Below, in pieces: positions 1 through 64,000 of a DNA stretch of 64,000 bases (the stretch's first letter is position 1; every line of letters begins with the position of its first letter). Under the pieces are notes generated by a model. It worked only from the letters and a program-made list of their open reading frames with translations. It was not told the origin of the DNA and did no database searches. The position numbers and the translations under genes are program-made. Origin of the DNA: Archangium lipolyticum (GTDB taxonomy: Bacteria > Myxococcota > Myxococcia > Myxococcales > Myxococcaceae); the NCBI RefSeq assembly GCF_024623785.1, contig NZ_JANKBZ010000006.1, forward strand, positions 248,001-312,000, in the 5' to 3' direction.

Positions 1-861
1 GATGGGCACCACGCTCATGCCGATACCCCGGTTGATGTAGAGCCGGTTCCCCGAAGCGCCGAAACCCGCGTCGTCGATCCACCCGTCCGTGTGGACCTCG
101 CCCTCCACGGCGAGCTCGCGCCAGCTCCAATGCGGCAGGAATGGGATGCGCACCTGTCCTCCGTGGGTGTGTCCCGCCACGGCCAACGGTGCCGAGCCCT
201 CCGGAAAGCCCGGGAACGAGTCGGGGTGGTGCATGAGCACGATGCGCGGAGCCCCCCGAGGTACTCCCAGCAACGCCTTCAACGGCCTGTCCCGGCCCGG
301 CCAGTGCCCGTCCACCCCCACGATGTAGAGCGGCGCCCCGTCCACCACCACTGGCACGGACTCGTTGCGCAGCACCCGGATGCCGATGGACTCCAACCCC
401 CTCGCCATCTCTTCCGAGGCCTCGGGCTCGGGCGCCTCGTCCTCCGTCATCATCCCGTAGTCGTGGTTGCCGAGCACCGCGAACGTCGGCAACCCCTCCC
501 GCGTGAGCGGGCGCAGGATGTCGATGATACCGGCGACCTTCCTCCCGGTGCTCTCGGGCCCCGGCTCATAGATGAAGTCCCCGGCGAGCAGCACCGCCGC
601 GGGCCGCAGCTCGAGGATTCGTGCCACCGCCTTCCGCATGGCCCCCTCGTTGTCCATCCACATGCCCACCTGGAAGTCGCCAGCCACGGCGATCCGCTGG
701 CCCTCCCACTGCGGAGGCAACCCCGGCAGGGAGACCCCCTCGTGCTCGACGTCCACGATGAAGCGCGGCTCGATGAGGACTCCGTACAGCAGCACCGTGA
801 GCACGATGGCGAGCACGCCCCAGGTGACACCTTTGAGTGTCCTCTTCGCCCTCGGCTTCAC
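1..861 (-). CDS. Membrane-anchored metallophosphoesterase (3' end outside window)
   Basis: Calcineurin-like phosphoesterase, likely YkuE-type, hydrolysing phosphoesters at the outer face of the inner membrane. A GTG start at 861 is followed by a hydrophobic anchor at about residues 9-26. Metal-binding blocks follow in the usual order: VAGDFQ, LLAGDF, LGNHDYG, an HH pair in LMHHPDS and GHTHGGQ. The first block normally reads D-x-H and here has Gln in place of His. The frame is open to base 1, so the C-terminus is missing. It is divergent from nagZ with about 200 bp between them. Family assignment is solid; the substrate is unknown. Confidence 0.85.
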   Translation of the reverse strand, partial: MKPRAKRTLKGVTWGVLAIVLTVLLYGVLIEPRFIVDVEHEGVSLPGLPPQWEGQRIAVAGDFQVGMWMDNEGAMRKAVARILELRPAAVLLAGDFIYEPGPESTGRKVAGIIDILRPLTREGLPTFAVLGNHDYGMMTEDEAPEPEASEEMARGLESIGIRVLRNESVPVVVDGAPLYIVGVDGHWPGRDRPLKALLGVPRGAPRIVLMHHPDSFPGFPEGSAPLAVAGHTHGGQVRIPFLPHWSWRELAVEGEVHTDGWIDDAGFGASGNRLYINRGIGMSVVPI

Positions 862-1067
862 ACGAGCCCCCAGGCAAGCCTGGGGTGGCGGAAGTCCCCC
901 GCCAACCACCCCAGGAGGGGGAGTAGCCGGAAGGGGTCTCCCGCCCGCCCGCCTACCAGCCGGATGCGGCATTCCCGACGGAGGAGCAGGCGGCCGCGCA
1001 CGGGAGCCGACAACAGGCCCGCTCTCCCCTCCCCGGACCGCACGGAGCGTGACAAGGTGGTGCCCCT

Positions 1068-2171
1068 ATGAGCAATGCCCTCTACCGCGACTGTGCCCGG
1101 CTCTTCATGGTGGGTTTCCCCGGCCAGCGCATCGACGATGACTTCGCCTCGTTGATGGACGACGGCATCTTCGGCGCCATCCTCTTCAAGCGAAACGTGG
1201 GGACCGCGCAGGAGACGGCCACCCTGTGCCGCGAGGTCAAGGCGCGCGCGGGCCGCCCCTTCATCCTCTCGGTGGACCAGGAGGGTGGCCGCGTGGCGCG
1301 CCTGCGCGGCGAGCCCTTCACCACCCTTCCCCCCATGCGCGAGCTCGGTCAACGCGGCGACCTGGAGCTCGTCGAGCGCGTGGGCCGGCTGCTCGCGCAC
1401 GAGCTGCGCGCCGTGGGCTTCGACTGGGACTTCGCGCCCGTGCTCGACGTGGACACCCATGCCGCCAACCCCGTCATCGGCGACCGCAGCTTCAGCCGCG
1501 ACCCCGACGAGGTGGCCCGCATGGGCGTCGCCCTGGCTCGCGGCCTCGAGGCCGGTGGCGTCGCCTCGTGCGGCAAGCACTTCCCCGGGCACGGTGACAC
1601 CCAGTCGGACAGCCACCTGACGCTGCCCCGGCTGCCTCATGACATGGAGCGTCTGCGCCGCGTGGAGCTCGTGCCCTTCCGCTCCTTCGCCCAGGCCGGG
1701 CTCGCCTCGCTCATGACCGCGCACGTGCTCTTCGACGCGCTCGACCCGAAGGTGCCCGCCACCATGAGCCACCGCGTGCTTCACGGCGTGCTGCGCCAGG
1801 AGCTGGGCTTCGATGGCGTGCTCGTCAGCGATGACCTGGAGATGAAGGCCATCGCCGACTACTACTCCGTGGAGGAGGCCGCCGTGCTCGGCACCCTGGC
1901 CGGCGTGGACCTCTTCCTCGTCTGCCACAAGGCCGACGTTCAGCGCCGCGCCATCGAGGCGCTCGTGCGCGCCGTCGAGTCCGGCCGCGTGCCCCGCTCC
2001 CGCATCGAGGAGGCCCACCGCCGCCTGGCCCGGCTCGAGGCACGCTTCGCCCACGGCCCCGAGGACCGTCTGGCCACGCTCGGTGACGCCGAGCACCGCG
2101 CCCTCGCGCACGGGCTCGCCAGCTCCTTCAACGGGAAGGACCCCACCGAAGTGATGCTGGCGTCCCGCTAG
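1068..2171 (+). CDS. nagZ: Beta-N-acetylhexosaminidase, glycoside hydrolase family 3
   Basis: NagZ-type glycosidase that removes GlcNAc from cell-wall muropeptides during peptidoglycan recycling in the cytoplasm. The 367-residue, single-domain protein has no signal peptide. It carries the KHFPGHGDTQSDSH signature at about residues 170-183, which holds the family's His/Asp pair, and VSDDLEM at about 253-259, which holds the catalytic Asp. Length matches compact Gram-negative NagZ. The ATG at 1068 follows a weak purine-rich AAGGTGG. The gene stands alone, ending close to a convergent lipoprotein gene. Confident at family level. Confidence 0.93.
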   Translation: MSNALYRDCARLFMVGFPGQRIDDDFASLMDDGIFGAILFKRNVGTAQETATLCREVKARAGRPFILSVDQEGGRVARLRGEPFTTLPPMRELGQRGDLELVERVGRLLAHELRAVGFDWDFAPVLDVDTHAANPVIGDRSFSRDPDEVARMGVALARGLEAGGVASCGKHFPGHGDTQSDSHLTLPRLPHDMERLRRVELVPFRSFAQAGLASLMTAHVLFDALDPKVPATMSHRVLHGVLRQELGFDGVLVSDDLEMKAIADYYSVEEAAVLGTLAGVDLFLVCHKADVQRRAIEALVRAVESGRVPRSRIEEAHRRLARLEARFAHGPEDRLATLGDAEHRALAHGLASSFNGKDPTEVMLASR

Positions 2172-2195
2172 CCTCCTTCCACCGGGGCGCCTCGC

Positions 2196-2618
2196 CTAGC
2201 GCTTGGCGCCACCCGTCCCGGCCGGGCTGTTGTTGACGTCCTGCTCGCCCGTGACGCCCTCGCCCGGGGTGCCCAGTTCCTGGTTCTCGTCACCCAGGCC
2301 CGCGCCACCCGTGCCCGCGTCCGCCGGGGACATGCCCGCGTCCGCCGGGGACATGCCCGCGTCCGTGGCTCCGCCCCGGGTGCCCTTCTTCGCCCCACCG
2401 GCACCCCCGGCGCCACCGATGCCCTGCTCATCCATCTGCACGTCACCGGCGCCACCGGCACCACCGATGCCCTGGTCCTCCATCCCCACGCTGCCGGCGC
2501 CACCCGTGCCCGTCTCGGTCTGCGCCCCGCCCCGGTTGGTATCGCTGCACGCCGGGAACAGCAGCGACGCCGAGGCCAGCGCACCCACCACCATCCACTT
2601 GCGAATGTTTCCGCGCAT
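2196..2618 (-). CDS. Gly/Ala-rich lipoprotein with MSPADAG repeat
   Basis: Exported lipoprotein of unknown function. The chosen start, ATG at 2618, gives a textbook signal: MRGNIRKW, a hydrophobic stretch, then lipobox LFPAC with the lipidated Cys at about residue 23. An upstream in-frame ATG would only add a polar leader. The mature part is low-complexity, rich in Gly, Ala and Asp, with repeated GGAG segments and a duplicated MSPADAG unit. No catalytic motif is visible. It is the first of three same-strand lipoprotein genes at 2196-4061. The low-complexity body suggests a spacer or surface protein rather than an enzyme, which is inference. Confidence 0.72.
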   Translation of the reverse strand: MRGNIRKWMVVGALASASLLFPACSDTNRGGAQTETGTGGAGSVGMEDQGIGGAGGAGDVQMDEQGIGGAGGAGGAKKGTRGGATDAGMSPADAGMSPADAGTGGAGLGDENQELGTPGEGVTGEQDVNNSPAGTGGAKR

Positions 2619-2838
2619 CTCGCACCTCTCCCATTCTCGGGCAGCCGGTATGGCCACCCGGATCCATGACGGCTCGCGTGAGCCGTCTTCCCTCCCGCTC
2701 TCCTCCGCGAAGGAAGGCGGGTCATCCCTCTGAAGTCGTGTGGAGCCAGGCTCCGGGCAGGCTCCCTCCCCAGGCGGAGGAGGTCCTACCGCGCGCTCCC
2801 CGCCTCCCTCCGCGGGAGGCCGCCGTCCTGTGTCCGCC

Positions 2839-3288
2839 CTACTTGGGGTGCACCTGCGGTCTCGAGTCCGGAGACGAGGGCTCGGAGGACTTCATCGGCG
2901 GCACCTGCGCCGCCGGCAGCTCGCGCGAGGGTCTGAGGGCTCCGCCCTGCGCACCCTGGTTCATGTACAGGGGGCTTCCCGGAACCGGGGCCGGACCGCC
3001 ACCGCCCACGCCCTCCTCGCCCCGCTGCTCGCGCAGGGCGCGCTCCCCGGAGTCCATCAGCAGCGAGCGCCCCTGCGTGCCATCCGTCTGTGGCGTCCGG
3101 GGATCGATGCTGGTGGGGATGTCCTTGATGGTCCCGTTGTACCCAGCGAGCGCCGGATCCCGGACCTGACCCGGCTCGAAGGAGTCGTTCCCCGGCTGCT
3201 GCGGCAGCAGTCCGCACGCCGCCACCAGCCACGAGGCAGAGGTCAGTGCCCCCAACACCACCCACCGTCTGAAACCACGATCGTGCAT
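2839..3288 (-). CDS. Proline/glycine-rich lipoprotein
   Basis: Lipoprotein of unknown function, 149 residues. The N-terminus MHDRGFRRW, a hydrophobic core and lipobox LVAAC give a predicted lipidated Cys at about residue 25. The signal region resembles that of the next gene downstream (RxWxVxGALxSAS), suggesting related export leaders. The mature part is rich in Pro, Gly and Gln, including a GVGGGGPAPVPG run, with no recognisable enzyme motif. CTGGAGA lies about 5 bases before the ATG. About 220 bp separate it from the next lipoprotein gene, so each may have its own promoter. Confidence 0.7.
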   Translation of the reverse strand: MHDRGFRRWVVLGALTSASWLVAACGLLPQQPGNDSFEPGQVRDPALAGYNGTIKDIPTSIDPRTPQTDGTQGRSLLMDSGERALREQRGEEGVGGGGPAPVPGSPLYMNQGAQGGALRPSRELPAAQVPPMKSSEPSSPDSRPQVHPK

Positions 3289-3458
3289 GTCCGTCTCCAG
3301 GGACCGCGTCCCTCGCTCCGCCCGCCCTCCGCGTCATGCGAGGAGCGGGCCACGCCGCGCATTCAGGGATGGCCACCCGGATGCCTCCGGGCTACCGAGC
3401 GGGTTTCTGGCGAGCCCCTGCTCGCCCGGCCCCTCTCCAGCGGGGCCACCCGGCCGCT

Positions 3459-4061
3459 CTACTTGCGCGGGTCCAACTGTTGCCGGCCCGTCCTCGCCCC
3501 CTCCTGCTCCTCCGGCGTTCCCTGGCCCTGCGGCAGCGACTGCTCGCCTACCGGCGGTGTCTGTGGCTGCACCGAGCCGCTGGAGGGCGCCGGGCTCGCC
3601 AGGAGGTTGCCCGAGCCCAGCTCGACGGCATAGGTGCCTTGAATCCACGCTCCATTCGGACCCGCCTTCAGCGGCCTGCCCGTCCCGAGCGCGATGGCCG
3701 CCAGGGAGTCGAACCGCGGCGGTGGGTACGGCACGCGCTCGTCCTGCTTCAGCCAGAGGCCCTCCTGAACCCGCGCATCGAGCTCGGATTGGGGCACGGC
3801 CTTGCTCTGCGAGTCGTCCCGCGCCACACCCGAACCACCCGTCCCCGATGCCGCCTCGTCTCCCGCCGTGAGCGGGATGTGCCGGGGGAATCCGGTATTG
3901 GACCCCCGACGCAGGCTGATGCCCTCGCCCTTCTCGTCCGGGTAGTAGTCCTCCTGCTGGGACGTCTGTGCCCAGGAGCGTCCGTAGTCCTCGCACCCCA
4001 TGAGCAGCCCCGCCCCCGCCACCGCTCCGAGCAGTGCCAGCTTCATCCCCGTCTTCCTCAT
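3459..4061 (-). CDS. Lipoprotein of unknown function
   Basis: Third of three neighbouring minus-strand lipoproteins, about 200 residues. The start at 4061 (MRKTGMKLALLG) follows GGGGAGA at good spacing. An upstream in-frame ATG would add a non-hydrophobic leader. Lipobox LLMGC puts the lipidated Cys near residue 23. The mature protein includes a tract with YYPDEKGEG, a basic-acidic middle with no known fold, and a Gln/Pro-rich C-terminus. It may have a small folded core around residues 80-160, unlike its two low-complexity neighbours. Function unknown. Confidence 0.7.
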   Translation of the reverse strand: MRKTGMKLALLGAVAGAGLLMGCEDYGRSWAQTSQQEDYYPDEKGEGISLRRGSNTGFPRHIPLTAGDEAASGTGGSGVARDDSQSKAVPQSELDARVQEGLWLKQDERVPYPPPRFDSLAAIALGTGRPLKAGPNGAWIQGTYAVELGSGNLLASPAPSSGSVQPQTPPVGEQSLPQGQGTPEEQEGARTGRQQLDPRK

Positions 4062-4224
4062 GACCGTCTCCCCTGTCGTTGTCCGTTCCTTAGGGACAGG
4101 GGTGGGCATGCGCGTGGATGGCCGGTAGCAGCGAGCGGGCGGGCAAGGGATGCTCGCTCTCCTGTCGACCCACGAGCGAGGGAGCGCGCGGCTCGGCGCC
4201 AGGGTTCAACCCGGAGAGGGATAG

Positions 4225-4260
4225 ACCCTCACCCCGTCCCTCTCCCAGAGGGAGAGGGGA
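4225..4260 (-). repeat. Dispersed palindromic intergenic repeat, copy 1
   Basis: Copy 1 of six. The core has perfect 9-bp arms CCCTCTCCC and GGGAGAGGG around a 3-nt loop, followed by GGGGTGAGGG on the minus strand. It lies just past the 3' end of the peroxiredoxin gene. Confidence 0.85.
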
Positions 4261-4276
4261 AGTGGGCTACACGGGA

Positions 4277-4912
4277 CTACTGGCGGCGGGTGGTGGACTT
4301 CTTCGCTACGGCCTTCTTCGCGGGTGCTGCCTTCTTCGCTACCGCCTTTTTCGCCGGTGCCGCCTTCTTCGCCACGCTCTTCTTCTTCACCGGCTCGCGC
4401 ACCGCAGAGGGCGTCTCCGCGGACGCACCACCCGACAGCGACTCGAGAATCTCGTCGACGTGTCCATCCACCTTCACCTTCGGCCACACGCGCGCCACCT
4501 TGCCCTCCGTGTCGATGAGGAAGGTGGCGCGCGTCACGCCCTGGAACTTCCGGCCATACAGCGACTTCTCACCCCACACGCCATAGGCGTCACACACCTG
4601 GCGCTCGGTGTCCGCCAGCAGCGGGAAGGGCAACGAGAACTTCGTGGCGAACTTCTGGTGGCTCGCCGTCGTGTCCGGCGACACGCCCAGCACCACCGCG
4701 CCCGCCTCGCGCACCGCCGAGTGCTGGTCCCGGAAGTCGCACGCCTCCCGCGTGCATCCCGGGGTGTCATCCTTCGGGTAGAAGTAGAGGACGACGTTCT
4801 TGCCCCGGAACTGCGAGAGCTTCACGTCGTTGCCGTTCTGGTCCTTCAACTGAAAGTCCGGCGCCTGCGTACCTGTCTGGGGAATGGGCATGGGTATGCT
4901 TGGATAACCCAT
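4277..4912 (-). CDS. bcp: Bcp-type peroxiredoxin with Lys/Ala-rich histone-like tail
   Basis: Thiol peroxidase of the BCP/PrxQ family, reducing hydroperoxides at the expense of thioredoxin. The peroxidatic Cys is C53 in TPGCTREAC, with a second Cys at C58, the spacing of atypical 2-Cys BCP enzymes. The ATG at 4912 is preferred because AAGGAG lies 5 bases before it; a second ATG lies 21 bases inside. The thioredoxin fold takes up about 165 residues. A basic tail of about 36 residues then follows, with repeated KKAAPAKKAVA units and ending STTRRQ. Such tails resemble histone H1 or AlgP and are not part of ordinary BCP. A nucleoid-associated role is inference. Confidence 0.9.
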   Translation of the reverse strand: MGYPSIPMPIPQTGTQAPDFQLKDQNGNDVKLSQFRGKNVVLYFYPKDDTPGCTREACDFRDQHSAVREAGAVVLGVSPDTTASHQKFATKFSLPFPLLADTERQVCDAYGVWGEKSLYGRKFQGVTRATFLIDTEGKVARVWPKVKVDGHVDEILESLSGGASAETPSAVREPVKKKSVAKKAAPAKKAVAKKAAPAKKAVAKKSTTRRQ

Positions 4913-4943
4913 CCGCGCTCCTTCGCAAACCCGACTTTTCCAG

Positions 4944-5342
4944 TCACCTTCCGCCGTCACCCTCCTCGGGGTGCCCATGCATCGGATGCCCCTGCATCGG
5001 GTGTCCGTGCTCGTCCAGCGAGAGCGAGCCCCCATCCGGCTCGTCGGGCCTCGCCAGTGGCCGGGGCGGCAGGGGCGCCCGCAGCCGCCGGATGGCCGCG
5101 AGCCGCCGCTCCGCCTCGGGCCGCGCCTTCGACTCCCCAGGCACCGACTCCAGCTCGGAGATGACGCCGTCCCAGGCCGGGTCTCTCGGCGGCACGCCCC
5201 GCTCCACCAGGTCCGCGTATTTCCCCTGGGCCCGGGCGAGCCTCTCGGCTCCCTCGTCCTTCCGGCATGCCCCCAGGACCAGGCACCCCACCGCGAGCAG
5301 CATCACCGCCAGACGGCTTCGGTAGATGGGAAACACGTGCAA
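4944..5342 (-). CDS. Small lipoprotein with histidine-rich C-terminus
   Basis: A 132-residue lipoprotein. A signal peptide (MHVFPIYRSRLAVML) ends in lipobox VLGAC, with the Cys at about residue 26. The mature part starts with a charged, probably helical segment and ends with HGHPMQGHPMHGHP, a cluster of His and Met able to bind Ni, Co, Zn or Cu. The next gene, a NicO-type metal transporter, is divergent, with 36 bp between the two starts, so they may share a control region. A metal-binding role on the periplasmic side is inference from the His/Met cluster and this neighbour. Confidence 0.75.
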   Translation of the reverse strand: MHVFPIYRSRLAVMLLAVGCLVLGACRKDEGAERLARAQGKYADLVERGVPPRDPAWDGVISELESVPGESKARPEAERRLAAIRRLRAPLPPRPLARPDEPDGGSLSLDEHGHPMQGHPMHGHPEEGDGGR

Positions 5343-5378
5343 CCCTCCTGCTGGCCTCGGACGCGAAGGGGGGTTAGG

Positions 5379-6044
5379 GTGGCCCTCGTGTCGCCCCTCT
5401 TATTGGCATTCCTCGTCGGTCTCGGCCAGGGCCTGTTCCACGCGGTGGGGCCGGACCACTGCGCCGCCATGGCCACTCTCGGCACCCTGGGCCCCGCCCG
5501 GCGCCGCACCACCTTCCTCGTCGCGCTGCGCTTCGCCCTCGGCCATGCCGCCGTGCTCGGCGGCGTCGCCACCTTCTGTCTCATGGCCGGCGTGGGTCTC
5601 TCGGAGACCTTCGAGCGCTGGGCCGAGGTGTTCGGCGGCATGGTGCTCGTCGCCCTCGCCGTCACCGCCTTCCTCTTCCCCAACGTGCTGCGCCACGGCC
5701 ACCCCCACCTCCCCGGCCACACGCAGGAGCCCCACTCCCACCTGCACGACTCCCACATGCATGAGCGGGTGACCACCGCGGCCGGCGCCCTCATGGCCGT
5801 CAGTGGTGTGCGCTCGCTGCTGCTGGCCCTCCCCCCGCTCCTGGTGGGCGGCAGCCTGCAGTCCTCCGGGTGGACCTACCTCCCCGGTTTCGCGCTCGGC
5901 ATCCTCGTGGGCATGGGCGCCGTGGGCCTGCTCCTCGCCGAGGGCCTCGCCCGTCTGGACTCGACCCTGGCCGAGCGTCTCCAGCGCCTCGTGGCCGTCG
6001 GCTCCGCCGCGCTCGGCCTCTTCTGGATCGTCAACCGGCTGTGA
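5379..6044 (+). CDS. NicO/UreH-type nickel-cobalt transporter-like membrane protein
   Basis: Polytopic membrane protein of about 221 residues. The start is taken as GTG 5379, 5 bases after a G-rich AAGGGGGG; GTG 5388 is an alternative. The first membrane segment contains GLFHAVGPDHCAAM, matching the HxxxPDH metal signature of the NicO/HupE-like nickel-cobalt transporter superfamily. About six hydrophobic segments are visible. A central hydrophilic loop has a dense His cluster (HGHPHLPGH, then HSHLHDSHMH), as in many nickel or cobalt permeases. The metal is not determined by sequence. A UreH-like export role is the main alternative. Confidence 0.8.
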   Translation: MALVSPLLLAFLVGLGQGLFHAVGPDHCAAMATLGTLGPARRRTTFLVALRFALGHAAVLGGVATFCLMAGVGLSETFERWAEVFGGMVLVALAVTAFLFPNVLRHGHPHLPGHTQEPHSHLHDSHMHERVTTAAGALMAVSGVRSLLLALPPLLVGGSLQSSGWTYLPGFALGILVGMGAVGLLLAEGLARLDSTLAERLQRLVAVGSAALGLFWIVNRL

Positions 6045-6081
6045 GCCCGGCGGGGGCAGCACCCCCACCGGGTAGGTGTCC

Positions 6082-7413
6082 CTAGTTGTTGCTCCGCGCC
6101 TCGAGGATGCCCAGCGACATCATCGACACCAGGTAGCCGTAGACGACCTGCTCCGGCCGGTTGGCGTAGGCGATCAGCTCCCCCACCGTGCGGTTGCCGT
6201 CGATGCGCGGCAGCAGCTCCGCCTCCCACCGCTCCAGCTCCACCTCGTGCAGCTGGTACGCCGGGGCCACCGCCGGGATGAGCCGGTCCTCCGGACGCAG
6301 CATGCGGCGCAGGCGCTCGGGCTTGTAGAGCTTCTTGATGCCCCGGACGATGAGGTTGGCCGGGTGCACGTCCAGCTTGATGGACTCGGCCGCGGCCTTC
6401 TCCTTGAAGCTCATCACGTAGGTGCCGTCCTCCCACGAGAAGAGCGAGTAGATGATGGCCTTCACCTGCTGGCCCACGTAGTACAGGCGCTCGGTGTCCT
6501 TGAGCAGGCCGCGCTCCACCAGCACGTCTCCGGTGCGCCGGTTGCTCGCCGTGGCCACCGCCGAGGCGTCCTGGAGCTGATCGGGCTTGATCTTCCCCAC
6601 GCGCACCAGGAACTGGCCGAAGCGGTCCGCCAGCAGGTTGGACAGGGCGAACACCGGGGTGCCACGCTCGAAGTAGACGACCTTCTTCACCTTGCCGCGC
6701 TGCACGCCCAGCTCTCCCGTCTCGCGCGACAGGTAGAAGGCGGTGATGAGCGAGGGCAGGTTGTCCTTGAAGTCCCCGCGGCGGCTGCCCGGCGAGCCCG
6801 CGCCCACGGGCAGCGGCTCCGCCGGACGGCCCGGCACGGGCGGACGCACCAGGGTGACCGGCACCTTGTGCAGGGGGTTCGCGGTGAGGTTGGCGCCGCG
6901 GATCTCCGCGGTGAGGTTGTCGCCCCCCGTCACCTTGATGCGGCCCGTCAGCTCCATCGCGTCCTGGGGGCCCTCCTCCTCCACGTCGATGTCGAGCTCC
7001 ACATCGAAGGCGTCGTCCGAGGGGGTGGCCGTGGGGGCCTTCTTCTCGACGGGCACCAGCTTGCGCACCGCATCGAGCAGCGCGGCGGCCTCGAAGGGCT
7101 TCTCGAAGTAGCCCGCGGCCGCGTACTTCTGCCGCGCCTCCATGGCGTGCTTGCCACCCTTGAAGACACCGGTGATGAAGACGAGCGGGAGCTGGGGCTG
7201 ATCCTTCCTCAGCGCGTCCGCCAGGTGGTAGCCCATCATGTCGGGCAGGAGGATATCGAGCACCGCCACCGCTGGAGGCTGGGCACGCGAGACCTCGACG
7301 GCCTGCTTGCCCTTGCTCGCTCCGACCACTTCATAACCTGCATCTTCGAAGAGCTGGGTGAGGAGCGTGAGCAGCTCCTGGTTGTCATCGACGACGAGGA
7401 TTCGGGGAGCCAT
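6082..7413 (-). CDS. Response regulator with C-terminal DUF4388 (PATAN) domain
   Basis: Two-component output protein of 443 residues. Residues 5-120 form a receiver: VVDDNQ acidic pocket, phosphoacceptor D53 in VLDILLPDMMG, Thr in VFITG and the conserved Lys in YFEKPF. A Pro/Ala-rich linker of about 80 residues follows. A DUF4388 domain then starts near RGDFKDNLPSL (FYLSRETGELGVQRG), and a further conserved region continues to the end. DUF4388 is common in myxobacterial regulators but its output is unknown, and no DNA-binding domain is visible. No histidine kinase lies nearby, so the partner is elsewhere. Confidence 0.88.
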   Translation of the reverse strand: MAPRILVVDDNQELLTLLTQLFEDAGYEVVGASKGKQAVEVSRAQPPAVAVLDILLPDMMGYHLADALRKDQPQLPLVFITGVFKGGKHAMEARQKYAAAGYFEKPFEAAALLDAVRKLVPVEKKAPTATPSDDAFDVELDIDVEEEGPQDAMELTGRIKVTGGDNLTAEIRGANLTANPLHKVPVTLVRPPVPGRPAEPLPVGAGSPGSRRGDFKDNLPSLITAFYLSRETGELGVQRGKVKKVVYFERGTPVFALSNLLADRFGQFLVRVGKIKPDQLQDASAVATASNRRTGDVLVERGLLKDTERLYYVGQQVKAIIYSLFSWEDGTYVMSFKEKAAAESIKLDVHPANLIVRGIKKLYKPERLRRMLRPEDRLIPAVAPAYQLHEVELERWEAELLPRIDGNRTVGELIAYANRPEQVVYGYLVSMMSLGILEARSNN

Positions 7414-7508
7414 CGCGTCGCCACCCTAACCAAAAGCCCGCCCGACCGTAAGTGCCGCCTTCCGAGGAGATGCATCCAGCCTGCCGGGCAGATAGGTTGG
7501 AATCCTCC

Positions 7509-7895
7509 ATGAAGGACATTCCCCCGATCCGCCGCACCCTGCCACGCCTCGCCCTCACCCTCACCCTGCTCCTCCCGCTGGCGGGACGAGCCCAGGACGC
7601 CGGCACCCCGGACGCGGGCAGCGTATTCGACGTCCCGGACGCCTCGGTGGGCGGCGGGGGCGCGGATCGGGACAACCCCGAGGCCGATGATTCCACGGGC
7701 CGTCCGGGTGGGGCCTGCCGCAGCAGCGCCGACTGCGCGTCGCGCTTCAGCTGCGCCCAGGGCCAGTGCCGCTACACCGGCATCCGCCAGGCCGAGCGCG
7801 TGGGCTGCCTGTTGGGCCCGGAGGACTCCCTGGCCGTGGCGGGCCTGGGACTGCTCGTGGCGGTACGGCGGCGCGGCCGCCAGGAGGGACGATGA
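7509..7895 (+). CDS. Secreted Asp/Gly-rich protein with Cys cluster and MYXO-CTERM-like tail
   Basis: A 128-residue exported protein. A signal peptide ends near GRAQ. A low-complexity Asp/Gly/Pro stretch follows, then a Cys-rich block with four Cys (CRSSADC, CAQGQC). The C-terminus is a single Cys, a short hydrophobic helix (SLAVAGLGLLVAV) and RRRGR, the tripartite layout of MYXO-CTERM surface-sorting signals, though the motif is not canonical. Its stop overlaps the methyltransferase start by ATGA, so the two are probably translationally coupled. Function unknown. Confidence 0.7.
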   Translation: MKDIPPIRRTLPRLALTLTLLLPLAGRAQDAGTPDAGSVFDVPDASVGGGGADRDNPEADDSTGRPGGACRSSADCASRFSCAQGQCRYTGIRQAERVGCLLGPEDSLAVAGLGLLVAVRRRGRQEGR

Positions 7896-8932
7896 GGCTC
7901 GGGCTCAAGGCGGACAGCCTGCTGGAGCGCGTGGCGGACTGGCTGAACCTGGCGCCCAAGCCGCTGGCGCACGCCTTCTTCGGGATGATGGCCTCGCGCA
8001 CGCTGATGGCCGGGGAGCGGCTGGGCCTCTTCGCGGCGCTCGCCGACGGCTCGGCCACGGTGGAGGAGCTGGCGGCGCGGCTGAAGCTGTCTCCCGAGGG
8101 CACGCGCGCGCTCCTGGAGGCGCTCGAGGCCTGCGAGGCCGTGGAGCGCAAGAAGGGCCGCTACCGGATGGCCGACAGCGCCCGGCGCTGGTTGGATCCG
8201 CGCTCGCCGCAGTACGTGGGCGGCTTCCTGGACTTCAACTACACCCAGTGGGAGTGGTGGAGCCACCTGGAGGACGCCATCCGCACGGGGGAGGCGGTGG
8301 ACATCCACCACTTCGCTCCGGACGACCCGCGCTGGCGCTCCTACATCCACGCCATGCACCAGATGTCGCGGCTGTCCGCGCCCGAGGTGGCCCGCTCCAT
8401 TCCGCTGCCCAGGGGAGCGCGGCAGGTGTTGGACCTCGGGGGGGCGCACGGTTGGTACGCCGCGGAGCTGTGCCGCCGGCACCGGGGGCTGAAGGCCACG
8501 GTGCTGGACCTGGAGGGCAGCGTCCGGGTGGGGCGCGAAATCATCTCCCGGGCGGGCCTGTCGCACGTGGTGACGCACAAGGAGGGAGACATCCTCACCT
8601 CGGAGCTGGGGGGCCCGTATGACGCGGTGCTCCTCTTCCAGGTGGTGCACCACCTGTCGCCCGCGCAGAACGTGGCGCTGCTGCGCCGGGTGCGCACCGC
8701 GCTGACGCACAAGGGGACGCTGGCGGTGCTCGAGTACCTGCGCGAGGACGCCGAGCAGCCGCCGAGCGCCGCGCCCCTCATCGGCCTGCACTACTTCCTC
8801 ACCTCGAAGGCGGCGGCGTACGCCCCCGCGGAGGTGGAGGGCTTCCTGGACGACGCGGGCTTCCGCATCGAGAGCGTCCGGCCGGTGCGCCACCTGCCGC
8901 TGCAGACGCTCCTCATCGCCCGCCCCGAGTGA
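7892..8932 (+). CDS. SAM-dependent O-methyltransferase-like protein
   Basis: A 346-residue protein with the two-part layout of small-molecule class O-methyltransferases. Residues about 25-115 are a winged-helix dimerisation domain (FGMMASRTLMAGERLGLFAA). A Rossmann domain with motif I VLDLGGAHGWYA at about 180-191 follows, then EGDIL and a LLFQVVHHLS motif. The catalytic His/Glu pair of plant-type enzymes was not confirmed. It overlaps the upstream gene by 4 bp and is followed after 82 bp by a DprE1-like oxidase, suggesting a shared, unidentified metabolite pathway. Substrate unknown. Confidence 0.85.
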   Translation: MRLGLKADSLLERVADWLNLAPKPLAHAFFGMMASRTLMAGERLGLFAALADGSATVEELAARLKLSPEGTRALLEALEACEAVERKKGRYRMADSARRWLDPRSPQYVGGFLDFNYTQWEWWSHLEDAIRTGEAVDIHHFAPDDPRWRSYIHAMHQMSRLSAPEVARSIPLPRGARQVLDLGGAHGWYAAELCRRHRGLKATVLDLEGSVRVGREIISRAGLSHVVTHKEGDILTSELGGPYDAVLLFQVVHHLSPAQNVALLRRVRTALTHKGTLAVLEYLREDAEQPPSAAPLIGLHYFLTSKAAAYAPAEVEGFLDDAGFRIESVRPVRHLPLQTLLIARPE

Positions 8933-9014
8933 GTCCCCTCGCGAGGGGAGCACGCGTCCAGCCAGGGCCTTCACGGTGCCGCGCATATATAAGGAGAGAG
9001 AGGAACGGACGGAC

Positions 9015-10361
9015 GTGGGAACGGAACGGGCATCCTGGGGACGCTACCCGCGCGTGAAGGCGCAACGGACGAGCCCCGTCACGTGGGCCTCGGACGCCCT
9101 GCCGGTACCGGCCGGTGGAGGCACGCTGCTGCCGTACGGGCAGGGCCGGAGCTACGGCGACTCGTGCCTCAACGCGGGCGGTACGCTGCTGACGACGTCG
9201 CGGCTGGACCGCTTCCTGGACTTCAATCCGGCCACCGGGGTGCTGCGCTGCGAGTCGGGCGTCACGCTGGACGCCATCCTCCGGCTGGTGACGTGGCAGG
9301 GCTGGTTCCTCCCGGTGACGCCGGGCACCAAGTTCGTGAGCGTGGGCGGGGCCATCGCCAACGACGTCCACGGCAAGAACCACCACCAGGCGGGAACCTT
9401 CGGGCGGCACGTGCCGCGCTTCGAGCTGGTGCGCTCGGACGGCTCGCGGCGGGTGTGCTCGCTCGAGGAGAACCGAGACTGGTACGAGGCCACCATCGGC
9501 GGCCTCGGGCTCACCGGGCTCATCACCTGGGCGGACATCCAGCTGCGGCGGATGAGCAACCCCTACGTCCTTCAGGAGACGTTCACCTTCTCCAACCTGG
9601 ACGAGTTCCTCGCGCTGGCCCGCGAGTCGGAGCGGGACTACGAGTTCACCGTGGCGTGGGTGGACAGCCTGGGACGGGGGCGCAACCTGGGCAAGGGCCT
9701 GTTCTACCGGGGCAACCACGCGCCGCCTCAGTTCGACGCGCTGCCGCTGACGAAGAGCCACCTGTCGCGCCGCGGCGGGCTGGCGGTGCCCTTCGACTTC
9801 CCGGGCTTCGCGCTCAACCGGCTGTCGGTGTCGGCCTTCAACTGGCTCTACTACCACCTGCAGCGCAGCAAGCCCTCCCAGGCCCTGGTGCACTATGATC
9901 CGTTCTTCTACCCGCTGGACGGGGTGCACCGGTGGAACCGCATCTACGGACGCCGGGGCTTCCTGCAGTTCCAGTGCGTGGTGCCGGAGAGCGACGCGGG
10001 CGTGGCGGCGCTCAAGGAGGTGCTCGACCGGGGCGCGCGCAGCGGCATGCCCAGCTTCCTCACGGTGCTGAAGATGTTCGGGGACGTGCCCTCGCCGGGG
10101 TGGATGAGCTTCCCCAGGCGTGGGGTGACGCTGGCGCTGGACTTCGCCAACCGGGGAGAGCGCACGTACCGGCTGGTGGAGGAGTTGGATCGCGTGACGC
10201 GCCAGGCCGGCGGGCGGGTCTACCCGGCCAAGGACGCGCGGATGGCTCCGGAGAACTTCGCGGCCTACTACCCGGAGCGCGAGCGCTTCTCTCGTTACGT
10301 GGACCCGGCCTTCTCCTCGTCCTTCTGGCGCCGGGTCAACGGCCTCCCCTCCGCTTCCTGA
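9015..10361 (+). CDS. FAD-binding oxidoreductase, DprE1-like
   Basis: FAD-linked oxidase of the vanillyl-alcohol oxidase (PCMH) fold, about 448 residues. GQGRSYGDSCLN and the FAD segment ending NDVHGKNHHQAGTFGRHV closely follow DprE1, the decaprenylphosphoryl-ribose 2'-oxidase of mycobacteria. The family C-terminal domain continues to the end, with YYPERERF near the terminus. The start is uncertain: GTG 9015 aligns better with family N-termini (TERASWGRYP), while GTG 8976 would add 13 residues across a ribosome-binding-like AAGGAGAG. No DprE2 partner lies beside it, so a sugar-lipid or other alcohol substrate is open. Confidence 0.87.
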   Translation: MGTERASWGRYPRVKAQRTSPVTWASDALPVPAGGGTLLPYGQGRSYGDSCLNAGGTLLTTSRLDRFLDFNPATGVLRCESGVTLDAILRLVTWQGWFLPVTPGTKFVSVGGAIANDVHGKNHHQAGTFGRHVPRFELVRSDGSRRVCSLEENRDWYEATIGGLGLTGLITWADIQLRRMSNPYVLQETFTFSNLDEFLALARESERDYEFTVAWVDSLGRGRNLGKGLFYRGNHAPPQFDALPLTKSHLSRRGGLAVPFDFPGFALNRLSVSAFNWLYYHLQRSKPSQALVHYDPFFYPLDGVHRWNRIYGRRGFLQFQCVVPESDAGVAALKEVLDRGARSGMPSFLTVLKMFGDVPSPGWMSFPRRGVTLALDFANRGERTYRLVEELDRVTRQAGGRVYPAKDARMAPENFAAYYPERERFSRYVDPAFSSSFWRRVNGLPSAS

Positions 10362-10671
10362 AGTCAGGTCGCATCCCAGCGCACATCCCCACGTGGGAGC
10401 CGGGAAGCCCTCTCAGGTCCCTGCCCGCCTGCCAACCTGTCACGCCGGAAAGCCCCCACCCGCTCGATGTCTCACCACTCGGGAAGGCGTCGTGAACCAA
10501 CAGGGCTGTATCCCCAGAGGGGGGGCTGGCCGGGGAGGAGCACTCCGCCGATAAAGATGGTAGCGTCCCGTCCACCTTCGGGACGTGGTGCGTTGTCCGC
10601 GGCGCCCCCTTCGTACCCACCTGCCGAGGGCCGCGCACAGCCGAACCCCCGCCTCTCCTCACTGAGTGCAC
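10362..10671. other. Intergenic region before chemoreceptor gene
   Basis: About 310 bp without a supportable gene. It holds a G-rich tract (CCAGAGGGGGGGC) and no convincing sigma-70 or sigma-54 promoter or riboswitch. Promoter elements for the downstream chemoreceptor probably lie here but could not be assigned. Confidence 0.5.
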
Positions 10672-12468
10672 ATGGTGTCCTTCAACCCGTTGAGCAGCGA
10701 TCGTCCCCTGACCAAGCGCATCTTCATGCTCTTTCAGGTCCTCGTGCTGCCGTGTGCGCCCTTCGTGGCGTATCTGGTGGGCATGGTCCTGGGCCTGAAG
10801 GGGGACGAAGTTCCCCGCTCGGTCCTCTACTTCCTGCCGCCGGTCATCATCATCTGCGGCAACGTGTACCCGCATCTGCTCATCGGGTACCTGTACCGCA
10901 CCGCCACGGCCTTCAATCCGAACGACCTGGCCTGGTCCCGGCTGGCGCGCATCCTCAAGTTCCCCTGGCGCGTCGCCTTCTACGGCCAGGCGGGCTCCTT
11001 CGCCATCGGCGCGTTCATCTTCAGCCTCGAGGTGTGCCTCTGGTTCGGCAAGAGCCTGTGGCTGGTCGCGCTCGGCACCGTCATCGGCGTGGCCATCAGT
11101 CTGCTGCTGGCACTCCCGGTGGGCATCATCGTCGAGCGGTGGATCATGCCGCTGGCGCTCGAGGAGCAGGGCCGCAACCCCTCCCTGCGCGTGCTGCAGA
11201 CCAGCTTCTTCTGGCTGCGCCAGTCCTGGTTCCTGCCCTACGCCTTCATCGTCTGCGCCCTCTCCATCATCGTGCTGGGCGGCGTCATCGTCGGCGTGCA
11301 GACGGGCATCGTGCAGCAGCAACTGGTCTCCCAGCTGATGAACACCGGCCAGCACCAGGCCGCCGCCCTCGTCAGCGGCCTCACCAGCTCGCTGCTCTCC
11401 GAGCTGAGCGTGCCCGCGCTGGTGCTCGCCATCATGATGATCTCCCTGCCCGCCGTCTCCGCCTGGATGCTGGCGCGCCGCCAGGAGCAGGGCTCGCAGG
11501 CGGTGCTCCAGGCCATCGAGTACCTCTCCATCGGCAAGGTGCGTCCGCCCGAGTGGGTGTCCACCGATGAGATCGGCGACCTGGCCTTCGGCCTCAACTC
11601 CATCATCGGTCAGCTGAGCGCCGTCCCCCGCGCGCTCGAGAACGCCGCCAACCAGCTGGCCGAGGCCGGCGCCACCCTGCGCAACGCCAACGACAACCAG
11701 CGCCAGGCCCTCACCATCCAGGCCACCACCATCCAGGAGACGAACGTCACCGCCCAGGAGATCAAGCAGACCTCCGACCTCACGGCCCAGCGCGCCGAGG
11801 CGGTGCTCAACGTCGTCACCCACGCCGAGGAGCTGGGCCGCGCCGGCTCCAACGCCATCGAGCAGACCATCGCCGGCTTCTCCGTCATCCGCGACTCGGT
11901 GCACGCCATCCGCACCAAGATGGAGCGCCTGCACGCCAGTGCCCAGCAGATCGGCAACATCACCGAGGCGGTGAAGGACCTGGCCGACCAGTCCAACATG
12001 CTCGCGCTCAACGCCGCCATCGAGGCGGTGCGCTCGGGCGAGCACGGCAAGGGCTTCGGCGTGGTGGCCCGCGAAATCCGCAACCTCGCCGACCAGTCCA
12101 TCCGCGCCACCGGCCGCATCCGCAACATCCTCGAGGAGGTGGGCAGCGCCATCAACGACGCCGTCGCCATGACGGACGTGGGCGCCGCCCAGGTCGAGGG
12201 CGGCCTCGACAAGGTGAAGACCTCCGGCGACAGCCTCCGCCAGCTCTCGCAGATGGTGCACGAGAGCTCCTCCGCCGTGCGGCAGATCACCGCCGCCGTC
12301 AGTCAGCAGAATTCCGGCTTCGCCCAGATATTCACGGCCATCGCCGACATGTCGCGCAGCATGGACCAGTCACTGGAGCGGCTCGAGTCCACCCAGGAAG
12401 CCGCCGGTACCCTCCAGCAGGTGTCCGACCAGGTCAATCAGCTCGTCCGCCAGTACCGCGTCGAGTAG
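10672..12468 (+). CDS. Methyl-accepting chemotaxis protein with six-TM N-terminus
   Basis: Chemoreceptor of about 598 residues. The N-terminal 265 residues contain about six hydrophobic segments and no periplasmic sensor domain. A HAMP-like stretch ([14 protein letters not shown]) follows, then a long methylation helix and the conserved signalling hairpin [20 protein letters not shown], which contacts CheA/CheW. The membrane module may itself sense membrane state or a lipophilic ligand; this is inference. ATG 10672 is taken as the start; an in-frame GTG two codons earlier (10666) is also possible. No che genes are adjacent. A strong terminator follows. Confidence 0.92.
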
Positions 12469-12503
12469 CAACCCCCTCCGTCCGACACCCGCCACTCACC
12501 CGA

Positions 12504-12540
12504 CCCCGCGGCCGGATCCTCCGGTCGCGGGGTTTTTTTC
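12504..12540 (+). terminator. Rho-independent terminator after chemoreceptor
   Basis: Stem arms CCCCGCGGCCGGA and TCCGGTCGCGGGG pair over 13 bp with one G-T wobble around a 3-nt loop, followed directly by seven T residues. It lies 36 bp after the chemoreceptor stop codon. Confidence 0.92.
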
Positions 12541-12652
12541 AGCCTCGCCGGTACACAGCATGAGCCAGGGCCCGTGCGAAGCGCCCCGCCGCGCGTTATC
12601 CCAAAGGATCGCCCCTCTACCAGGATTCAGGAAAACGCCAAATTTTCTGGTA

Positions 12653-12681
12653 TTGACCCCGGAAGCGTAGGGCTGTAATGT
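12653..12681 (+). promoter_or_regulatory. Sigma-70-type promoter of ACP-PKS-FAAL operon
   Basis: TTGACC (12653-12658) and TAATGT (12676-12681) are separated by 17 bases. An A/T-rich stretch lies just upstream, as in an UP element. It sits about 50 bp before the ACP start and follows the preceding gene's terminator. Confidence 0.6.
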
Positions 12682-12733
12682 TTCACACCAGTTGAAGGGG
12701 GGCACGCCCGATACTGAGGTTGCAGGAGGCCCT

Positions 12734-13072
12734 ATGGACCGGCAGCAGATTCTCGATCACGTCCGCAACATGATCCTCACGATGAACTCCGGTCTGTTCC
12801 CGGACGACGTGAACGAGTTCGCCTCGATGACGTATGATCTGGGCATGGACTCCCTGTACCTCGAGTCGCTCATCTCTCGTCTGAAGGAAGAGGTGGCGGA
12901 TATCGAGTTCACGCCCTGGTACATCAAGGCGTCGCGCCGCGGTCATGACACCGTGGGCAGCCTGGTGGATTACATCGACGAGCACATGACGGCCTCGCGC
13001 GCCGCGGGTGCCTCCAAGAGCGAGCCTGCCGCCGACGCGCGGCGAGGTGAGCAGCAGGTGGAGGCCGCATGA
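12734..13072 (+). CDS. Acyl carrier protein
   Basis: A 112-residue acyl carrier protein. The phosphopantetheine attachment site is S40 in YDLGMDSLYLES. The ATG follows a strong AGGAGG at 5-base spacing. The four-helix core covers about residues 5-85, followed by an Ala/Glu-rich tail. Its stop overlaps the PKS start by ATGA, and the FAAL follows, so it likely carries the acyl chain activated by that ligase to the type III PKS. A holo-ACP synthase is not present in the window. Confidence 0.88.
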   Translation: MDRQQILDHVRNMILTMNSGLFPDDVNEFASMTYDLGMDSLYLESLISRLKEEVADIEFTPWYIKASRRGHDTVGSLVDYIDEHMTASRAAGASKSEPAADARRGEQQVEAA

Positions 13073-14127
13073 GTCAGGCGCCGGCCACTCGCCCCACGCT
13101 GCTAGCCATTGGTAGCGAGTTCCCGCCCTTCAAGGTCACCCAGGAGGAGATGTACGAGGGCCTCCTGAAGAAGTGGTACGAGAAGGTCCCCAACGCCGAG
13201 CGCATCGTCAAGAACACGCGCGTGCGCAGCCGTTACTTCGCGTGGGATCCCCGCGTGGCCCTGGCCAACGGCTCGGTGCCCACGGGAGACCGCTCGGAGG
13301 TCTTCGAGAAGACGGTCCTGGATGTCGCCGGGCGTTCGGTGGGCAAGGTGCTCGCCCAGGTGGACCGCAGCAAGGTGGGCAGCATCGCCATGGCCAGCTG
13401 CACCGGCTACATGGGCCCCACCCCCGAGTACTTCATCGCCAAGCAGTTCGAGCTCACCTCGAGCATCCGCCGCACCTTCATCGGTCACATGGGCTGCTTC
13501 GCCGCCTTCAACGTGCTGAAGGTGGCGATGGACAGCCTCGCGGCGCGTCCGAACGAGCACGTCATCATCAACTGCACCGAGTTCAGCTCGCTCCAGTTCC
13601 GCTCCGACGCCAACGCCGAGCAGGCCGTCATCCAGGCCCTCTTCGGTGACACCAGCGCGTCCGCCGTGATTGGCAGCGCTCCGGACGGCGAGGGCGTGCA
13701 GTTCATCCGCACCCATACCGAGCAGATCTGGGGCACCCACGAGCTGATGACGTGGAACATCAAGAACGACGGCTTCTTCATGACGCTGTCGCCCTACGTG
13801 CCCTTCGTCATCGCCGAGAACATCCACGCCTACCTGGAGAAGCTGCTCGGGCCCGAGAAGCTGTCCGTGGGTGACGTGAAGCATTGGATCATCCACCCCG
13901 GCGGTCCCAAAATCGTCGAGATGCTCGGCAAGCAGCTCAAGCTGACGGAGGCGCAGCTGGCCTCCACCTGGCACGTGCTGGGCGAGTACGGCAACTGCTC
14001 GTCGGCCACCGTCATGCTGGTGCTCGAGCACATGCTCAAGGCGGACAAGCCGCAGCGGGGCGAGTACGGCGTGATGCTGGCCTTCGGCCCCGGGCTGACC
14101 GTCGAGGGCGCGCTGGTCCGGTTCTGA
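13069..14127 (+). CDS. Type III polyketide synthase
   Basis: Chalcone-synthase superfamily enzyme that extends an acyl starter with malonyl units and cyclises the product. The 352-residue protein has the complete triad: C143 in HMGCFAAF, H276 in WIIHPGGPK and N309 in YGNCSS. The AFGPG loop near the C-terminus also matches. It is longer than FabH and carries the type III features, so a KASIII annotation is less likely. It sits between an ACP and a FAAL, so a long-chain acyl-ACP starter is the best guess. Product (alkylpyrone, alkylresorcinol or other) cannot be read from sequence. Confidence 0.88.
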   Translation: MSQAPATRPTLLAIGSEFPPFKVTQEEMYEGLLKKWYEKVPNAERIVKNTRVRSRYFAWDPRVALANGSVPTGDRSEVFEKTVLDVAGRSVGKVLAQVDRSKVGSIAMASCTGYMGPTPEYFIAKQFELTSSIRRTFIGHMGCFAAFNVLKVAMDSLAARPNEHVIINCTEFSSLQFRSDANAEQAVIQALFGDTSASAVIGSAPDGEGVQFIRTHTEQIWGTHELMTWNIKNDGFFMTLSPYVPFVIAENIHAYLEKLLGPEKLSVGDVKHWIIHPGGPKIVEMLGKQLKLTEAQLASTWHVLGEYGNCSSATVMLVLEHMLKADKPQRGEYGVMLAFGPGLTVEGALVRF

Positions 14128-14159
14128 AAGCCGGTCTCCTTCACCAAGGACATACATCC

Positions 14160-16001
14160 ATGAGCCAGCAATCCCTGCGGCGCCAGACGGGGAACGTGCG
14201 CCTGGGCCCCGGCGTGGGCCGTCACTCCAGCCGTGAGATTCCCCAGCGGGCGCCCACTCCCGCCACCGTGGCCCCGGTGCGGACCCTGTCCGAGGCCGTG
14301 GTGCACTGGGCGCGCACGCGCCCCTCCCAACCCCTCTTCTACTTCGCGGACCTCGAGGAGAAGCTCACCGTCCTCACCGCGGCGGACCTGCACCACAACG
14401 CCTTGCGCCTGGGCGCCAGCCTGCGCGCCCGCGGCGTGCGCCAGGGCGACCGGGTGGTGCTCTCCTTCGACACCAGCCCCGAGTTCCTCGAGAGCTTCTT
14501 CGCCTGCAGCCTGGTGGGCGCCACCCCCTGCCTCATCGAGCTGCCCTCCTCGAAGGTGTCCGTGCAGGCCTGGAGCGAGCGGCTGCGCGTGAAGCTCAAG
14601 CTGCTGGGCGCCCGGGGCATCCTCATCGACCCGGACTTCCTGGACCTGGCCCAGGAGTCCCTCAAGGACTACCAGGCCGAGCCCGGCCAGGACACGCCCT
14701 TCGCCGCCACCGTGAAGGACCTGGACGTGGACGCCGAGCCCTTCGAGCCGCCCACCTGCGGCGCCGAGGACGTGGCCTTCATCCAGTTCACCTCCGGCAC
14801 CACGGACTCGCCCAAGGGCATTCAAATCTCCCACCGCGCGCTCTTCGCCAACTGCGCGGCCATGGGGGAGATCAGCCACTGGGACTCGGATGACCTGATG
14901 GTGTGCTGGCTGCCCCTGTTCCATGACATGGGACTGGTGGCCTCCACCCTGGCCTCGTTCGTCCACGGGATTCCGACGGCGCTCATGCCGCCCTTCGGCT
15001 TCCTGCTCAAGCCGGCGCGCTGGCTGTGGGCCATCCAGTACTTCCGCGCCACCTCGTCCTTCGGTCCCAACTTCGCCTACCAGCTGTGCGTCAAGCGCAT
15101 CAAGGACGCCGAGGTGGAGGGATTGGACCTGAGCTCGTGGAAGCGGGCCTACAACGCCGCCGAGTTCATCCACGCCGACACCGTGCGCCACTTCACCGAG
15201 CGCTTCCAGCCGTACGGCTTCGAGCCGAACGCCTGGCGGCCCTCGTACGGCATGGCGGAGATGGTGGTGGGCGTGTCCATCCGCGACCGGAGCGACCCGG
15301 TGCGCTTCGAGACGATTTCACGCGCGGCGCTGGCCACGAAGCGCCAGGTCGTGTCCCTGCAGGAGAGCGGCCCGGACGCGCTCATCGTGCTGAGCGTGGG
15401 CCGGGTGCTGCGCGGCATCGACATCCGCATCGTCGACGAGGAGGGCCGTGAGGTGCCCGAGCGCCACGAGGGTGAAATCCTCCTGCGCGGCACCTCGCTC
15501 TTCGGCGGCTACTACAAGAACGCGGAGGCCACCGACAGCGTGCTGCGCGACGGCTGGCTGCACACGGGCGACCTGGGCTTCCTCGCCGAGGGCCAGCTCT
15601 TCATCTGCGGCCGCAGCAAGGACCTCATCATCAAGGCGGGCGAGAACCACCACCCGTACACCATGGAGAACGCCGCCGCCCAGGTGGCCGGGGTGCGCGC
15701 CGGCTGCGTGGCCGCCGTGGGTGTCGCCAACATCCAGACGGGCACCGAGGACATCGTCGTCGTCTGCGAGACCACCGAGACCAAGGCCGACGTCGTGCGC
15801 CAGCTGTGCAAGCACGTGGAGGAGATGGTCTACCAGGGCTCCGGCGTGCGCCCCAACCGCGTCATCCCCGTGGGCCCGCACACCGTGCCCAAGACGACCA
15901 GCGGTAAAATCAAGCGCGCCTACATCCGGCAGAACATCGAGGCCTTCGAAAACCTCTCCCTGCTGGTGGCGCCCCCGGCCCGTCAGGCCATCGTGCACTG
16001 A
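14160..16001 (+). CDS. Fatty acyl-AMP ligase (FAAL)
   Basis: Adenylate-forming enzyme of 613 residues that activates a fatty acid and passes it to an ACP. The A3 motif is FTSGTTDSPKG. FAAL-like blocks include WLPLFHDMGL, PNFAYQLCVKRI and YGMAEM. The C-terminal TSGKIKRAYIRQ holds the catalytic Lys. A Pro/Arg-rich extension of about 45 residues precedes the core. It is the last gene of the operon, 32 bp after the PKS, and a terminator follows. FAAL rather than acyl-CoA ligase is favoured by these motifs and the adjacent ACP. Confidence 0.87.
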   Translation: MSQQSLRRQTGNVRLGPGVGRHSSREIPQRAPTPATVAPVRTLSEAVVHWARTRPSQPLFYFADLEEKLTVLTAADLHHNALRLGASLRARGVRQGDRVVLSFDTSPEFLESFFACSLVGATPCLIELPSSKVSVQAWSERLRVKLKLLGARGILIDPDFLDLAQESLKDYQAEPGQDTPFAATVKDLDVDAEPFEPPTCGAEDVAFIQFTSGTTDSPKGIQISHRALFANCAAMGEISHWDSDDLMVCWLPLFHDMGLVASTLASFVHGIPTALMPPFGFLLKPARWLWAIQYFRATSSFGPNFAYQLCVKRIKDAEVEGLDLSSWKRAYNAAEFIHADTVRHFTERFQPYGFEPNAWRPSYGMAEMVVGVSIRDRSDPVRFETISRAALATKRQVVSLQESGPDALIVLSVGRVLRGIDIRIVDEEGREVPERHEGEILLRGTSLFGGYYKNAEATDSVLRDGWLHTGDLGFLAEGQLFICGRSKDLIIKAGENHHPYTMENAAAQVAGVRAGCVAAVGVANIQTGTEDIVVVCETTETKADVVRQLCKHVEEMVYQGSGVRPNRVIPVGPHTVPKTTSGKIKRAYIRQNIEAFENLSLLVAPPARQAIVH

Positions 16002-16030
16002 CGCGCCCTCGCCACTCCCCGTTCCCTTCC

Positions 16031-16074
16031 AGAGAGCCCCGGCACACCCCGTGTGTCGGGGCTCTCCGTTTTCA
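16031..16074 (+). terminator. Terminator after FAAL gene
   Basis: Inverted repeat with arms GAGAGCCCCGGCACA and TGTGTCGGGGCTCTC around a short loop, followed by CGTTTTC. It lies about 30 bp after the stop codon and ends the PKS operon. Confidence 0.8.
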
Positions 16075-16113
16075 CGCACTCCGCTCGTGTTTTCAGAAAA
16101 TCCGCATGCTCCC

Positions 16114-16142
16114 TTGCTTGCTGCTTATTCTCAGGCTATAAG
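16114..16142 (+). promoter_or_regulatory. Promoter-like sequence before protease gene 1
   Basis: TTGCTT, 17 bases, then TATAAG; the ATG lies about 30 bases downstream. Similar TATAAG or TACAAG boxes precede protease genes 2 and 3 at matching positions. Confidence 0.55.
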
Positions 16143-16171
16143 GCATCGCAACTTTTTCCGAGGAGTCGGAA

Positions 16172-17068
16172 ATGTCCCGCAACGTTTTCTCGAAGAGTGG
16201 CAAGTTCGCGGTGGTCCTGGGTGCCGTCATCGCGCTGGGTGGTTGCAGCGCCGAGCAGACGCCGGCCGAGGAGCAGAAGCCGGCATCTGAGCAGGCCGCC
16301 CCGCTGCATGGCTGTGCCACGCCGACTCCGTCCGTGCAGGAGCAGGCCGCGGTGGACGCGTTCCTCGCGGGCCGCACCCAGGGTCAGGCCTACCCCGTGG
16401 GCTCCATCACCATCAACGTCTATGCCCACGTCATCCGCAAGGGCACGGGCACGACCAACGGTGACATCCCCGACTCGATGATCGCCAGCCAGATCTCCGT
16501 GCTGAACGCGGCCTACTCGAAGACCCCGTTCAAGTTCGCCCTGGTGGCCACGGACCGCACCACCAACAGCACCTGGTACACCGCTGGCCCCGGCACCTCC
16601 GCCGAGTCGTCGATGAAGAACACGCTGCGCAAGGGCACGGCGGACGACCTGAACATGTACTTCAGCAGCCCCGGTGGCGGCCTGCTGGGCTGGGCGACCT
16701 TCCCCAGCTCCTACGCCTCCAGCCCCAAGATGGACGGCGTGGTCATCCTCAACACCTCGCTGCCCGGTGGCACCGCGGCCCCCTACAACCTGGGCGACAC
16801 GGGCACCCACGAGGTCGGCCACTGGCTGGGCCTGTACCACACCTTCCAGGGTGGCTGCTCCACCACGGGTGACAGCGTGAGCGACACCCCGGCCGAGCAG
16901 TCCGCCGCCTACGGCTGCCCCGCGGGCCGCGACACCTGCTCCACCACCGGTGTGGACCCCATCTACAACTTCATGGACTACACCGACGACTCCTGCATGA
17001 ACACGTTCACCGCGGGCCAGATCGCCCGCATGGACTCGATGTGGGCCTCCTACCGCTACGGCAAGTAA
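16172..17068 (+). CDS. M43-family zinc metalloprotease lipoprotein, copy 1
   Basis: Secreted or surface-bound metalloprotease of the pappalysin/cytophagalysin type (M43, metzincin). Lipobox ALGGC gives a lipidated C25. The zinc site is [11 protein letters not shown] with H213, E214, H217 and H223, and the Met-turn is FMDYTDD about 60 residues later. The 298-residue length is that of a compact catalytic domain after a 50-residue linker. CCGAGGAGTCGGAA before the ATG provides the ribosome-binding site. It is the first of three tandem paralogues with duplicated flanks. Probable role in predation or matrix processing is inference. Confidence 0.93.
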
Positions 17069-17094
17069 GCCGAGCCTGAAGTCCTGAAGTCCCG

Positions 17095-17130
17095 ACGCCG
17101 GAGCGCTCCACGCGCTCCGGCGTTTTGCTT
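17095..17130 (+). terminator. Terminator after protease gene 1
   Basis: Stem ACGCCGGAGCGC with complementary arm GCGCTCCGGCGT around a short loop, followed by TTTTGCTTTTC. The same stem recurs after protease genes 2 and 3. Confidence 0.85.
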
Positions 17131-17255
17131 TTCACCCCAAGCGCACCCGGCCCATACCCACCGTGGCCTTCTCTTCTCTCGCGCTTCTTCTGTATTACCC
17201 GGCCTTCTACATCTCCCGGGATGCTGTATTTTTTCACGAAACACGGTTTATCAGA

Positions 17256-17284
17256 TTGCGTGCACTGATTTCTTGGGATACAAG
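17256..17284 (+). promoter_or_regulatory. Promoter-like sequence before protease gene 2
   Basis: TTGCGT, 17 bases, then TACAAG, with the ATG about 30 bases downstream. The sequence from here into the gene parallels that before copy 1. Confidence 0.5.
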
Positions 17285-17313
17285 ACGTATCAACTTTTCC
17301 CGAGGAGTCGGAA

Positions 17314-18207
17314 ATGTCCGGTAACGTTGTCTCGAAGGGTGGAAAGTTCGCGGTCATGCTGGGTGCGGTGCTGGCGCTGGGTGGTTGCAGCAGCTCGGAG
17401 CAGAAGCCGGCCGAGCCCACCACGCAGCAGGCGACCCGCGAGGCGCTCCACGGCTGCGCCACGCCGACCCCGTCCGAGCAGGAGACGGAGAGCGTCCAGG
17501 CGCTGATCAGCCAGCACCGCGGCGCGCTGGCGGCCACCGGCTCCATCAACATCTCCGTCTATGCCCACGTCATCAACAAGGGCACGGGCATCTCCAACGG
17601 TGACATCCCGGACACGATGATCGCCGACCAGATCGCCGTACTGAACGCGGCCTACGCGAACACCCCGTTCCGCTTCACCCTGGTGAGCACGGACCGCACC
17701 ACCAACAGCACCTGGTACACCGCCGGCCCGGACACCACGGCCGAGGCGGCGATGAAGACCGCGCTGCGCAAGGGCACCGCCGACGACCTGAACATGTACT
17801 TCAGCAGCCCCGGTGGCGGCCTGCTGGGCTGGGCGACCTTCCCCAACTGGTACGCCGGCAACCCCTCGGATGACGGCGTGGTCATCCTCAACACCTCGCT
17901 GCCCGGCGGCTCCGCGGCCCCCTACAACCTGGGCGACACGGGCACCCACGAGGTGGGACACTGGCTGGGCCTGTACCACACGTTCCAGGGCGGCTGCCAG
18001 AAGACCAACGACTACGTGAGCGACACCCCGGCCGAGCAGTCCGCCGCCTACGGCTGCCCCACCGGCCGCGACACCTGCCGCGACACGGGCGTGGACCCCA
18101 TCACCAACTTCATGGACTACACGGACGACTACTGCATGGACCGGTTCTCCGCCGGCCAGATTGCCCGCATGGACTCGTTCTGGACGACCTACCGCCTCGG
18201 CAAGTAG
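17314..18207 (+). CDS. M43-family zinc metalloprotease lipoprotein, copy 2
   Basis: Second tandem paralogue, 297 residues. Lipobox ALGGC is at about residue 25. The zinc motif [11 protein letters not shown] starts at residue 212, and the Met-turn is FMDYTDDYC. Most of the catalytic domain can be aligned without gaps to copy 1, including the [20 protein letters not shown] segment. Differences concentrate in the linker after the lipobox, which suggests diversifying exposure or spacing. It has its own promoter-like box and terminator, so the copies may be expressed independently. Confidence 0.92.
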
Positions 18208-18232
18208 GCCTTTGCTGAAGTCTTGAAGTCCC

Positions 18233-18270
18233 GACGCCGGAGCGCCCCCAGCGCTCCGGCGTTCGTGTTT
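18233..18270 (+). terminator. Terminator after protease gene 2
   Basis: GACGCCGGAGCGC and GCGCTCCGGCGTT arms with a CCCCA-type loop, followed by TTCGTGTTTTC. Nearly identical stem to those after copies 1 and 3; the T-tract is weaker here. Confidence 0.75.
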
Positions 18271-18335
18271 TCACGGTTCGCGGAGCTTCCGTTACATCCA
18301 CGACACGGGAATCTTCCAGAAAAGCCGTACCTGCC

Positions 18336-18365
18336 TTGGTTCATGACGGTTTCGTGAGGTATAAG
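18336..18365 (+). promoter_or_regulatory. Promoter-like sequence before protease gene 3
   Basis: TTGGTT, 18 bases, then TATAAG, about 28 bases before the ATG at 18393. It corresponds in place to the boxes before copies 1 and 2. Confidence 0.5.
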
Positions 18366-18392
18366 AGAAACCTCTTTTCCAAGGAGCCGGAA

Positions 18393-19283
18393 ATGGCCCG
18401 TAGCGTTTTCTCGAAGGGTGGCAGGTTCGCGGTGGTCCTGGGAGCCCTCGTCGCGCTGGGGGGCTGCACCAGCTCCGAGCAGCAGCCGGCCGAGGAGCAG
18501 CCCACGACGCAGCAGGCGGTCCCCGTTCGCGGCTGCGCGACGGCGGACCTGTCCCCCGAGGAGCAGACGGCCGTGGAGATGGCCATGGCGGGCCGCGTGA
18601 AGTCCCAGGCCCGCGCCAACGGCTCGGTGAACATCAAGGTCTACTGGCACGTCATCAACAACGGCACCAGCGCCTCGCAGGGCAACATCACGGACGCGCA
18701 GATCGCCAGCCAGATCTCCGTGCTGAACGCGGCCTACAGGAACACGCCGTTCACGTTCACCCTGACGGCGACGGACCGCACCACCAACTCCCAGTGGTAC
18801 ACCTGCAGCGGCGGAGCCTGTGAGAAGAAGATGAAGGCGGCGCTGCGCAAGGGCGGCGCGGGCGACCTGAACATCTACTCCAACAACATGGGCCAGGGCC
18901 TGCTGGGTTGGGCGACCTTCCCCTCCAGCTACGCCTCGCAGCCGAGCCTGGACGGCGTGGTCATCCTCTACAGCTCGCTGCCCGGCGGCACCGCGGCGCC
19001 GTACAACGAGGGTGACACGGCGACCCACGAGGTCGGCCACTGGCTGGGCCTGTACCACACGTTCCAGGGCGGCTGCACCAGCACGGGTGACTACGTGAGC
19101 GACACCCCGGCCGAGTCCTCCGCCGCCTTCGGCTGCCCGAGCGGCCGCGACACCTGCTCCACGGCGGGTCTGGACCCCATCACCAACTTCATGGACTACA
19201 CCGACGACTCGTGCATGAACACGTTCTCGGCGGGTCAGAACGACCGCATGGACTCGATGGTCATCACGTACCGCGGGCTGTGA
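18393..19283 (+). CDS. M43-family zinc metalloprotease lipoprotein, copy 3
   Basis: Third and most divergent tandem paralogue, 296 residues. The start MARSVFSKGGRF follows AAGGAGCCGGAA; an upstream in-frame GTG would add 19 residues without a signal. Lipobox ALGGC, zinc motif [11 protein letters not shown] from residue 212 and Met-turn FMDYTDDSC are present. It differs from copies 1 and 2 by an extra Cys pair in YTCSGGACEKK near residue 140 and a changed active-site rim (NIYSNNMGQG instead of the SSPGGG loop). This may shift substrate preference, which is inference. Confidence 0.92.
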   Translation: MARSVFSKGGRFAVVLGALVALGGCTSSEQQPAEEQPTTQQAVPVRGCATADLSPEEQTAVEMAMAGRVKSQARANGSVNIKVYWHVINNGTSASQGNITDAQIASQISVLNAAYRNTPFTFTLTATDRTTNSQWYTCSGGACEKKMKAALRKGGAGDLNIYSNNMGQGLLGWATFPSSYASQPSLDGVVILYSSLPGGTAAPYNEGDTATHEVGHWLGLYHTFQGGCTSTGDYVSDTPAESSAAFGCPSGRDTCSTAGLDPITNFMDYTDDSCMNTFSAGQNDRMDSMVITYRGL

Positions 19284-19308
19284 TTCGAGCCTGAAGTCCC
19301 GAAGTCCC

Positions 19309-19347
19309 GACGCCGGAGCGCCCCCAGCGCTCCGGCGTCTTGCTTTT
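19309..19347 (+). terminator. Terminator after protease gene 3
   Basis: Same stem as the two preceding protease terminators (GACGCCGGAGCGC with GCGCTCCGGCGTC), followed by TTGCTTTTC. Confidence 0.8.
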
Positions 19348-19560
19348 CGTGGGGTGGAGATGGGACGCCCGCACCTCGAACGGCCTTTCCCTGGCCAGCG
19401 ACCCTCCCATCACAAACACACCCGGCGCTCCTCAGACAGTCTCGCACCACTGCGCGCTCATCCACCCGTGGGCGTCTTCCCCTTCATGGGGAGGACGTCA
19501 AAGGAGGTCGCTCGTCCCCAAACCCATCCCCCAACCTCCCGCTCCATACAGGGGTATCTG

Positions 19561-19776
19561 ATGGAAAAAACATGTTGGAATCCGTTGTTGAGGGTCCTCT
19601 TGAGGCTGCTGAAGCTTCGCTCCGAGCAGGCGATCATCCTGATCGCCCTCGCGACCGTGGGCTTCCTCCTCATGCTCCTCTGGCACCTGTTGCTCCCGCG
19701 GCCCGATGAACAGACCCTGAGGGCGCTCCAGGCATCCCCCTGGGTGCGAGACACCCTCCTGTCCTGCCAGGAGTAG
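19561..19776 (+). CDS. Small single-TM protein of unknown function
   Basis: A 71-residue open frame with a basic N-terminus (LLRVLLRLLKLRSEQ), one hydrophobic helix at about residues 23-45, and a short polar tail ending LLSCQE. CAGGGG lies about 8 bases before the ATG. No family is recognised. The 5' DNA is less GC-rich than the surroundings. It lies between the protease array and the convergent second PKS operon. It may be a membrane peptide; the alternative is a chance ORF. Confidence 0.45.
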   Translation: MEKTCWNPLLRVLLRLLKLRSEQAIILIALATVGFLLMLLWHLLLPRPDEQTLRALQASPWVRDTLLSCQE

Positions 19777-19886
19777 CCCGCCCCACGACTCCCGGCGGCG
19801 ATATTCCCGGGACATCGCATGTCCGGAGGCGCTCCTGACGATCGCGAAGCCACCCTTCCTGACGATCCGAGGGAGCCCCTCCGGGA

Positions 19887-20981
19887 CTACACGATGGCGT
19901 GGGCCAGGAGGAGCTCGAAGACGCGAGGGCGCCTGCCCAGCCAGCGGACCAGCGGCCGGCGCAGCCCCGGCGTGCTCGCCAGCAGCAACATGCTCCGCGT
20001 CAACCACGCGTACTTGCGGAAGGCCCGCTGGAACACCCGCTCGTAGGGCAGCAGGGACTCACGCGTCGCGCCCTTCGCCAGGGCATCCGGCAGCAGGTTC
20101 CCCAGGGCCTCGGCGCACGTGAAGGCCAAGGACAGCCCTTCCCCCGTCACCGCGTCCACGTACCCCGCCGCGTCCCCCACCAGCGCGAACCGCTCCGCCA
20201 CCCGCGCCCGCGCCGCCCGCGCCAGCGGCCCCGCCCCTCGCGCCTTCGAGTCCGGCTCCAGCCCCGCCACCCGCTCGGCCAGCACCGGGAAGCGCGCGAG
20301 CAGGGACTCGAAGCCGATGCGCTCCGCCAGCCCATCCGCCCAGAGGAAGGCCACCCCCACCCGCTCCTCCCCGGCCGGCGTCACGTAGGCCTCCACGCCC
20401 TCGGACAGGTGCACCTCCACGAAGGGCGCCCACGGCTTCACCCGGAAGTGCCGCCGCAGCCCGAAGCGCCTTGGCCCCGCCACCGCCAGCTCCAGCCCCT
20501 CGGCGCGTCGCAGTGGCGAGGCCAGCCCGTCCGCCGCCACCAGCATCCGCGCCCGCAGCGGCCCGTCCGCCGTCTCCACCTCCCACCCGTCCACCATGCG
20601 CCGCTGGCCCACCACCGCGCAGCGCTCGCGCAGCTCCACCCCGAGCGCCCGTGCCCTCGTGGCCATCGCCGTCACCAGCGCCACCCGCCGCACGCCCAGG
20701 CCCCCGGGTGAGGGCAACCGCCCCTCCGCGCCGCTCCCGTCCTCCTGCACATAGCGGATGCCCACGAAGGGCGCGCACTCGCGCTTGTCCAACAGCGCGA
20801 GCGCCCCGAAGCGCTCCAGCGCCGCCACCCCGGAGGGCATCAGCCCCTCACCGCAGGCCTTGTCCGGAGGCACGGTGGCCCGCTCCAGCACCACCGTGCG
20901 CAGTCCCCGCTTCGCCGTGGTGAGCGCCACCGCCAGTCCCGCGGGTCCACCCCCTACCACCGCGACGTCCCAGGCGCTCAC
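19887..20981 (-). CDS. FAD-dependent oxidoreductase (geranylgeranyl-reductase/monooxygenase type)
   Basis: Flavoprotein of 364 residues. The N-terminal dinucleotide-binding fold reads VAVVGGGPAGLAVALTTAK, and the second FAD motif is VGDAAGYVDAVTGEGLSLAF. The C-terminus is basic with no transmembrane segment. The family includes geranylgeranyl reductase-like enzymes and aromatic hydroxylases. Its GTG start overlaps the FAAL stop by GTGA, making it the last gene of the second PKS operon. By analogy to SrsC of the Streptomyces srs cluster, it could hydroxylate or oxidise the phenolic ring. That role is inference. Confidence 0.85.
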   Translation of the reverse strand: MSAWDVAVVGGGPAGLAVALTTAKRGLRTVVLERATVPPDKACGEGLMPSGVAALERFGALALLDKRECAPFVGIRYVQEDGSGAEGRLPSPGGLGVRRVALVTAMATRARALGVELRERCAVVGQRRMVDGWEVETADGPLRARMLVAADGLASPLRRAEGLELAVAGPRRFGLRRHFRVKPWAPFVEVHLSEGVEAYVTPAGEERVGVAFLWADGLAERIGFESLLARFPVLAERVAGLEPDSKARGAGPLARAARARVAERFALVGDAAGYVDAVTGEGLSLAFTCAEALGNLLPDALAKGATRESLLPYERVFQRAFRKYAWLTRSMLLLASTPGLRRPLVRWLGRRPRVFELLLAHAIV

Positions 20982-22732
20982 CCCTCGCGTCCCGCCCGGA
21001 CGAAGGCCAGCGCGCTCTTCGCCATCTCCACCGCCAGCCCCACCGTCCCCACCTTCCTCGGCGCGGCCAGCTCGCCCGCCAGGTAGCGCCGCAGCGCCTC
21101 GCTCCGGCGCAGCTTCCCGCTCGAGGTGCGCGGCAGCGTTCCCGGCTCCAGCACCTCCACCGTGTGCGCGCGCACGCCCGTGCCCTCCAACACCGCCTCG
21201 CGGATCCGCTCCTCCAGGCCCTCCACCTCCGCGCCCGGGGCCTGCTCGGCGAGAATCAGCAGGGCCTCGTCCTGCTCGCCCTCGGGCGTGAAGCCCAGAG
21301 CCACCGCGCAGCCCGTGCGCAGGCCCTCCACTCCCTCCAGGCACTCCTCGAACTCCTGGGGGGCGTGGTTGGCGCCGCGGATGATGACCACGTCCTTCGC
21401 ACGGCCCGCGAGGAACAGCTCGCCGTCCGCCTCGAAGCCCAGGTCTCCCGTGTCCAACCAGCCCTCGGCGTCCAACGCGTTCGCCGTCGCCTCCGGGAGG
21501 CCGAAGTAGCCCGCCATCACCGAGGGCCCTCGCGCGAACACCCGCCCCACACGGCGCTCCGGCACCTCGCGGCCCAGCTCGTCGCGCACCTGGACTTCGA
21601 AGCCCGGCACCGGGCGCCCCACGGACACCAGCTCGCGCGAGCCCTCCACCATGCGCCGCTCCGTGGCCAGCACCTTCGCGTCCACGCCCAACGCGTAAGG
21701 CCCCCGGCCCGCCGGAGGAAAGGTGACGGCCAGGGAGGCCTCGGATAGGCCGTACACCGGCCGCAGCGCTCCCGCCTGGAAGCCCCACCGGGAGAAGCGC
21801 TCGACGAAGCGGCGCAGCGTCTCCACCGACACCGGCTCCGCGCCGTTGAGCGCGTGCTGCCAGCCGGAGAGATCCACGCCCTCCAGCTCCGAGTCCTTCA
21901 CCCGCTTGAGGCACAACCCGTAGGCGAAGTTGGGCGCGGGCGAGACGAAGCCCCGGTGCCGCGACAGCGCGCGCAACCACAGCGCCGGACGCGCGAGGAA
22001 CACCTCGGGAGGAATCAGCACCATGCTGCCCGGGTAGTACACCGCGGACAGCAGACAGCCGATGAGTCCCATGTCGTGGTACAGCGGCAGCCAGGACACG
22101 CCCACCGGGGCCCGGTCCGACGGAGGCGGCAGCTCCGCCTCCAGCGCCGCGAGCTGCGCCACCAGGGCGCCATGGCCGAGCGCCACCGGCTTCGGGTCCA
22201 CCGTCGAGCCCGAGGAGAACTGGATGAGGGCGAGCACCTCGGGAGTGGCGGACACGGCCAGGTCGCCCTCCGCGCGGGACACCTCCTCCACCGTGTGGCA
22301 GCCGAGCCTCGGGCGGGCCGCGGCCACGGACTCGCCCAGCAGCAGCCGCACCTTGGAGTCCGTGAGCACCACCACCGCGCCCGACACCTCCAGCATGCGC
22401 GCGGTGGAGCGGTGGTACTCGTCCAGCCGTCCCAACCGCACCGGTGGGTAGAGCGGCACCGGCACCGCGCCCGCCAGCAGCGCGCCGAAGAAGGCATCCA
22501 TGAAGCCCGGCGAGGTGGGCAGCAGCAGCGCCACGCGCTCCCCGGGCGATACACCCAGGCGCCGCAGTCCCGCGGCGGTGCGCCGGGCCCGCGCGTACAC
22601 CTCCGCCCAGGGCATGGACGTCTCGCGCTCGGCCGAGTCCACGAAGACGAGCCCGAACCGGGTCCGCGCCGCGGCGGCGAGCGCATCGGTGAGGGTGGCG
22701 TGCTTCAGCGCCGGCAGCGCAGGTCCCTTCAT
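20978..22732 (-). CDS. Fatty acyl-AMP ligase (FAAL)
   Basis: Adenylate-forming enzyme of 584 residues. The A3 motif is IQFSSGSTVDPKP, a slightly degenerate form. FAAL blocks WLPLYHDMGLIGCLL, PNFAYGLCLKRVKD and YGLSEASLAVTF are present, as is the C-terminal PRTSSGKLRR Lys motif. The start ATG at 22732 overlaps the ACP stop (ATGA). It should activate a fatty acid and load it on the adjacent ACP for the type III PKS two genes upstream. It shares the operon logic, but not close sequence, with the FAAL at 14160. Confidence 0.88.
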   Translation of the reverse strand: MKGPALPALKHATLTDALAAAARTRFGLVFVDSAERETSMPWAEVYARARRTAAGLRRLGVSPGERVALLLPTSPGFMDAFFGALLAGAVPVPLYPPVRLGRLDEYHRSTARMLEVSGAVVVLTDSKVRLLLGESVAAARPRLGCHTVEEVSRAEGDLAVSATPEVLALIQFSSGSTVDPKPVALGHGALVAQLAALEAELPPPSDRAPVGVSWLPLYHDMGLIGCLLSAVYYPGSMVLIPPEVFLARPALWLRALSRHRGFVSPAPNFAYGLCLKRVKDSELEGVDLSGWQHALNGAEPVSVETLRRFVERFSRWGFQAGALRPVYGLSEASLAVTFPPAGRGPYALGVDAKVLATERRMVEGSRELVSVGRPVPGFEVQVRDELGREVPERRVGRVFARGPSVMAGYFGLPEATANALDAEGWLDTGDLGFEADGELFLAGRAKDVVIIRGANHAPQEFEECLEGVEGLRTGCAVALGFTPEGEQDEALLILAEQAPGAEVEGLEERIREAVLEGTGVRAHTVEVLEPGTLPRTSSGKLRRSEALRRYLAGELAAPRKVGTVGLAVEMAKSALAFVRAGREG

Positions 22733-23010
22733 GGCGCGCCTCCCGCGCACGAGGCCGGCGACTCCTCGGCGGTCCGCGAGACCACCAGGCGCATGAGGTC
22801 GCCCACGGTATTCACCCCCACCGAGTCCTCCACCGACAGGCGGATGCGGAAGCGGTTCTCCAGCTCCACGGCCAGCACCGTCAGCCCGAGGCTGTCGAGC
22901 TGCAGGTCCCTCATCAAGTGGTGCGAGGGCTCCACCGCCCCCCTCCAATCCAGCTCCTGCGAGAGGATGCGGCGGATCTCCGAGAGGACGGCCAGCTCGT
23001 TCTCAACCAC
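22729..23010 (-). CDS. Acyl carrier protein
   Basis: A 93-residue ACP. The phosphopantetheine Ser is S40 in DLQLDSLGL, and the helix III region is VGVNTVGDLMRLV. A GTG start at 23010 is preferred because GGAGG lies about 7 bases upstream; the longer frame has an Arg/Pro-rich, non-ACP leader. Its start overlaps the end of the methyltransferase gene by 8 bp, and its stop overlaps the FAAL start. This tight packing supports a single multienzyme operon. Confidence 0.85.
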   Translation of the reverse strand: MVENELAVLSEIRRILSQELDWRGAVEPSHHLMRDLQLDSLGLTVLAVELENRFRIRLSVEDSVGVNTVGDLMRLVVSRTAEESPASCAGGAP

Positions 23011-23575
23011 GGTGCACCTCCGGGATGAAGCGGGGCCTGCCCGCGAAGGCCTTGGCGTAGGCGGCGCCCAGTGCCTCCTCCTCGGCGCGGATGCGCACCC
23101 GGAGCAGCAGGGCATTGCCCAGGGAGAAGACGAGGGCCGTCACCCATGCGCCATGGATGAGCGGGACAGCGGCCAGCTCCAGCACCACGGCCACGTAGTT
23201 GGGATGGCGCAGGTAGCGGTACGGCCCCCGCGTCACCGGCGGCAGGCCCGGCACCACGATGATGCGCGTGTTCCAGCGCTCGCCCAGCGACGCGATGGCC
23301 CAGTAACGCAGCGCCTGGGCCAGGACCGCCACACCCAGCGCGGCGAAGCCGAATCCTCCCGTGAACGGACGCGAGAGCGCCAGCACCTCCGCCACGCACG
23401 CCACGAGGAAGAGCGAGTGGAAGACCACCATCACCCGGTAATGACCCTGGCCCGTCTCCGTGCCACCGAGCGCGAGGGCCCGCGCCGCGTTTCGCTTCGA
23501 CAACACGAGCTCCACGAGGCGCTCGATGCCAAGCAGTCCCAGGAAGCCCAGGTATCCCTCGACGGAGCTCACCAT
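23003..23575 (-). CDS. ICMT-family membrane methyltransferase (SrsB/BpsB-like)
   Basis: Integral membrane methyltransferase of 190 residues with about five hydrophobic segments. The isoprenylcysteine carboxyl methyltransferase signature is GPYRYLRHPNYVAVVLE at about residues 117-133, followed by RIRAEEEAL. Members next to type III PKS genes, such as SrsB and BpsB (YpbQ), methylate alkylresorcinol or alkylpyrone products. The 7-bp overlap with the PKS stop supports this role here. A true isoprenylcysteine substrate is not expected in bacteria. Confidence 0.85.
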   Translation of the reverse strand: MVSSVEGYLGFLGLLGIERLVELVLSKRNAARALALGGTETGQGHYRVMVVFHSLFLVACVAEVLALSRPFTGGFGFAALGVAVLAQALRYWAIASLGERWNTRIIVVPGLPPVTRGPYRYLRHPNYVAVVLELAAVPLIHGAWVTALVFSLGNALLLRVRIRAEEEALGAAYAKAFAGRPRFIPEVHRG

Positions 23576-24654
23576 CGCAGCAGCACCAGTTCCGCGCAGA
23601 AGCCCGGTCCCATGGCCATCAGCACTCCCCAGTCACCCGGCCGGGCGGTGCCGGATTCCAGCATGTCACCCAGGACGAAGAGCACGGAGGCCGAGGACAG
23701 ATTGCCCACCTCGCGCAGCGAGGCCCAGGAGCGCGCCAGCATGTCGGGCGCCAGCTCCAGCGCCTCCTCGAAGGCCTGCAACACCTTGGGGCCGCCGGTG
23801 TGCGCCACCCAGTGCTTCACATCCCTGCGGGTGAGGCCGTGCTCGGCGAGGAAACCATCCACGTCGCGGCGGATGAACTCGCGCACGAGCTGCGGCACCT
23901 TGGCGGACAGCACCACCTTGAAGCCCGAGTCCACCACGTCCCAGCCCATGATGCGCTCGGTGTCGGGGTAGAGCACGGAGCGGGTGGCCACGACGCGAGG
24001 ACCGGGCGAGGCCGCCGCCCGCTCGGAGCCCTGGAGAACCACGCACGCCGCACCATCGCCGAACAGCCCCGAGGCGATGATGTTGGGAATGGACAGGTCC
24101 TCGCGCTGCAGTGTCAGCGAGCACAGCTCCACGGAGACGAGCAGCGCCGTCTGGTCCTTGAAGGCCCGGAGGTAGTCCGAGGCCCGCGCCGTGCCGGCGG
24201 CACCCGCCACGCACCCCAACCCGAAGATGGGCGTGCGCTTCATGTCCGGGCGCATACCCAGCCGGTTCATCAGCCGCGCGTCGATGCTCGGCGTGGCGAT
24301 GCCCGTCACGGTGACGAAATAGACGTGGTCCACATCCCGGGGCGTGAGCCCGGTCTTCTCCAGCGCCTGACGCACCACCACCTCGCCCAGGTCCAGGGCG
24401 ACCTGGATCCACGCGTCGTTACGCTGCTGGAACGTGACGAGCGAGGGGTACTTCTCGATGGGCAGCGCGAGGAAGCGCCCGTCCACGCGAACGGAGCGAT
24501 GCAGCTCCTCCAACCGCTCGATGTTGAAGTGACGGGTGGCCCACATGTCCCGCAGGGCGCCGATGATCTGCTCCTGCCTGGCGTAATGAGGAGGAAGCAG
24601 CCGTTCGACCGCGCGGATGACAGGAGAAGAGTCTTGAGCTGATGCGGAGTTCAT
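23569..24654 (-). CDS. Type III polyketide synthase (alkylresorcinol/alkylpyrone synthase type)
   Basis: Chalcone-synthase superfamily enzyme of 361 residues with the full triad: C148 in GLGCVAGAAG, H285 in WVAHTGGPK and N318 in EVGNLSSAS. MAMGPGFCAE forms the C-terminal loop. The GLGCVAGAAG form is typical of bacterial phenolic-lipid synthases (SrsA/BpsA group). It starts an operon of PKS, methyltransferase, ACP, FAAL and FAD enzyme, read leftward with overlapping ends. The likely product is a methylated, oxidised alkylresorcinol, alkylpyrone or quinone. Exact product is undetermined. Confidence 0.92.
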   Translation of the reverse strand: MNSASAQDSSPVIRAVERLLPPHYARQEQIIGALRDMWATRHFNIERLEELHRSVRVDGRFLALPIEKYPSLVTFQQRNDAWIQVALDLGEVVVRQALEKTGLTPRDVDHVYFVTVTGIATPSIDARLMNRLGMRPDMKRTPIFGLGCVAGAAGTARASDYLRAFKDQTALLVSVELCSLTLQREDLSIPNIIASGLFGDGAACVVLQGSERAAASPGPRVVATRSVLYPDTERIMGWDVVDSGFKVVLSAKVPQLVREFIRRDVDGFLAEHGLTRRDVKHWVAHTGGPKVLQAFEEALELAPDMLARSWASLREVGNLSSASVLFVLGDMLESGTARPGDWGVLMAMGPGFCAELVLLRW

Positions 24655-24785
24655 CGACGCCGTCCCTGATGGGGTGGGATCGACGGTTAATCACCCATCC
24701 GCGAGGGTGCGACCCGCGGTGAAAAGATTGAACGCAAGATCGTGACCAGGAACACACACGTGTCCTCTGGTGCACACCAAGAGTC

Positions 24786-25502
24786 TCAGCGAGTCATGAG
24801 CTCGCGACAGTCGACATCCTCCAGCCCCAGGCGCCGTACGGCCTCGACGAAGCAGTCGGTGCCAATGAGCATTGTCTCGAAGTCGGCCAACCGGAACAGG
24901 TCCGTGTGTGTCGGGAGTGTCGCCGCATCGAGGATGGGCTCCTCCGGACGAGTGAAATAGTCATGCCCACACTTGGGACAGGGAGGAGGCCGCTCCGGCG
25001 TGCAGTCCGGATGCAGTCGGCCATGAGGCAGGAGCTCCAATTCCAACAGCTCCGGATGCTGTTTCTGCCGGAAGCGCAGCTCGGTGGGAAGACCACGCAG
25101 GCCCCGCACACCCTCGGACTGGAGCTGCTCCAACGCCTCGCGGTGCATCAACGGCATGGTCGTGAAATAGAAGAAGAGTGGGCTGAAGGTCCCGGTGGCC
25201 GTGCCCACCAGGGGACCGAACTCGGCGCCTGGAAGCAGTTGAGCCCCTGGCGGTACGAGGGGCCGAACCAGCTCGCGCAGCCGGACGAATTCGTCGAAGG
25301 GCTCCGGCCGGGGCGCCTCGAATGCCTTGCGCTCCGGAAGGGATGATAGATCCGCGCTCGGATAGGCCGTGGCGCTCCCGGCCCACGTGGCTCCACATTC
25401 GGGGCAGCGGACCCCGGGCAGGCCGCCCCACTTGTGCCTGGCACTGAGGTTGCCCGTGTAGCGCGAGTGCGCGGGAAACCGGAGCCAATAGAACCTCGGC
25501 AT
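24786..25502 (-). CDS. SitI6-like double-CXXCG immunity protein
   Basis: A 238-residue protein with two zinc-binding-type motifs, CPECGATW near residue 40 and CPKCGHDYF near residue 183, the hallmark of the myxobacterial double-CXXCG family (TIGR02264). Members are immunity proteins of SitA6-type toxins spread by outer-membrane exchange. The ATG at 25502 is supported by GGAGGAAGG about 8 bases upstream and follows 4 bp after the toxin stop at 25507, so the pair is probably coupled. Neutralisation of the partner toxin is inferred from family and neighbour. Confidence 0.78.
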   Translation of the reverse strand: MPRFYWLRFPAHSRYTGNLSARHKWGGLPGVRCPECGATWAGSATAYPSADLSSLPERKAFEAPRPEPFDEFVRLRELVRPLVPPGAQLLPGAEFGPLVGTATGTFSPLFFYFTTMPLMHREALEQLQSEGVRGLRGLPTELRFRQKQHPELLELELLPHGRLHPDCTPERPPPCPKCGHDYFTRPEEPILDAATLPTHTDLFRLADFETMLIGTDCFVEAVRRLGLEDVDCRELMTR

Positions 25503-25506
25503 CTGC

Positions 25507-26100
25507 TCACCTTCCTCCTCGGGCGTACGGCACAACGGGTCCTGTCAGCTCGAAACGGAACATCAGCTCTCCTGCGTGGCGGTAGATGGCTTCTGGCGGT
25601 GCACTCGGGTTGGCGTCCTTGAACTGTTGCCATGCCATGTTCCACAGACCGCCGCGAGGCCCTCTGCTGTGGATGCGGATGTGAACATGCTCGGGGATGA
25701 GGATGGTGAATTGATGGATGTCCGGCACTCCTTGTCGATGGAACCACCGAGCGAGCTCCTCCGCCTGGGGAAAGATGTGGTGCCGCACCCAGCGCCCCGG
25801 AGGGAGAACGAACTGCGGAGGCTTGGGGTCGAAATGATGATTGAAAATGTAGCTGGGACCCCCACCGCGGGATGCCAGCAGCACCTGCTCGCGGGGCACC
25901 ACCTCCCGGCAGCGAAAGAAGCCGCACTCCTCCCCATCTTCCTGACACAGCAGGACAAGGCTCCGCTCGTCCTCACAGCCCTCCTCCCAGGATGCCACCA
26001 CCTCCGGCGTTCCACTGCCTTCGGACAGGGAGGGACTCGAGGTCGCGCAAGCGGCCAACAACCCGATCCACAACAGCCAGATTTTCGACAGGGCTCGCAT
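25507..26100 (-). CDS. SitA6-like polymorphic toxin lipoprotein (TIGR02269/DUF2380)
   Basis: A 197-residue lipoprotein: signal MRALSKIWLLWIG, lipobox LLAAC, lipidated Cys at about residue 18. The C-terminal half carries a His-rich nuclease-like pattern: WVRHHIFPQ, then IPEHVHIRIHS, then WNMAWQQF. This is typical of the myxobacterial lipoprotein family that includes SitA6, whose toxin domain enters sibling cells by outer-membrane exchange. The downstream double-CXXCG gene is the expected immunity partner. No sitB-like gene was recognised beside it. DNA in this pair is less GC-rich than neighbours, consistent with horizontal turnover. Confidence 0.78.
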   Translation of the reverse strand: MRALSKIWLLWIGLLAACATSSPSLSEGSGTPEVVASWEEGCEDERSLVLLCQEDGEECGFFRCREVVPREQVLLASRGGGPSYIFNHHFDPKPPQFVLPPGRWVRHHIFPQAEELARWFHRQGVPDIHQFTILIPEHVHIRIHSRGPRGGLWNMAWQQFKDANPSAPPEAIYRHAGELMFRFELTGPVVPYARGGR

Positions 26101-26250
26101 GAACAGTGGAGTCTAGAGCGCGTCGCTCGGGAAACAGGCTGGGCAGACCTCTTCCACGTGCAGGACAGATGCGGGGACCGTCTCCGTCTCCGGATGGACA
26201 CCTCGGCCGGAAAAAGCGAAGGGCACGCCGGTTGCTGGTGGGGATCTGGC

Positions 26251-26898
26251 ATGCACCGTGCTTTTTCGCTGTGTGCCTTGTTGGTGGGTCTCCTGTCGGC
26301 GCCACAGGCCGAGGCCGCGCGCCGGGCCACTCCGAGTCGAAGCACCCGGGCCGCGTCCCTGTCGCTCGCGAACCGGGCCGCGGCCCGCGCCTCGCTCTGG
26401 GTGGGCCTGTCCTCGTTGAGGAGGGTGAGCCGCTCGGTGAACGACGATTGCTCCGGCCTGGCCAACCTCGCCTACAAGAAGAATGGATTGAGCCTGATGC
26501 CCGAGCGCACCCTCCCGGGAGAGGGCGGAGTGGCCGCCATCTACCGCAAGGCGCGCAACCTGGGCGCGCTGCGCGACCAGCCGCGTCCGGGAGACCTCGT
26601 CTTCTTCCGGGAGACGTACGACCGCAACCGGGACGGGCGGCGAAATGACGGGCTCACGCACATCGGCGTGGTGGAGCGCGTGGACAGGGACGGCACGGTG
26701 ACGTTCGTGCACCGCGCGGGCGGAGGCGTGAAGCGCTCGAAGCTACACCTGTCGAAACCGAGCCTCCGCCGGGATGCCCGGGGCCGGGTGCTCAACGACT
26801 ACCTGCGCCGGCCCGAGAAGACCACGCGGCCCCGGCTCGCCGGGGAGCTGCTCGCGGGCTTCGCCTCCGTGGACCACCGCTGGTTCACAGCGCCTTGA
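26251..26898 (+). CDS. Exported NlpC/P60-family cysteine peptidase
   Basis: Predicted cell-wall gamma-D-glutamyl-diamino acid endopeptidase of 215 residues. A signal peptide ends near SAPQAEA. The catalytic Cys lies in DDCSGLANLAY and the His in THIGVVERV, with PGDLVFFRE between them, the standard NlpC/P60 order. The third polar residue may be His in FVHRAGG. No SH3 or LysM anchor is present. It is divergent from the SitA-like gene. Function in peptidoglycan turnover is by family. Confidence 0.87.
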   Translation: MHRAFSLCALLVGLLSAPQAEAARRATPSRSTRAASLSLANRAAARASLWVGLSSLRRVSRSVNDDCSGLANLAYKKNGLSLMPERTLPGEGGVAAIYRKARNLGALRDQPRPGDLVFFRETYDRNRDGRRNDGLTHIGVVERVDRDGTVTFVHRAGGGVKRSKLHLSKPSLRRDARGRVLNDYLRRPEKTTRPRLAGELLAGFASVDHRWFTAP

Positions 26899-27018
26899 CG
26901 ATCGCCACGCGCTCTCGAATCTACGTCGGCGGCTCCGCTCCGAGGACACCCCTCCGGTGCTGGACACACGAACGCCCCGCGAGTCATCCCCGCGAGGCGT
27001 CCGGCCCTGCCCGAAAGC

Positions 27019-27510
27019 TCACGCCAGCGGCGCGGCCTCATCGGTCTCGCGAGGCACCTGCAGGCGCGGCTCGGTCTGGATGAGCTCGGAGAACATCGTC
27101 TCGAGCTGCTCGCCCATGACCGCCAGCTCATCCTTCGTCATCAGCTTCTTCACGCTCTTGAAGAGATCCTTCTCCTCCTCCTCCACGTGATGCTCGACCA
27201 GTTCCTGGAGCACCTTCATCTTGGCCTTGAACTGCGCGTCCATGGGGTCCATGTCGAGCAGGTCGGCGATGACACGCTTCACCGACAGGTGCTCCTCCAC
27301 GGCCTCCTGGAGCTTGTCCGCCGTGGGGCCGACGTAGACACTGGGATAGAAGATCTTCTCCTCGATGACGGCGTGCGCGGCGAGGTTGTCCGCGATGCGC
27401 ACGAACAGGTCCATCACCGAGTCATCACCCTTCTCGATGGCCTTCTCGAACTTCTCGAAGAGCTCGTCGACCTCTTCGTGCTGCTGCGTCAACAGTTCGA
27501 TGGCGTCCAT
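27019..27510 (-). CDS. Hemerythrin HHE domain protein
   Basis: A 163-residue cytoplasmic protein of four helices with the di-iron ligand pattern of the HHE family: QQHEEVD, then HAVIEEKIFYP, EEHLSVKR and EHHVEEEEKDLF. Such proteins bind oxygen or nitric oxide, or repair iron centres. It is divergent from a MarR gene with 315 bp between them, so MarR control of this gene is plausible. A short Ala-rich tail follows the helices. Confidence 0.9.
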   Translation of the reverse strand: MDAIELLTQQHEEVDELFEKFEKAIEKGDDSVMDLFVRIADNLAAHAVIEEKIFYPSVYVGPTADKLQEAVEEHLSVKRVIADLLDMDPMDAQFKAKMKVLQELVEHHVEEEEKDLFKSVKKLMTKDELAVMGEQLETMFSELIQTEPRLQVPRETDEAAPLA

Positions 27511-27825
27511 TGTCGCTCCTGGTTGTGCCGCGTGAGGTTTCTGGGGCCTAACTTCGGCACGCTCCGCGAGGACGCCAACTGGAAGCCCCCTTCCCCGCCG
27601 GACCAGCGGGGAGCCTGACTCGCGAGGTTCCTCCGTTCGCGATGACTCCTCACGTCATCCCGGGGAAGCCTGGATGCACGCCCGCTCTCCAGCGGCTCGG
27701 GCACAACCCCCAGGCCCTTGCACGAGATGGCCGCTTCTCTTCCGGCTGGAGCGAGCCAACATTTCGCCCCACCGGAGCAGGTGCACCCAGGACCGAAACC
27801 AGGCCGGTCTGGACGAGGAAACTCC
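27511..27825. other. Divergent intergenic region, hemerythrin/MarR
   Basis: No gene is supportable in these 315 bp. An inverted repeat GATGAC, 7 bases, GTCATC lies at 27641-27659 and is a weak candidate operator for the MarR-type regulator. Confidence 0.45.
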
Positions 27826-28311
27826 GTGTCACGGAAGGTCTCCACGGTCGAAGACAAGACCGGCGATGTCGACCGGTTCCGCCAACTCCTGTTCGCGCTC
27901 GGGCGGCTCTACTCGCTGAGGGATCCGCTCGCCAGCGGGTGCGAGCGGATGCAGCTCACCGCGCCGCAAATCCACACCCTGCTGTGGTTGGGCGAGGACG
28001 GGGCCCTGACCATGGGAGGGCTGGCCCGGCGGCTGGGCATCACCGAGAAGACGGTCACCGGCGTGGTGGACCGGCTGGAACGCGAGGGCCATGTCCAGCG
28101 CGAGCGAAACCCCGAGGACCGCCGCGTCGTCCACTGCCGGCTGACCGCGTCGGGCGCGCGGATGTATCGCAAGCTGGAGCGCACCCTCGTCCAGGGAATG
28201 GACCGGCTGCTGGGCCACCTGGACCTCCGGGATCGCCGGGCCCTCTTCCTCATCCTGGAGAAGCTCATCGCCTCGGCCGGACCCGGGGAAACCGCGGCCC
28301 CCGGAAGGTAA
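27826..28311 (+). CDS. MarR-family transcriptional regulator
   Basis: DNA-binding regulator of about 161 residues with the MarR winged-helix fold. The recognition-helix region reads GLARRLGITEKTVTGVVDRLEREG and the wing NPEDRRVVHCRLT. The GTG at 27826 after GAGGA is preferred; the upstream ATG frame gives a low-complexity leader. Ligand unknown. It is divergent from hemerythrin and may control it or respond to oxidative or phenolic compounds, which is inference. Confidence 0.88.
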   Translation: MSRKVSTVEDKTGDVDRFRQLLFALGRLYSLRDPLASGCERMQLTAPQIHTLLWLGEDGALTMGGLARRLGITEKTVTGVVDRLEREGHVQRERNPEDRRVVHCRLTASGARMYRKLERTLVQGMDRLLGHLDLRDRRALFLILEKLIASAGPGETAAPGR

Positions 28312-28415
28312 CCGGGCCTCGCGGGGCCCTGGCGGCTCCCTTCCCCTCCACCCGGACGGGAGCAGCACCCGAGGACCGTGGACGGCTGCGCCCGGCTGCG
28401 CTTCACTGGGAGCCG

Positions 28416-28796
28416 ATGATGACTCCTCACGACGCAGAGAAGGTCCTGGCGGACGCGGAAGTGGTGCCGTGCGCGGAGATGCAGCTCGCGGATGCCCGGA
28501 AGCTGGTGGAGGCGTGCCTCGCCGAGGGCGTGCCCGCGCTCGTGCACCGCGAGGCATGTAGCAAGCCGAGCTGCTCGCCGAAGTTCCAGGTGCTCGTGCG
28601 CCCCGAGGACACGCCCCGGGTCGCGAGCCTGCTCCAACAACGTTGGATGGACAGCCTGGAGCGCGAGGGGCTCGTCCCAGCGGGCCGGGCGCCCCAGGCG
28701 GTGCCGGAGGAGGGGGAGCTGCCCTGCCCCGCTTGCGGTACGGCCGCGCCCCTGGTCCAGGGCGCGTGCAGCGACTGCGGCCTGCAGTTGGAGTGA
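28416..28796 (+). CDS. Small zinc-ribbon protein of unknown function
   Basis: A 126-residue cytoplasmic protein. The N-terminal about 80 residues form an alpha/beta unit with HREACSKPSC and FQVLVRPEDTPRV, resembling small signal-transducing proteins of the DUF2007 type. The last 25 residues hold a zinc ribbon, CPACG and CSDCG, ending in a hydrophobic C-terminus. The double ATG at 28416/28419 makes the exact start uncertain by one codon. Adjacent genes give no functional clue. Confidence 0.72.
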   Translation: MMTPHDAEKVLADAEVVPCAEMQLADARKLVEACLAEGVPALVHREACSKPSCSPKFQVLVRPEDTPRVASLLQQRWMDSLEREGLVPAGRAPQAVPEEGELPCPACGTAAPLVQGACSDCGLQLE

Positions 28797-28806
28797 GCCG
28801 GCCGGA

Positions 28807-29724
28807 CTACTTGCTACCGGCGGTGGAGGCGGCGGCCTCCGGCGAGCGCTGCACCAACTCGACGGCGGGCGCCTTCGCGGGCCCGAGCAGCGTGAGGTCG
28901 GCCACGACCGGGTAGTGGTCGGAGGCGCGCACGCGCAGCACCTGGCTGCGCTTGGGCATGAAGTGGTCGCACGCCAGCACGTAGTCGATGCGCAGGTTGG
29001 GGATGACGGGCAGCGGGTAGGTCTCCGAGGGGCCCTCTCCGCGCAGCGCGAACACGTCCACCAGCTCGCGCTTGAAGAGCCGCAGCGAGCGCGAGTCGGG
29101 CGTGTCGTTCATGTCGCCCATCAGCAGCTTGGGCCGGGAGTCTGAGGCCAGCAGCTTCATGATGGCCGCGCTCTGGCGCATGCGGACGTCGCCATTGAAG
29201 GGGCGCCGGGTGAGGTGGGTGACGTAGATGCTCACCTCCTGGCCGTTCACCTTCATGAGGACGCGGGCCACGGTGCGCGGCTCGGTGCCGGGCTCCACGG
29301 GCAGCGGATGCTGCTCCACGGACTCGAGCGGGAAGCGGGAGATGAGCGCCACGCCGTAGTCACCGCCGTGCAGGGTGGTGGTACGGAAGTGGGCGTAATA
29401 GGGCAGGCCGGTGCGCCGGGCGAGCTCGGCGGGCTGATCCATCCCATTGGCGCGGATCGAACCGACATCCACCTCCTGGAGGGCAACGATGTCGGGAGAG
29501 GCGGAGCGGATGGTCTCGGCCACCTTGTCCAGACCGTGGCGGCCGGACTGGATGTTGAAGGTCATCACCCGGAGGTCGTCCCCGCCCCGGAAGGCCGCGG
29601 GGACCGCGAGGGAGCCAGGGGCCGCGATCGACACGGGGGCCGAATCGGAGCGGAGGGAGGGGGACGACGCACACGCGATGGGCATCGCGAGGAACAGGCC
29701 GGCGAGAAGTCGGTCGATTCGCAT
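28807..29724 (-). CDS. Endonuclease/exonuclease/phosphatase-family lipoprotein
   Basis: Exported EEP-fold hydrolase of 305 residues. Lipobox MPIAC gives a lipidated C18. Catalytic blocks are in family order: MTFNIQSGRHG, ALQEVDVG, YVTHLTRRP, LLMGDMNDTPD, IDYVLA and RASDHYPVVADL. All metal and catalytic residues look intact. The family includes DNases, sphingomyelinases and phosphoinositide phosphatases. Surface display fits a role in attacking extracellular nucleic acid or lipid, which is inference. Confidence 0.88.
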   Translation of the reverse strand: MRIDRLLAGLFLAMPIACASSPSLRSDSAPVSIAAPGSLAVPAAFRGGDDLRVMTFNIQSGRHGLDKVAETIRSASPDIVALQEVDVGSIRANGMDQPAELARRTGLPYYAHFRTTTLHGGDYGVALISRFPLESVEQHPLPVEPGTEPRTVARVLMKVNGQEVSIYVTHLTRRPFNGDVRMRQSAAIMKLLASDSRPKLLMGDMNDTPDSRSLRLFKRELVDVFALRGEGPSETYPLPVIPNLRIDYVLACDHFMPKRSQVLRVRASDHYPVVADLTLLGPAKAPAVELVQRSPEAAASTAGSK

Positions 29725-29819
29725 GGGATGGGGGGCGGATCATCGCAGCAATCCGTCGAACCGTCTTCCCTCCTCTCCAAGTCAGGCCGGAGAGCAACCC
29801 GGCAAGCACCCGTGGATGT

Positions 29820-29854
29820 CCCCTCTCCCTCTGGGAGAGGGCCAGGGTGAGGGT
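29820..29854 (+). repeat. Dispersed palindromic intergenic repeat, copy 2
   Basis: Same 9-bp-arm hairpin and GGGTGAGGG flank as at 4225. It lies between the EEP lipoprotein and DUF4336 genes. Confidence 0.87.
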
Positions 29855-29875
29855 CTTCCCCCGGTTCCACCGTGC

Positions 29876-30550
29876 CTAGAGCCACGCGAAGGCTTCCCGC
29901 ATGGCCTGCTTGCCACCGCGCTCGAGCACCTGGCCATGACACGGCACCACGCGGTCGAAGTCCCAGGAGAGCACCCGGTCCCTCCAGGCCCGCAGCGCGG
30001 CCTTGTCCTTCACCATGGTCTTGAGCAGCCAGGTGGGCGCCAGCCGCTCGTAGGCTCCGCACAGCTTCAGATAGTTGCGCGTCAGCCACGAGTGCGAGTC
30101 GTGGATGTTGAAGGCCACGTCGGCGAGCAGCAGGGTGCGGCTGGGGCGGTGCAGGAAGGAGAACTCCTCCAGCTTGGGGATGCCGCGCGCGAGGAGCAGC
30201 TCGACGGTGGGTGACTGGCCCACGTCCATCACGTCCGACAGCTCCACGTCGATGCGCAGGTCCTTGCGTTTGGCGCGCAACCCCGCGGGCGCGAGCACCC
30301 GGGCCGAGGGGTACGCCGCGGCCCAATCCCCGAGCGACAGGTGGTGCATGGTGTTGGGCGCCACCAGGAAGCGCACTGGCCCCACGGCATCCACCGCCTG
30401 GCGCACGGCGGCGTCCAGCTTCACGGGCGAGTGCAGCCACAGGCCGCCCTCCGGCAGGCGCACCACCGTCATTCGTCCGCCCAGGTCGAAGCCCCTCATG
30501 TGGAAGGGCACATCCAGGACGAAGAGGTCATCGGACAGGGGGCGCAACAT
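29876..30550 (-). CDS. DUF4336 (metallo-beta-lactamase-like) protein
   Basis: A 224-residue cytoplasmic protein of the DUF4336 family, distantly related to metallo-beta-lactamases. VAPNTMHHLSLGDW near residue 68 and PCHGQVLERGG near the C-terminus are the metal-binding positions. The classical HxHxDH motif is absent, so activity is uncertain. No signal peptide. It is followed downstream by repeat copy 2 and divergent from the microviridin-type gene. Confidence 0.82.
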   Translation of the reverse strand: MLRPLSDDLFVLDVPFHMRGFDLGGRMTVVRLPEGGLWLHSPVKLDAAVRQAVDAVGPVRFLVAPNTMHHLSLGDWAAAYPSARVLAPAGLRAKRKDLRIDVELSDVMDVGQSPTVELLLARGIPKLEEFSFLHRPSRTLLLADVAFNIHDSHSWLTRNYLKLCGAYERLAPTWLLKTMVKDKAALRAWRDRVLSWDFDRVVPCHGQVLERGGKQAMREAFAWL

Positions 30551-30812
30551 GGCGGGGCTCCTTGGTTTCGACCACTACCCTGAAACCTAACCGACGGTCG
30601 GAAGACGCATCCCCTTCTTCATCCCTGGTGGCCCGACCCCCGCGATGCAGACCGAGCAGGCGGAAGAACGGGCCCGTCGTGCGGTCCGTGACATTCGGCT
30701 CCAGGGGACTCGATCTCCATGAGCAACCGACTCACCCGAGGTGCCCATCACGGTGAGCCGCGGTTGCTCATACACCCCCCACATTGGCCAGCAGGCCACA
30801 TGGAGTCTGGAC

Positions 30813-31016
30813 ATGAAAAAGAACGCATTGAACAAGGCACCGCTGCAGGGCAAGAAGCCGTTCTTCGCGCGGCTGTTGGACGCTCAGGAACTCGAGCAGG
30901 CCGCGGGCGGTGGCGTCCCCGTGCAGACCAAGAAGTACCCCTCGGACCAGGACGAGGGCGGGCCCATCTTCACCACCCTGAAGTACCCCTCGGACAAGGA
31001 CGAGGGCACCTGGTAG
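30813..31016 (+). CDS. Microviridin-type (graspetide) precursor peptide with two KYPSD cores
   Basis: A 67-residue RiPP precursor. The leader contains PFFARLL at residues 16-22, matching the PFFARFL recognition helix of microviridin leaders. After a double-Gly-type AAGGG boundary come two cores: TKKYPSDQDEG (39-49) and TLKYPSDKDEG (55-65), followed by TW. Microviridins are crosslinked by ATP-grasp ligases through Thr, Lys, Ser and acidic side chains, mostly to give serine-protease inhibitors. GGAG lies 7 bases before the ATG. No ATP-grasp ligase, acetyltransferase or transporter gene is adjacent, so modification must depend on enzymes encoded elsewhere, or the gene is a relic. Confidence 0.88.
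   Translation: MKKNALNKAPLQGKKPFFARLLDAQELEQAAGGGVPVQTKKYPSDQDEGGPIFTTLKYPSDKDEGTW
30927..31007 (+). repeat. Tandem core repeat in precursor gene
   Basis: Two near-identical 33-bp units (30927-30959 and 30975-31007), each encoding TxKYPSDxDEG, separated by 15 bp. They show duplication of the core peptide. Confidence 0.9.
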
Positions 31017-31045
31017 TTAACGGCAATCCCCCTGAATCCCGCCCG

Positions 31046-31088
31046 GCTCCGGCCACGGCATCCCGCGAGGGAGCGTCGTGGCCGGAGC
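31046..31088 (+). repeat. Inverted repeat after precursor gene
   Basis: Arms GCTCCGGCCACG and CGTGGCCGGAGC pair perfectly over 12 bp around a 19-nt loop, 29 bp after the stop. There is no T-tract, so it is a weak terminator or an mRNA-stability hairpin. Confidence 0.6.
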
Positions 31089-31293
31089 GCTCCTCATCCA
31101 GGGCAGGCGGGCGTGCAATGGTTACAAGATGGGAAATTCTCTTCCGGTAGAAAGGCCAGTCCGGGGTAACTCCGGCGGTCACCCGGGATAGAGGCGTTCC
31201 CCCTCGTTCCGAGGACTTGCACAGGTCATCCCCGCCCTGGGGTACGGGTGGGCCGTGCTTTGCACAGGCAGGCGGGCGGAAGGAGTCCTCCGC

Positions 31294-31959
31294 GTGTCCG
31301 TCCGGCCCCGCTCCGCAGGCTTCACCCTCGTTGAAGTGATGGTCGTGGTCGCCATCCTCGGTGTCCTCGTGACGCTCGCGGGAGTGGCGGTGTTCCATGG
31401 CACCGCGCGTGTGCGCGTGAGCAACGCCGCCTTCGAGGTGAGCGCGCTGTACACGGCCGCACAGATGCGCGCCACCAGCATGGGCGTGCCGCACTACGTC
31501 GTCTTCCACGATGACGGCACCACGTTCGGCGTCTCGCTGCTGGAGCGCGCGGATGCGCTCGGCGCCTACAACTGGGCCAGTGATGATGTAACGGACATCG
31601 CCACCGTGGGAGGCGTCCAGCACGAGCGCCTGCGGCTGTCCGACAGTAGCGGCCTGGGCTTCCTGGACCTCGGCGCCTCCGGCTCGGAGCCGCGCGCGCT
31701 GCCCGCCCCCTTCTCCTCCATTCCCCTCACCCCGTCCGGCTCGGGCCGGCTGCTCGGCGGATGCTCCTTCTGTACCGAGGGCACGGGCGGTGCGCGCGGG
31801 GTCATCCGCTTCTCTCCCGATGGCACCGTGCAGGTGATGACGGGCGGCGCCGAGGCGGGCGGTGTCGTCGCCTTCGCACCGGATTCGGGCGGTGGCCGGT
31901 CCGGCTCGCCTCGCTGGGTGGTCATCGCCGCGCCGGCCGGAGCCGTCCGTGTCTTCTAG
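31294..31959 (+). CDS. Minor pseudopilin, FimT/FimU type
   Basis: Type IV pilus minor pilin of about 221 residues. A short basic leader ends in Gly before FTLVEVMVVVAILGVLVTLA, the prepilin-peptidase site and N-terminal helix with Glu at +5. A GspH/FimT-like globular domain follows. GTG 31294 is preferred, with AGGAG 8 bases upstream; the frame extends further up without a better site. It is first of a five-gene cassette ending in pilY1. Confidence 0.85.
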   Translation: MSVRPRSAGFTLVEVMVVVAILGVLVTLAGVAVFHGTARVRVSNAAFEVSALYTAAQMRATSMGVPHYVVFHDDGTTFGVSLLERADALGAYNWASDDVTDIATVGGVQHERLRLSDSSGLGFLDLGASGSEPRALPAPFSSIPLTPSGSGRLLGGCSFCTEGTGGARGVIRFSPDGTVQVMTGGAEAGGVVAFAPDSGGGRSGSPRWVVIAAPAGAVRVF

Positions 31960-31972
31960 GAGGACCGTCACC

Positions 31973-32524
31973 ATGTCTCCGTCTTCTCGAGTCCCGAGCG
32001 CCCGTGGCGTCAGCCTCGTCGAGGCCATGGCGGCACTCGCCGTCTTCTCCATCGGCCTGCTCGGCGTGCTGCACATGAACGTGCTGGCCAGCCAGCAGAA
32101 CGGGCTGGCCCGGCGCCAGTCCACCGCGAGCAAGGTGGCCAGGGATCTGGTGGACGCCTTCGAGCGCCTGCCCTTCGACCACGCGCTGCTGTCCGCCGAG
32201 AGCACCATCGACCCAGCGGACCCGCGCTTCTCGCGCTTCGACGAGGCGGATGGGCGGGTGAAGCTCTCGGACGCGGTGGGGCTCGTCGGGGCGCGCCCGC
32301 TGCTCGGCGCGGCGCAGGCCACCGTGGGCGCCGAGAGCACCTACGAGGTGGCCTGGCGGGTGGCTCCCGTGAAGGGCGCGGATGGCAGCACCGAGGCCCG
32401 CCGCATCCTCGTCATGGTGCGCTTTCCCACCACGGCGGGGGGCTTCAAGCAGGTGGACGTCTGGGCGGTGAAGTTCAACCCCCACGCCATCGGCCGGGGC
32501 GCCGCGGCCATCCCGGAGATCTGA
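31973..32524 (+). CDS. pilV: Minor pseudopilin PilV-like
   Basis: Minor pilin of 183 residues. The class III leader MSPSSRVPSARG is cut before VSLVEAMAALAVFSIGLLGV. The N-terminal helix and following Gln-rich segment resemble PilV. TAGGAGG precedes the ATG. It lies 13 bp after the FimT/U-like gene and 2 bp before pilW. Minor pilins prime assembly of the type IV pilus with PilY1. Confidence 0.83.
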   Translation: MSPSSRVPSARGVSLVEAMAALAVFSIGLLGVLHMNVLASQQNGLARRQSTASKVARDLVDAFERLPFDHALLSAESTIDPADPRFSRFDEADGRVKLSDAVGLVGARPLLGAAQATVGAESTYEVAWRVAPVKGADGSTEARRILVMVRFPTTAGGFKQVDVWAVKFNPHAIGRGAAAIPEI

Positions 32525-32526
32525 GC

Positions 32527-33750
32527 ATGCGCGCGCGTCACGGCCCTCGAGGCTTCACCCTGGTCGAGCTGCTCGTCGGCACCGCGGTGGGCGCCGTGGT
32601 GCTCGCGGGCATCGGGCTCGTCTTCATCTCGCAGGCCTCGCAGTACCAGGCCCACGCGAGCCGCCGCGCGGTGCAGTCCAGCGTCCGGCAGGCGCTGGGT
32701 TTCGTGGAGCACCACGTGCGCAACGCGGGGTATGGCGTGGACCCCGACCGCGCCATCCTCGCCTATGACTCCTACGACGCGGCTGGTGATGCGCGCGCCG
32801 ATGGCTACCCGGATGGGCTCACCGTCCACGCGCGCTCCCTCCACTTCCGGCGCCTCGCCACCGAGGTGGGCTCGGACTACCTGCGCTTCGACAGGGCGCT
32901 CGAGCGGCCGCTGCGCAAGGGGGAGATCCTCCTCGTCCTCTGCCCCGGCGCCATCCGCTACGCCTACGTGACGGTGGGAGAGACGGCGCCCGCGAAGGCC
33001 ACCTCGGTCCGGCTGGACACCACCGCCGCGCCGGTGGACTCGCCCGCGGGGCCGCCCGGCGCGCTCTTCCGCGAGCACGGCGAGCTGGGGGATGCCTGCT
33101 TCCATGACGGCGAGCCGCCGGTGGTGGTGAAGGTGGAGCGCACCAGCTTCTACGTCGCCTCCTTCGACGACGACGGGGACCCGGCCACTCCCGGCGCCAC
33201 GCCCTACCTCATGCAGCACCGGGGCGTGGACATCAACGGAGACGGGCGCATCGACGGGACCGACGCCATGCCCATCGCCGTGGGCATCGAGCAGCTCCAG
33301 GTGGCCTACATCCTCAACGCGCTGGGCAAGGACACGCCGCCGCTGGTGGGCGTGGACGACACCGTGCCCTGGGGCGAGACGTGGCACACCGGAGCGCCCG
33401 AGACGGACAGGCCCCGGCTGAACGACGCGTACGCCTCGCCCCGGCGCCTCACCTCGCACCCGGCCAACATCCGCCAGGTCCGGCTCACGCTCGTGGCGCG
33501 CAGCACCCGGCCGGACGCGCAGCGCGAGGGGGACGACGTGCTCACTCCGGGAGCCCCGGGCGCCGAGGGCCCCGCGCTCCCCACGGGGACCACGTCCTGG
33601 CGCCAGCTCGAGAACCTGGGCACCACGCCCGCCAGCGCCTTCGACCCGCGAGGGGGCGGCTTCACCCGCGCCGTGCTGCGCGAGGCCATCGCCCCCAAGA
33701 ACCTGCTGATGCGCTCCCAGTTCATCCCCGTCCAACCGGGAGGAGGTTGA
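32527..33750 (+). CDS. pilW: Minor pseudopilin PilW-like
   Basis: Minor pilin of 407 residues. The leader MRARHGPRG is followed by FTLVELLVGTAVGAVVLAGI, the canonical prepilin site. The large globular domain includes ITFTF-free beta-rich sequence typical of PilW and several Asp-rich loops such as DINGDGRIDGTD that may bind calcium. It is packed between pilV and pilX with almost no spacing. Confidence 0.85.
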   Translation: MRARHGPRGFTLVELLVGTAVGAVVLAGIGLVFISQASQYQAHASRRAVQSSVRQALGFVEHHVRNAGYGVDPDRAILAYDSYDAAGDARADGYPDGLTVHARSLHFRRLATEVGSDYLRFDRALERPLRKGEILLVLCPGAIRYAYVTVGETAPAKATSVRLDTTAAPVDSPAGPPGALFREHGELGDACFHDGEPPVVVKVERTSFYVASFDDDGDPATPGATPYLMQHRGVDINGDGRIDGTDAMPIAVGIEQLQVAYILNALGKDTPPLVGVDDTVPWGETWHTGAPETDRPRLNDAYASPRRLTSHPANIRQVRLTLVARSTRPDAQREGDDVLTPGAPGAEGPALPTGTTSWRQLENLGTTPASAFDPRGGGFTRAVLREAIAPKNLLMRSQFIPVQPGGG

Positions 33751-33754
33751 GCCC

Positions 33755-34267
33755 GTGCGTCCCCGTCCCAAGGCCCCGAGGGGCATGGCCCTCGTGATGG
33801 CGCTCATCGTCGTGGTCCTCGCCACCCTGCTGGTGGCGGGGGCCATCACCTTCACCGGCACCGAGCGCAACGCCGCGGTGCTCCAGACGCGCGACGACGC
33901 GCTCTCGGCCTGCACGCAGGCGGCGCGCAACCTGTTCCTCGCGCGCCTGCGGGTACTCACCCCGGGCAGCGCCGCCCAGGTGCAGCTCGCCGACGCGTAT
34001 GGCCAGGGCATCATCCGCGCGGGCCACTTCACCGGCACGCCCGCGGCGCCCGCTCCCGGGGGCGCGCCCGCCCCCACGCTGACGAACGTGGAGCGCCTGC
34101 CCGCCAATGCCGTGGGCGCCTCGCGCGACTCGGCCCGCGACATCAGCAACACCCTGGGCGACGCGACCGAGGGCGCCTACTGGTACGCCGTCACGGCCCT
34201 CTGCCAGGAGTACCCCGGCGGCCCCGAGCGCGAGGTCGAGTTCGTCGTCCGTGTCGGCTTGCAGTAG
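33755..34267 (+). CDS. pilX: Minor pilus-assembly protein PilX-like
   Basis: A 170-residue protein with a short leader RPRPKAPRG before MALVMALIVVVLATLLVAG. The Gly/hydrophobic N-terminus lacks the +5 Glu seen in its neighbours, as in other PilX proteins. The GTG start lies 4 bp after pilW. It belongs to the priming complex for type IV pili. The identification rests on order and N-terminus more than overall similarity. Confidence 0.78.
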   Translation: MRPRPKAPRGMALVMALIVVVLATLLVAGAITFTGTERNAAVLQTRDDALSACTQAARNLFLARLRVLTPGSAAQVQLADAYGQGIIRAGHFTGTPAAPAPGGAPAPTLTNVERLPANAVGASRDSARDISNTLGDATEGAYWYAVTALCQEYPGGPEREVEFVVRVGLQ

Positions 34268-34286
34268 CCCCCCGAGGAATCCCCCC

Positions 34287-37200
34287 ATGAATGCCTGGAG
34301 CCATCTCCGCCGCCTGTCCGCCACCGCGCTCCTGCTCGCTCCCGCGCTCGCCCGTCCGGAGGAGTCCACGCCGAAGCCCGCCTGCTGTCAGCTCACCACC
34401 TCGCTGGCCGCCGAGGCCCTGCGCGGCGAGGACCTCACCGGCGACGAGCGCTTCTTCACGAGCGAGGGCACGCCGCCCAACGTGCACTTCCTCATCGACA
34501 CCTCGGCCTCCATGCGCGAGCTGCCCCAGGTGGACGAGGGCAACCACGAGGCCTTCTTCGCCTCCGGAGACGGCTGCACCCAGCCGGACCTGCTCGCGGT
34601 CGAGGCCGCCAACGGGTGGAATCCGAACGTCGCCTACCCGGTGCCGGATCCGGACCACCCCGGTCTGTTCAGCGACGACAAGCTCTACGCGTACATGTTC
34701 TGGGAGGATCTCAACGCCCCGGCCTCCCAGTGGAATACGAAGGAGGACGCCTGCGCGTACCAGCACCCGGCGTCCAGCGACCCGACGCGTGCGGCCTACG
34801 GCGCGTGCCTCTCGTGCCTCCAGCAGAAGGGCTTCTACAAGCGGCCGGGGGCCACGGGCTCGAAGCCGGGCAGCGACCCGAGGCGCCTCACGTATGTCTT
34901 CACGGGCCGCTTCCTCAACTTCAACCCGCCCAAGTACGTGACGGCCAAGGCCACGCTCAAGTCCATCCTGAAGGACATGCGGCGGGTGCGCGTGGGCCTC
35001 AGCTCCTTCAACGCGGACAACACGGTGCACGGCGCGCTGATGTCCCTGCCGCAGGGCCCCACGTGCGACCAGCTCCGCGCGGACCCCAACGCCTTCGAGA
35101 CCGCGCGCACCAGCTACCTGGCCGCGGTGGACGCGCTGCGCTTCAAGGCCGCCACCCCGCTGGCCGAGTCGCTCCTCAACGTCGGGCAGTACTTCTCCTC
35201 GGACAACGGCCTCTACACGGACACCTTCGGCTTCGACGCCAGCTACCTCAAGAGCGGCTTCCAGAACGCGTCCCTCTCCCGCCCCGAGCGCAGCTGGTGC
35301 TGGGGCTGCCAGGCCACCTCCATCGTCATCGTCACGGACGGCGAGCCGAGCGCCGATGACCACGTCCCGGCCGCCGCCCTCGAGTTCCTCAACGGCGGCC
35401 CGGTGACGTGCCCCGCCACGGAGCCGTGCCCGGAGGACGCGCAGCACAAGCTGGATGACGTGGCGAAGCTGCTCGCCACGAAGGATCTGCAGCGCGGCAA
35501 CCCCGCCGTGGTGGGCGACTTCGACACCAGCGGCCAGCAGAGCCTCACCATCCACGCCATCGGCTTCGGGGTGAACGCCAACATCCTCAAGAACGCCGCC
35601 CGCGTGGGCGGTGGGCTCTACCACTCGGCCAATGATGGCGTGGGATTGAAGAAGGCGCTGCAGGACATCATCGCCAACGTGGACCGGCGCGCCACGTCCT
35701 TCGCGACGGCGTCCGTGTCCGGCATGCAGCTGAGCGGCTCGGGGGGCACGCTGGTGCCCCGCCTGCGTCCGGGCCGGGACCGGGACGAGCCGTGGCGCGG
35801 CTACCTGTACCGCTACAAGCTCGCCTCGGAGCTGCTGCTCGGCTGCAAGCCGGAGCAGGCGGCCAGTGGCGCGGACCCGAAGGACCTCAACGGGGACAAG
35901 GACTGCGAGGACGTCCACCTCATCGACGCGGACGGCGATGCCGTGGCGGAGGACGAGCTGGGCGACTTCGTGAAGGTGAAGGACCGGCTGCAACCGGCGA
36001 GGCCCTTCTGGGAGGCGGGCCAGAAGCTCAAGGCCACGGCGGCGCCGACCCAGCGATGGAAGACGCGCAACCTCTATACCCTCGTGGACAACGGGGGCCC
36101 GCTGGGAGGCCCGGACGGGCGCCTCGACGCCAACGACACGCCGGTGGAGTTCACCGAGGCGAACGCTCCCCTCCTGCGCGAGTCCCTGGGCATCGGCGAC
36201 GGCGGGTGCACGGTGGCCGGCGAGAAGCTGGGGCCGGACGACTGCGCCCGCGCCGTCATCCGCTACTACCGGGGCGCGGACGTGCTGAATCCGGACAAGG
36301 CCCGGCGCGACTTCGACCGGCCCTTCCTCCTGCACGACATCTTCCACTCGGCGCCGCAGAACGTGGAACCGCCCATGCCCCGGGCCTTCTGCGGCTTCTC
36401 GCAGCAGTGCCTGCAGACGCTCTTCGCCGGCCGCACGGAGCAGAAGCAGTACGAGGAGGCGGGCACGGGCCGCATGCACGACGCCTATGACGAGTACGTG
36501 TCGCTCCACCAGGAGCGCGACCGGGTGGTGCTGGTGGGCTCCAACGGCGGCATGTTGCACGCCATCCACAACGGGCGCCGCTCCGGGGAGGACCCGCTCA
36601 CCGGGCTGACGCAGCACGACGAAGGCACGGGCGAGGAGCTCTGGGCCTTCGTGCCGCCGGACCTGTTGCCGAAGCTGCTGCCCAAGCTGGGCAGGCATGG
36701 CTGGTTCGTGGACGGCACGCCCATGGTGCGCGAGGTGTGGTTGGACGGCGTGGGCACACCTGGAGACGCGGTGGCGGACGGGAAGAAGCAGGCCAGCGAG
36801 TTCCGCACGGTGGCCGTGGTGGGCTCGGGCACGGGCGGGGTGCACCGCTTCGCGCTGGACCTGACGGCGCTGCTGCGCAGCCCGGGGGCGAACCAGCCGG
36901 GCCGCGCGCCGGGCCAGAAGGGAGACTTCCTGTGGATGTGGCCCCAGCCGTGCGACGCGCTCGCGCTGCAACTGGGCGAGAGCGATGGCCACTTCGCGCC
37001 CCGGCCTCCGCCCATCGGCCCCGTGGCCCTGGCGGACCCGGAGGGCCCCTGGAGCGTGAATGGCAAGGCGGCCCGTGAGGAGTGGGTCGTCTTCTTCAAT
37101 GGAGGCTATGACCGCTCGCTCAGCCGGGGCCGGGGCCTGGCCATGGTGGACATGAAGACGGGCGAGACGCTGTGGAGCTTCTTCCATGGCGACGGGAGCG

Positions 37201-38522
37201 CGCGCGCCGAGCACCTGCGCCATCCCTTCGCGGCCAGCGTGGCGATGATGGACATCGGCGGCGAGCTCAGCTCGAAGCCGGATGGGGACCTGCTCTTCGA
37301 CACCGCGACGGTGGCGGACTACGGCGGCCAGGTGTGGACGGTGCGCTTCTGGGAGCCCGGGGAGCGCACGGCGGAGGGGCGGGTGGGGAACTGGTTCGCG
37401 GCCCGTGCCTTCCAGGTGAAGGCCCCGGGCCCGGACACGGTGCGGCCCTCCTTCAGCTACATGACCTCCAACACGGTGCAGCCGGACACGGGCTACCTGC
37501 GCACCTTCGTGGGCACGGGTGACCGCTACAACCTCGCGGAGAGCGGAGGGACGACGTGCCGGCTCTCCAACCCGTTGGGGTGCGCGCAGCTCGGCTGCCG
37601 GGCGAGCCAGACCGTCACCGTGGAGCGCGGGGGCTCGACGGCCTGGAGCTCCACCACCACGTACGAGGACTACGCGTACACCAGCCGTGCAACGCCCGCG
37701 GGCGCGGCCGGCGCGACCTGCGGCGCGACGAAGGTGTCACTGGCCTGGGACTACGGCGCGGGGAATGGCTGTACGGCGAGCGCCTCGGGCCAGGTGGAGT
37801 ACACCTGCGATGGCACGGGCACGTCCTGGGGCTGCCGGGTGACGAGGAATGACTGGACGCAGCTCGCGGCGACGAAGCCACTGCCGGCCACCAGCCCCCA
37901 CCGCTTCTATGGCTTCTGGAGCTACGGGGTGAAGAAGGCGCGCACCTTCAACACCAGCACCGAGGCCGCCGCGTACGAGGCGGGCCTGCTGACGGACGAC
38001 AAGCTGGTGGACGTGTCCCAGTTCGACGCGGACGGGCAGGTGATGTCAGGGGCGAAGGAGGCCGGGTCCCTGGAGGCGGGCTGGTACGTGCGGTATGGGG
38101 CCTCGCGCGAGCAGACGGGCAGCGGCACGGCCATCGTCAACGGGTGCGTGGTGTGGAACAGCTTCGAGGCCGGCACGTCCAGCGGCATGTGCTCGGCCTC
38201 CGGCAATCACAGCGCGCGCGTCTACCAGGCGGGCTTCGTGGGCGGGGCGGCCAACTGCGCCGAGGGCTTCTACACGGCGGCGACGGTGGGGAGCGGGAAC
38301 GGCTCCTGGCGGCGCTTCAGCAAGCGGGACGTGGTAGCGGCCCCGGCGGATCCAGCGCCTCAACGGACCCTGGAGACGGTGGACATCATCCTCAACGAGC
38401 CGGGCACGGGCCCTCGCCGGGTGGGAGTGTCCCTGGAGAACGAGGCCCTCCAATCGCTCTACCAGTTGGAGTTGGACCGCTCCGGCCATGACTGCCGGCA
38501 CGAGGCCAACCGCTGCGAATGA
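34287..38522 (+). CDS. pilY1: PilY1-type pilus tip/biogenesis protein
   Basis: Large exported protein of 1411 residues. After a signal peptide, a von Willebrand A-like domain begins at VHFLIDTSASM with MIDAS D71-S73-S75 and VTDGEPS about 200 residues on. The C-terminal half is the PilY1 beta-propeller, including VLVGSNGGMLHAIHNG and Asp-rich loops able to bind calcium (DLNGDKDCED). PilY1 acts at the pilus tip with minor pilins in adhesion and extension. It ends the cassette and is followed by a bidirectional terminator. Confidence 0.9.
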   Translation: MNAWSHLRRLSATALLLAPALARPEESTPKPACCQLTTSLAAEALRGEDLTGDERFFTSEGTPPNVHFLIDTSASMRELPQVDEGNHEAFFASGDGCTQPDLLAVEAANGWNPNVAYPVPDPDHPGLFSDDKLYAYMFWEDLNAPASQWNTKEDACAYQHPASSDPTRAAYGACLSCLQQKGFYKRPGATGSKPGSDPRRLTYVFTGRFLNFNPPKYVTAKATLKSILKDMRRVRVGLSSFNADNTVHGALMSLPQGPTCDQLRADPNAFETARTSYLAAVDALRFKAATPLAESLLNVGQYFSSDNGLYTDTFGFDASYLKSGFQNASLSRPERSWCWGCQATSIVIVTDGEPSADDHVPAAALEFLNGGPVTCPATEPCPEDAQHKLDDVAKLLATKDLQRGNPAVVGDFDTSGQQSLTIHAIGFGVNANILKNAARVGGGLYHSANDGVGLKKALQDIIANVDRRATSFATASVSGMQLSGSGGTLVPRLRPGRDRDEPWRGYLYRYKLASELLLGCKPEQAASGADPKDLNGDKDCEDVHLIDADGDAVAEDELGDFVKVKDRLQPARPFWEAGQKLKATAAPTQRWKTRNLYTLVDNGGPLGGPDGRLDANDTPVEFTEANAPLLRESLGIGDGGCTVAGEKLGPDDCARAVIRYYRGADVLNPDKARRDFDRPFLLHDIFHSAPQNVEPPMPRAFCGFSQQCLQTLFAGRTEQKQYEEAGTGRMHDAYDEYVSLHQERDRVVLVGSNGGMLHAIHNGRRSGEDPLTGLTQHDEGTGEELWAFVPPDLLPKLLPKLGRHGWFVDGTPMVREVWLDGVGTPGDAVADGKKQASEFRTVAVVGSGTGGVHRFALDLTALLRSPGANQPGRAPGQKGDFLWMWPQPCDALALQLGESDGHFAPRPPPIGPVALADPEGPWSVNGKAAREEWVVFFNGGYDRSLSRGRGLAMVDMKTGETLWSFFHGDGSARAEHLRHPFAASVAMMDIGGELSSKPDGDLLFDTATVADYGGQVWTVRFWEPGERTAEGRVGNWFAARAFQVKAPGPDTVRPSFSYMTSNTVQPDTGYLRTFVGTGDRYNLAESGGTTCRLSNPLGCAQLGCRASQTVTVERGGSTAWSSTTTYEDYAYTSRATPAGAAGATCGATKVSLAWDYGAGNGCTASASGQVEYTCDGTGTSWGCRVTRNDWTQLAATKPLPATSPHRFYGFWSYGVKKARTFNTSTEAAAYEAGLLTDDKLVDVSQFDADGQVMSGAKEAGSLEAGWYVRYGASREQTGSGTAIVNGCVVWNSFEAGTSSGMCSASGNHSARVYQAGFVGGAANCAEGFYTAATVGSGNGSWRRFSKRDVVAAPADPAPQRTLETVDIILNEPGTGPRRVGVSLENEALQSLYQLELDRSGHDCRHEANRCE

Positions 38523-38525
38523 CAA

Positions 38526-38560
38526 AGGCGCGAACCCGACAGGGGTCCGCGCCTCTGTTT
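38526..38560. terminator. Bidirectional terminator between pilY1 and proS
   Basis: Arms AGGCGCGAACCC and GGGGTCCGCGCCT pair with one mismatch over a GACA loop, followed by CTGTTT on the plus strand and TTTGT on the minus strand. It serves the convergent pair. Confidence 0.8.
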
Positions 38561-38577
38561 CCGTCACGGCTCGTGGT

Positions 38578-40305
38578 TCAGGACCGCTTCAGCTCGGAGA
38601 GGATCGCCGCGCCCCTGGCGCCCACGTCGGCGACGGGGACGAGCTCCACGGCCTTCGAGGTGCGAAGCTTCCATTCGACCTTCCCCTCGGCGAGCCCCTT
38701 CTTGCCGACGGCGATGCGGATGGGGATGCCCAGGAGGTCGGCGTCCTTGAACTTCACACCCGCGCGCTCATCGCGATCATCGTAGAGGACCTCCAGCCCC
38801 GCCGCCTCGAGCGACTTCACGACGCCCTCGGCCGCCTGGACCAGCTCCGGCTCCGAACCCAGCGTGAGCACGGTGGCATGGAACGGCGCGATGGAGAGCG
38901 GCCAGATGATGCCGTTCTCGTCATGGTGCAGCTCGATGGACGCCGCCATGATGCGGTCGACGCCGATGCCGTAGCTGCCCATCACGATGGGCGTCTCCTT
39001 GCCCTCGGGGGTGAGCACGGAGGACTTCATCGACTCCGAGTACTTCGTCCCCAGCTTGAAGATGTGACCCACCTCGAGCGCCTTGAAGACATCCAGCGTC
39101 CCATCGCACCGGGGGCACCCCTCCCCGGCGGTGACCGTGCGCAGGTCGGCGAGGCGTCCATGGGACAGGATGTCGCGCTTCACGTCCACGCCGCGCAGGT
39201 GGAAGCCGTCCTCGTTGGCACCGGTGACCATGTCGGTGCGCGTCTCGAGAGAGGGGTCGACGAACACGGGCGCCTTGGTGAACCCCACGGCCCCGAGCGA
39301 CCCGGGCCTCGCGCCCATGAGGGGAACGATCTCCTCCGGGTGCGCCGGCCGGACGAACTGGGCACCGGTCGCCGTCTGGAGCTTGGCCTCGTTGAGCTCC
39401 TGGTCGCCACGCACCACGGCCACCACGGGCTTGTCGTCCGCCATGTAGACGAGCGACTTGAGTTGCTTCTTCGCGGCCACCCCGTACGGCGGCTTCTCGA
39501 GCGCCTGGATGGTCACGACACCCGGGGTCGCGAACTTCTCGTACTTCGCCGGGGAAGGCGCGTCCGCCTCCTGCGGCAGGCGGGAGGTGGCGGTCTCGGT
39601 GTTGGCGGCATAGCGGCACTTCGGACAGGCGGCGACCAGATCCTCGCCCGCCTCCGTGCGCACCATGAACTCGGAGGACTCGCGCCCACCCATGGAGCCC
39701 GAGTGGGCCTGGACCGCCACGAAATCGAGGCCACAGCGCGTGAAGATGCGCTCGTACGCACGCCGCTGATCCTCGTAGCTCTTGTCGAGCCCGGCCACGT
39801 CCACGTCGAAGGAATAGGCGTCCTTCATCGTGAACTGCCGCACGCGCAGCAGACCCGACTTGGGCCGCGGCTCATCGCGGAACTTCGTCTGGATTTGATA
39901 CCAGACCTGAGGGAGCTGCCGATAGCTGCGCAGCTCGGCGCGCGCGATGGTGGTGAAGATCTCCTCGTGCGTCATGCCCAGGCAGTAGTCGCCACCCTTG
40001 CGATCCTTCAGCCGGAACATGTTGTCGCCCATCACGTCCCAGCGGCCGCTCTCCTTCCACACCTCCGCCGGATGCAGGGCGGGGAGGAAGAACTCCTGGG
40101 CGCCGATGGCTTCCATCTCCTCGCGGATGATCTGCTCCACCTTCGCGATGGTGCGCTTGGCGAGCGGGAGGTAGCTGTAGATGCCGGCGCCGAGTTGGCG
40201 GATGAAGCCAGCTCGAACGAGGAGCTTGTGGGAGGCGACCTGAGCGTCGGTCGGAGCTTCCTTGAGGGTGGGGATGAAGAGCTGGCTGGTACGTGCGACT
40301 CGCAT
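38578..40305 (-). CDS. proS: Prolyl-tRNA synthetase, bacterial type
   Basis: Class II aminoacyl-tRNA synthetase of 575 residues charging tRNA-Pro. N-terminal catalytic motifs include [33 protein letters not shown] and DAYSFD. The editing insertion domain occupies about 220-385, and the anticodon-binding domain ends the protein. Length matches the bacterial form with insertion. The start ATG at 40305 avoids a Cys-rich upstream extension. No operon partner. Confidence 0.95.
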
Positions 40306-40395
40306 GGTGGTTGCCTTATACCCGAACGGGTCCGCCCGACTTCCATTTTCGTTTTCTCGAAGGAGCACTGAGCAACAACAACCCCGCGCCAACAA

Positions 40396-40430
40396 CCCCT
40401 CTCCCTATGGGAGAGGGACGGGGTGAGGGT
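40396..40430 (+). repeat. Dispersed palindromic intergenic repeat, copy 3
   Basis: Copy with a TAT loop between the 9-bp arms and GGGGTGAGGG after it. It is one of two adjacent copies here, 24 bp apart. Confidence 0.87.
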
Positions 40431-40454
40431 AGAGGACCACCACGGGTTCCGATC

Positions 40455-40490
40455 ACCCTCTCCCTCTGGGAGAGGGCCGGGGTGAGGGTC
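40455..40490 (+). repeat. Dispersed palindromic intergenic repeat, copy 4
   Basis: Copy with TCT loop and GGGGTGAGGG flank, in the same orientation as copy 3. Confidence 0.87.
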
Positions 40491-40627
40491 TACGCCCCCT
40501 TGGCCGCTCTGTCCGCCGCCGTGCGCCCGTGCCGGACCGTCCTGGACCAGGAGCCGGAGGCAGAAGAAACTGACGGAGGAGTTCCACGCGAGGCGGCGAG
40601 CCGCCGAGCCGCAAGAGGTCATCCGAC

Positions 40628-40936
40628 GTGCTAATCCTTGCCCGCGGCCTGTTGGTGGCCGTCCTGAGTGTGCCCCTGCTCACCGGCTGCAATGCCGGAC
40701 CAGAGCCTGGGGACAACGAGCCCCCCGGAGAAACGCCCCCGGAGGGCGGGACCGAGAGGACGTGCACCTACAGTGATGTGGAGTACCCGGAGGGCTACAC
40801 CTTCGGCAGCGACGGGGGAGTCGCGCGCTGCACGGGCAGGGTCAACGGGGTCTGCGACTTCGGGCCGTTGATGGGCTACGCGTGCGCCGTCAGCACGGAT
40901 TGCCACGCGACGTGCATTGGCGGCGATTGGCGGTGA
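40628..40936 (+). CDS. Small Cys-containing lipoprotein
   Basis: A 102-residue predicted lipoprotein. Signal MLILARGLLVAVLSV is followed by lipobox LLTGC. The mature part is Pro/Glu-rich and then has six Cys in the last 55 residues (RTCTYSDVEY, VCDFGPL, ACAVSTDCHATC), likely forming disulfides. GTG start. No family recognised. The neighbouring gene is an exported protease, but no link is visible. Confidence 0.68.
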   Translation: MLILARGLLVAVLSVPLLTGCNAGPEPGDNEPPGETPPEGGTERTCTYSDVEYPEGYTFGSDGGVARCTGRVNGVCDFGPLMGYACAVSTDCHATCIGGDWR

Positions 40937-41072
40937 GGAGCCACGCGTCCCCCATGTAGGGCAGGCACGGCATCACGGCAATTTTCCACCAGGGCTTTAT
41001 CTTCCGGGTTTTCTGCTTCTACACTCCTGAGCGCCGATGACGGCCCCGTCCGGCGACGAAGGAGAGAATCAC

Positions 41073-44000
41073 GTGAAGACCCGCCCTACCCCGAGGAGGC
41101 TCCGCGGGAGCTCCCGGCTGCTGTCCGTGCTCGTGCTCATGGCCCACTCCGCGTCGGCGGCGCCGCCCGAGGCGCGCCGGATTCCGGAGCCGCCGGCCGA
41201 GCTGAAGGAGCAGCTGTCGGCCTTCGAGCGCGGCACCAGCAAGCCGGTGTCCGTCATCGTGAAGCTGGCGTCGGAGCCGGTGGCCGCGCACGCAGCGGCC
41301 TACAAGAACCGGGGCCAGGCCATCGCGGAGGGGGCACGGCGCTCGCAGCGGGAGAAGGTCCGGGGCGAGCGCGGGCGCATCATCAGCGAGCTGGCGCGGC
41401 AGGGCCTGAAGAACGGTCCGCGCCACGTGTACGAGGAGGCGCTCAACGGCTTCGCCCTCACGGTGCCCGCGGACCAGCTGGAGCTGATCGCCTCGCTGCC
41501 CGGGGTGGTGGGCATCTATCCCGACGCGGAGGTGGTGAGGAACCAGGGGCTGCGGGAGGACACGGACGCGCCAGCGCCCGCGCCCGAGCTCACCGCGAGC
41601 GTGCCCGCCATCGGCGCACCGGCGCTCTGGGCGCGGGGCTACCGGGGCGAGGGCATGGTGGTGGCCATCCTGGATGACGGCGTGGACTACACCCATCCGG
41701 ACCTGGGCGGATGCCTCGGCGCGGGGTGCAAGGTGCAGGGCGGCTATGACTTCGTGGACCTCGACGCGGATCCCCAGGAGGGCGCGGGGGAGTACCACGG
41801 CACCCACGTGGCGGCGACGGCGGCGGGCCTCAAGGGCGTGGCCCCCGGGGCGAAGCTGCTGGCCATCCGCGTGCTGGGCACGAACACCAGCGGGAAGCCG
41901 AGCAACCTGTCGGCGGTGATGGCGGGCCTGGACTACGCGGTGGCGCAGGGTGCGGACGTGGCCAACATGAGCCTCGGACTGGGCACCACCTATGCGCAGG
42001 CCAACAACCTCTGGGGAGAGATGGTGTCCAACGCCATCCGCGCCGGCGTCGTGGTCACCAACTCCAACGGCAACAACGGGCCGGGCACGTACACCACGGG
42101 CGTGTACGCGGCCACGCCGGACACCATCGGCGTGGGCAACTCGGACGCGCGCGCGACGAAGTACCCGCGCACGACCCTCGCCGCCACGGGAGAGGCGCTG
42201 CAGGGCGGCGCCTACGGCACGCCCTTCCCGGCATCGCTGCTCGGCACCCACCTGCAGGTGGTGGACGTGGGCTACGGCAACGCGCCCTCGGACTACGCGG
42301 GCAAGAACGTGGTGGGCAAGCTCGTCATCGCCCAGCGAGGCGGGACGGGAGACGTGTCCTTCGTCAACAAGGCCAACCAGGCCGCCGCCGCCGGGGCCGC
42401 GGGCATCCTCCTCTATAACGATGCCGCCCGCGCCATCGACTTCACCACCGCCGCACTGGGACTGCCGAGCATCACGCTCTCCTACGCCAACGGGCGCAAG
42501 GTGCTGGCCAACCCGCTCGTCGTCGTCAGCGACTTCAACCCTGGCCCGCAGATGAGCACGGACAGCTCGCGCGGGCCCACGCCGGACCTCTTCATCAAAC
42601 CGGACGTCAGCGCGCCCGGCACGGCCATCGTCGCCGCGGTGCCCTTCTCCATCAGCGCCACCGGCTACGCGTCCCTGTCTGGCACCTCGATGGCGGCCCC
42701 GCATGCCGCCGGCTCGGCGGCGCTCCTGAGGCAGATGCACCCCGAGTGGACGCCGCTCGAGGTGAAGACGGCCCTGATGAACACCGCCGGCAACCTCACC
42801 ACGCTGACGGGTGACAGCTACCGCACCCTCGAGCAGGGCGCGGGCTTCATGAACCTGTCCCGGGCCATGGAGCCCGCCGTCTCCATCGCGCCGGGGAGCA
42901 TCCGCTTCGGCATGCTGACGCCGGAGAGTGGCTTCACCGCCACGCACACGCTCACCGTCACCCCGAGGACGGCTGGCCGCGGCTACCAGGTGAAGGCGGA
43001 GCTGCTCAAGAGCTGGCCCGGCGTGACGGTGGCGCCGAGCGTCACCCAGGTGCGCCCGGACGGGAGCGCGGTGGAGGTCGGCTTGACGGTATCGGTGGAC
43101 CCGGCCGTGGCCGCCGCGGGCGAGTACGAGGGCTACCTGCGCTTCATCGATACGGAGGAGCCGGGCAACAGCTACCGGGTGCCGTTCTTCTTCGTGCACC
43201 AGCTGCCGGTGAGTGAGCTCCAGCTGGCGAACCTCTTCATCGGGACGCAGGCGAACGGCCGCGAGTCGGTGGACGTGAGCTTCAAGGTGGGCCAGCCGCT
43301 GGCGGACTGGTACCTGGGCTCGATGGCGGGCACGCGCTACACGGCGAACCAGGGGCCGGCGCAGCCCGGGAGCCGGACGTACCGGTGGAACGGCCGCACC
43401 AGCGCGGGCCAGTTGCTGGGGGAGGGCAACTGGAACATGGGCGTGTGGTACCGGCTGCCGGGCGCCACGACGTTCACCTTCGGCACCACGTACACCCGCT
43501 TCTTCGTGGACCGCACGGTGCCGCGGCTCTCCATCGACGCTCCGGCGCCCGGAGTGGTCTCCAACCCGCGGCTCACCCTCGCGGGCGCCGTGGCCGACAG
43601 CGGCATGAACAGCTGGGGCGACGTCGGCGGACGGGTGGACATCAACGGCCGGCCCGCGGACCTCTTCCTGCGCGTCCCCGCGCTGCGCTTCCCCGACCAG
43701 AACAGCGAGCTCGCCTTCACCCACGAGCTCACCCTGCGCGAGGGGATGAACACCGTCACCCTCTACGCCGAGGACCGCTCCGGCAACCGGAGCGAGGTGA
43801 CGTACACCTATGAGCTGCGGCTCGACACACGGGGGCCGGTGACAGTGGCCACGGCCTCTCCGGCGCCGAACGGCTTCGGCTGGAACAACGGGAGCGTGAC
43901 GGTGGGCCTCGCCGCCACGGACACGGACGGCTCGGGAGTGAGCGGACTGGAGTACGGGCTCGCGGGTGCTCCGCTCGTGAGCGTGGCGGGCGCGTCCGCC

Positions 44001-44579
44001 GAGGTGCGGCTCGAGTCCGAGGGTGTCCATGCCCTCGAGTTCCGCGCCGTGGACCAGGCGGGGAACGCGGAGCCGGTGAAGTCGCTGGGGGTCCGCATCG
44101 ACCGCACCGCCCCGAGCCTGGGGGTCAGCGGCGAGGGGAGCTACACGGTGGAGCAGACGGTGGTCGTGCGTTGCACGGCGGCGGACGCGCTCTCCGGACT
44201 GGACCTGGACCCGTGCGGTGCCCCGGTGGTGAGCGAGGCCGCGTGGAACCTGCCGTTGGGCACGAGCACCTTCCCGCTGCTCGCGAGCGACCGGGCGGGC
44301 AACGTGACGAGCAGGCAGGTGAGCGTGACGGTGCGGGCGACATTCGACTCGCTCCGTGCGCTGACGAGCCGCTTCCTGGCGGGCGCCGCGCCGGGCCAGG
44401 CGAACAGCCTGGGGGCGAAGCTGGACGCGGCGAAGAGCGCCTCGGAGCGGGGTAACACCACCGCGGCGAACCACCAGCTCGCCGCCTACCGGCACCAGGT
44501 GGAGGCGCAGTCGGGCAAGGCCCTCACGGCCGAGCAGGCAGCGACGCTGAGCCGGTTGGCCGGAGCGCTGACGCACTAG
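41073..44579 (+). CDS. Large secreted S8 (subtilisin-like) protease with PA domain
   Basis: Secreted serine protease of 1168 residues. GTG 41073 follows AAGGAG; an upstream ATG at 41037 is possible but lacks such a site. After a signal ending HSASA comes an I9-like propeptide. The catalytic triad is D201 (AILDDGVDY), H245 (YHGTHVAAT) and S539 (LSGTSMAAPHAAGS), with a protease-associated domain between His and Ser (ARGAAAGILLYND region). The C-terminal 500 residues are Ig/fibronectin-like beta domains ending in an Ala-rich helix. Role in extracellular protein degradation during predation is by inference. Confidence 0.92.
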   Translation: MKTRPTPRRLRGSSRLLSVLVLMAHSASAAPPEARRIPEPPAELKEQLSAFERGTSKPVSVIVKLASEPVAAHAAAYKNRGQAIAEGARRSQREKVRGERGRIISELARQGLKNGPRHVYEEALNGFALTVPADQLELIASLPGVVGIYPDAEVVRNQGLREDTDAPAPAPELTASVPAIGAPALWARGYRGEGMVVAILDDGVDYTHPDLGGCLGAGCKVQGGYDFVDLDADPQEGAGEYHGTHVAATAAGLKGVAPGAKLLAIRVLGTNTSGKPSNLSAVMAGLDYAVAQGADVANMSLGLGTTYAQANNLWGEMVSNAIRAGVVVTNSNGNNGPGTYTTGVYAATPDTIGVGNSDARATKYPRTTLAATGEALQGGAYGTPFPASLLGTHLQVVDVGYGNAPSDYAGKNVVGKLVIAQRGGTGDVSFVNKANQAAAAGAAGILLYNDAARAIDFTTAALGLPSITLSYANGRKVLANPLVVVSDFNPGPQMSTDSSRGPTPDLFIKPDVSAPGTAIVAAVPFSISATGYASLSGTSMAAPHAAGSAALLRQMHPEWTPLEVKTALMNTAGNLTTLTGDSYRTLEQGAGFMNLSRAMEPAVSIAPGSIRFGMLTPESGFTATHTLTVTPRTAGRGYQVKAELLKSWPGVTVAPSVTQVRPDGSAVEVGLTVSVDPAVAAAGEYEGYLRFIDTEEPGNSYRVPFFFVHQLPVSELQLANLFIGTQANGRESVDVSFKVGQPLADWYLGSMAGTRYTANQGPAQPGSRTYRWNGRTSAGQLLGEGNWNMGVWYRLPGATTFTFGTTYTRFFVDRTVPRLSIDAPAPGVVSNPRLTLAGAVADSGMNSWGDVGGRVDINGRPADLFLRVPALRFPDQNSELAFTHELTLREGMNTVTLYAEDRSGNRSEVTYTYELRLDTRGPVTVATASPAPNGFGWNNGSVTVGLAATDTDGSGVSGLEYGLAGAPLVSVAGASAEVRLESEGVHALEFRAVDQAGNAEPVKSLGVRIDRTAPSLGVSGEGSYTVEQTVVVRCTAADALSGLDLDPCGAPVVSEAAWNLPLGTSTFPLLASDRAGNVTSRQVSVTVRATFDSLRALTSRFLAGAAPGQANSLGAKLDAAKSASERGNTTAANHQLAAYRHQVEAQSGKALTAEQAATLSRLAGALTH

Positions 44580-44601
44580 CCGTCCGAAACACGGCCCGTC
44601 C

Positions 44602-44629
44602 CGGGGGGAGGTAGCGCTTGCTCCCCCCG
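44602..44629 (+). terminator. Hairpin after S8 protease gene
   Basis: Arms CGGGGGGAG and CTCCCCCCG pair over a 10-nt loop. No T-tract follows, so it is only a possible terminator. Confidence 0.4.
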
Positions 44630-44690
44630 CGCCATCCCCCCGCGCCGCGTGCATTCTCCAGAGGAGGGCTGGTGTATCCTGGGGAATCGC

Positions 44691-45221
44691 ATGGCGAGCT
44701 TCGGTCACGTAGCGGTGGGAATGGCACTGGGACGCATTGGCGCGGGAGCGGCGCCGCCGGGGCGCGTGGCCGCCAGCATGCTGCTGATGTCCGCGCTGGC
44801 GATGCTGCCGGACGCGGACGTCATCGCCTTCAAGCTGAGGATTCCGTACCAGGCGGAGTGGGGGCACCGAGGGGCGTCGCACTCGCTCGTCCTGGCGGCG
44901 GTGACGGCGCTGGGGGTGGCGGTGGGGGCACGAGTGCTCCGGAGGCCGGCGCTGAAGGCGGGGATGCTGACCCTCGTGGCGGTGGGCAGCCATGGCCTGC
45001 TGGACGCGATGACCACGGGAGGCCTGGGCGCGGCGCTCCTCTGGCCCTTCACCCAGGCCCGCTACTTCTTCCCGATGCGCCCCATCCCCGTGGCGCCCAT
45101 TGGCGCGGGAATGCTCTCCGCGCGGGGCCTGCACGTGGTGATGGTGGAACTCCTCCTCTTCCTGCCCTTCTGGGCCTATGCGCTGTGGCCGCGCCGGGTG
45201 GCGCGTCCGGCGGAGGGATGA
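44691..45221 (+). CDS. YdjM-like membrane metal-dependent hydrolase
   Basis: Inner-membrane protein of 176 residues with about four helices. HVAVGMALGR near the N-terminus, LPDADVIAF, WGHRGASHSLV and GSHGLLDAMTTGG carry the conserved His/Asp pattern of the LexA-binding YdjM/UPF0227-like membrane hydrolase family. Substrate unknown. It lies 6 bp before thpR. Confidence 0.82.
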   Translation: MASFGHVAVGMALGRIGAGAAPPGRVAASMLLMSALAMLPDADVIAFKLRIPYQAEWGHRGASHSLVLAAVTALGVAVGARVLRRPALKAGMLTLVAVGSHGLLDAMTTGGLGAALLWPFTQARYFFPMRPIPVAPIGAGMLSARGLHVVMVELLLFLPFWAYALWPRRVARPAEG

Positions 45222-45227
45222 ACCGGT

Positions 45228-45800
45228 ATGCGCCTCTTCGTCGCCGTCACACTCGGGGAAGCGATCGAGTCCGAGGCCACGGCCGCCATCCAGCGCCTCA
45301 AGGGACTGGCACGGCACGCGCGCTGGGTGCCTCCGGCGAACCTGCACCTCACCCTGCACTTCCTCGGGGATGTGGCGGCGGAGCGGCTGCCCGAGCTGAA
45401 GGAAGCCCTCGCGCCCGTGGGCCCGGCCCACGAGCCGCTGACGCTGAGCATCGAGGGAGGAGGCGGCTTCGGAGCGCCGTCACACCCGCGGGTGCTCTGG
45501 GCGGGAGTGGGTGGGGACACGAAGGCACTGGGAGCACTACAGGCGGACGTCGTGGACGTGCTGAGGCCGTTGGGCTTCGAGCCCGAGCACCGCGACTACG
45601 CGGCGCACCTCACGCTGGCGCGTTCGAAGGTACCGAGAGGAGACCGGGAGCTGGCCGAGTGCGTGAGGGCGCTGCGGGACGCGAAGTGGGGAGAGACGCG
45701 GGTGGACCGGCTGGTCCTCTTCGAGAGCCTGGGAGGCAAGTACCACCCGCGAGCCGAGTTCCCGCTGGGCAAGTCCCCTCTCCCTCTGGGAGAGGGCTAG
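45228..45800 (+). CDS. thpR: RNA 2',3'-cyclic phosphodiesterase (ThpR/LigT)
   Basis: 2H-phosphoesterase of 190 residues that opens 2',3'-cyclic phosphates on RNA. The two HxTx motifs are H40-L-T (NLHLTLHFLG) and HLTLARSK near residue 127. The last nine codons (SPLPLGEG) and the stop lie inside a dispersed palindromic repeat, which has replaced the native 3' end. The catalytic core is intact. Confidence 0.9.
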   Translation: MRLFVAVTLGEAIESEATAAIQRLKGLARHARWVPPANLHLTLHFLGDVAAERLPELKEALAPVGPAHEPLTLSIEGGGGFGAPSHPRVLWAGVGGDTKALGALQADVVDVLRPLGFEPEHRDYAAHLTLARSKVPRGDRELAECVRALRDAKWGETRVDRLVLFESLGGKYHPRAEFPLGKSPLPLGEG

Positions 45801-45810
45801 GGTGAGGGTA
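45775..45810 (+). repeat. Dispersed palindromic intergenic repeat, copy 5
   Basis: Copy overlapping the 3' end of thpR; it provides the terminal codons and TAG stop. Arms and TCT loop match the other copies; followed by TAGGGTGAGGG. Confidence 0.87.
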
Positions 45811-45955
45811 TTCGCGCTGCTGGCACTGTTACACCTGAGGACTCCGGGAAGCTGGAGCGGCCAGGCACACTCGAGGTGAAGAAACCGGGACCGGCGCCGC
45901 GGGAGAGCCACGGAGGGACGGTGCCGCTGGAGGAGTAAGGGCATAATGGGAGGCC

Positions 45956-48271
45956 ATGCCCCCGCGTTTCGTGCTCGTGCTCCTCGTTGGCCTGCTGGCC
46001 CTCACCGCTTGTCGAAGCAACCACGAGGGGGCGGTGAAGCTGACCGTCTCCTACTCCGGATTCAGACCGGGCTGCCTTCGGGTGAGCGTGAAGGACGCGG
46101 AGGGAGCGGGAGAGGAGCGCACGACGGAGCTCGCGGGCAAGGGCGAGGTCACGGGCGGCACGGTGACGGTGGCCGCCTTTCGCGAGGCTGGATGGAGCAA
46201 CAGCCTGACCGTGAAGGCCGAGGCCTTCGAGAAGACGTGCACGACGGAGTCGCCTCCAGTGGCCACCGACCTGCGGACGGTGACGGTGGAGAAGGGCCGA
46301 GTGGCCGAGGAGACGCTGGCGCTGGCGGCCAGCGACAAGGACGGAGACGGCTACGTCTCCGACGATGCGGGCGGCCACGACTGCGACGACGCGGAGACCG
46401 GCGTGAATCCTGACGCGCGGGAGCTCTGCAATGGCAGGGACGACAACTGCGACGACAAGCAGGACGAGGGCTTCGACGTAGGAACGGAGTGCGCGAGCAC
46501 GGATGGGTGCCAGGGCATCTGGTTCTGCGACTCACAGGGAGTACACACCTGCTCGGCCAACAAGCCGGGCCAGTGGCATCCCGACGTGGACAGGGACGGC
46601 GAGGGTGCCCAGGGTCCGGGCCTCACGAGCTGCAAGAAGCCCGAGGGCTACGTGGCCAATGAGCTCGACTGCGACGACACCAACCCGCGGCGCAACACCA
46701 GCGCCACCGAGTTGTGCAACGACGTGGACGACGATTGTGACGGGAAGAGGGACCAGGGGCTGGGCCTGGGGAACAGCTGCACGGGGCAGGCGGGATGCGG
46801 AGGCCAGCTGGCCTGCGCCACGGATGGAGGCACGATGTGCAACAGCCCCACGCCCACCGTGCTGTACCCGGACAACGACCAGGACACGCGAGGCCAGGCG
46901 GACGCGGGCGTGACGAACTGCGGCCCCACCCGCGCCGGCTACGTCAACAACGCGAATGACTGCGACGACACCCGGGCGAACGTGTACGTCAACGCACCGG
47001 AGATCTGCGACGGGCTGGACAACGACTGCGACGGACCGCAGGACGAGACCTTCAACCTGGATGCGGGCTGCAACCCGGGCCTGGGCTGCGCGGGAGTGAC
47101 GGCGTGCGCGGCGGACGGAGGCACGCAGTGCGCCTATGTCACTCCGCCGTCGAACCACTACCCGGATGACGACCTCGACCAGTACGGGAAGGAGGACGCG
47201 GGCGTGCTGACCTGCACGCCGGACGCGGGCTACATCCTCCAGGCGGGCGACTGCAACGACGGAAACCCCTTCACGCACGCGGACGCGGGAGAGCTGTGCG
47301 ACCTGGAGGACAATGACTGCAACGGCACGGCGGACGAGCCCGGCACGTGCCCGGCGGGCGGCGGGAAGTGGGTGGCCCAGTCGATGGGCACGGACCTCTG
47401 GCGGTCGGTCTCCATCTGGGGGGATGGAGGCGTCTGGATCGCGGGCGGCACCAACGCCCTGCGCCTGCGCGAGCCAGGACAGGCGACGTTCCAGGACCTG
47501 GCCGGGCACTGCACGGGCGTGTGGTACGGAATCTGGGCGGACCCGCGCAACGGCAACGCCACACTGGGCGGCAACACCGCCGCCACCGGGTACCATCCGC
47601 TCGGTGCCGCGAGCTGCATGGCGGCGCCCCCCGCCACGAATACCGACGTGAGAGGCGTCTTCGGATTGACCCGCGCGAACGGAGGCCTCGAGGGCTTCGC
47701 GGTCGGGGTGGATGAGGACAACACCTCGCTAGGACGCGTGTTCTGGACGGATGGGAGCACGAGTACGCCCAACACCAACCCCGATCAGTTGGGTCCGCTC
47801 TGGGATATCCACGGTGTCTCTCGGGACGTGCTCTTCGCGGTGGGCGGGTTCACGAGCCCGGCCCAACCTCGCATCTACCGCTTCAGGCCCACCCAGAACG
47901 ACTGGGAGAACGAGCTGGTTCAGAACATCCCGGGCGTGGAGGCAGGACGACTCCGGGGAGTCTGGGTCGTCAATTCCAAGCTCGCCTACGCCGTGGGTGA
48001 GAGCAACTCCGTCCTTCGCTGGAATGGGACGAAGTGGAGCAAGCACTCGGGGCCCTCCCCAACAGAGGACCTGCTCTCGGTGTTGGCGTTCGGAAGTTCC
48101 TCTGTCTACGTCGTCACGGGCACCGGCCGGGTGTACCGGTTCAACGGCACCAGTTGGAACGAGCTGTTCCAGCTCAGCGGGGGAGTGATCCTCCGAGATA
48201 TCGCCGGGAGCAGCCCGGAGAACCTCTGGGTGGTGGGCCACGACGGCGGGGTGGCCCACTGGCCACAGTGA
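45956..48271 (+). CDS. MopE-like metal-binding-repeat lipoprotein
   Basis: Lipoprotein of 771 residues (lipobox ALTAC). Four repeats of the MopE-type putative metal-binding motif follow, each with DCDD and a later CN-DDDCDG-type segment, at about residues 125-170, 233-270, 333-365 and 428-462. The C-terminal 300 residues form a beta-propeller-like WxWD/YxVG repeat region. MopE in methanotrophs binds copper, but in myxobacteria such repeats are widespread and unexplained. Metal binding is inference. Confidence 0.87.
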   Translation: MPPRFVLVLLVGLLALTACRSNHEGAVKLTVSYSGFRPGCLRVSVKDAEGAGEERTTELAGKGEVTGGTVTVAAFREAGWSNSLTVKAEAFEKTCTTESPPVATDLRTVTVEKGRVAEETLALAASDKDGDGYVSDDAGGHDCDDAETGVNPDARELCNGRDDNCDDKQDEGFDVGTECASTDGCQGIWFCDSQGVHTCSANKPGQWHPDVDRDGEGAQGPGLTSCKKPEGYVANELDCDDTNPRRNTSATELCNDVDDDCDGKRDQGLGLGNSCTGQAGCGGQLACATDGGTMCNSPTPTVLYPDNDQDTRGQADAGVTNCGPTRAGYVNNANDCDDTRANVYVNAPEICDGLDNDCDGPQDETFNLDAGCNPGLGCAGVTACAADGGTQCAYVTPPSNHYPDDDLDQYGKEDAGVLTCTPDAGYILQAGDCNDGNPFTHADAGELCDLEDNDCNGTADEPGTCPAGGGKWVAQSMGTDLWRSVSIWGDGGVWIAGGTNALRLREPGQATFQDLAGHCTGVWYGIWADPRNGNATLGGNTAATGYHPLGAASCMAAPPATNTDVRGVFGLTRANGGLEGFAVGVDEDNTSLGRVFWTDGSTSTPNTNPDQLGPLWDIHGVSRDVLFAVGGFTSPAQPRIYRFRPTQNDWENELVQNIPGVEAGRLRGVWVVNSKLAYAVGESNSVLRWNGTKWSKHSGPSPTEDLLSVLAFGSSSVYVVTGTGRVYRFNGTSWNELFQLSGGVILRDIAGSSPENLWVVGHDGGVAHWPQ

Positions 48272-48281
48272 GCGCGGCCCC

Positions 48282-49055
48282 TCAGGAGGCGGAGGGGCGC
48301 ATCGCCACGACGAAGCGCCGACGAAACAGGAAGGGTGTGCCGTGCGGTGCGGCCGGGTAGTCCTGGCGCAGGAGGGGCCGGAGGGTATCGAGGAAGGCCT
48401 CGCCCTCCGAGGGGCCCAAGGCCGAGAGCACCGGCCGGAGCGTCGTGCCGAGCAGCCACTGCAGGACCGCGTCCTCACCCGGGAGCACATGGAGGTACGC
48501 CGTCTCCCAGGCATCCACGGCGAAGCCGAGCGCTGACAGGTGCGCCTCGTAGAAGGCGAGCGGCTCGGCATGCCCGCGGCGCACGGAGGCGAGCGCGGGA
48601 GCGAACCTGGGCAGCGCGCGCACCTCGTCGATGCGCCGGTGCGAGGGCTCCTCGAAGTTGGCGGGCACCTGGAAGGCGAGCACGCCGCCCGGAGCGAGCA
48701 GTCCCACCAGCCGAGACAGCAAGGCGGCATGGTCGGGCAACCAGTGGAGGGCGGCATTGGAGACGAGCACGTCGAGCGGGGCGGAAGGGGCCCAGCGCGC
48801 GAGGTCGGCGAGCTCGAAGCGGACGCGCTCCGGAGCGGTGCGGCGGAGCGCCTCGGAGACCATGGCCTCGGAGGAGTCGACCCCGAGCACGCGCGAACCG
48901 GGCCAGCGTTCAGCGAGAGTCAGCGTGAGGTCACCCGTGCCACAACCGAGGTCCGCGACGAGGGAGGGAGCGGAAGCGGGCACCCGGGCGAGCAGCTCGA
49001 AGAAGGGGCGCTTGCGAGCATCGCGGAAGTGCGCGTACTGCTGGGGGTCCCACAT
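48282..49055 (-). CDS. tam: Trans-aconitate 2-methyltransferase-like protein
   Basis: Class I SAM methyltransferase of 257 residues. Motif I is VADLGCGTGDLT, with LGVDSSEAM next. SNAALHWLPDH and the C-terminal WETAYLHVLPGEDAVLQW block match Tam, which methylates trans-aconitate. Length agrees with E. coli Tam. It converges with the MopE-repeat gene, 10 bp apart. Confidence 0.85.
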   Translation of the reverse strand: MWDPQQYAHFRDARKRPFFELLARVPASAPSLVADLGCGTGDLTLTLAERWPGSRVLGVDSSEAMVSEALRRTAPERVRFELADLARWAPSAPLDVLVSNAALHWLPDHAALLSRLVGLLAPGGVLAFQVPANFEEPSHRRIDEVRALPRFAPALASVRRGHAEPLAFYEAHLSALGFAVDAWETAYLHVLPGEDAVLQWLLGTTLRPVLSALGPSEGEAFLDTLRPLLRQDYPAAPHGTPFLFRRRFVVAMRPSAS

Positions 49056-49201
49056 GGAGTGCCTCCGCGCGTCGTGGTCGTGCGAGACAGCCCCGCACGT
49101 TGCCGCGGGATGAAGGGGGGTTGGCGCGAGGCCCCAGCCGGAGACAGGAGACCGGCTGGAGCGGGACGCCCGGAGAAGAGACCCCGCCCCGGGAGGAGGA
49201 A

Positions 49202-49942
49202 CTACCGGCGGGGCGTCGCGGTACCGGCGTCCGTGGAGCCAGTGCCAGCGTCGGCGGCCGCGGAGCCAGCGCCGGAGGAGGCAGCGCCACCGTCGGTGGT
49301 GGGGGTGCCACCGTCAGCGGCGGCGGCGGAGGAGGCCGGGGTGACGGCAGGCGGCGGGTTGATCAGCTCGAGCGAGGTGAGGAAGTCATCGGCGGCGGGA
49401 GCGCCGATGCTCGGGTTGTAGAGGACGAGGAGGGTGTAGAGGCGGGGGCCGACGAGGAAGTTGCGGGCCTTGACCTCACCGGCGTCGGAGGAGACGACGA
49501 AGGCCTTGCCGGGGTAGCCCTGGACGGTGACGTCCTCCTCGGACTTGATGGTGCCCTTGAGCTGGTTGACGAGGCCGTTCTTGCCCTCGTTGAGGAAGGC
49601 GGCGGCGGGGTTGGCGGCGACGACCTTCTCGGGGTAGTCGGCGGTGCTGATGGAGTAGAGGACGCCCTCGACGTTGGAGGTCCAGGCGGCGGTGATCACC
49701 TTGCCGCCGGGGATGGCGACCTCGCCGCGCTGGGCCTGGGGCTCACCGGGGATCATCACGGAGAAGTTCTCGGGGGGAGAGAGCTTCTGGAGCTGGGGCT
49801 TGGCGCGCTCGACGGGAGTGCTCTCGCTGGAGGAGACCTCCTCGACGGTGGAGGAAGCGGTGGCGCCCTCCTTGGTGGCGCAGGCGGCGCCGAGGAGCGA
49901 GAGGGTGACGAGGGCGGAGAGCAATCGGGACAGCGATGACAT
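49202..49942 (-). CDS. Lipoprotein of unknown function
   Basis: A 246-residue lipoprotein with lipobox LGAAC. A folded region of about 130 residues (PPENFSVMIPGEP to FLTSLELINPP) is followed by an Ala/Asp/Gly/Ser-rich tail of about 45 residues. This resembles other myxobacterial envelope proteins with disordered tails. No enzyme motif is visible. A 120-bp gap separates it from the next minus-strand gene. Confidence 0.72.
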   Translation of the reverse strand: MSSLSRLLSALVTLSLLGAACATKEGATASSTVEEVSSSESTPVERAKPQLQKLSPPENFSVMIPGEPQAQRGEVAIPGGKVITAAWTSNVEGVLYSISTADYPEKVVAANPAAAFLNEGKNGLVNQLKGTIKSEEDVTVQGYPGKAFVVSSDAGEVKARNFLVGPRLYTLLVLYNPSIGAPAADDFLTSLELINPPPAVTPASSAAAADGGTPTTDGGAASSGAGSAAADAGTGSTDAGTATPRR

Positions 49943-50062
49943 ATGTGCGAGTCCTGAAGGTGGTGGGTGAACGAACCAGCGGCGGACCCTAGACGAGTCC
50001 GCCGCCGGTCGCTACGTCCGAGTAGGGGGAGAGGCGGCTAGGGAGAGGAACAGTCCGTCATC

Positions 50063-52216
50063 TCACTGGCACGAGGAGATAGGGGTATTCGGGTTACCGG
50101 TGTTGCGAGAGTCGTGCTGGTACTTGGGCCAAGGCGCATCCGGGTCGAGGCCCCGGCTGTCCACGACGAAGGCGTACAGCTTGCCTCCTGCGGGCACGTA
50201 GAGAACGCCAACCTGCTCTGCCCGGCCTACTCCCGAGACGTCTCGCGCACAGTCCATAGCGGGCGACAGCGCATTGAGACCGACCCCGCCAGGCAGCGTC
50301 CAGATGTTGGTAAGAGTGTCGCTGGACCAAGCCCCCACCGTTCCCGTAGTTCCCTCCGTACCTACAGCGTACAGAGCACCATCCCGACCGAGAATGGGCG
50401 CGCTCTTGAATGCACCTGCTCCAGCCGGGAAAGCCCTGATATCACTGCCCCCCAAAGTGATCGCGGCCAGGCCCGCCTTGCCTCCACTTAGATTGCCCGC
50501 ACCGAAGAACACGACATTGTTCTGCCCAACAACGAATTGCTCAGTCCTTCCACTTGAGGAATACAACCAAGCCGGCGTCGCAGGCGTCGTGGTGCTACCT
50601 GAATTAGAAATGGACAACACTGCGCCTTGAGTGCGAGCCCCGCCATACGCGCCAACAACATCATTCCCCACCAATGCCAAACCAGTCACCTGGGATGCAT
50701 TTGGTACCGGCCAACCAGACCGAACGTTGCTATTGGTGAACTGGTAGCTCGTCAGCTCATAACTATCATTGGAAAAGAAAACGAACTGGTTCTGCACGAC
50801 GAGAGGCCCTGGACCTTCGATTGTCTGACTGAGATCCACGGGACCAGTGACCGGGCACTTCTCCCCACTCGCCTCCGGGCGGATCGCTCGGATGCTCCCT
50901 TCTGTCCCGATATTTGCCACCGCGATCGCCGTTTCGATACCAGCATCCGTGGTCTGCAGTGCCAGGTTGCTTGAGATTTGACCGCTGGTGGCAGAACACC
51001 GAATCCGCTCTGCGCCAGTGCTCCCATTGATAGACACCAATGCAGCATCACCTGCGCTAGTATTGATTCCGACATACACAGTCTCAATACCACCACCACT
51101 CAATGCCCCAACGAGTGGCCCACTAACAACAGCTCCAACAGGAAGCTCCCATTGTTTCCTTCCCTCGGGCTGCACAGCAATAACCGTTCCCACCGAACCA
51201 GCTGCAGTGCCGACATAGATGGTGCCTTGAGCACCAATGGCAGCAGGAGTTCTGATGAGAGCGCCTCCGGTGCTAGCATCAAACACCCACTTCCAGCGCG
51301 TCATGTTCACGCTGCTCGACCCAGTCCCCGCGTTGCCAGCCTTGTCCTTGCCCTGCACATCGATCTGCATCGCACCGCGGAAGGCATTGAAAGGTGGCTC
51401 CCACAGTTTCACCTGAGCCACTCCACAGAAGACCGAGTCACAGCCCTGGCTCGATACGAACGGCGTGACAGGTACCGCAGGCGCGAATCCCCCATCCGTG
51501 CCTCTCAGCGTGACTGTCAGAGAGGACGGCTCCAGGTTTGGGTCGTTCGTCCGAATCTCCACTGGCAATACCTGGTCACGCCTCCATGCGTTAGCAAAGC
51601 CCGACTCGGGGTCTCCGTACGTCGTGCCCCCACCAGATGTACCCGCATCCGCAGGTGGCACCGTCACCACGAACGTGGGCGGAGTCGCATCCACCGTCAG
51701 ATGGACCGTGGTGCTCGGGCTACCGCCGTCCGGATACGCCGCCGTCAGGAGGAACACGCCATCTCCGGCTGGCGGCGTCCACTGCGCGGTGTAGACCCCC
51801 GCGCTTCCCGAGACTGTCCCCAGCGAACCGCCCGTTCCGCCGTCACTCCGAGCCACGCTGAAGCTCAGGGTCTCTGGGAATTTCAGCTCGAACGTGGGGT
51901 CCGCAACCAACTCCGCCCGCACCGTGACCGCGCCCCCACCCACCAGACCGCCGTCACCCGGCGTCACCACCAGGCCCGTGTACCTCGGCACGCAGCCGTC
52001 CGACTTCGTACACGCCTCATACGGCGCACACGCCGGGTTGCACTGGTCTCCACTGACCTCCTTGTTGCCCGCGTAGCAGAGATTCACCCGCGTATCGCAG
52101 AGGCCATCGCCGCCGTTCGTCCGGCAATCATCGTCCGTCGTGCACGTTCGAGCCGGCACGGTACATCCCGAGAGCGCCCCCAGCAGCAGTACCGTTGCGA
52201 GGACCTTGCGCAGCAT
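50063..52216 (-). CDS. Lipoprotein with Ig-like and PQQ-type propeller domains
   Basis: Lipoprotein of 717 residues (lipobox ALSGC). The start ATG 52216 follows GGAGAGG. A Cys-rich N-terminal segment with Asp-rich DDDCRTNGGDG precedes Ig-like beta domains. The C-terminal half is a PQQ-like beta-propeller (WVF-type blades, ending in WPKYQHDSRNTGN). The 3' half (about 50,100-51,400) is clearly less GC-rich than the 5' half. Function unknown; a surface or envelope adhesin is the general guess. Confidence 0.82.
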   Translation of the reverse strand: MLRKVLATVLLLGALSGCTVPARTCTTDDDCRTNGGDGLCDTRVNLCYAGNKEVSGDQCNPACAPYEACTKSDGCVPRYTGLVVTPGDGGLVGGGAVTVRAELVADPTFELKFPETLSFSVARSDGGTGGSLGTVSGSAGVYTAQWTPPAGDGVFLLTAAYPDGGSPSTTVHLTVDATPPTFVVTVPPADAGTSGGGTTYGDPESGFANAWRRDQVLPVEIRTNDPNLEPSSLTVTLRGTDGGFAPAVPVTPFVSSQGCDSVFCGVAQVKLWEPPFNAFRGAMQIDVQGKDKAGNAGTGSSSVNMTRWKWVFDASTGGALIRTPAAIGAQGTIYVGTAAGSVGTVIAVQPEGRKQWELPVGAVVSGPLVGALSGGGIETVYVGINTSAGDAALVSINGSTGAERIRCSATSGQISSNLALQTTDAGIETAIAVANIGTEGSIRAIRPEASGEKCPVTGPVDLSQTIEGPGPLVVQNQFVFFSNDSYELTSYQFTNSNVRSGWPVPNASQVTGLALVGNDVVGAYGGARTQGAVLSISNSGSTTTPATPAWLYSSSGRTEQFVVGQNNVVFFGAGNLSGGKAGLAAITLGGSDIRAFPAGAGAFKSAPILGRDGALYAVGTEGTTGTVGAWSSDTLTNIWTLPGGVGLNALSPAMDCARDVSGVGRAEQVGVLYVPAGGKLYAFVVDSRGLDPDAPWPKYQHDSRNTGNPNTPISSCQ

Positions 52217-52361
52217 CACAGTCACCTCTCCAAACCCTTTGACGGCCCGATCCGGGGGGATAGCATGGTGCCCCTACTCACGGAAGCGAGCCCGCCTGCG
52301 CGGCTCTCCCCCATCGCTCCCTGCTTCCGCGTACGGCCTGTCCCTTCTCGAGGAGTCCACC

Positions 52362-53363
52362 GTGCAACAGTCTTCCTCCTCGCGACCCGCTCTGCTCCTC
52401 GCCCTCGGCCTGCTGCTCGCCCCTGCTGCCCGGGCCCAGACGGACTTCGTCGCCCTACACCCGTGTGCCATCGTCGGCGAGAAGGACAAGAACAAGGTCC
52501 AGGACCTCCAGGCCACCTGCGCCACGGAGATCGCCCGCAGCGACGCACAGCTCGTGTCCTCCGACCAGGTCAGCGCCTTCCTCGACAAGGAGGCCAAGGG
52601 CTCGTGCACGCTCGCCAGGAAGCCCGCCGAGTGTCTGGGCAAGCTCGCCACCGCAACCCAGGCCAGCCGCGCCGTGCTCATCACCGTCCTCCCCGGGCAG
52701 CTCACGCGCGTCTCCGGCCTCGTGGTGGACTCCAAGGGCGAGGTGATCGACCAGAAGAGCATCCAGATCCGCAGTCGTGGCCAGCCCCAGGTGGAGCTCG
52801 TCCGCACCGCCATCACCCGCCTGCGCGAGCAGCTCTCCATCGTCCCCGTGAAGATCGCGCCGCTCATCGAGCAGCCCCCGGCCCCAGCCCCGCCCGTGAC
52901 GACTCCCCCACCCGCGCAGTCCACCACGGGCACGGCCCAGGCCGAGACGGCTCCCACCCCACAACCCGCTCCGCCCGAGGCCATCGCCGTGAAGCAGGAG
53001 GGCCCCAGCATCTGGAAGAACTGGAAGCGCCCCGCGGCCTACGGTGCCGCGGGCGCGGGGGTCGTGGCGCTCGGGCTCGCGGGCTACTTCGCCATCGCCG
53101 GCAACAACGCGATGATCGATTCCAACAAGCCCTACGCGAACAACCAATTCCCGGCCCAGGACGAGTTGGACGGCATCGTCGAGCTTCGCAAGGAGGCCAA
53201 CAGCAAGCGCACCATCGCGGGCGTGAGCGCGGCCGTGGGCGCCGCGCTCGCGGGCGCGGGTGTCTACCTCTGGCTCAATGACCGCCAGACCTCGTCCACC
53301 CCCGGAACCGCAGCCCTCTCGGCGGGTCCTGGTGGCGTGAGCGTCCACGTCCTCCTGCCCTGA
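52362..53363 (+). CDS. Exported protein with C-terminal TM segments
   Basis: A 333-residue exported protein. Signal ends APAARAQ. The N-terminal domain (residues 25-180) has two Cys pairs and a repeating alpha/beta pattern, then a Pro/Ala/Thr linker and two C-terminal hydrophobic segments (GAAGAGVVALGLAGYF and GVSAAVGAALAGAGVYLW). This layout is common in myxobacterial outer-membrane-linked proteins of unknown role. GTG 52362 follows GAGGAG. Confidence 0.72.
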   Translation: MQQSSSSRPALLLALGLLLAPAARAQTDFVALHPCAIVGEKDKNKVQDLQATCATEIARSDAQLVSSDQVSAFLDKEAKGSCTLARKPAECLGKLATATQASRAVLITVLPGQLTRVSGLVVDSKGEVIDQKSIQIRSRGQPQVELVRTAITRLREQLSIVPVKIAPLIEQPPAPAPPVTTPPPAQSTTGTAQAETAPTPQPAPPEAIAVKQEGPSIWKNWKRPAAYGAAGAGVVALGLAGYFAIAGNNAMIDSNKPYANNQFPAQDELDGIVELRKEANSKRTIAGVSAAVGAALAGAGVYLWLNDRQTSSTPGTAALSAGPGGVSVHVLLP

Positions 53364-53382
53364 AGCCTCTGGCGCGGGCCCG

Positions 53383-55284
53383 CTACTCGAAGTGGTCGAC
53401 CGCGACGACGGAAAATTGTTTGGGAATGTTCGCCGTCCCGGGTGGACTGGGATCCCATTGCCTGGGAGCCCCCTGTCTTCCGTCACCCGCCCCGAACGCG
53501 AAGCACACGGGGACGATCTCCCCTGTTGGCAACTTCGCTCGGTCGTAGTGGGCGACGATGCGCTCGCCCCGCGTCCATAGATAGCCGTACAGCAGAGTGC
53601 CCAGTGGCAGGTATCCCTTGAACCCGTAGAGACTCGTGACGGTCTCGCTCACGATGGGACCTTCTCGGAAGTTCGCGACATCTGAGTACTCTCCGGGCTG
53701 ATTGACGTCGACATGCACGAACATGGGGCTATCCAGGGGCACCCTCAGCCTGTCCATGGTGGAAAGTGCCTCCTTCGGACACTCCCGCCGAGGAGGCTGT
53801 GCTGGGACTCCCGCGCAGGCGGAGAGGACCAGACCCGCCGCGAGCGCCGCGGCACACCTCTCCAACGACGGATGAGCGTCTTCCTTCACGGTGGAACCGT
53901 CCTCGGCTTCCTGCTGTGGCAGGTCACCACGGGCATTCTGGGTATTCACAGGAGCTTCCTTCATCGGAGACCTCCAGGGCGCGGTACGTGACGCCCCTGG
54001 CTCACGAATAGACCACACCAGACCCGAAAGGCATGCGACAGCCAACAGCACCCACGCGCTCCTCGTACCCGGTCGCCTGCGCTCGGACCGCGATGAAGCG
54101 GCCGGGACTGCCTCGGTGGGAGCGGGGATGCGAGGTCGCTTGCGCAATGCCCGATTCTTCCTCAACTGCCACCGCAGCTCACGCGCACGCGCCGCAGCAT
54201 GCATGAGCGCCGCCTCATGCCCGGGTGCGATGGGTCCCTGAATCCCCGCCTTTTCCGTCGACCGCGAGTGCGTGGAGGGACCATCGTCCCATTGGAAGAG
54301 GAATTCGTCCCACTGGCTGTCTCCATCCGACAGGGCTGCCTGGATGGCCGTGTAGACCTCCCGGGCGCTTCCACCCCGCGCCTCCGGCCGCTTGGACAAC
54401 AGGCGCATGGCCAGCTCACTGGCGGAACGCGGGACGCGCGGGTTGAGCAGCACCGGCGGGGAGGGCTCCGCCTGCTCGATTCTCTCGTAGAGCAGGGGCC
54501 GGAACAGCTCGGGCGAGAAGGGGTATTCGTCCGTCAGCAGCCGGTAGAGGATGACTCCCAATGCGTAGAGCTCGTCCGCGAGCGTGAAGCGATACCGGGC
54601 CTGCGCCTGCTCCGTCAGGAGGAAGCGAACCGCCTCGGGGCTGCGGTAGTGCGCGGTGCCCGGTGGCAGCCCCGAGCCGGTGAGGGTGACTGCGCCCTCA
54701 TGATCCCCCACGCCGAAATCCAGCAGCACCGGCTGGTCGTCCTTCTCACGAACGATGATGTTTTCGCCCTTCAGGTCCCGATGGAACACCCCCGCTCCGT
54801 GCACGGCCTCCAATGCCAGTGCCAGTGAGCCCACCTGGCCCATCACCTCCCGCGCCGTCCGGTTGCGCTGAGCCGACCACTCGTAGAGGTTCGGACCCGG
54901 TAGGTACTCCAGTACCAGATAGGGCACACCCTGGTGCTCGCCCTGTCCGAGGCAGCGCACTACTCCCGGGTGCACGATCCGGCGCAGGATTTCCGCCTCT
55001 CGCAGCAGCCTTCGCCTCGCCTGCGGCTCCTCGTCCGGCGTCCGGCCCACGGCCAGCTTCAGCGCCACGGGTTCCAACATGCCGCCAGCCAATCCCGGCC
55101 GTGTGTCCTCCGAGAGGTACACCACCCCATAACCGCCCTGCCCCAACCACCGCAGGATGCGCCAGGGGCCCACGCACATCCCCGCCGACAACCCGCGAGG
55201 AAACGCATCGTCCACTGGCACCACCGGCAGCGCATCCCCACCCGAACTCGTGGGCGCCGTCGAAGAGGAGGACTTGCCACTCAT
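53383..55284 (-). CDS. Ser/Thr protein kinase with lipobox-like C-terminal tail
   Basis: Membrane-linked kinase of 633 residues. Gly-loop LGQGGYGVVYL (48-58), Lys76 in VALKL, catalytic HRDLKGEN (D170), DFG at 189-191 and a YRSPEA activation end make it probably active. A single TM lies at about 408-425. The 200-residue C-terminal part includes a second hydrophobic segment and LVLSAC at about 486-490, like a lipobox inside a fused lipoprotein domain. ATG 55284 overlaps the DUF2381 stop by ATGA. DUF2381-kinase pairs are a myxobacterial arrangement with unknown signal. Confidence 0.87.
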   Translation of the reverse strand: MSGKSSSSTAPTSSGGDALPVVPVDDAFPRGLSAGMCVGPWRILRWLGQGGYGVVYLSEDTRPGLAGGMLEPVALKLAVGRTPDEEPQARRRLLREAEILRRIVHPGVVRCLGQGEHQGVPYLVLEYLPGPNLYEWSAQRNRTAREVMGQVGSLALALEAVHGAGVFHRDLKGENIIVREKDDQPVLLDFGVGDHEGAVTLTGSGLPPGTAHYRSPEAVRFLLTEQAQARYRFTLADELYALGVILYRLLTDEYPFSPELFRPLLYERIEQAEPSPPVLLNPRVPRSASELAMRLLSKRPEARGGSAREVYTAIQAALSDGDSQWDEFLFQWDDGPSTHSRSTEKAGIQGPIAPGHEAALMHAAARARELRWQLRKNRALRKRPRIPAPTEAVPAASSRSERRRPGTRSAWVLLAVACLSGLVWSIREPGASRTAPWRSPMKEAPVNTQNARGDLPQQEAEDGSTVKEDAHPSLERCAAALAAGLVLSACAGVPAQPPRRECPKEALSTMDRLRVPLDSPMFVHVDVNQPGEYSDVANFREGPIVSETVTSLYGFKGYLPLGTLLYGYLWTRGERIVAHYDRAKLPTGEIVPVCFAFGAGDGRQGAPRQWDPSPPGTANIPKQFSVVAVDHFE

Positions 55285-56126
55285 GGGGGCCCTCCCCATT
55301 CCACCTGGAAGCCCCGCCCTGATTCCCGCTCCCGTATCTCCAAATGAAATGCCTCCGTTTTCAATGGCCACTCCACGAATACCCACTCGCGCACTCCCGG
55401 CATGAGCCGGGGAACGCGCATTCGCGCGGACAGGGCCACCGGCTTCGGGCCGAGCACCGGACTGGTCAACCACACCACTCGCGGTTCCCACGGTGGCTCT
55501 CCCGCCCGATTGCTCACGGGAATAGCGACAACCCGTTGCATTCCCAGTTGGTACATCCAGGGCGATCCCGCCTTGATGCCCAGAGGGAAGATGCTGGCGT
55601 GGAGCATGCGCCCGTCGATCCGCTCTCCCAGAACCCACACACCCGCCAACAACTGCTGCATCAGTGTCGACGGCTCACCCGGCTCCGCCGGACCCACCAC
55701 CCGCGCGAGCTTCTCCGAGAGCGCCACCCGCACCTCCGTGTCCACCTCGGACGGGTGCGGCACGAGCATCAGCACGGCCCGTGTCACCGTGCTGCCCCGC
55801 GTGAAGCTCACCCGCAGCGGCACCCGCTCCCCCTCGGCCAGCTCCCGCACGGGCTCGAGCACCACCACCCGCCCCTGCGCGCCCAGCACGCGAATGCGCT
55901 CGGGGTCTTCCACCTCCACGATGCCAGGCGCCACGTCCGCCTCGAAGGCCAGCGTGGTGAGGTAGTCCGGATGGACGCGCACCTCCCCCGACTCGCCGGG
56001 CCCCTCGCGCAGCACCACCTGTCGTGCCTTCAGCACCCGCGCCGCCACCGGCCCGGGCCGCGCTCCCGCCGCTGACGCCACGAGCGTCACCAGCACCAGC
56101 GCCATCCGGAGAAGCGTAGCGAGCAC
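55281..56126 (-). CDS. DUF2381 family protein
   Basis: A 281-residue exported protein of the myxobacterial DUF2381 (TIGR02268) family. The GTG start after GGGAGG leads into a signal peptide ending near AAGARPG, then a beta-rich domain with DVAPGIVEVEDPERIRV and a second half ending SGRGFQVEWGGP. Members often sit just before a Ser/Thr kinase, as here, with overlapping ATGA. It may be the sensory partner of that kinase, which is inference. Confidence 0.85.
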   Translation of the reverse strand: MLATLLRMALVLVTLVASAAGARPGPVAARVLKARQVVLREGPGESGEVRVHPDYLTTLAFEADVAPGIVEVEDPERIRVLGAQGRVVVLEPVRELAEGERVPLRVSFTRGSTVTRAVLMLVPHPSEVDTEVRVALSEKLARVVGPAEPGEPSTLMQQLLAGVWVLGERIDGRMLHASIFPLGIKAGSPWMYQLGMQRVVAIPVSNRAGEPPWEPRVVWLTSPVLGPKPVALSARMRVPRLMPGVREWVFVEWPLKTEAFHLEIRERESGRGFQVEWGGPP

Positions 56127-56201
56127 GTGACCTCCCTGGTCAGCAATGCTAGCAGTCTTTTCCGGTCAGGTCAGCGCGTGGAACTCGGGTGGGAAGCCAA
56201 T

Positions 56202-56237
56202 ACCCTCACCCCAGCCCTCTCCCAGAGGGAGAGGGGG
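56202..56237 (-). repeat. Dispersed palindromic intergenic repeat, copy 6
   Basis: Sixth copy, reversed relative to copies 2-5, just past the 3' end of livF. Confidence 0.85.
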
Positions 56238-56258
56238 CATACACGGGTGGGAATCCGG

Positions 56259-57014
56259 TTACTCGCCGAGGTAGGCCTTGCGGATCTCCGGGCTGTCCAG
56301 CAGCGCCTTGCCCGCTCCCGCCATCACCACCTCGCCCGTCTCCAGCACGTAGCCGTAATGGGCGAAGTTCAGCGCCAGGTGCGCGTTCTGCTCCACCAGC
56401 AGGATGCTCACCCCCGCCGCGTTCACGTCCCTCAGGTTGCGGAAGATCGTCTCCGTCACCTGCGGCGCCAGTCCCAGCGAGGGCTCGTCCAGCAACAGCA
56501 GCTTCGGCCGGCTCAGCAGCGCGCGGGCGATCGCCAGCATCTGCTGCTCTCCTCCCGACAGCGTCCCCGCCAGCTGCTTGCGCCGGTCCTTCAGCCGAGG
56601 GAAGAGCGCGTAGCTCTTCTCCATGTCCGCCGCGATTCCCTCCGCGTCGTTGCGCAGGTACGCACCCAGCTCCAGGTTCTCCAGCACCGTGAGGTTGGGG
56701 AACACACCCCGGCCCTCGGGCGCGTGCGCCATGCCCCGAGGCACCAGCTGGTGCGCCTTCGCCCCCGTGATGTCGTGACCCTCGAGCGAGATGCGCCCGC
56801 CCACCGGCTTGAGCATCCCGCTCACCGCGCGCAGCGTGCTCGTCTTCCCCGCTCCGTTGGCCCCGATGAGCGCCACCACCTCGCCCTTGCCCACCGTCAG
56901 CGTCACGCCCCGGAGCGCCTGGATGGCCCCGTACGACACCTTCACGTCGTTCACCGCCAGCAGCGGCGGGAACTCCTGGCGCGCACCCAGCACCTTCACC
57001 TGAGCCTCGTTCAC
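56259..57014 (-). CDS. livF: Branched-chain amino acid ABC transporter ATPase LivF
   Basis: ATPase of 251 residues. Walker A GANGAGKT, signature LSGGEQQMLAIARAL, Walker B LLLLDEPSLGLAP and the switch His are intact. The GTG start overlaps the livG stop (GTGA). It powers uptake of Leu, Ile and Val with the other four gene products. Last gene of the operon. Confidence 0.94.
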   Translation of the reverse strand: MNEAQVKVLGARQEFPPLLAVNDVKVSYGAIQALRGVTLTVGKGEVVALIGANGAGKTSTLRAVSGMLKPVGGRISLEGHDITGAKAHQLVPRGMAHAPEGRGVFPNLTVLENLELGAYLRNDAEGIAADMEKSYALFPRLKDRRKQLAGTLSGGEQQMLAIARALLSRPKLLLLDEPSLGLAPQVTETIFRNLRDVNAAGVSILLVEQNAHLALNFAHYGYVLETGEVVMAGAGKALLDSPEIRKAYLGE

Positions 57015-57862
57015 GCCGCCCCTCCCTGCGACTCCAGGTAGCTGTCTCCCAGGTACGCCTCGATGACCTTCCGGTCGCTGCGCACCTCGGCCGGCGCTCC
57101 CCGGGCGATCGTCTCGCCGTGGTCCAGCACCGTGATCTTCTCGCAGATGCCCATCACGAGCTTCATGTCATGCTCGATGACCAGGATGCCCAGGTTGAAG
57201 TCGTCCCGGAGTTTGCGGATCAGCACCATCAGGTCCGCCTTCTCGCGGGTGTTCATGCCCGCCGCCGGCTCGTCCAGCAGCAGCACCTTGGGCCTCGTGC
57301 CCAGCGCGCGGGCGATCTCCAACCGCCGCTGCTCGCCGTAGGGCAGGTTGCGCGCCTCCTCGTTGCGCCGGTGCGAAAGCCCCATCACCTCCAGCAGGCG
57401 CTCGGCCTGCTCCGTGAGCTCGCGCTCCTCGGCCTGGAAGCCCGGCGTCAGCAGCAGCGCCCGCCACCAGTCGCGGTAGTTGCTCATCGCCCCGCGGAAC
57501 TTCGCGCCCAGCCCCACGCCCTCGGGGTTCAGCGCCCCCTGCGCCCGGCACGCCACCTTCACGTTGTCCAGCGCCGTCAGCGCCCGGAACAGGCGGATGT
57601 TCTGGAAGGTGCGCGCCAGTCCCAGGTGGTTGATCTGATGCGGCAGCCGCCCGTTCACCCGCTGCCCGCACACGCGCACCTCGCCCTGGGTGGGCTGGTA
57701 CACGCCGGTCAGCACGTTGAACGCCGTCGTCTTGCCCGCGCCGTTGGGGCCGATCAGCCCCTGCAGGTCTCCCTTGTGGATGGCGAGATTGAAGTCCGAG
57801 AGCGCCTTGAGGCCCCCGAACTGGATGCTCACCCCCACCGCCTCGAGCAGTGGCCCGCTCAT
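57011..57862 (-). CDS. livG: Branched-chain amino acid ABC transporter ATPase LivG
   Basis: Second ATPase subunit of 283 residues. Walker A GPNGAGKT, signature LPYGEQRRLEIARAL and Walker B LLLDEPAAGMN match LivG, as does the long insert between Walker A and the signature. The ATG at 57862 overlaps the livM stop by one base (TGATG). A long upstream in-frame extension is the shadow of livM and is not coding. Confidence 0.94.
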   Translation of the reverse strand: MSGPLLEAVGVSIQFGGLKALSDFNLAIHKGDLQGLIGPNGAGKTTAFNVLTGVYQPTQGEVRVCGQRVNGRLPHQINHLGLARTFQNIRLFRALTALDNVKVACRAQGALNPEGVGLGAKFRGAMSNYRDWWRALLLTPGFQAEERELTEQAERLLEVMGLSHRRNEEARNLPYGEQRRLEIARALGTRPKVLLLDEPAAGMNTREKADLMVLIRKLRDDFNLGILVIEHDMKLVMGICEKITVLDHGETIARGAPAEVRSDRKVIEAYLGDSYLESQGGAA

Positions 57863-58929
57863 CACATCCCCTTCCGGCGGCGCGGAATCCACCGCGGCAG
57901 GATCTCCCAGATTTCCCTCGTGCCGAACAGACCCTGTGGCCGTGCCAGCATCAGCACCACCAGCAGCATGCCGTACACGGGCATGCGGATCTGATCGACC
58001 TTCTGTGCCAGGCTGCCCTCCGCCCCGAAGGCGGTGAAGGCCGAGCGCAGCCCCTCGGGCAGCAGCGTGAGGAACACCGCCGCCACGATGGCGCCCGTCG
58101 TCGAGCCCAGTCCGCCCAGCACCACCATCACGACGATCTCCATCGACTTCACGAAGGTGAAGGAGCCGGGGTTGATGATGGGGACGAAGTGCGCGAACAG
58201 CCCGCCCGCCACGCCCGCGAAGAAGGAGGAGATGACGAAGGCGCGCACCTTGTAGCCCGTGGTGTTGACGCCCATGGCCTCGGCGGCCACCTCGTCCTCG
58301 CGGATGGCCCACAGGCTACGGCCGTGGCTGGAGGCGGCGATGCGGCGCGCCACCAGCACCACCAGGAACACCCAGAAGCCCACCATGGCCACCGAGGACG
58401 TCTGCGGAATCCCGCTCAGCCCCAGCGCCTTGCCGAAGGCCTCGGTGTTCTGCACCGCCACGCGGATGATCTCCCCGAAGCCCAGCGTCACGATGGCCAG
58501 GTAGTCACCGCGCAGGCGCAGCGAAGGCAGGCCCACCAGGAAGCCGCAGAGGGCCGCGGCGATACCGCCCACCAGCAGCGTCACCACCAGGAGCACCTGG
58601 TCGCTCGCCGCCACCGGCAGGAAGGAGATGGCCACGTCCTTGAGGGCCAGCGCTGTCACGCCGGAGAGGTAGGCCCCCACCGCCATGAAGCCCGCGTGGC
58701 CGATGGAGAACTGCCCCGTCATCCCGTTCACGATGTTGAGGCTCACCGCGAGGATGATGTTCACCCCCATGATGGACAACAGGTAGGTGGCGAAGGGCGA
58801 GTTGCTCAGCAGCCACTCCAGGAGGAGCAGCACCGGCAGGGCCACCAACAGGGGGAAGATGCCCCGGAGCGGGGCGGGAATCCCGGAGGGCTTCCCGGAA
58901 CCAGAAGAGACGGCAGCGGCGGTATGCAT
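57862..58929 (-). CDS. livM: Branched-chain amino acid ABC transporter permease LivM
   Basis: Inner-membrane permease of 355 residues with about nine to ten hydrophobic segments. GQFSIGHAGFMAVGAYLSG is the conserved LivM segment, and the EAA-type loop occurs near residue 200. Pairs with LivH to form the pore. It ends in overlap with livG. Confidence 0.93.
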   Translation of the reverse strand: MHTAAAVSSGSGKPSGIPAPLRGIFPLLVALPVLLLLEWLLSNSPFATYLLSIMGVNIILAVSLNIVNGMTGQFSIGHAGFMAVGAYLSGVTALALKDVAISFLPVAASDQVLLVVTLLVGGIAAALCGFLVGLPSLRLRGDYLAIVTLGFGEIIRVAVQNTEAFGKALGLSGIPQTSSVAMVGFWVFLVVLVARRIAASSHGRSLWAIREDEVAAEAMGVNTTGYKVRAFVISSFFAGVAGGLFAHFVPIINPGSFTFVKSMEIVVMVVLGGLGSTTGAIVAAVFLTLLPEGLRSAFTAFGAEGSLAQKVDQIRMPVYGMLLVVLMLARPQGLFGTREIWEILPRWIPRRRKGM

Positions 58930-58937
58930 GCGCGGCG

Positions 58938-59867
58938 TCAGACCTTCTCTGCCGCGACCCGGCCGAACAGACCTCCGGGCCGGACGAGCAGCACGAGGAT
59001 GAGGAAGCCGAAGGCCACCGCGTCACGCCAGGTGCTCGCGGCGTAGCCTACCACGAACTCCTCCACCAGACCCAGCAGCAGCCCGCCCACCATGGCCCCC
59101 GGCACGTTGCCGATACCGCCGATGACCGCCGCCACGAAGGCCTTGAGGCCCACGTACAGCCCCATCAGCGGGCTCACCGAGGTGTCCTTGATGGCGTAGA
59201 GCAGACCCGCTCCCGCCGCCAGCGCGCTGCCAATCATGAACGTCAGCGAGATGACGCGGTCGGTGGGGATGCCCATCAGCGCCGCCACGCGGTGGTCGAA
59301 GGAGACCGCCCGCATCGCCCGCCCGAAGCGGGTGCGGAAGACGAGGTACTGCAGGCCCGCCATCAGCCCCACCGCCAGCAGCAGGGAGATGACCTGCCAG
59401 TTCCACAGCACCACGTCCGGGAACTCGGGGTCTCCGACGGTGAACCACATGGCGGGCTTGATGATCTGCGGGAAGGCCCGCGGCGCGGCGCCCGGCAGGA
59501 AGCCGATGTCCAGCTGGAAGCCGTACGAGAGCGTGAACGAGATGCCGATCGCCGTGATGAGCGCGGTGAGCCGGGGCTTCTCGCGCAGCGGCCGGTAGGC
59601 GAAGCGCTCGATGAGGAAGCCCATCAGCGCGCAGCCCCCCATCGCCACCAGGAAGATGAGCAGCACGCCCCAGAGCGTGCCCTGCGCCTGGCGGCCGAGC
59701 ATGAAGGCCGTCGAGTAGCCCATGTACACGCCGACCATCATCACGTCGCCATGGGCGAAGTTGATGAGCTTGAGCACGCCGTAGACCATCGTGTAGCCGA
59801 GCGCGACGAGCGCGTAGATGGTGCCAGCGGCGATGCCGTTGATGAGGTGCTGGAGGAGCTGGGACAT
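58938..59867 (-). CDS. livH: Branched-chain amino acid ABC transporter permease LivH
   Basis: Permease of 309 residues. The N-terminal LINGIAAGTIYALVALGYTMVYGVLKLINFAHG-type segment is typical of LivH. About eight membrane segments are present. ATG 59867 overlaps the binding-protein stop by one base (TAATG), and 8 bp separate it from livM. Confidence 0.93.
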   Translation of the reverse strand: MSQLLQHLINGIAAGTIYALVALGYTMVYGVLKLINFAHGDVMMVGVYMGYSTAFMLGRQAQGTLWGVLLIFLVAMGGCALMGFLIERFAYRPLREKPRLTALITAIGISFTLSYGFQLDIGFLPGAAPRAFPQIIKPAMWFTVGDPEFPDVVLWNWQVISLLLAVGLMAGLQYLVFRTRFGRAMRAVSFDHRVAALMGIPTDRVISLTFMIGSALAAGAGLLYAIKDTSVSPLMGLYVGLKAFVAAVIGGIGNVPGAMVGGLLLGLVEEFVVGYAASTWRDAVAFGFLILVLLVRPGGLFGRVAAEKV

Positions 59868-61072
59868 TACGGGTTGACGCTGGTGACGAACGTGGTCTTG
59901 CCGTCGCCGATCTTGAGGATGACGGCCGACTTCACGGCGTTGCGGTTCTTGTCCAGCGTGATGGTGCCGGCCACGCCCGGGAAGTCCTTGGTCTGGGCGA
60001 TGGCGTCCCGGATGGCCGGGCCGCTCAGGTCCTTGGCCTTCTCGATGGCGGCGATCGCCACCTTGGCCGAGTCGTAGCCCAGCGCCGCCAGCGCGTCCGG
60101 CACGCCGCCGTACGCCGCCTTGTAGTCCGCGATGAACTTCTGCACCTTCGGATCCGGGTTGTCCGGCGAGTAGTGGTTCGAGAAGTAGCTGCCATCCAGC
60201 GCGTTGCCGGCCAGCTCGAACAGCTTCTCCGAATCCCAGCCGTCACCGCCCATCAGCGGCACCGTCAGGCCCTGCTCGCGCGCCTGGCGCGCGATGATGC
60301 CCACGTCGTTGTAGTAGCCCGGAACGTAGATGGCCTGCGGCTTGGTGCGCTTGATGGCCGTGAGCTGCGCGCGGAAGTCGGTGTCGCCCTGCGAGTAGCT
60401 CTCCGTGGCGGTGATCTTCCCGCCCATCTCGGTGAACTTGCGGCTGAACACGTCCGTGAGGCCGATGGAGTAGGCGCTCTTGTTGTCCTGGAAGATGGCC
60501 ACCTGGTTGAGCTGCAGGTTCTCGCGGGCGAACTTCGCCATCACGAAGCCCTGGAACGGGTCGATGAAGCAGACGCGGAAGATGAAGTCGCCCTTGTCCG
60601 TCACCGCGGGATTGGTGGACGAGGGGGTGATCATCGGCACGCCGGCCGCCTGGGCCTTCTCGGCCATGGCCAGGGAGTTGGACGAGGCCACCTCGCCCAG
60701 GATGAGGACCACCTTGTCCTGGGTGATGAGGCGGGTGACGGCCTGGGCGGCCTCCTCGGGCTTGCCCTGATCGTCGTAGACGCGCACGGCCAGCTTCTTG
60801 CCCTTCACCCCACCGGCGGCGTTGGCCTCCTTGAGGGCCAGGTCGATACCGTTGCGGGTGGAGATACCGAAGGTGGCCTGGGCACCGGTGAGGCTTCCCA
60901 CCTCGCCCAGCAGGATGGTGTCCGAACCACCGGGCGTGCCTCCTGTGTTGGCCGGCTGGGCAGCCTGGCCACCAGGCGCCGCCTCACCAGAGGGAGCGGG
61001 CTGCGTCTTCTTCTCACACGCGGCCGCGAACAGCGCGAACGCGGCGATGAGCATCGGGGCGAAACGGCGCAT
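59867..61072 (-). CDS. livK: Branched-chain amino acid ABC transporter substrate-binding lipoprotein
   Basis: Periplasmic binding protein of 401 residues (LivJ/LivK family, Leu/Ile/Val or related amino-acid binding). Lipobox LFAAAC at about residue 15-20; a Pro/Gly-rich linker; then the two-lobed fold with GEVGSLTGAQ, SSNSLAMAEKAQAAG and VPGYYNDVG. ATG 61072 after AGGAGA is preferred to an upstream in-frame ATG. It is the first gene of the liv operon. Confidence 0.92.
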   Translation of the reverse strand: MRRFAPMLIAAFALFAAACEKKTQPAPSGEAAPGGQAAQPANTGGTPGGSDTILLGEVGSLTGAQATFGISTRNGIDLALKEANAAGGVKGKKLAVRVYDDQGKPEEAAQAVTRLITQDKVVLILGEVASSNSLAMAEKAQAAGVPMITPSSTNPAVTDKGDFIFRVCFIDPFQGFVMAKFARENLQLNQVAIFQDNKSAYSIGLTDVFSRKFTEMGGKITATESYSQGDTDFRAQLTAIKRTKPQAIYVPGYYNDVGIIARQAREQGLTVPLMGGDGWDSEKLFELAGNALDGSYFSNHYSPDNPDPKVQKFIADYKAAYGGVPDALAALGYDSAKVAIAAIEKAKDLSGPAIRDAIAQTKDFPGVAGTITLDKNRNAVKSAVILKIGDGKTTFVTSVNP

Positions 61073-61321
61073 GGGGGGATCTCCTGGGAAAGGCCACGGC
61101 AAAGCCCCGGTTTTCTATGGGGACCCGGAAGAGGGGTCAAGCTCGCAACGGCTCGCTGTCCGGCTCTCCTGCCTTTTTTTCCACCCTGCGTCCTGGTGCG
61201 TTATCCAGACCCCTCTGGGGCCACCGAGCGGCCGAGCCTCGCCTGCCCTCCTCCCGGAGACTGACGTCCCGCCCCCCCGGCTCCCACCTTTGTCGGAGAC
61301 GAACCCCACCAGGAGGCGGAC

Positions 61322-62002
61322 ATGTATCAGCGCACAGACATCAAGGAAGGCATGACGGTCCGCAGTGTCGACGGCCACAAGCTCGGCAAGGTGTACGCCG
61401 TGGGCGAGACGGAATTCCATATCGAGAAGGGTCTTTTCTTTCCCAAGGACTACGCCGTGCGCTACGCGGAGATCAGCGAGCTGCGCAACGGGGAGATCAT
61501 CCTGGCCCACGGCAAGGAGAGCCTGCGGACGTTCTCCGACGAGGTGCCCTACGGAACCGGAACCAGCAAGATCGGACACGAGGCGGCCACGAACGCCGCG
61601 TGGCTGAACGCGGGTGAGCGCACGGGGCTCCCCTTCGGCCACCGGCCCGAGGAGCTGCGCACGGAGGACCTGGGCAACCAGGAGATCGGGCCGTACAACA
61701 CGGAGGGTGCCCGGGCCAGCCCCATCCTCACCGAGGAGGACCGGAGCATCGGCACCCGTCCGATCGCCACGACCCGGGGTGTGGACACCCCCATCCCCCC
61801 CGGCCCCCCGGTGACGGAGCGGCCCGCGGCCCTGCGCGCGGAGGAGGAGTCGGCCCGTGAGCGCGCGCTGCTGGACGAGAGGACCATCATCCACGGGGAC
61901 GAGCTCTATGACGAGCCCCGCCGCGTGGCTCCCCGGAGCGACGCGGGCACGCGCAAGTTGGACCTCAGCGGCGAGGACGACCCGACGAAGCGTGGCCTCT
62001 AA
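61322..62002 (+). CDS. DUF2171/PRC-barrel-like protein
   Basis: A 226-residue protein. Residues 1-70 match a DUF2171 or PRC-barrel-like beta domain (IKEGMTVRSVDGHKLGKV), followed by a long Pro/Arg/Glu-rich unstructured tail. GGAGGCGGAC precedes the ATG. Its last 4 bases overlap the end of the convergent kinase gene. Function unknown; DUF2171 proteins are often RNA- or membrane-associated stress proteins. Confidence 0.8.
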   Translation: MYQRTDIKEGMTVRSVDGHKLGKVYAVGETEFHIEKGLFFPKDYAVRYAEISELRNGEIILAHGKESLRTFSDEVPYGTGTSKIGHEAATNAAWLNAGERTGLPFGHRPEELRTEDLGNQEIGPYNTEGARASPILTEEDRSIGTRPIATTRGVDTPIPPGPPVTERPAALRAEEESARERALLDERTIIHGDELYDEPRRVAPRSDAGTRKLDLSGEDDPTKRGL

Positions 62003-63522
62003 CGGCCCGAGCGGTCGTTCTTGGCGGAGGCGGCGGCGCGCAGCCGGGTCGACTCGGAGGGCGCGCTCGCCGTGTTCCCCGTGAGGTGGACACGCTCCAG
62101 GCGCTCGAAGCCGCGCAGGCGCTCGGGGAAGTGGGCGGACACGAGCCGGCCCACCTCCACGTCGCGCGCCGGGGGGCACGCCTCCGCCAGCGCCTCCGCC
62201 ATCTGGAGCGCGTTGACGTAACGGCCCTCCGGCTTCTTCGAGAGCGCCACCTCCATCACCTCCCACACGGGCAGGGCGATGCTGCTGGGACGGCCCAGCG
62301 TGTCGTCACAGATGGCGTGCATGGACTCCAGCTCGTCCCCGCGGTCGAACGCGCGCACGCCGGTGAGCGCCTCGAAGAGGATGAGGCCCACGGCGAAGAG
62401 GTCGCTGCGCGCGTCCAGGCGGTGGCCCCGCGCCTGCTCCGGTGACATGTAGAGGGGCTTGCCCTTCACGATGCCCGGCAGCGTCACCGTGCGCTGGGCG
62501 CGCGCCTTGGCCACGCCGAAGTCCAGCACCTTCACCCGCCCGTCGAAGCCCACCATCAGGTTGTGCGGCGACAAGTCGCGGTGCACCAGGTTCAGCGGCA
62601 CCCCGTCCTCCGCCCTGGCGATGTGGGCCGCGTGCAACCCGTGCAGCGCCTGGATGACGACGGCCACCGTCACGGCCGGAGAGGGACGCGTGGTCTTCAG
62701 GAGCCGATCGAAGTCCACCCCGCGCACCAGCTCCATCACCAGGAAGTAGGCGCCCTGGGCCTCACCGAAGTCGTAGAAGGTGACGAGGTTGGGGTGTGAC
62801 AGCCGCAACCCGATGCGCGCCTCGTCCAGGAACTGCTTCACGATGTCCGGGTCCGAGGCCAGGTGCGGGAGGATGCGCTTGAGCGCCACCAGCCGGCCGA
62901 GCCCCTCGGGGCCCCGCGTGCGCGCCACCAGCACCTGTGCCATACCGCCGGTGCCCAGCGGTGTCACCAGCTCGTAGCGGCCGATGCGCCCGCGCGGCCC
63001 CGTCACCGGGTCATCGTCCTGCGGGGCCAGGTCGTCCAGCCGCTCCAGCACGTTGCGCCCGTCGGAGAACGCGAGGAAGGCCACCACCGCGTTGTCCAGC
63101 TGGTCGCCGATGGCGTCCACCAGCTTCATCACCAGCTGGCCGCCGTCGTCGAAGCGCCCCTCCACCACCAACCCCAGGGTGCCCAGCTCCAGCTTGCCGA
63201 GCGCCAGCTGGGAGCAGAAGAGCATCCGCCCGTCCTTCAGGCGGTGCGGGCCCGTCCACTTCGTGGCCTCGAAGACGTCCACCTCCAGCTGGCCCAGCAC
63301 CCGGGTGAGCACCGGGCCCGACGTGCCCCGGAGACAGACGAAGCCGGCGGAGGCGTGCACCAGCCGCGCGCACTGGGTGAGGAACACATCCACCGCCGTG
63401 TCGAGGTCCATGCCTCGCTCCAGGCAGTCCTCGAGGATGTGATCCGCCATCCGCACCACGGCGGTGAGGCCGCGCAGAAAGGCGACTTCTGCTTCGAGCG
63501 AGGGGAATTCCACGGTGCGCAT
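61999..63522 (-). CDS. Ser/Thr protein kinase with N-terminal GAF-like domain
   Basis: Cytoplasmic kinase of 507 residues. Residues 1-165 resemble a GAF-like sensory domain. The kinase follows: LGTGGMAQVLV (189-199), Lys215 in VALKR, HRDLSPHN (D316) and DFG at 334-336. No TM segment is visible; a Ser/Thr-rich C-terminus may be an autophosphorylation region. The end converges with the DUF2171 gene with a 4-bp overlap and no terminator. Confidence 0.88.
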   Translation of the reverse strand: MRTVEFPSLEAEVAFLRGLTAVVRMADHILEDCLERGMDLDTAVDVFLTQCARLVHASAGFVCLRGTSGPVLTRVLGQLEVDVFEATKWTGPHRLKDGRMLFCSQLALGKLELGTLGLVVEGRFDDGGQLVMKLVDAIGDQLDNAVVAFLAFSDGRNVLERLDDLAPQDDDPVTGPRGRIGRYELVTPLGTGGMAQVLVARTRGPEGLGRLVALKRILPHLASDPDIVKQFLDEARIGLRLSHPNLVTFYDFGEAQGAYFLVMELVRGVDFDRLLKTTRPSPAVTVAVVIQALHGLHAAHIARAEDGVPLNLVHRDLSPHNLMVGFDGRVKVLDFGVAKARAQRTVTLPGIVKGKPLYMSPEQARGHRLDARSDLFAVGLILFEALTGVRAFDRGDELESMHAICDDTLGRPSSIALPVWEVMEVALSKKPEGRYVNALQMAEALAEACPPARDVEVGRLVSAHFPERLRGFERLERVHLTGNTASAPSESTRLRAAASAKNDRSGR

Positions 63523-63567
63523 TGAACACCGGGGAGGCGGGCCCCGGGAAGGGGGCCCGCGCGGGGC

Positions 63568-64000
63568 TCAGGAGCCCGACTTCGACTGGTCCGCGTAGAG
63601 GGCGTCCGCGATGCGGTAGGCGCTGGTCTCCAGTTGCTGGTAGGCCTCCTTGATGGCGGCCGGATCCGAGCCCGTCAGCAGTTCCTTGAGGCGGTCCAGA
63701 TCGGCCTTGATCTCCGTCCGGTCCTTCTCCTGGAGCACATTGCCGTACTCCTCCAGGCTCTTCTCGGTGGTGTAGAGGAGCGAGTCGCAGTTGTTGCGCA
63801 GCTCGGCCAGCTCCTTCTTGAGCTTGTCGTTGGCCTGGTTGGCCTGGGCGTCGGAGATCATCGCCTGGATCTCCGCCTCGGACAGGCCGGAGTTGCCCAC
63901 CACGCGCACCTGCTGGATCTTCCCGGTGCCCAGGTCCTTGGCGCTCACGTGCACGATGCCGTTGGCGTCGATGTCGAAGGACACCTCGATCTGCGGCACG
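63568..64000 (-). CDS. dnaK: DnaK-family chaperone, C-terminal part (start outside window)
   Basis: C-terminal fragment of an Hsp70, running off the right edge. Visible are the end of the substrate-binding beta domain (QIEVSFDIDANGIVHVSAKD) and the helical lid (LRNNCDSLLYTTEKSL to ADALYAD). It ends in QSKSGS rather than the Gly-rich EEV/EVK-type tail of housekeeping DnaK, so it may be one of the DnaK paralogues of myxobacteria. The ATPase domain cannot be assessed. Confidence 0.85.
   Translation of the reverse strand, partial: VPQIEVSFDIDANGIVHVSAKDLGTGKIQQVRVVGNSGLSEAEIQAMISDAQANQANDKLKKELAELRNNCDSLLYTTEKSLEEYGNVLQEKDRTEIKADLDRLKELLTGSDPAAIKEAYQQLETSAYRIADALYADQSKSGS

Follow-up and report, generated by a model that had tools for sequence, protein, structure and literature searches.

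How is a microviridin-type precursor modified when no ATP-grasp ligase gene lies beside it? We address this question for a gene in a 64,000-nucleotide stretch of Archangium lipolyticum DNA (hereafter the window), which covers positions 248001–312000 of contig C6 in a genome of 12.6 Mb and 75 contigs (G000).

A two-core precursor gene beside a pilus operon

The open reading frame at 30813–31016 on the plus strand, as read from the window sequence, encodes 67 amino acids (MKKNALNKAPLQGKKPFFARLLDAQELEQAAGGGVPVQTKKYPSDQDEGGPIFTTLKYPSDKDEGTW). In profile searches the product matches NF033738 microvirid_RiPP of NCBIfam (50.8 bits, cut-off 26, E 2.2e-13) and PF12559 of Pfam (36.2 bits, cut-off 21, E 6.9e-9), and as both cut-offs are passed, standard annotation probably already names the gene as a microviridin/marinostatin-family inhibitor. 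It is 72% identical (E 9e-13) to a ligase-linked precursor on contig C8 of the same genome, and 84% identical to a syntenic copy in the relative G003. The microviridin-type precursor proposed in the initial annotation thus holds, and the PFFARLL motif and two TxKYPSDxDE cores described there are both present in the translation. The gene, its parts and its surroundings are as follows.

29876..30550, minus strand: DUF4336 protein gene (PF14234), divergent left neighbour, outside the system
30688..30711, plus strand: promoter-like motif GTGACATT-N12-ACTC (consensus approximately GTSACATY-N12-ASTC), from comparison of long-leader genes
30802..30805, plus strand: Shine-Dalgarno-like GGAG, read from the sequence ahead of the ATG
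30813..31016, plus strand: orphan class II microviridin-type precursor gene, 67 aa (translation, homology, profile matches)
30813..30911, plus strand: leader, residues 1–33, with double-glycine end AAGG (alignment of precursors)
30858..30878, plus strand: PFFARLL recognition motif, residues 16–22 (alignment)
30927..30956, plus strand: core 1, TKKYPSDQDE, residues 39–48 (six of six ring-forming positions)
30975..31004, plus strand: core 2, TLKYPSDKDE, residues 55–64 (six of six ring-forming positions)
31297..31959, plus strand: prepilin-type minor pilin gene (N_methyl PF07963, TIGR02532), right neighbour and start of a pilus operon, outside the system

The PFFARxL leader motif marks the precursor as a family member, and the presence of more than one core together with the AAGG leader end places it in class II, for which the double glycine and C39 transporters are described (PMC13039773). 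Leader motifs of the PFFAR type have a role in ligase activation (PMC7823629), and the P, F, F, A, L and L of the motif are invariant in 16 aligned precursors. The Thr, Lys, Ser, Asp, Asp/Glu and Asp/Glu of the ring positions are complete in both cores. The sequence GGAGTCYGG[AC]C before the ATG is repeated in several relatives. Four orphans (both of G001, and those of G003 and G004), though not the window copy, have a Cys directly after core 1 (PSDxDEC).

Asp at position 12 had been taken as a departure from the usual Glu that might alter ring chemistry. It is indeed found in both cores, but it is not unusual: among 216 TxKxPSD cores, taken from 79 public loci of other genomes, 126 have Asp and 89 have Glu at position 12, and DE is the commonest acidic pair. 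The published family consensus reads TX1KYPSDX2(D/E)(E/D), and in one core of AMdnA the second lactone depends on an acidic residue, Asp95 (PMC5934393). As Asp is the majority residue and a published lactone acceptor, we ruled out a distinct chemistry on this ground, and no new ring chemistry is called for.

The DUF4336 and minor pilin neighbours named in the initial annotation were confirmed by PF14234 and by PF07963 and TIGR02532, respectively. Its statement that no ATP-grasp ligase lies nearby extends to the whole of contig C6, on which no MvdD/MvdC-like ligase was found, and tblastn (E 1e-3) revealed no remnant ligase in the window. The DUF4336 orthologues of G001, G002, G004, G005 and G018 have no adjoining precursor; in G018, which belongs to another genus, approximately 1 kb separates DUF4336 from the second pilin gene, and a precursor frame was not found there. 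As the relatives' DUF4336 genes stand without it, the precursor gene was probably acquired at the window site in the G000/G003 line.

Ligases on another contig and unlinked precursors in relatives

The initial annotation left a choice between ligases acting in trans and a distinct enzyme, and the whole-genome ATP-grasp search it proposed finds an intact MdnB/MdnC-like pair. At C8:395.7–397.9 kb lies a complete locus in the order three-core precursor (MKKTLENKKPFFARLLEEQELEQVAGG...), MvdC/MdnB-like gene (C8:396682–397635; 414 bits; PDB 5IG8 (MdnB) matched at E 3e-90) and MvdD/MdnC-like gene (C8:395689–396630; 437 bits; PDB 5IG9 (MdnC) matched at E 2e-97), both ligases being full length. The window gene therefore departs from the canonical cluster in which the precursor adjoins its ligases, C6 having none and the pair being on C8. 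With this locus in the genome no distinct enzyme is needed, and ligases acting in trans are the better of the two options. The C8 and window precursors have in common the leader KKPFFARLLxxQELEQxAGG and TxKYPSDxDE cores, and the genome has no KYPSD codon pattern outside these two genes (a degenerate pattern also gave two single KYPTD matches). By our reading of the alignment, Glu191 and Asp192 of MdnC, reported as contacts of the leader Arg, are Lys and Gln in the C8 enzyme, and the leader contacts of the latter therefore differ in detail. The genome has nine C39 peptidase matches; one of them, at C8:388.7 kb, is separated by 9 kb from the C8 precursor. Genes for a C39-ABC transporter and for a third, distant ATP-grasp protein lie less than 10 kb from the C8 microviridin genes (locus L009, 2668–6393) and possibly form a second peptide cluster.

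A relic had been the expected reading if the genome held no graspetide ligase and its relatives no copy of the gene; we found both, the ligases on C8 and homologues in relatives. The search for conserved PFFARLL precursors, run on 59 genomes, was positive in 11, namely our own genome and ten relatives. Defining as unlinked a locus whose retrieved flanks (7–10 kb on each side) contain no ligase, we find unlinked precursors in six of the eight ligase-bearing genomes examined (G000, G002, G003 and G004, with two each in G001 and G032), at five different sites and all as open frames, with one intact ligase pair elsewhere in each genome. Synteny links the G003 locus to the window, with 8.7 kb aligned by blastn at 94% DNA identity, and in this closed genome the orphan lies approximately 4.7 Mb from the ligase pair. 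One copy in G001 (G001b) and those of G002 and G004 are syntenic (blastn) at one shared site different from that of the window. The ligases of G000–G005 and G032 form one clade with 100% bootstrap support; a clade of long-leader clusters in the ligase tree received only 21% and was not used as evidence.

Pairwise dN/dS, a coarse measure on 60–75 codons, is 0.49 (NG86) or 0.19 (YN00) between the window and G003 copies and 0.30, 0.32 and 0.41 (NG86) within the G001b/G002/G004 trio, all below 1, and the copy of this trio has been retained despite approximately 0.7 substitutions per synonymous site. Of 16 orphan cores, 15 retain all six ring positions. In the leader motif, one mutation is reportedly enough to block formation of the amide bond (PMC7823629). 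As two other orphans have PFFAQLL and PFFAHLL in place of PFFARLL, and one G004 core is without an acceptor, some orphans may be drifting.

Two relatives provide natural experiments. The G004 ligase pair lies at C1:275.2–277.2 kb with no KxPSD/FFAR precursor frame within the surrounding 16 kb, and the only KxPSD doublet genome-wide is that of the orphan at 9.63 Mb, approximately 3.3 Mb from the pair by the shorter arc of the 12.68-Mb contig, if circular. Intact ligases and an intact precursor have thus been kept, yet apart, as modification in trans predicts. Just upstream of G004 MdnB a short stretch, ATGAAGAAGCCGGAACAGGTGGCGGTGGGT, resembles a precursor leader shortened by deletion, which we conjecture it to be, and the MdnB frame may begin within this shrunken-leader-like stretch (MKKPEQVAVGAA; L062, 9100–9260, minus strand). 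Inspection of the isolated K[YF]PSD sites found at other positions in G003, G004 (one KYPSD) and G018 showed that none of them belongs to a precursor. In G032, a long-leader orphan with shortened spacing between its cores is followed directly 3′ by decayed MdnC fragments (L048, 8767–9150, minus strand), three in number, approximately 85% and 72% identical, with internal deletions and a stop, which reveals one route by which precursors become stranded. The other unlinked precursor of G032 (L058, 8831–8965, minus strand; C1:5.47 Mb) has a short leader without double glycine (MKQETKQKPFFARLLESQGSEPSENGQ...).

Among known systems, AMdnA of Anabaena sp. PCC 7120, also class II, likewise has a PFFAR motif and several TxKYPSDx(D/E)(E/D) cores, and shares with the window precursor the double glycine and the presence of MdnB/MdnC-type ligases in the genome (PMC5934393; PMC13039773). 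AMdnA-type precursors are, however, clustered with their ligases and have PFFARFL, whereas the window gene is on another contig than the ligases, has PFFARLL and carries its own upstream motif. Long-leader precursors also stand inside intact clusters, in Hyalangium versicolor (L070), in G018 (L050) and in a Myxococcaceae MAG (L069); they share the leader (MKKN...KPFFARLLEAQELE) of the window gene, have two cores and carry an upstream motif resembling its own but, unlike it, have MdnB and MdnC genes directly 3′. Prochlorosin-type lanthipeptide systems also serve many unlinked precursors with one modifying enzyme, as proposed here, although their thioether chemistry is performed by a LanM and their leaders are other than that of the window precursor. 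In the open-access literature we found no unlinked microviridin precursor. A scan of public genomes gave a few loci beyond the group, such as Nostoc L102, whose 8-kb flanks are complete and contain no ligase, and unlinked precursors may thus be wider than the Archangium group, the count being limited by contig ends. We also observed very long microviridin-type precursors with MdnB/MdnC-like ligases alongside (L059, L060 and L061, from G030, G009 and G006), in which a domain of approximately 100 residues is followed by PFFSRFLEG or PFFEHLLEN and then by about ten or more cores of the KAPSDNED/KYPSDNED type.

An upstream motif shared with lanthipeptide precursors

All ten long-leader precursors, at different sites and whether orphan or in a cluster, have a motif like GTSACATY-N12-ASTC at a distance of 46–127 nt ahead of the ATG; the copies in G001, G018 and Hyalangium depart slightly from it. 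This form was not seen before the short-leader precursors of ligase clusters, most of which instead have a TTGA...CATAGT-like region upstream. In our own genome GTSACATY-N12-RSTC has 17 exact matches against 1 for the pattern read backwards. One of the 17 is that of the window gene, and two others lie approximately 80–100 bases before two mersacidin-type precursors on contig C23, which adjoin a LanM-like gene and a C39 transporter; the one tested matches TIGR03898 with 71 bits. The two sites are at 4965 and 4550 of L148 (C23:84000–94500), on the minus strand. Given the 16 other matches, the computed expectation for matches within 150 bases upstream of 100 peptide genes is approximately 0.01. 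The same pairing is found in G001 (two), G002 (one) and G003 (two) (L166, L173, L174, L194 and L195), giving four genomes with our own, these pairings being partly orthologues and not independent. The remaining matches are upstream of lipoprotein and unrelated genes or within genes, and the motif is thus not peptide-specific.

We conjecture that the motif represents a promoter class, perhaps of the ECF type. A wider and tentative proposal, to which we give somewhat less than even credence, is a split graspetide system in which dispersed precursors, together with mersacidin-type ones, would be controlled by the same promoter class, possibly through one sigma factor of the ECF type, while one central MdnB/MdnC pair would cyclise every graspetide precursor of this type.

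Proposed modification in trans and its alternatives

We consider it likely that the window gene is a functional stand-alone class II microviridin-type graspetide precursor that is modified in trans by the C8 ligases, a reading drawn from sequence: the gene itself, the intact ligases elsewhere, conservation and selection, the differing sites and the common upstream motif. The PFFARLL leader helix would bind the MdnC-like and then the MdnB-like ATP-grasp ligase from C8. By analogy with microviridin, each core would acquire two lactones (Thr4–Asp10 and Ser9–Asp12) and one lactam (Lys6–Glu13), so that the two cores would allow up to six dehydrations. One of the C39 peptidase-transporters of the genome would probably remove the leader by cutting behind GG, and the secreted product would be a tandem tricyclic serine-protease inhibitor. 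The peptide after GG (GVPVQTKKYPSDQDEGGPIFTTLKYPSDKDEGTW) has a computed linear monoisotopic mass of 3782.83, which six dehydrations would lower to 3674.77 ([M+3H]3+ 1225.93). AMdnC is known to cyclise multi-core and foreign precursors in vitro (PMC5934393). The upstream region of the orphan differs from that of the C8 operon, and co-expression is therefore not assured.

Alternatively, the gene could be the leftover of a second microviridin cluster that has lost its ligases, unmodified, unused and drifting to loss. Orphaning by ligase loss is plausible as long-leader precursors exist within the intact clusters of G018, Hyalangium and the Myxococcaceae MAG, and the G032 orphan beside its ruined MdnC gene, with shortened core spacing, as well as the lack of any orphan precursor in G005, speak in the same direction. 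We nevertheless regard a relic as unlikely, since every orphan is an open frame, pairwise dN/dS is well under 1 in the pairs measured, the ring residues are intact in all but one core, the upstream motif is kept at several sites, and the G001/G002/G004 copy has survived considerable synonymous divergence; the idea may describe the origin of the gene without describing its present state.

It is less probable still that a different ATP-grasp enzyme modifies the precursor, such as the MvdD-like ligase at C37:56.8 kb (231 bits) or one of the more distant ligases of the genome (weaker matches on C17, C18 and at C8:391 kb). The C37 ligase is 37% identical to C8 MdnC and has no adjoining PFFAR/KxPSD precursor frame (L010, 6763–7719, minus strand), and C37-like ligases are present at 203–231 bits in G001, G003, G018 and G032. 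This type was not found in the orphan-bearing G002 and G004, whereas all tested genomes with an orphan have the MdnB/MdnC pair, and we thus rejected the C37 ligase as a weak candidate for the partner. A role for the uncyclised peptide, e.g., as a leader-like activator or decoy of ligases, could draw on the activation of MdnC or AMdnC in trans by free leader peptide in vitro (PMC7823629; PMC5934393), but we find it very improbable, as a leader-only function leaves the conservation of ring residues in both cores unexplained.

In conclusion, we favor modification of the window precursor in trans. The gene is a real, conserved member of the microviridin family with ordinary chemistry and an uncommon unlinked arrangement, and its novelty lies in arrangement and control, not in chemistry. 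Unlinked precursors of this kind escape surveys as substrates. For the Archangium group, G004, with its ligases but no neighbouring precursor, provides a clean natural experiment for modification in trans, and the genomes of the group offer a candidate for a switch that two unrelated peptide classes have in common.
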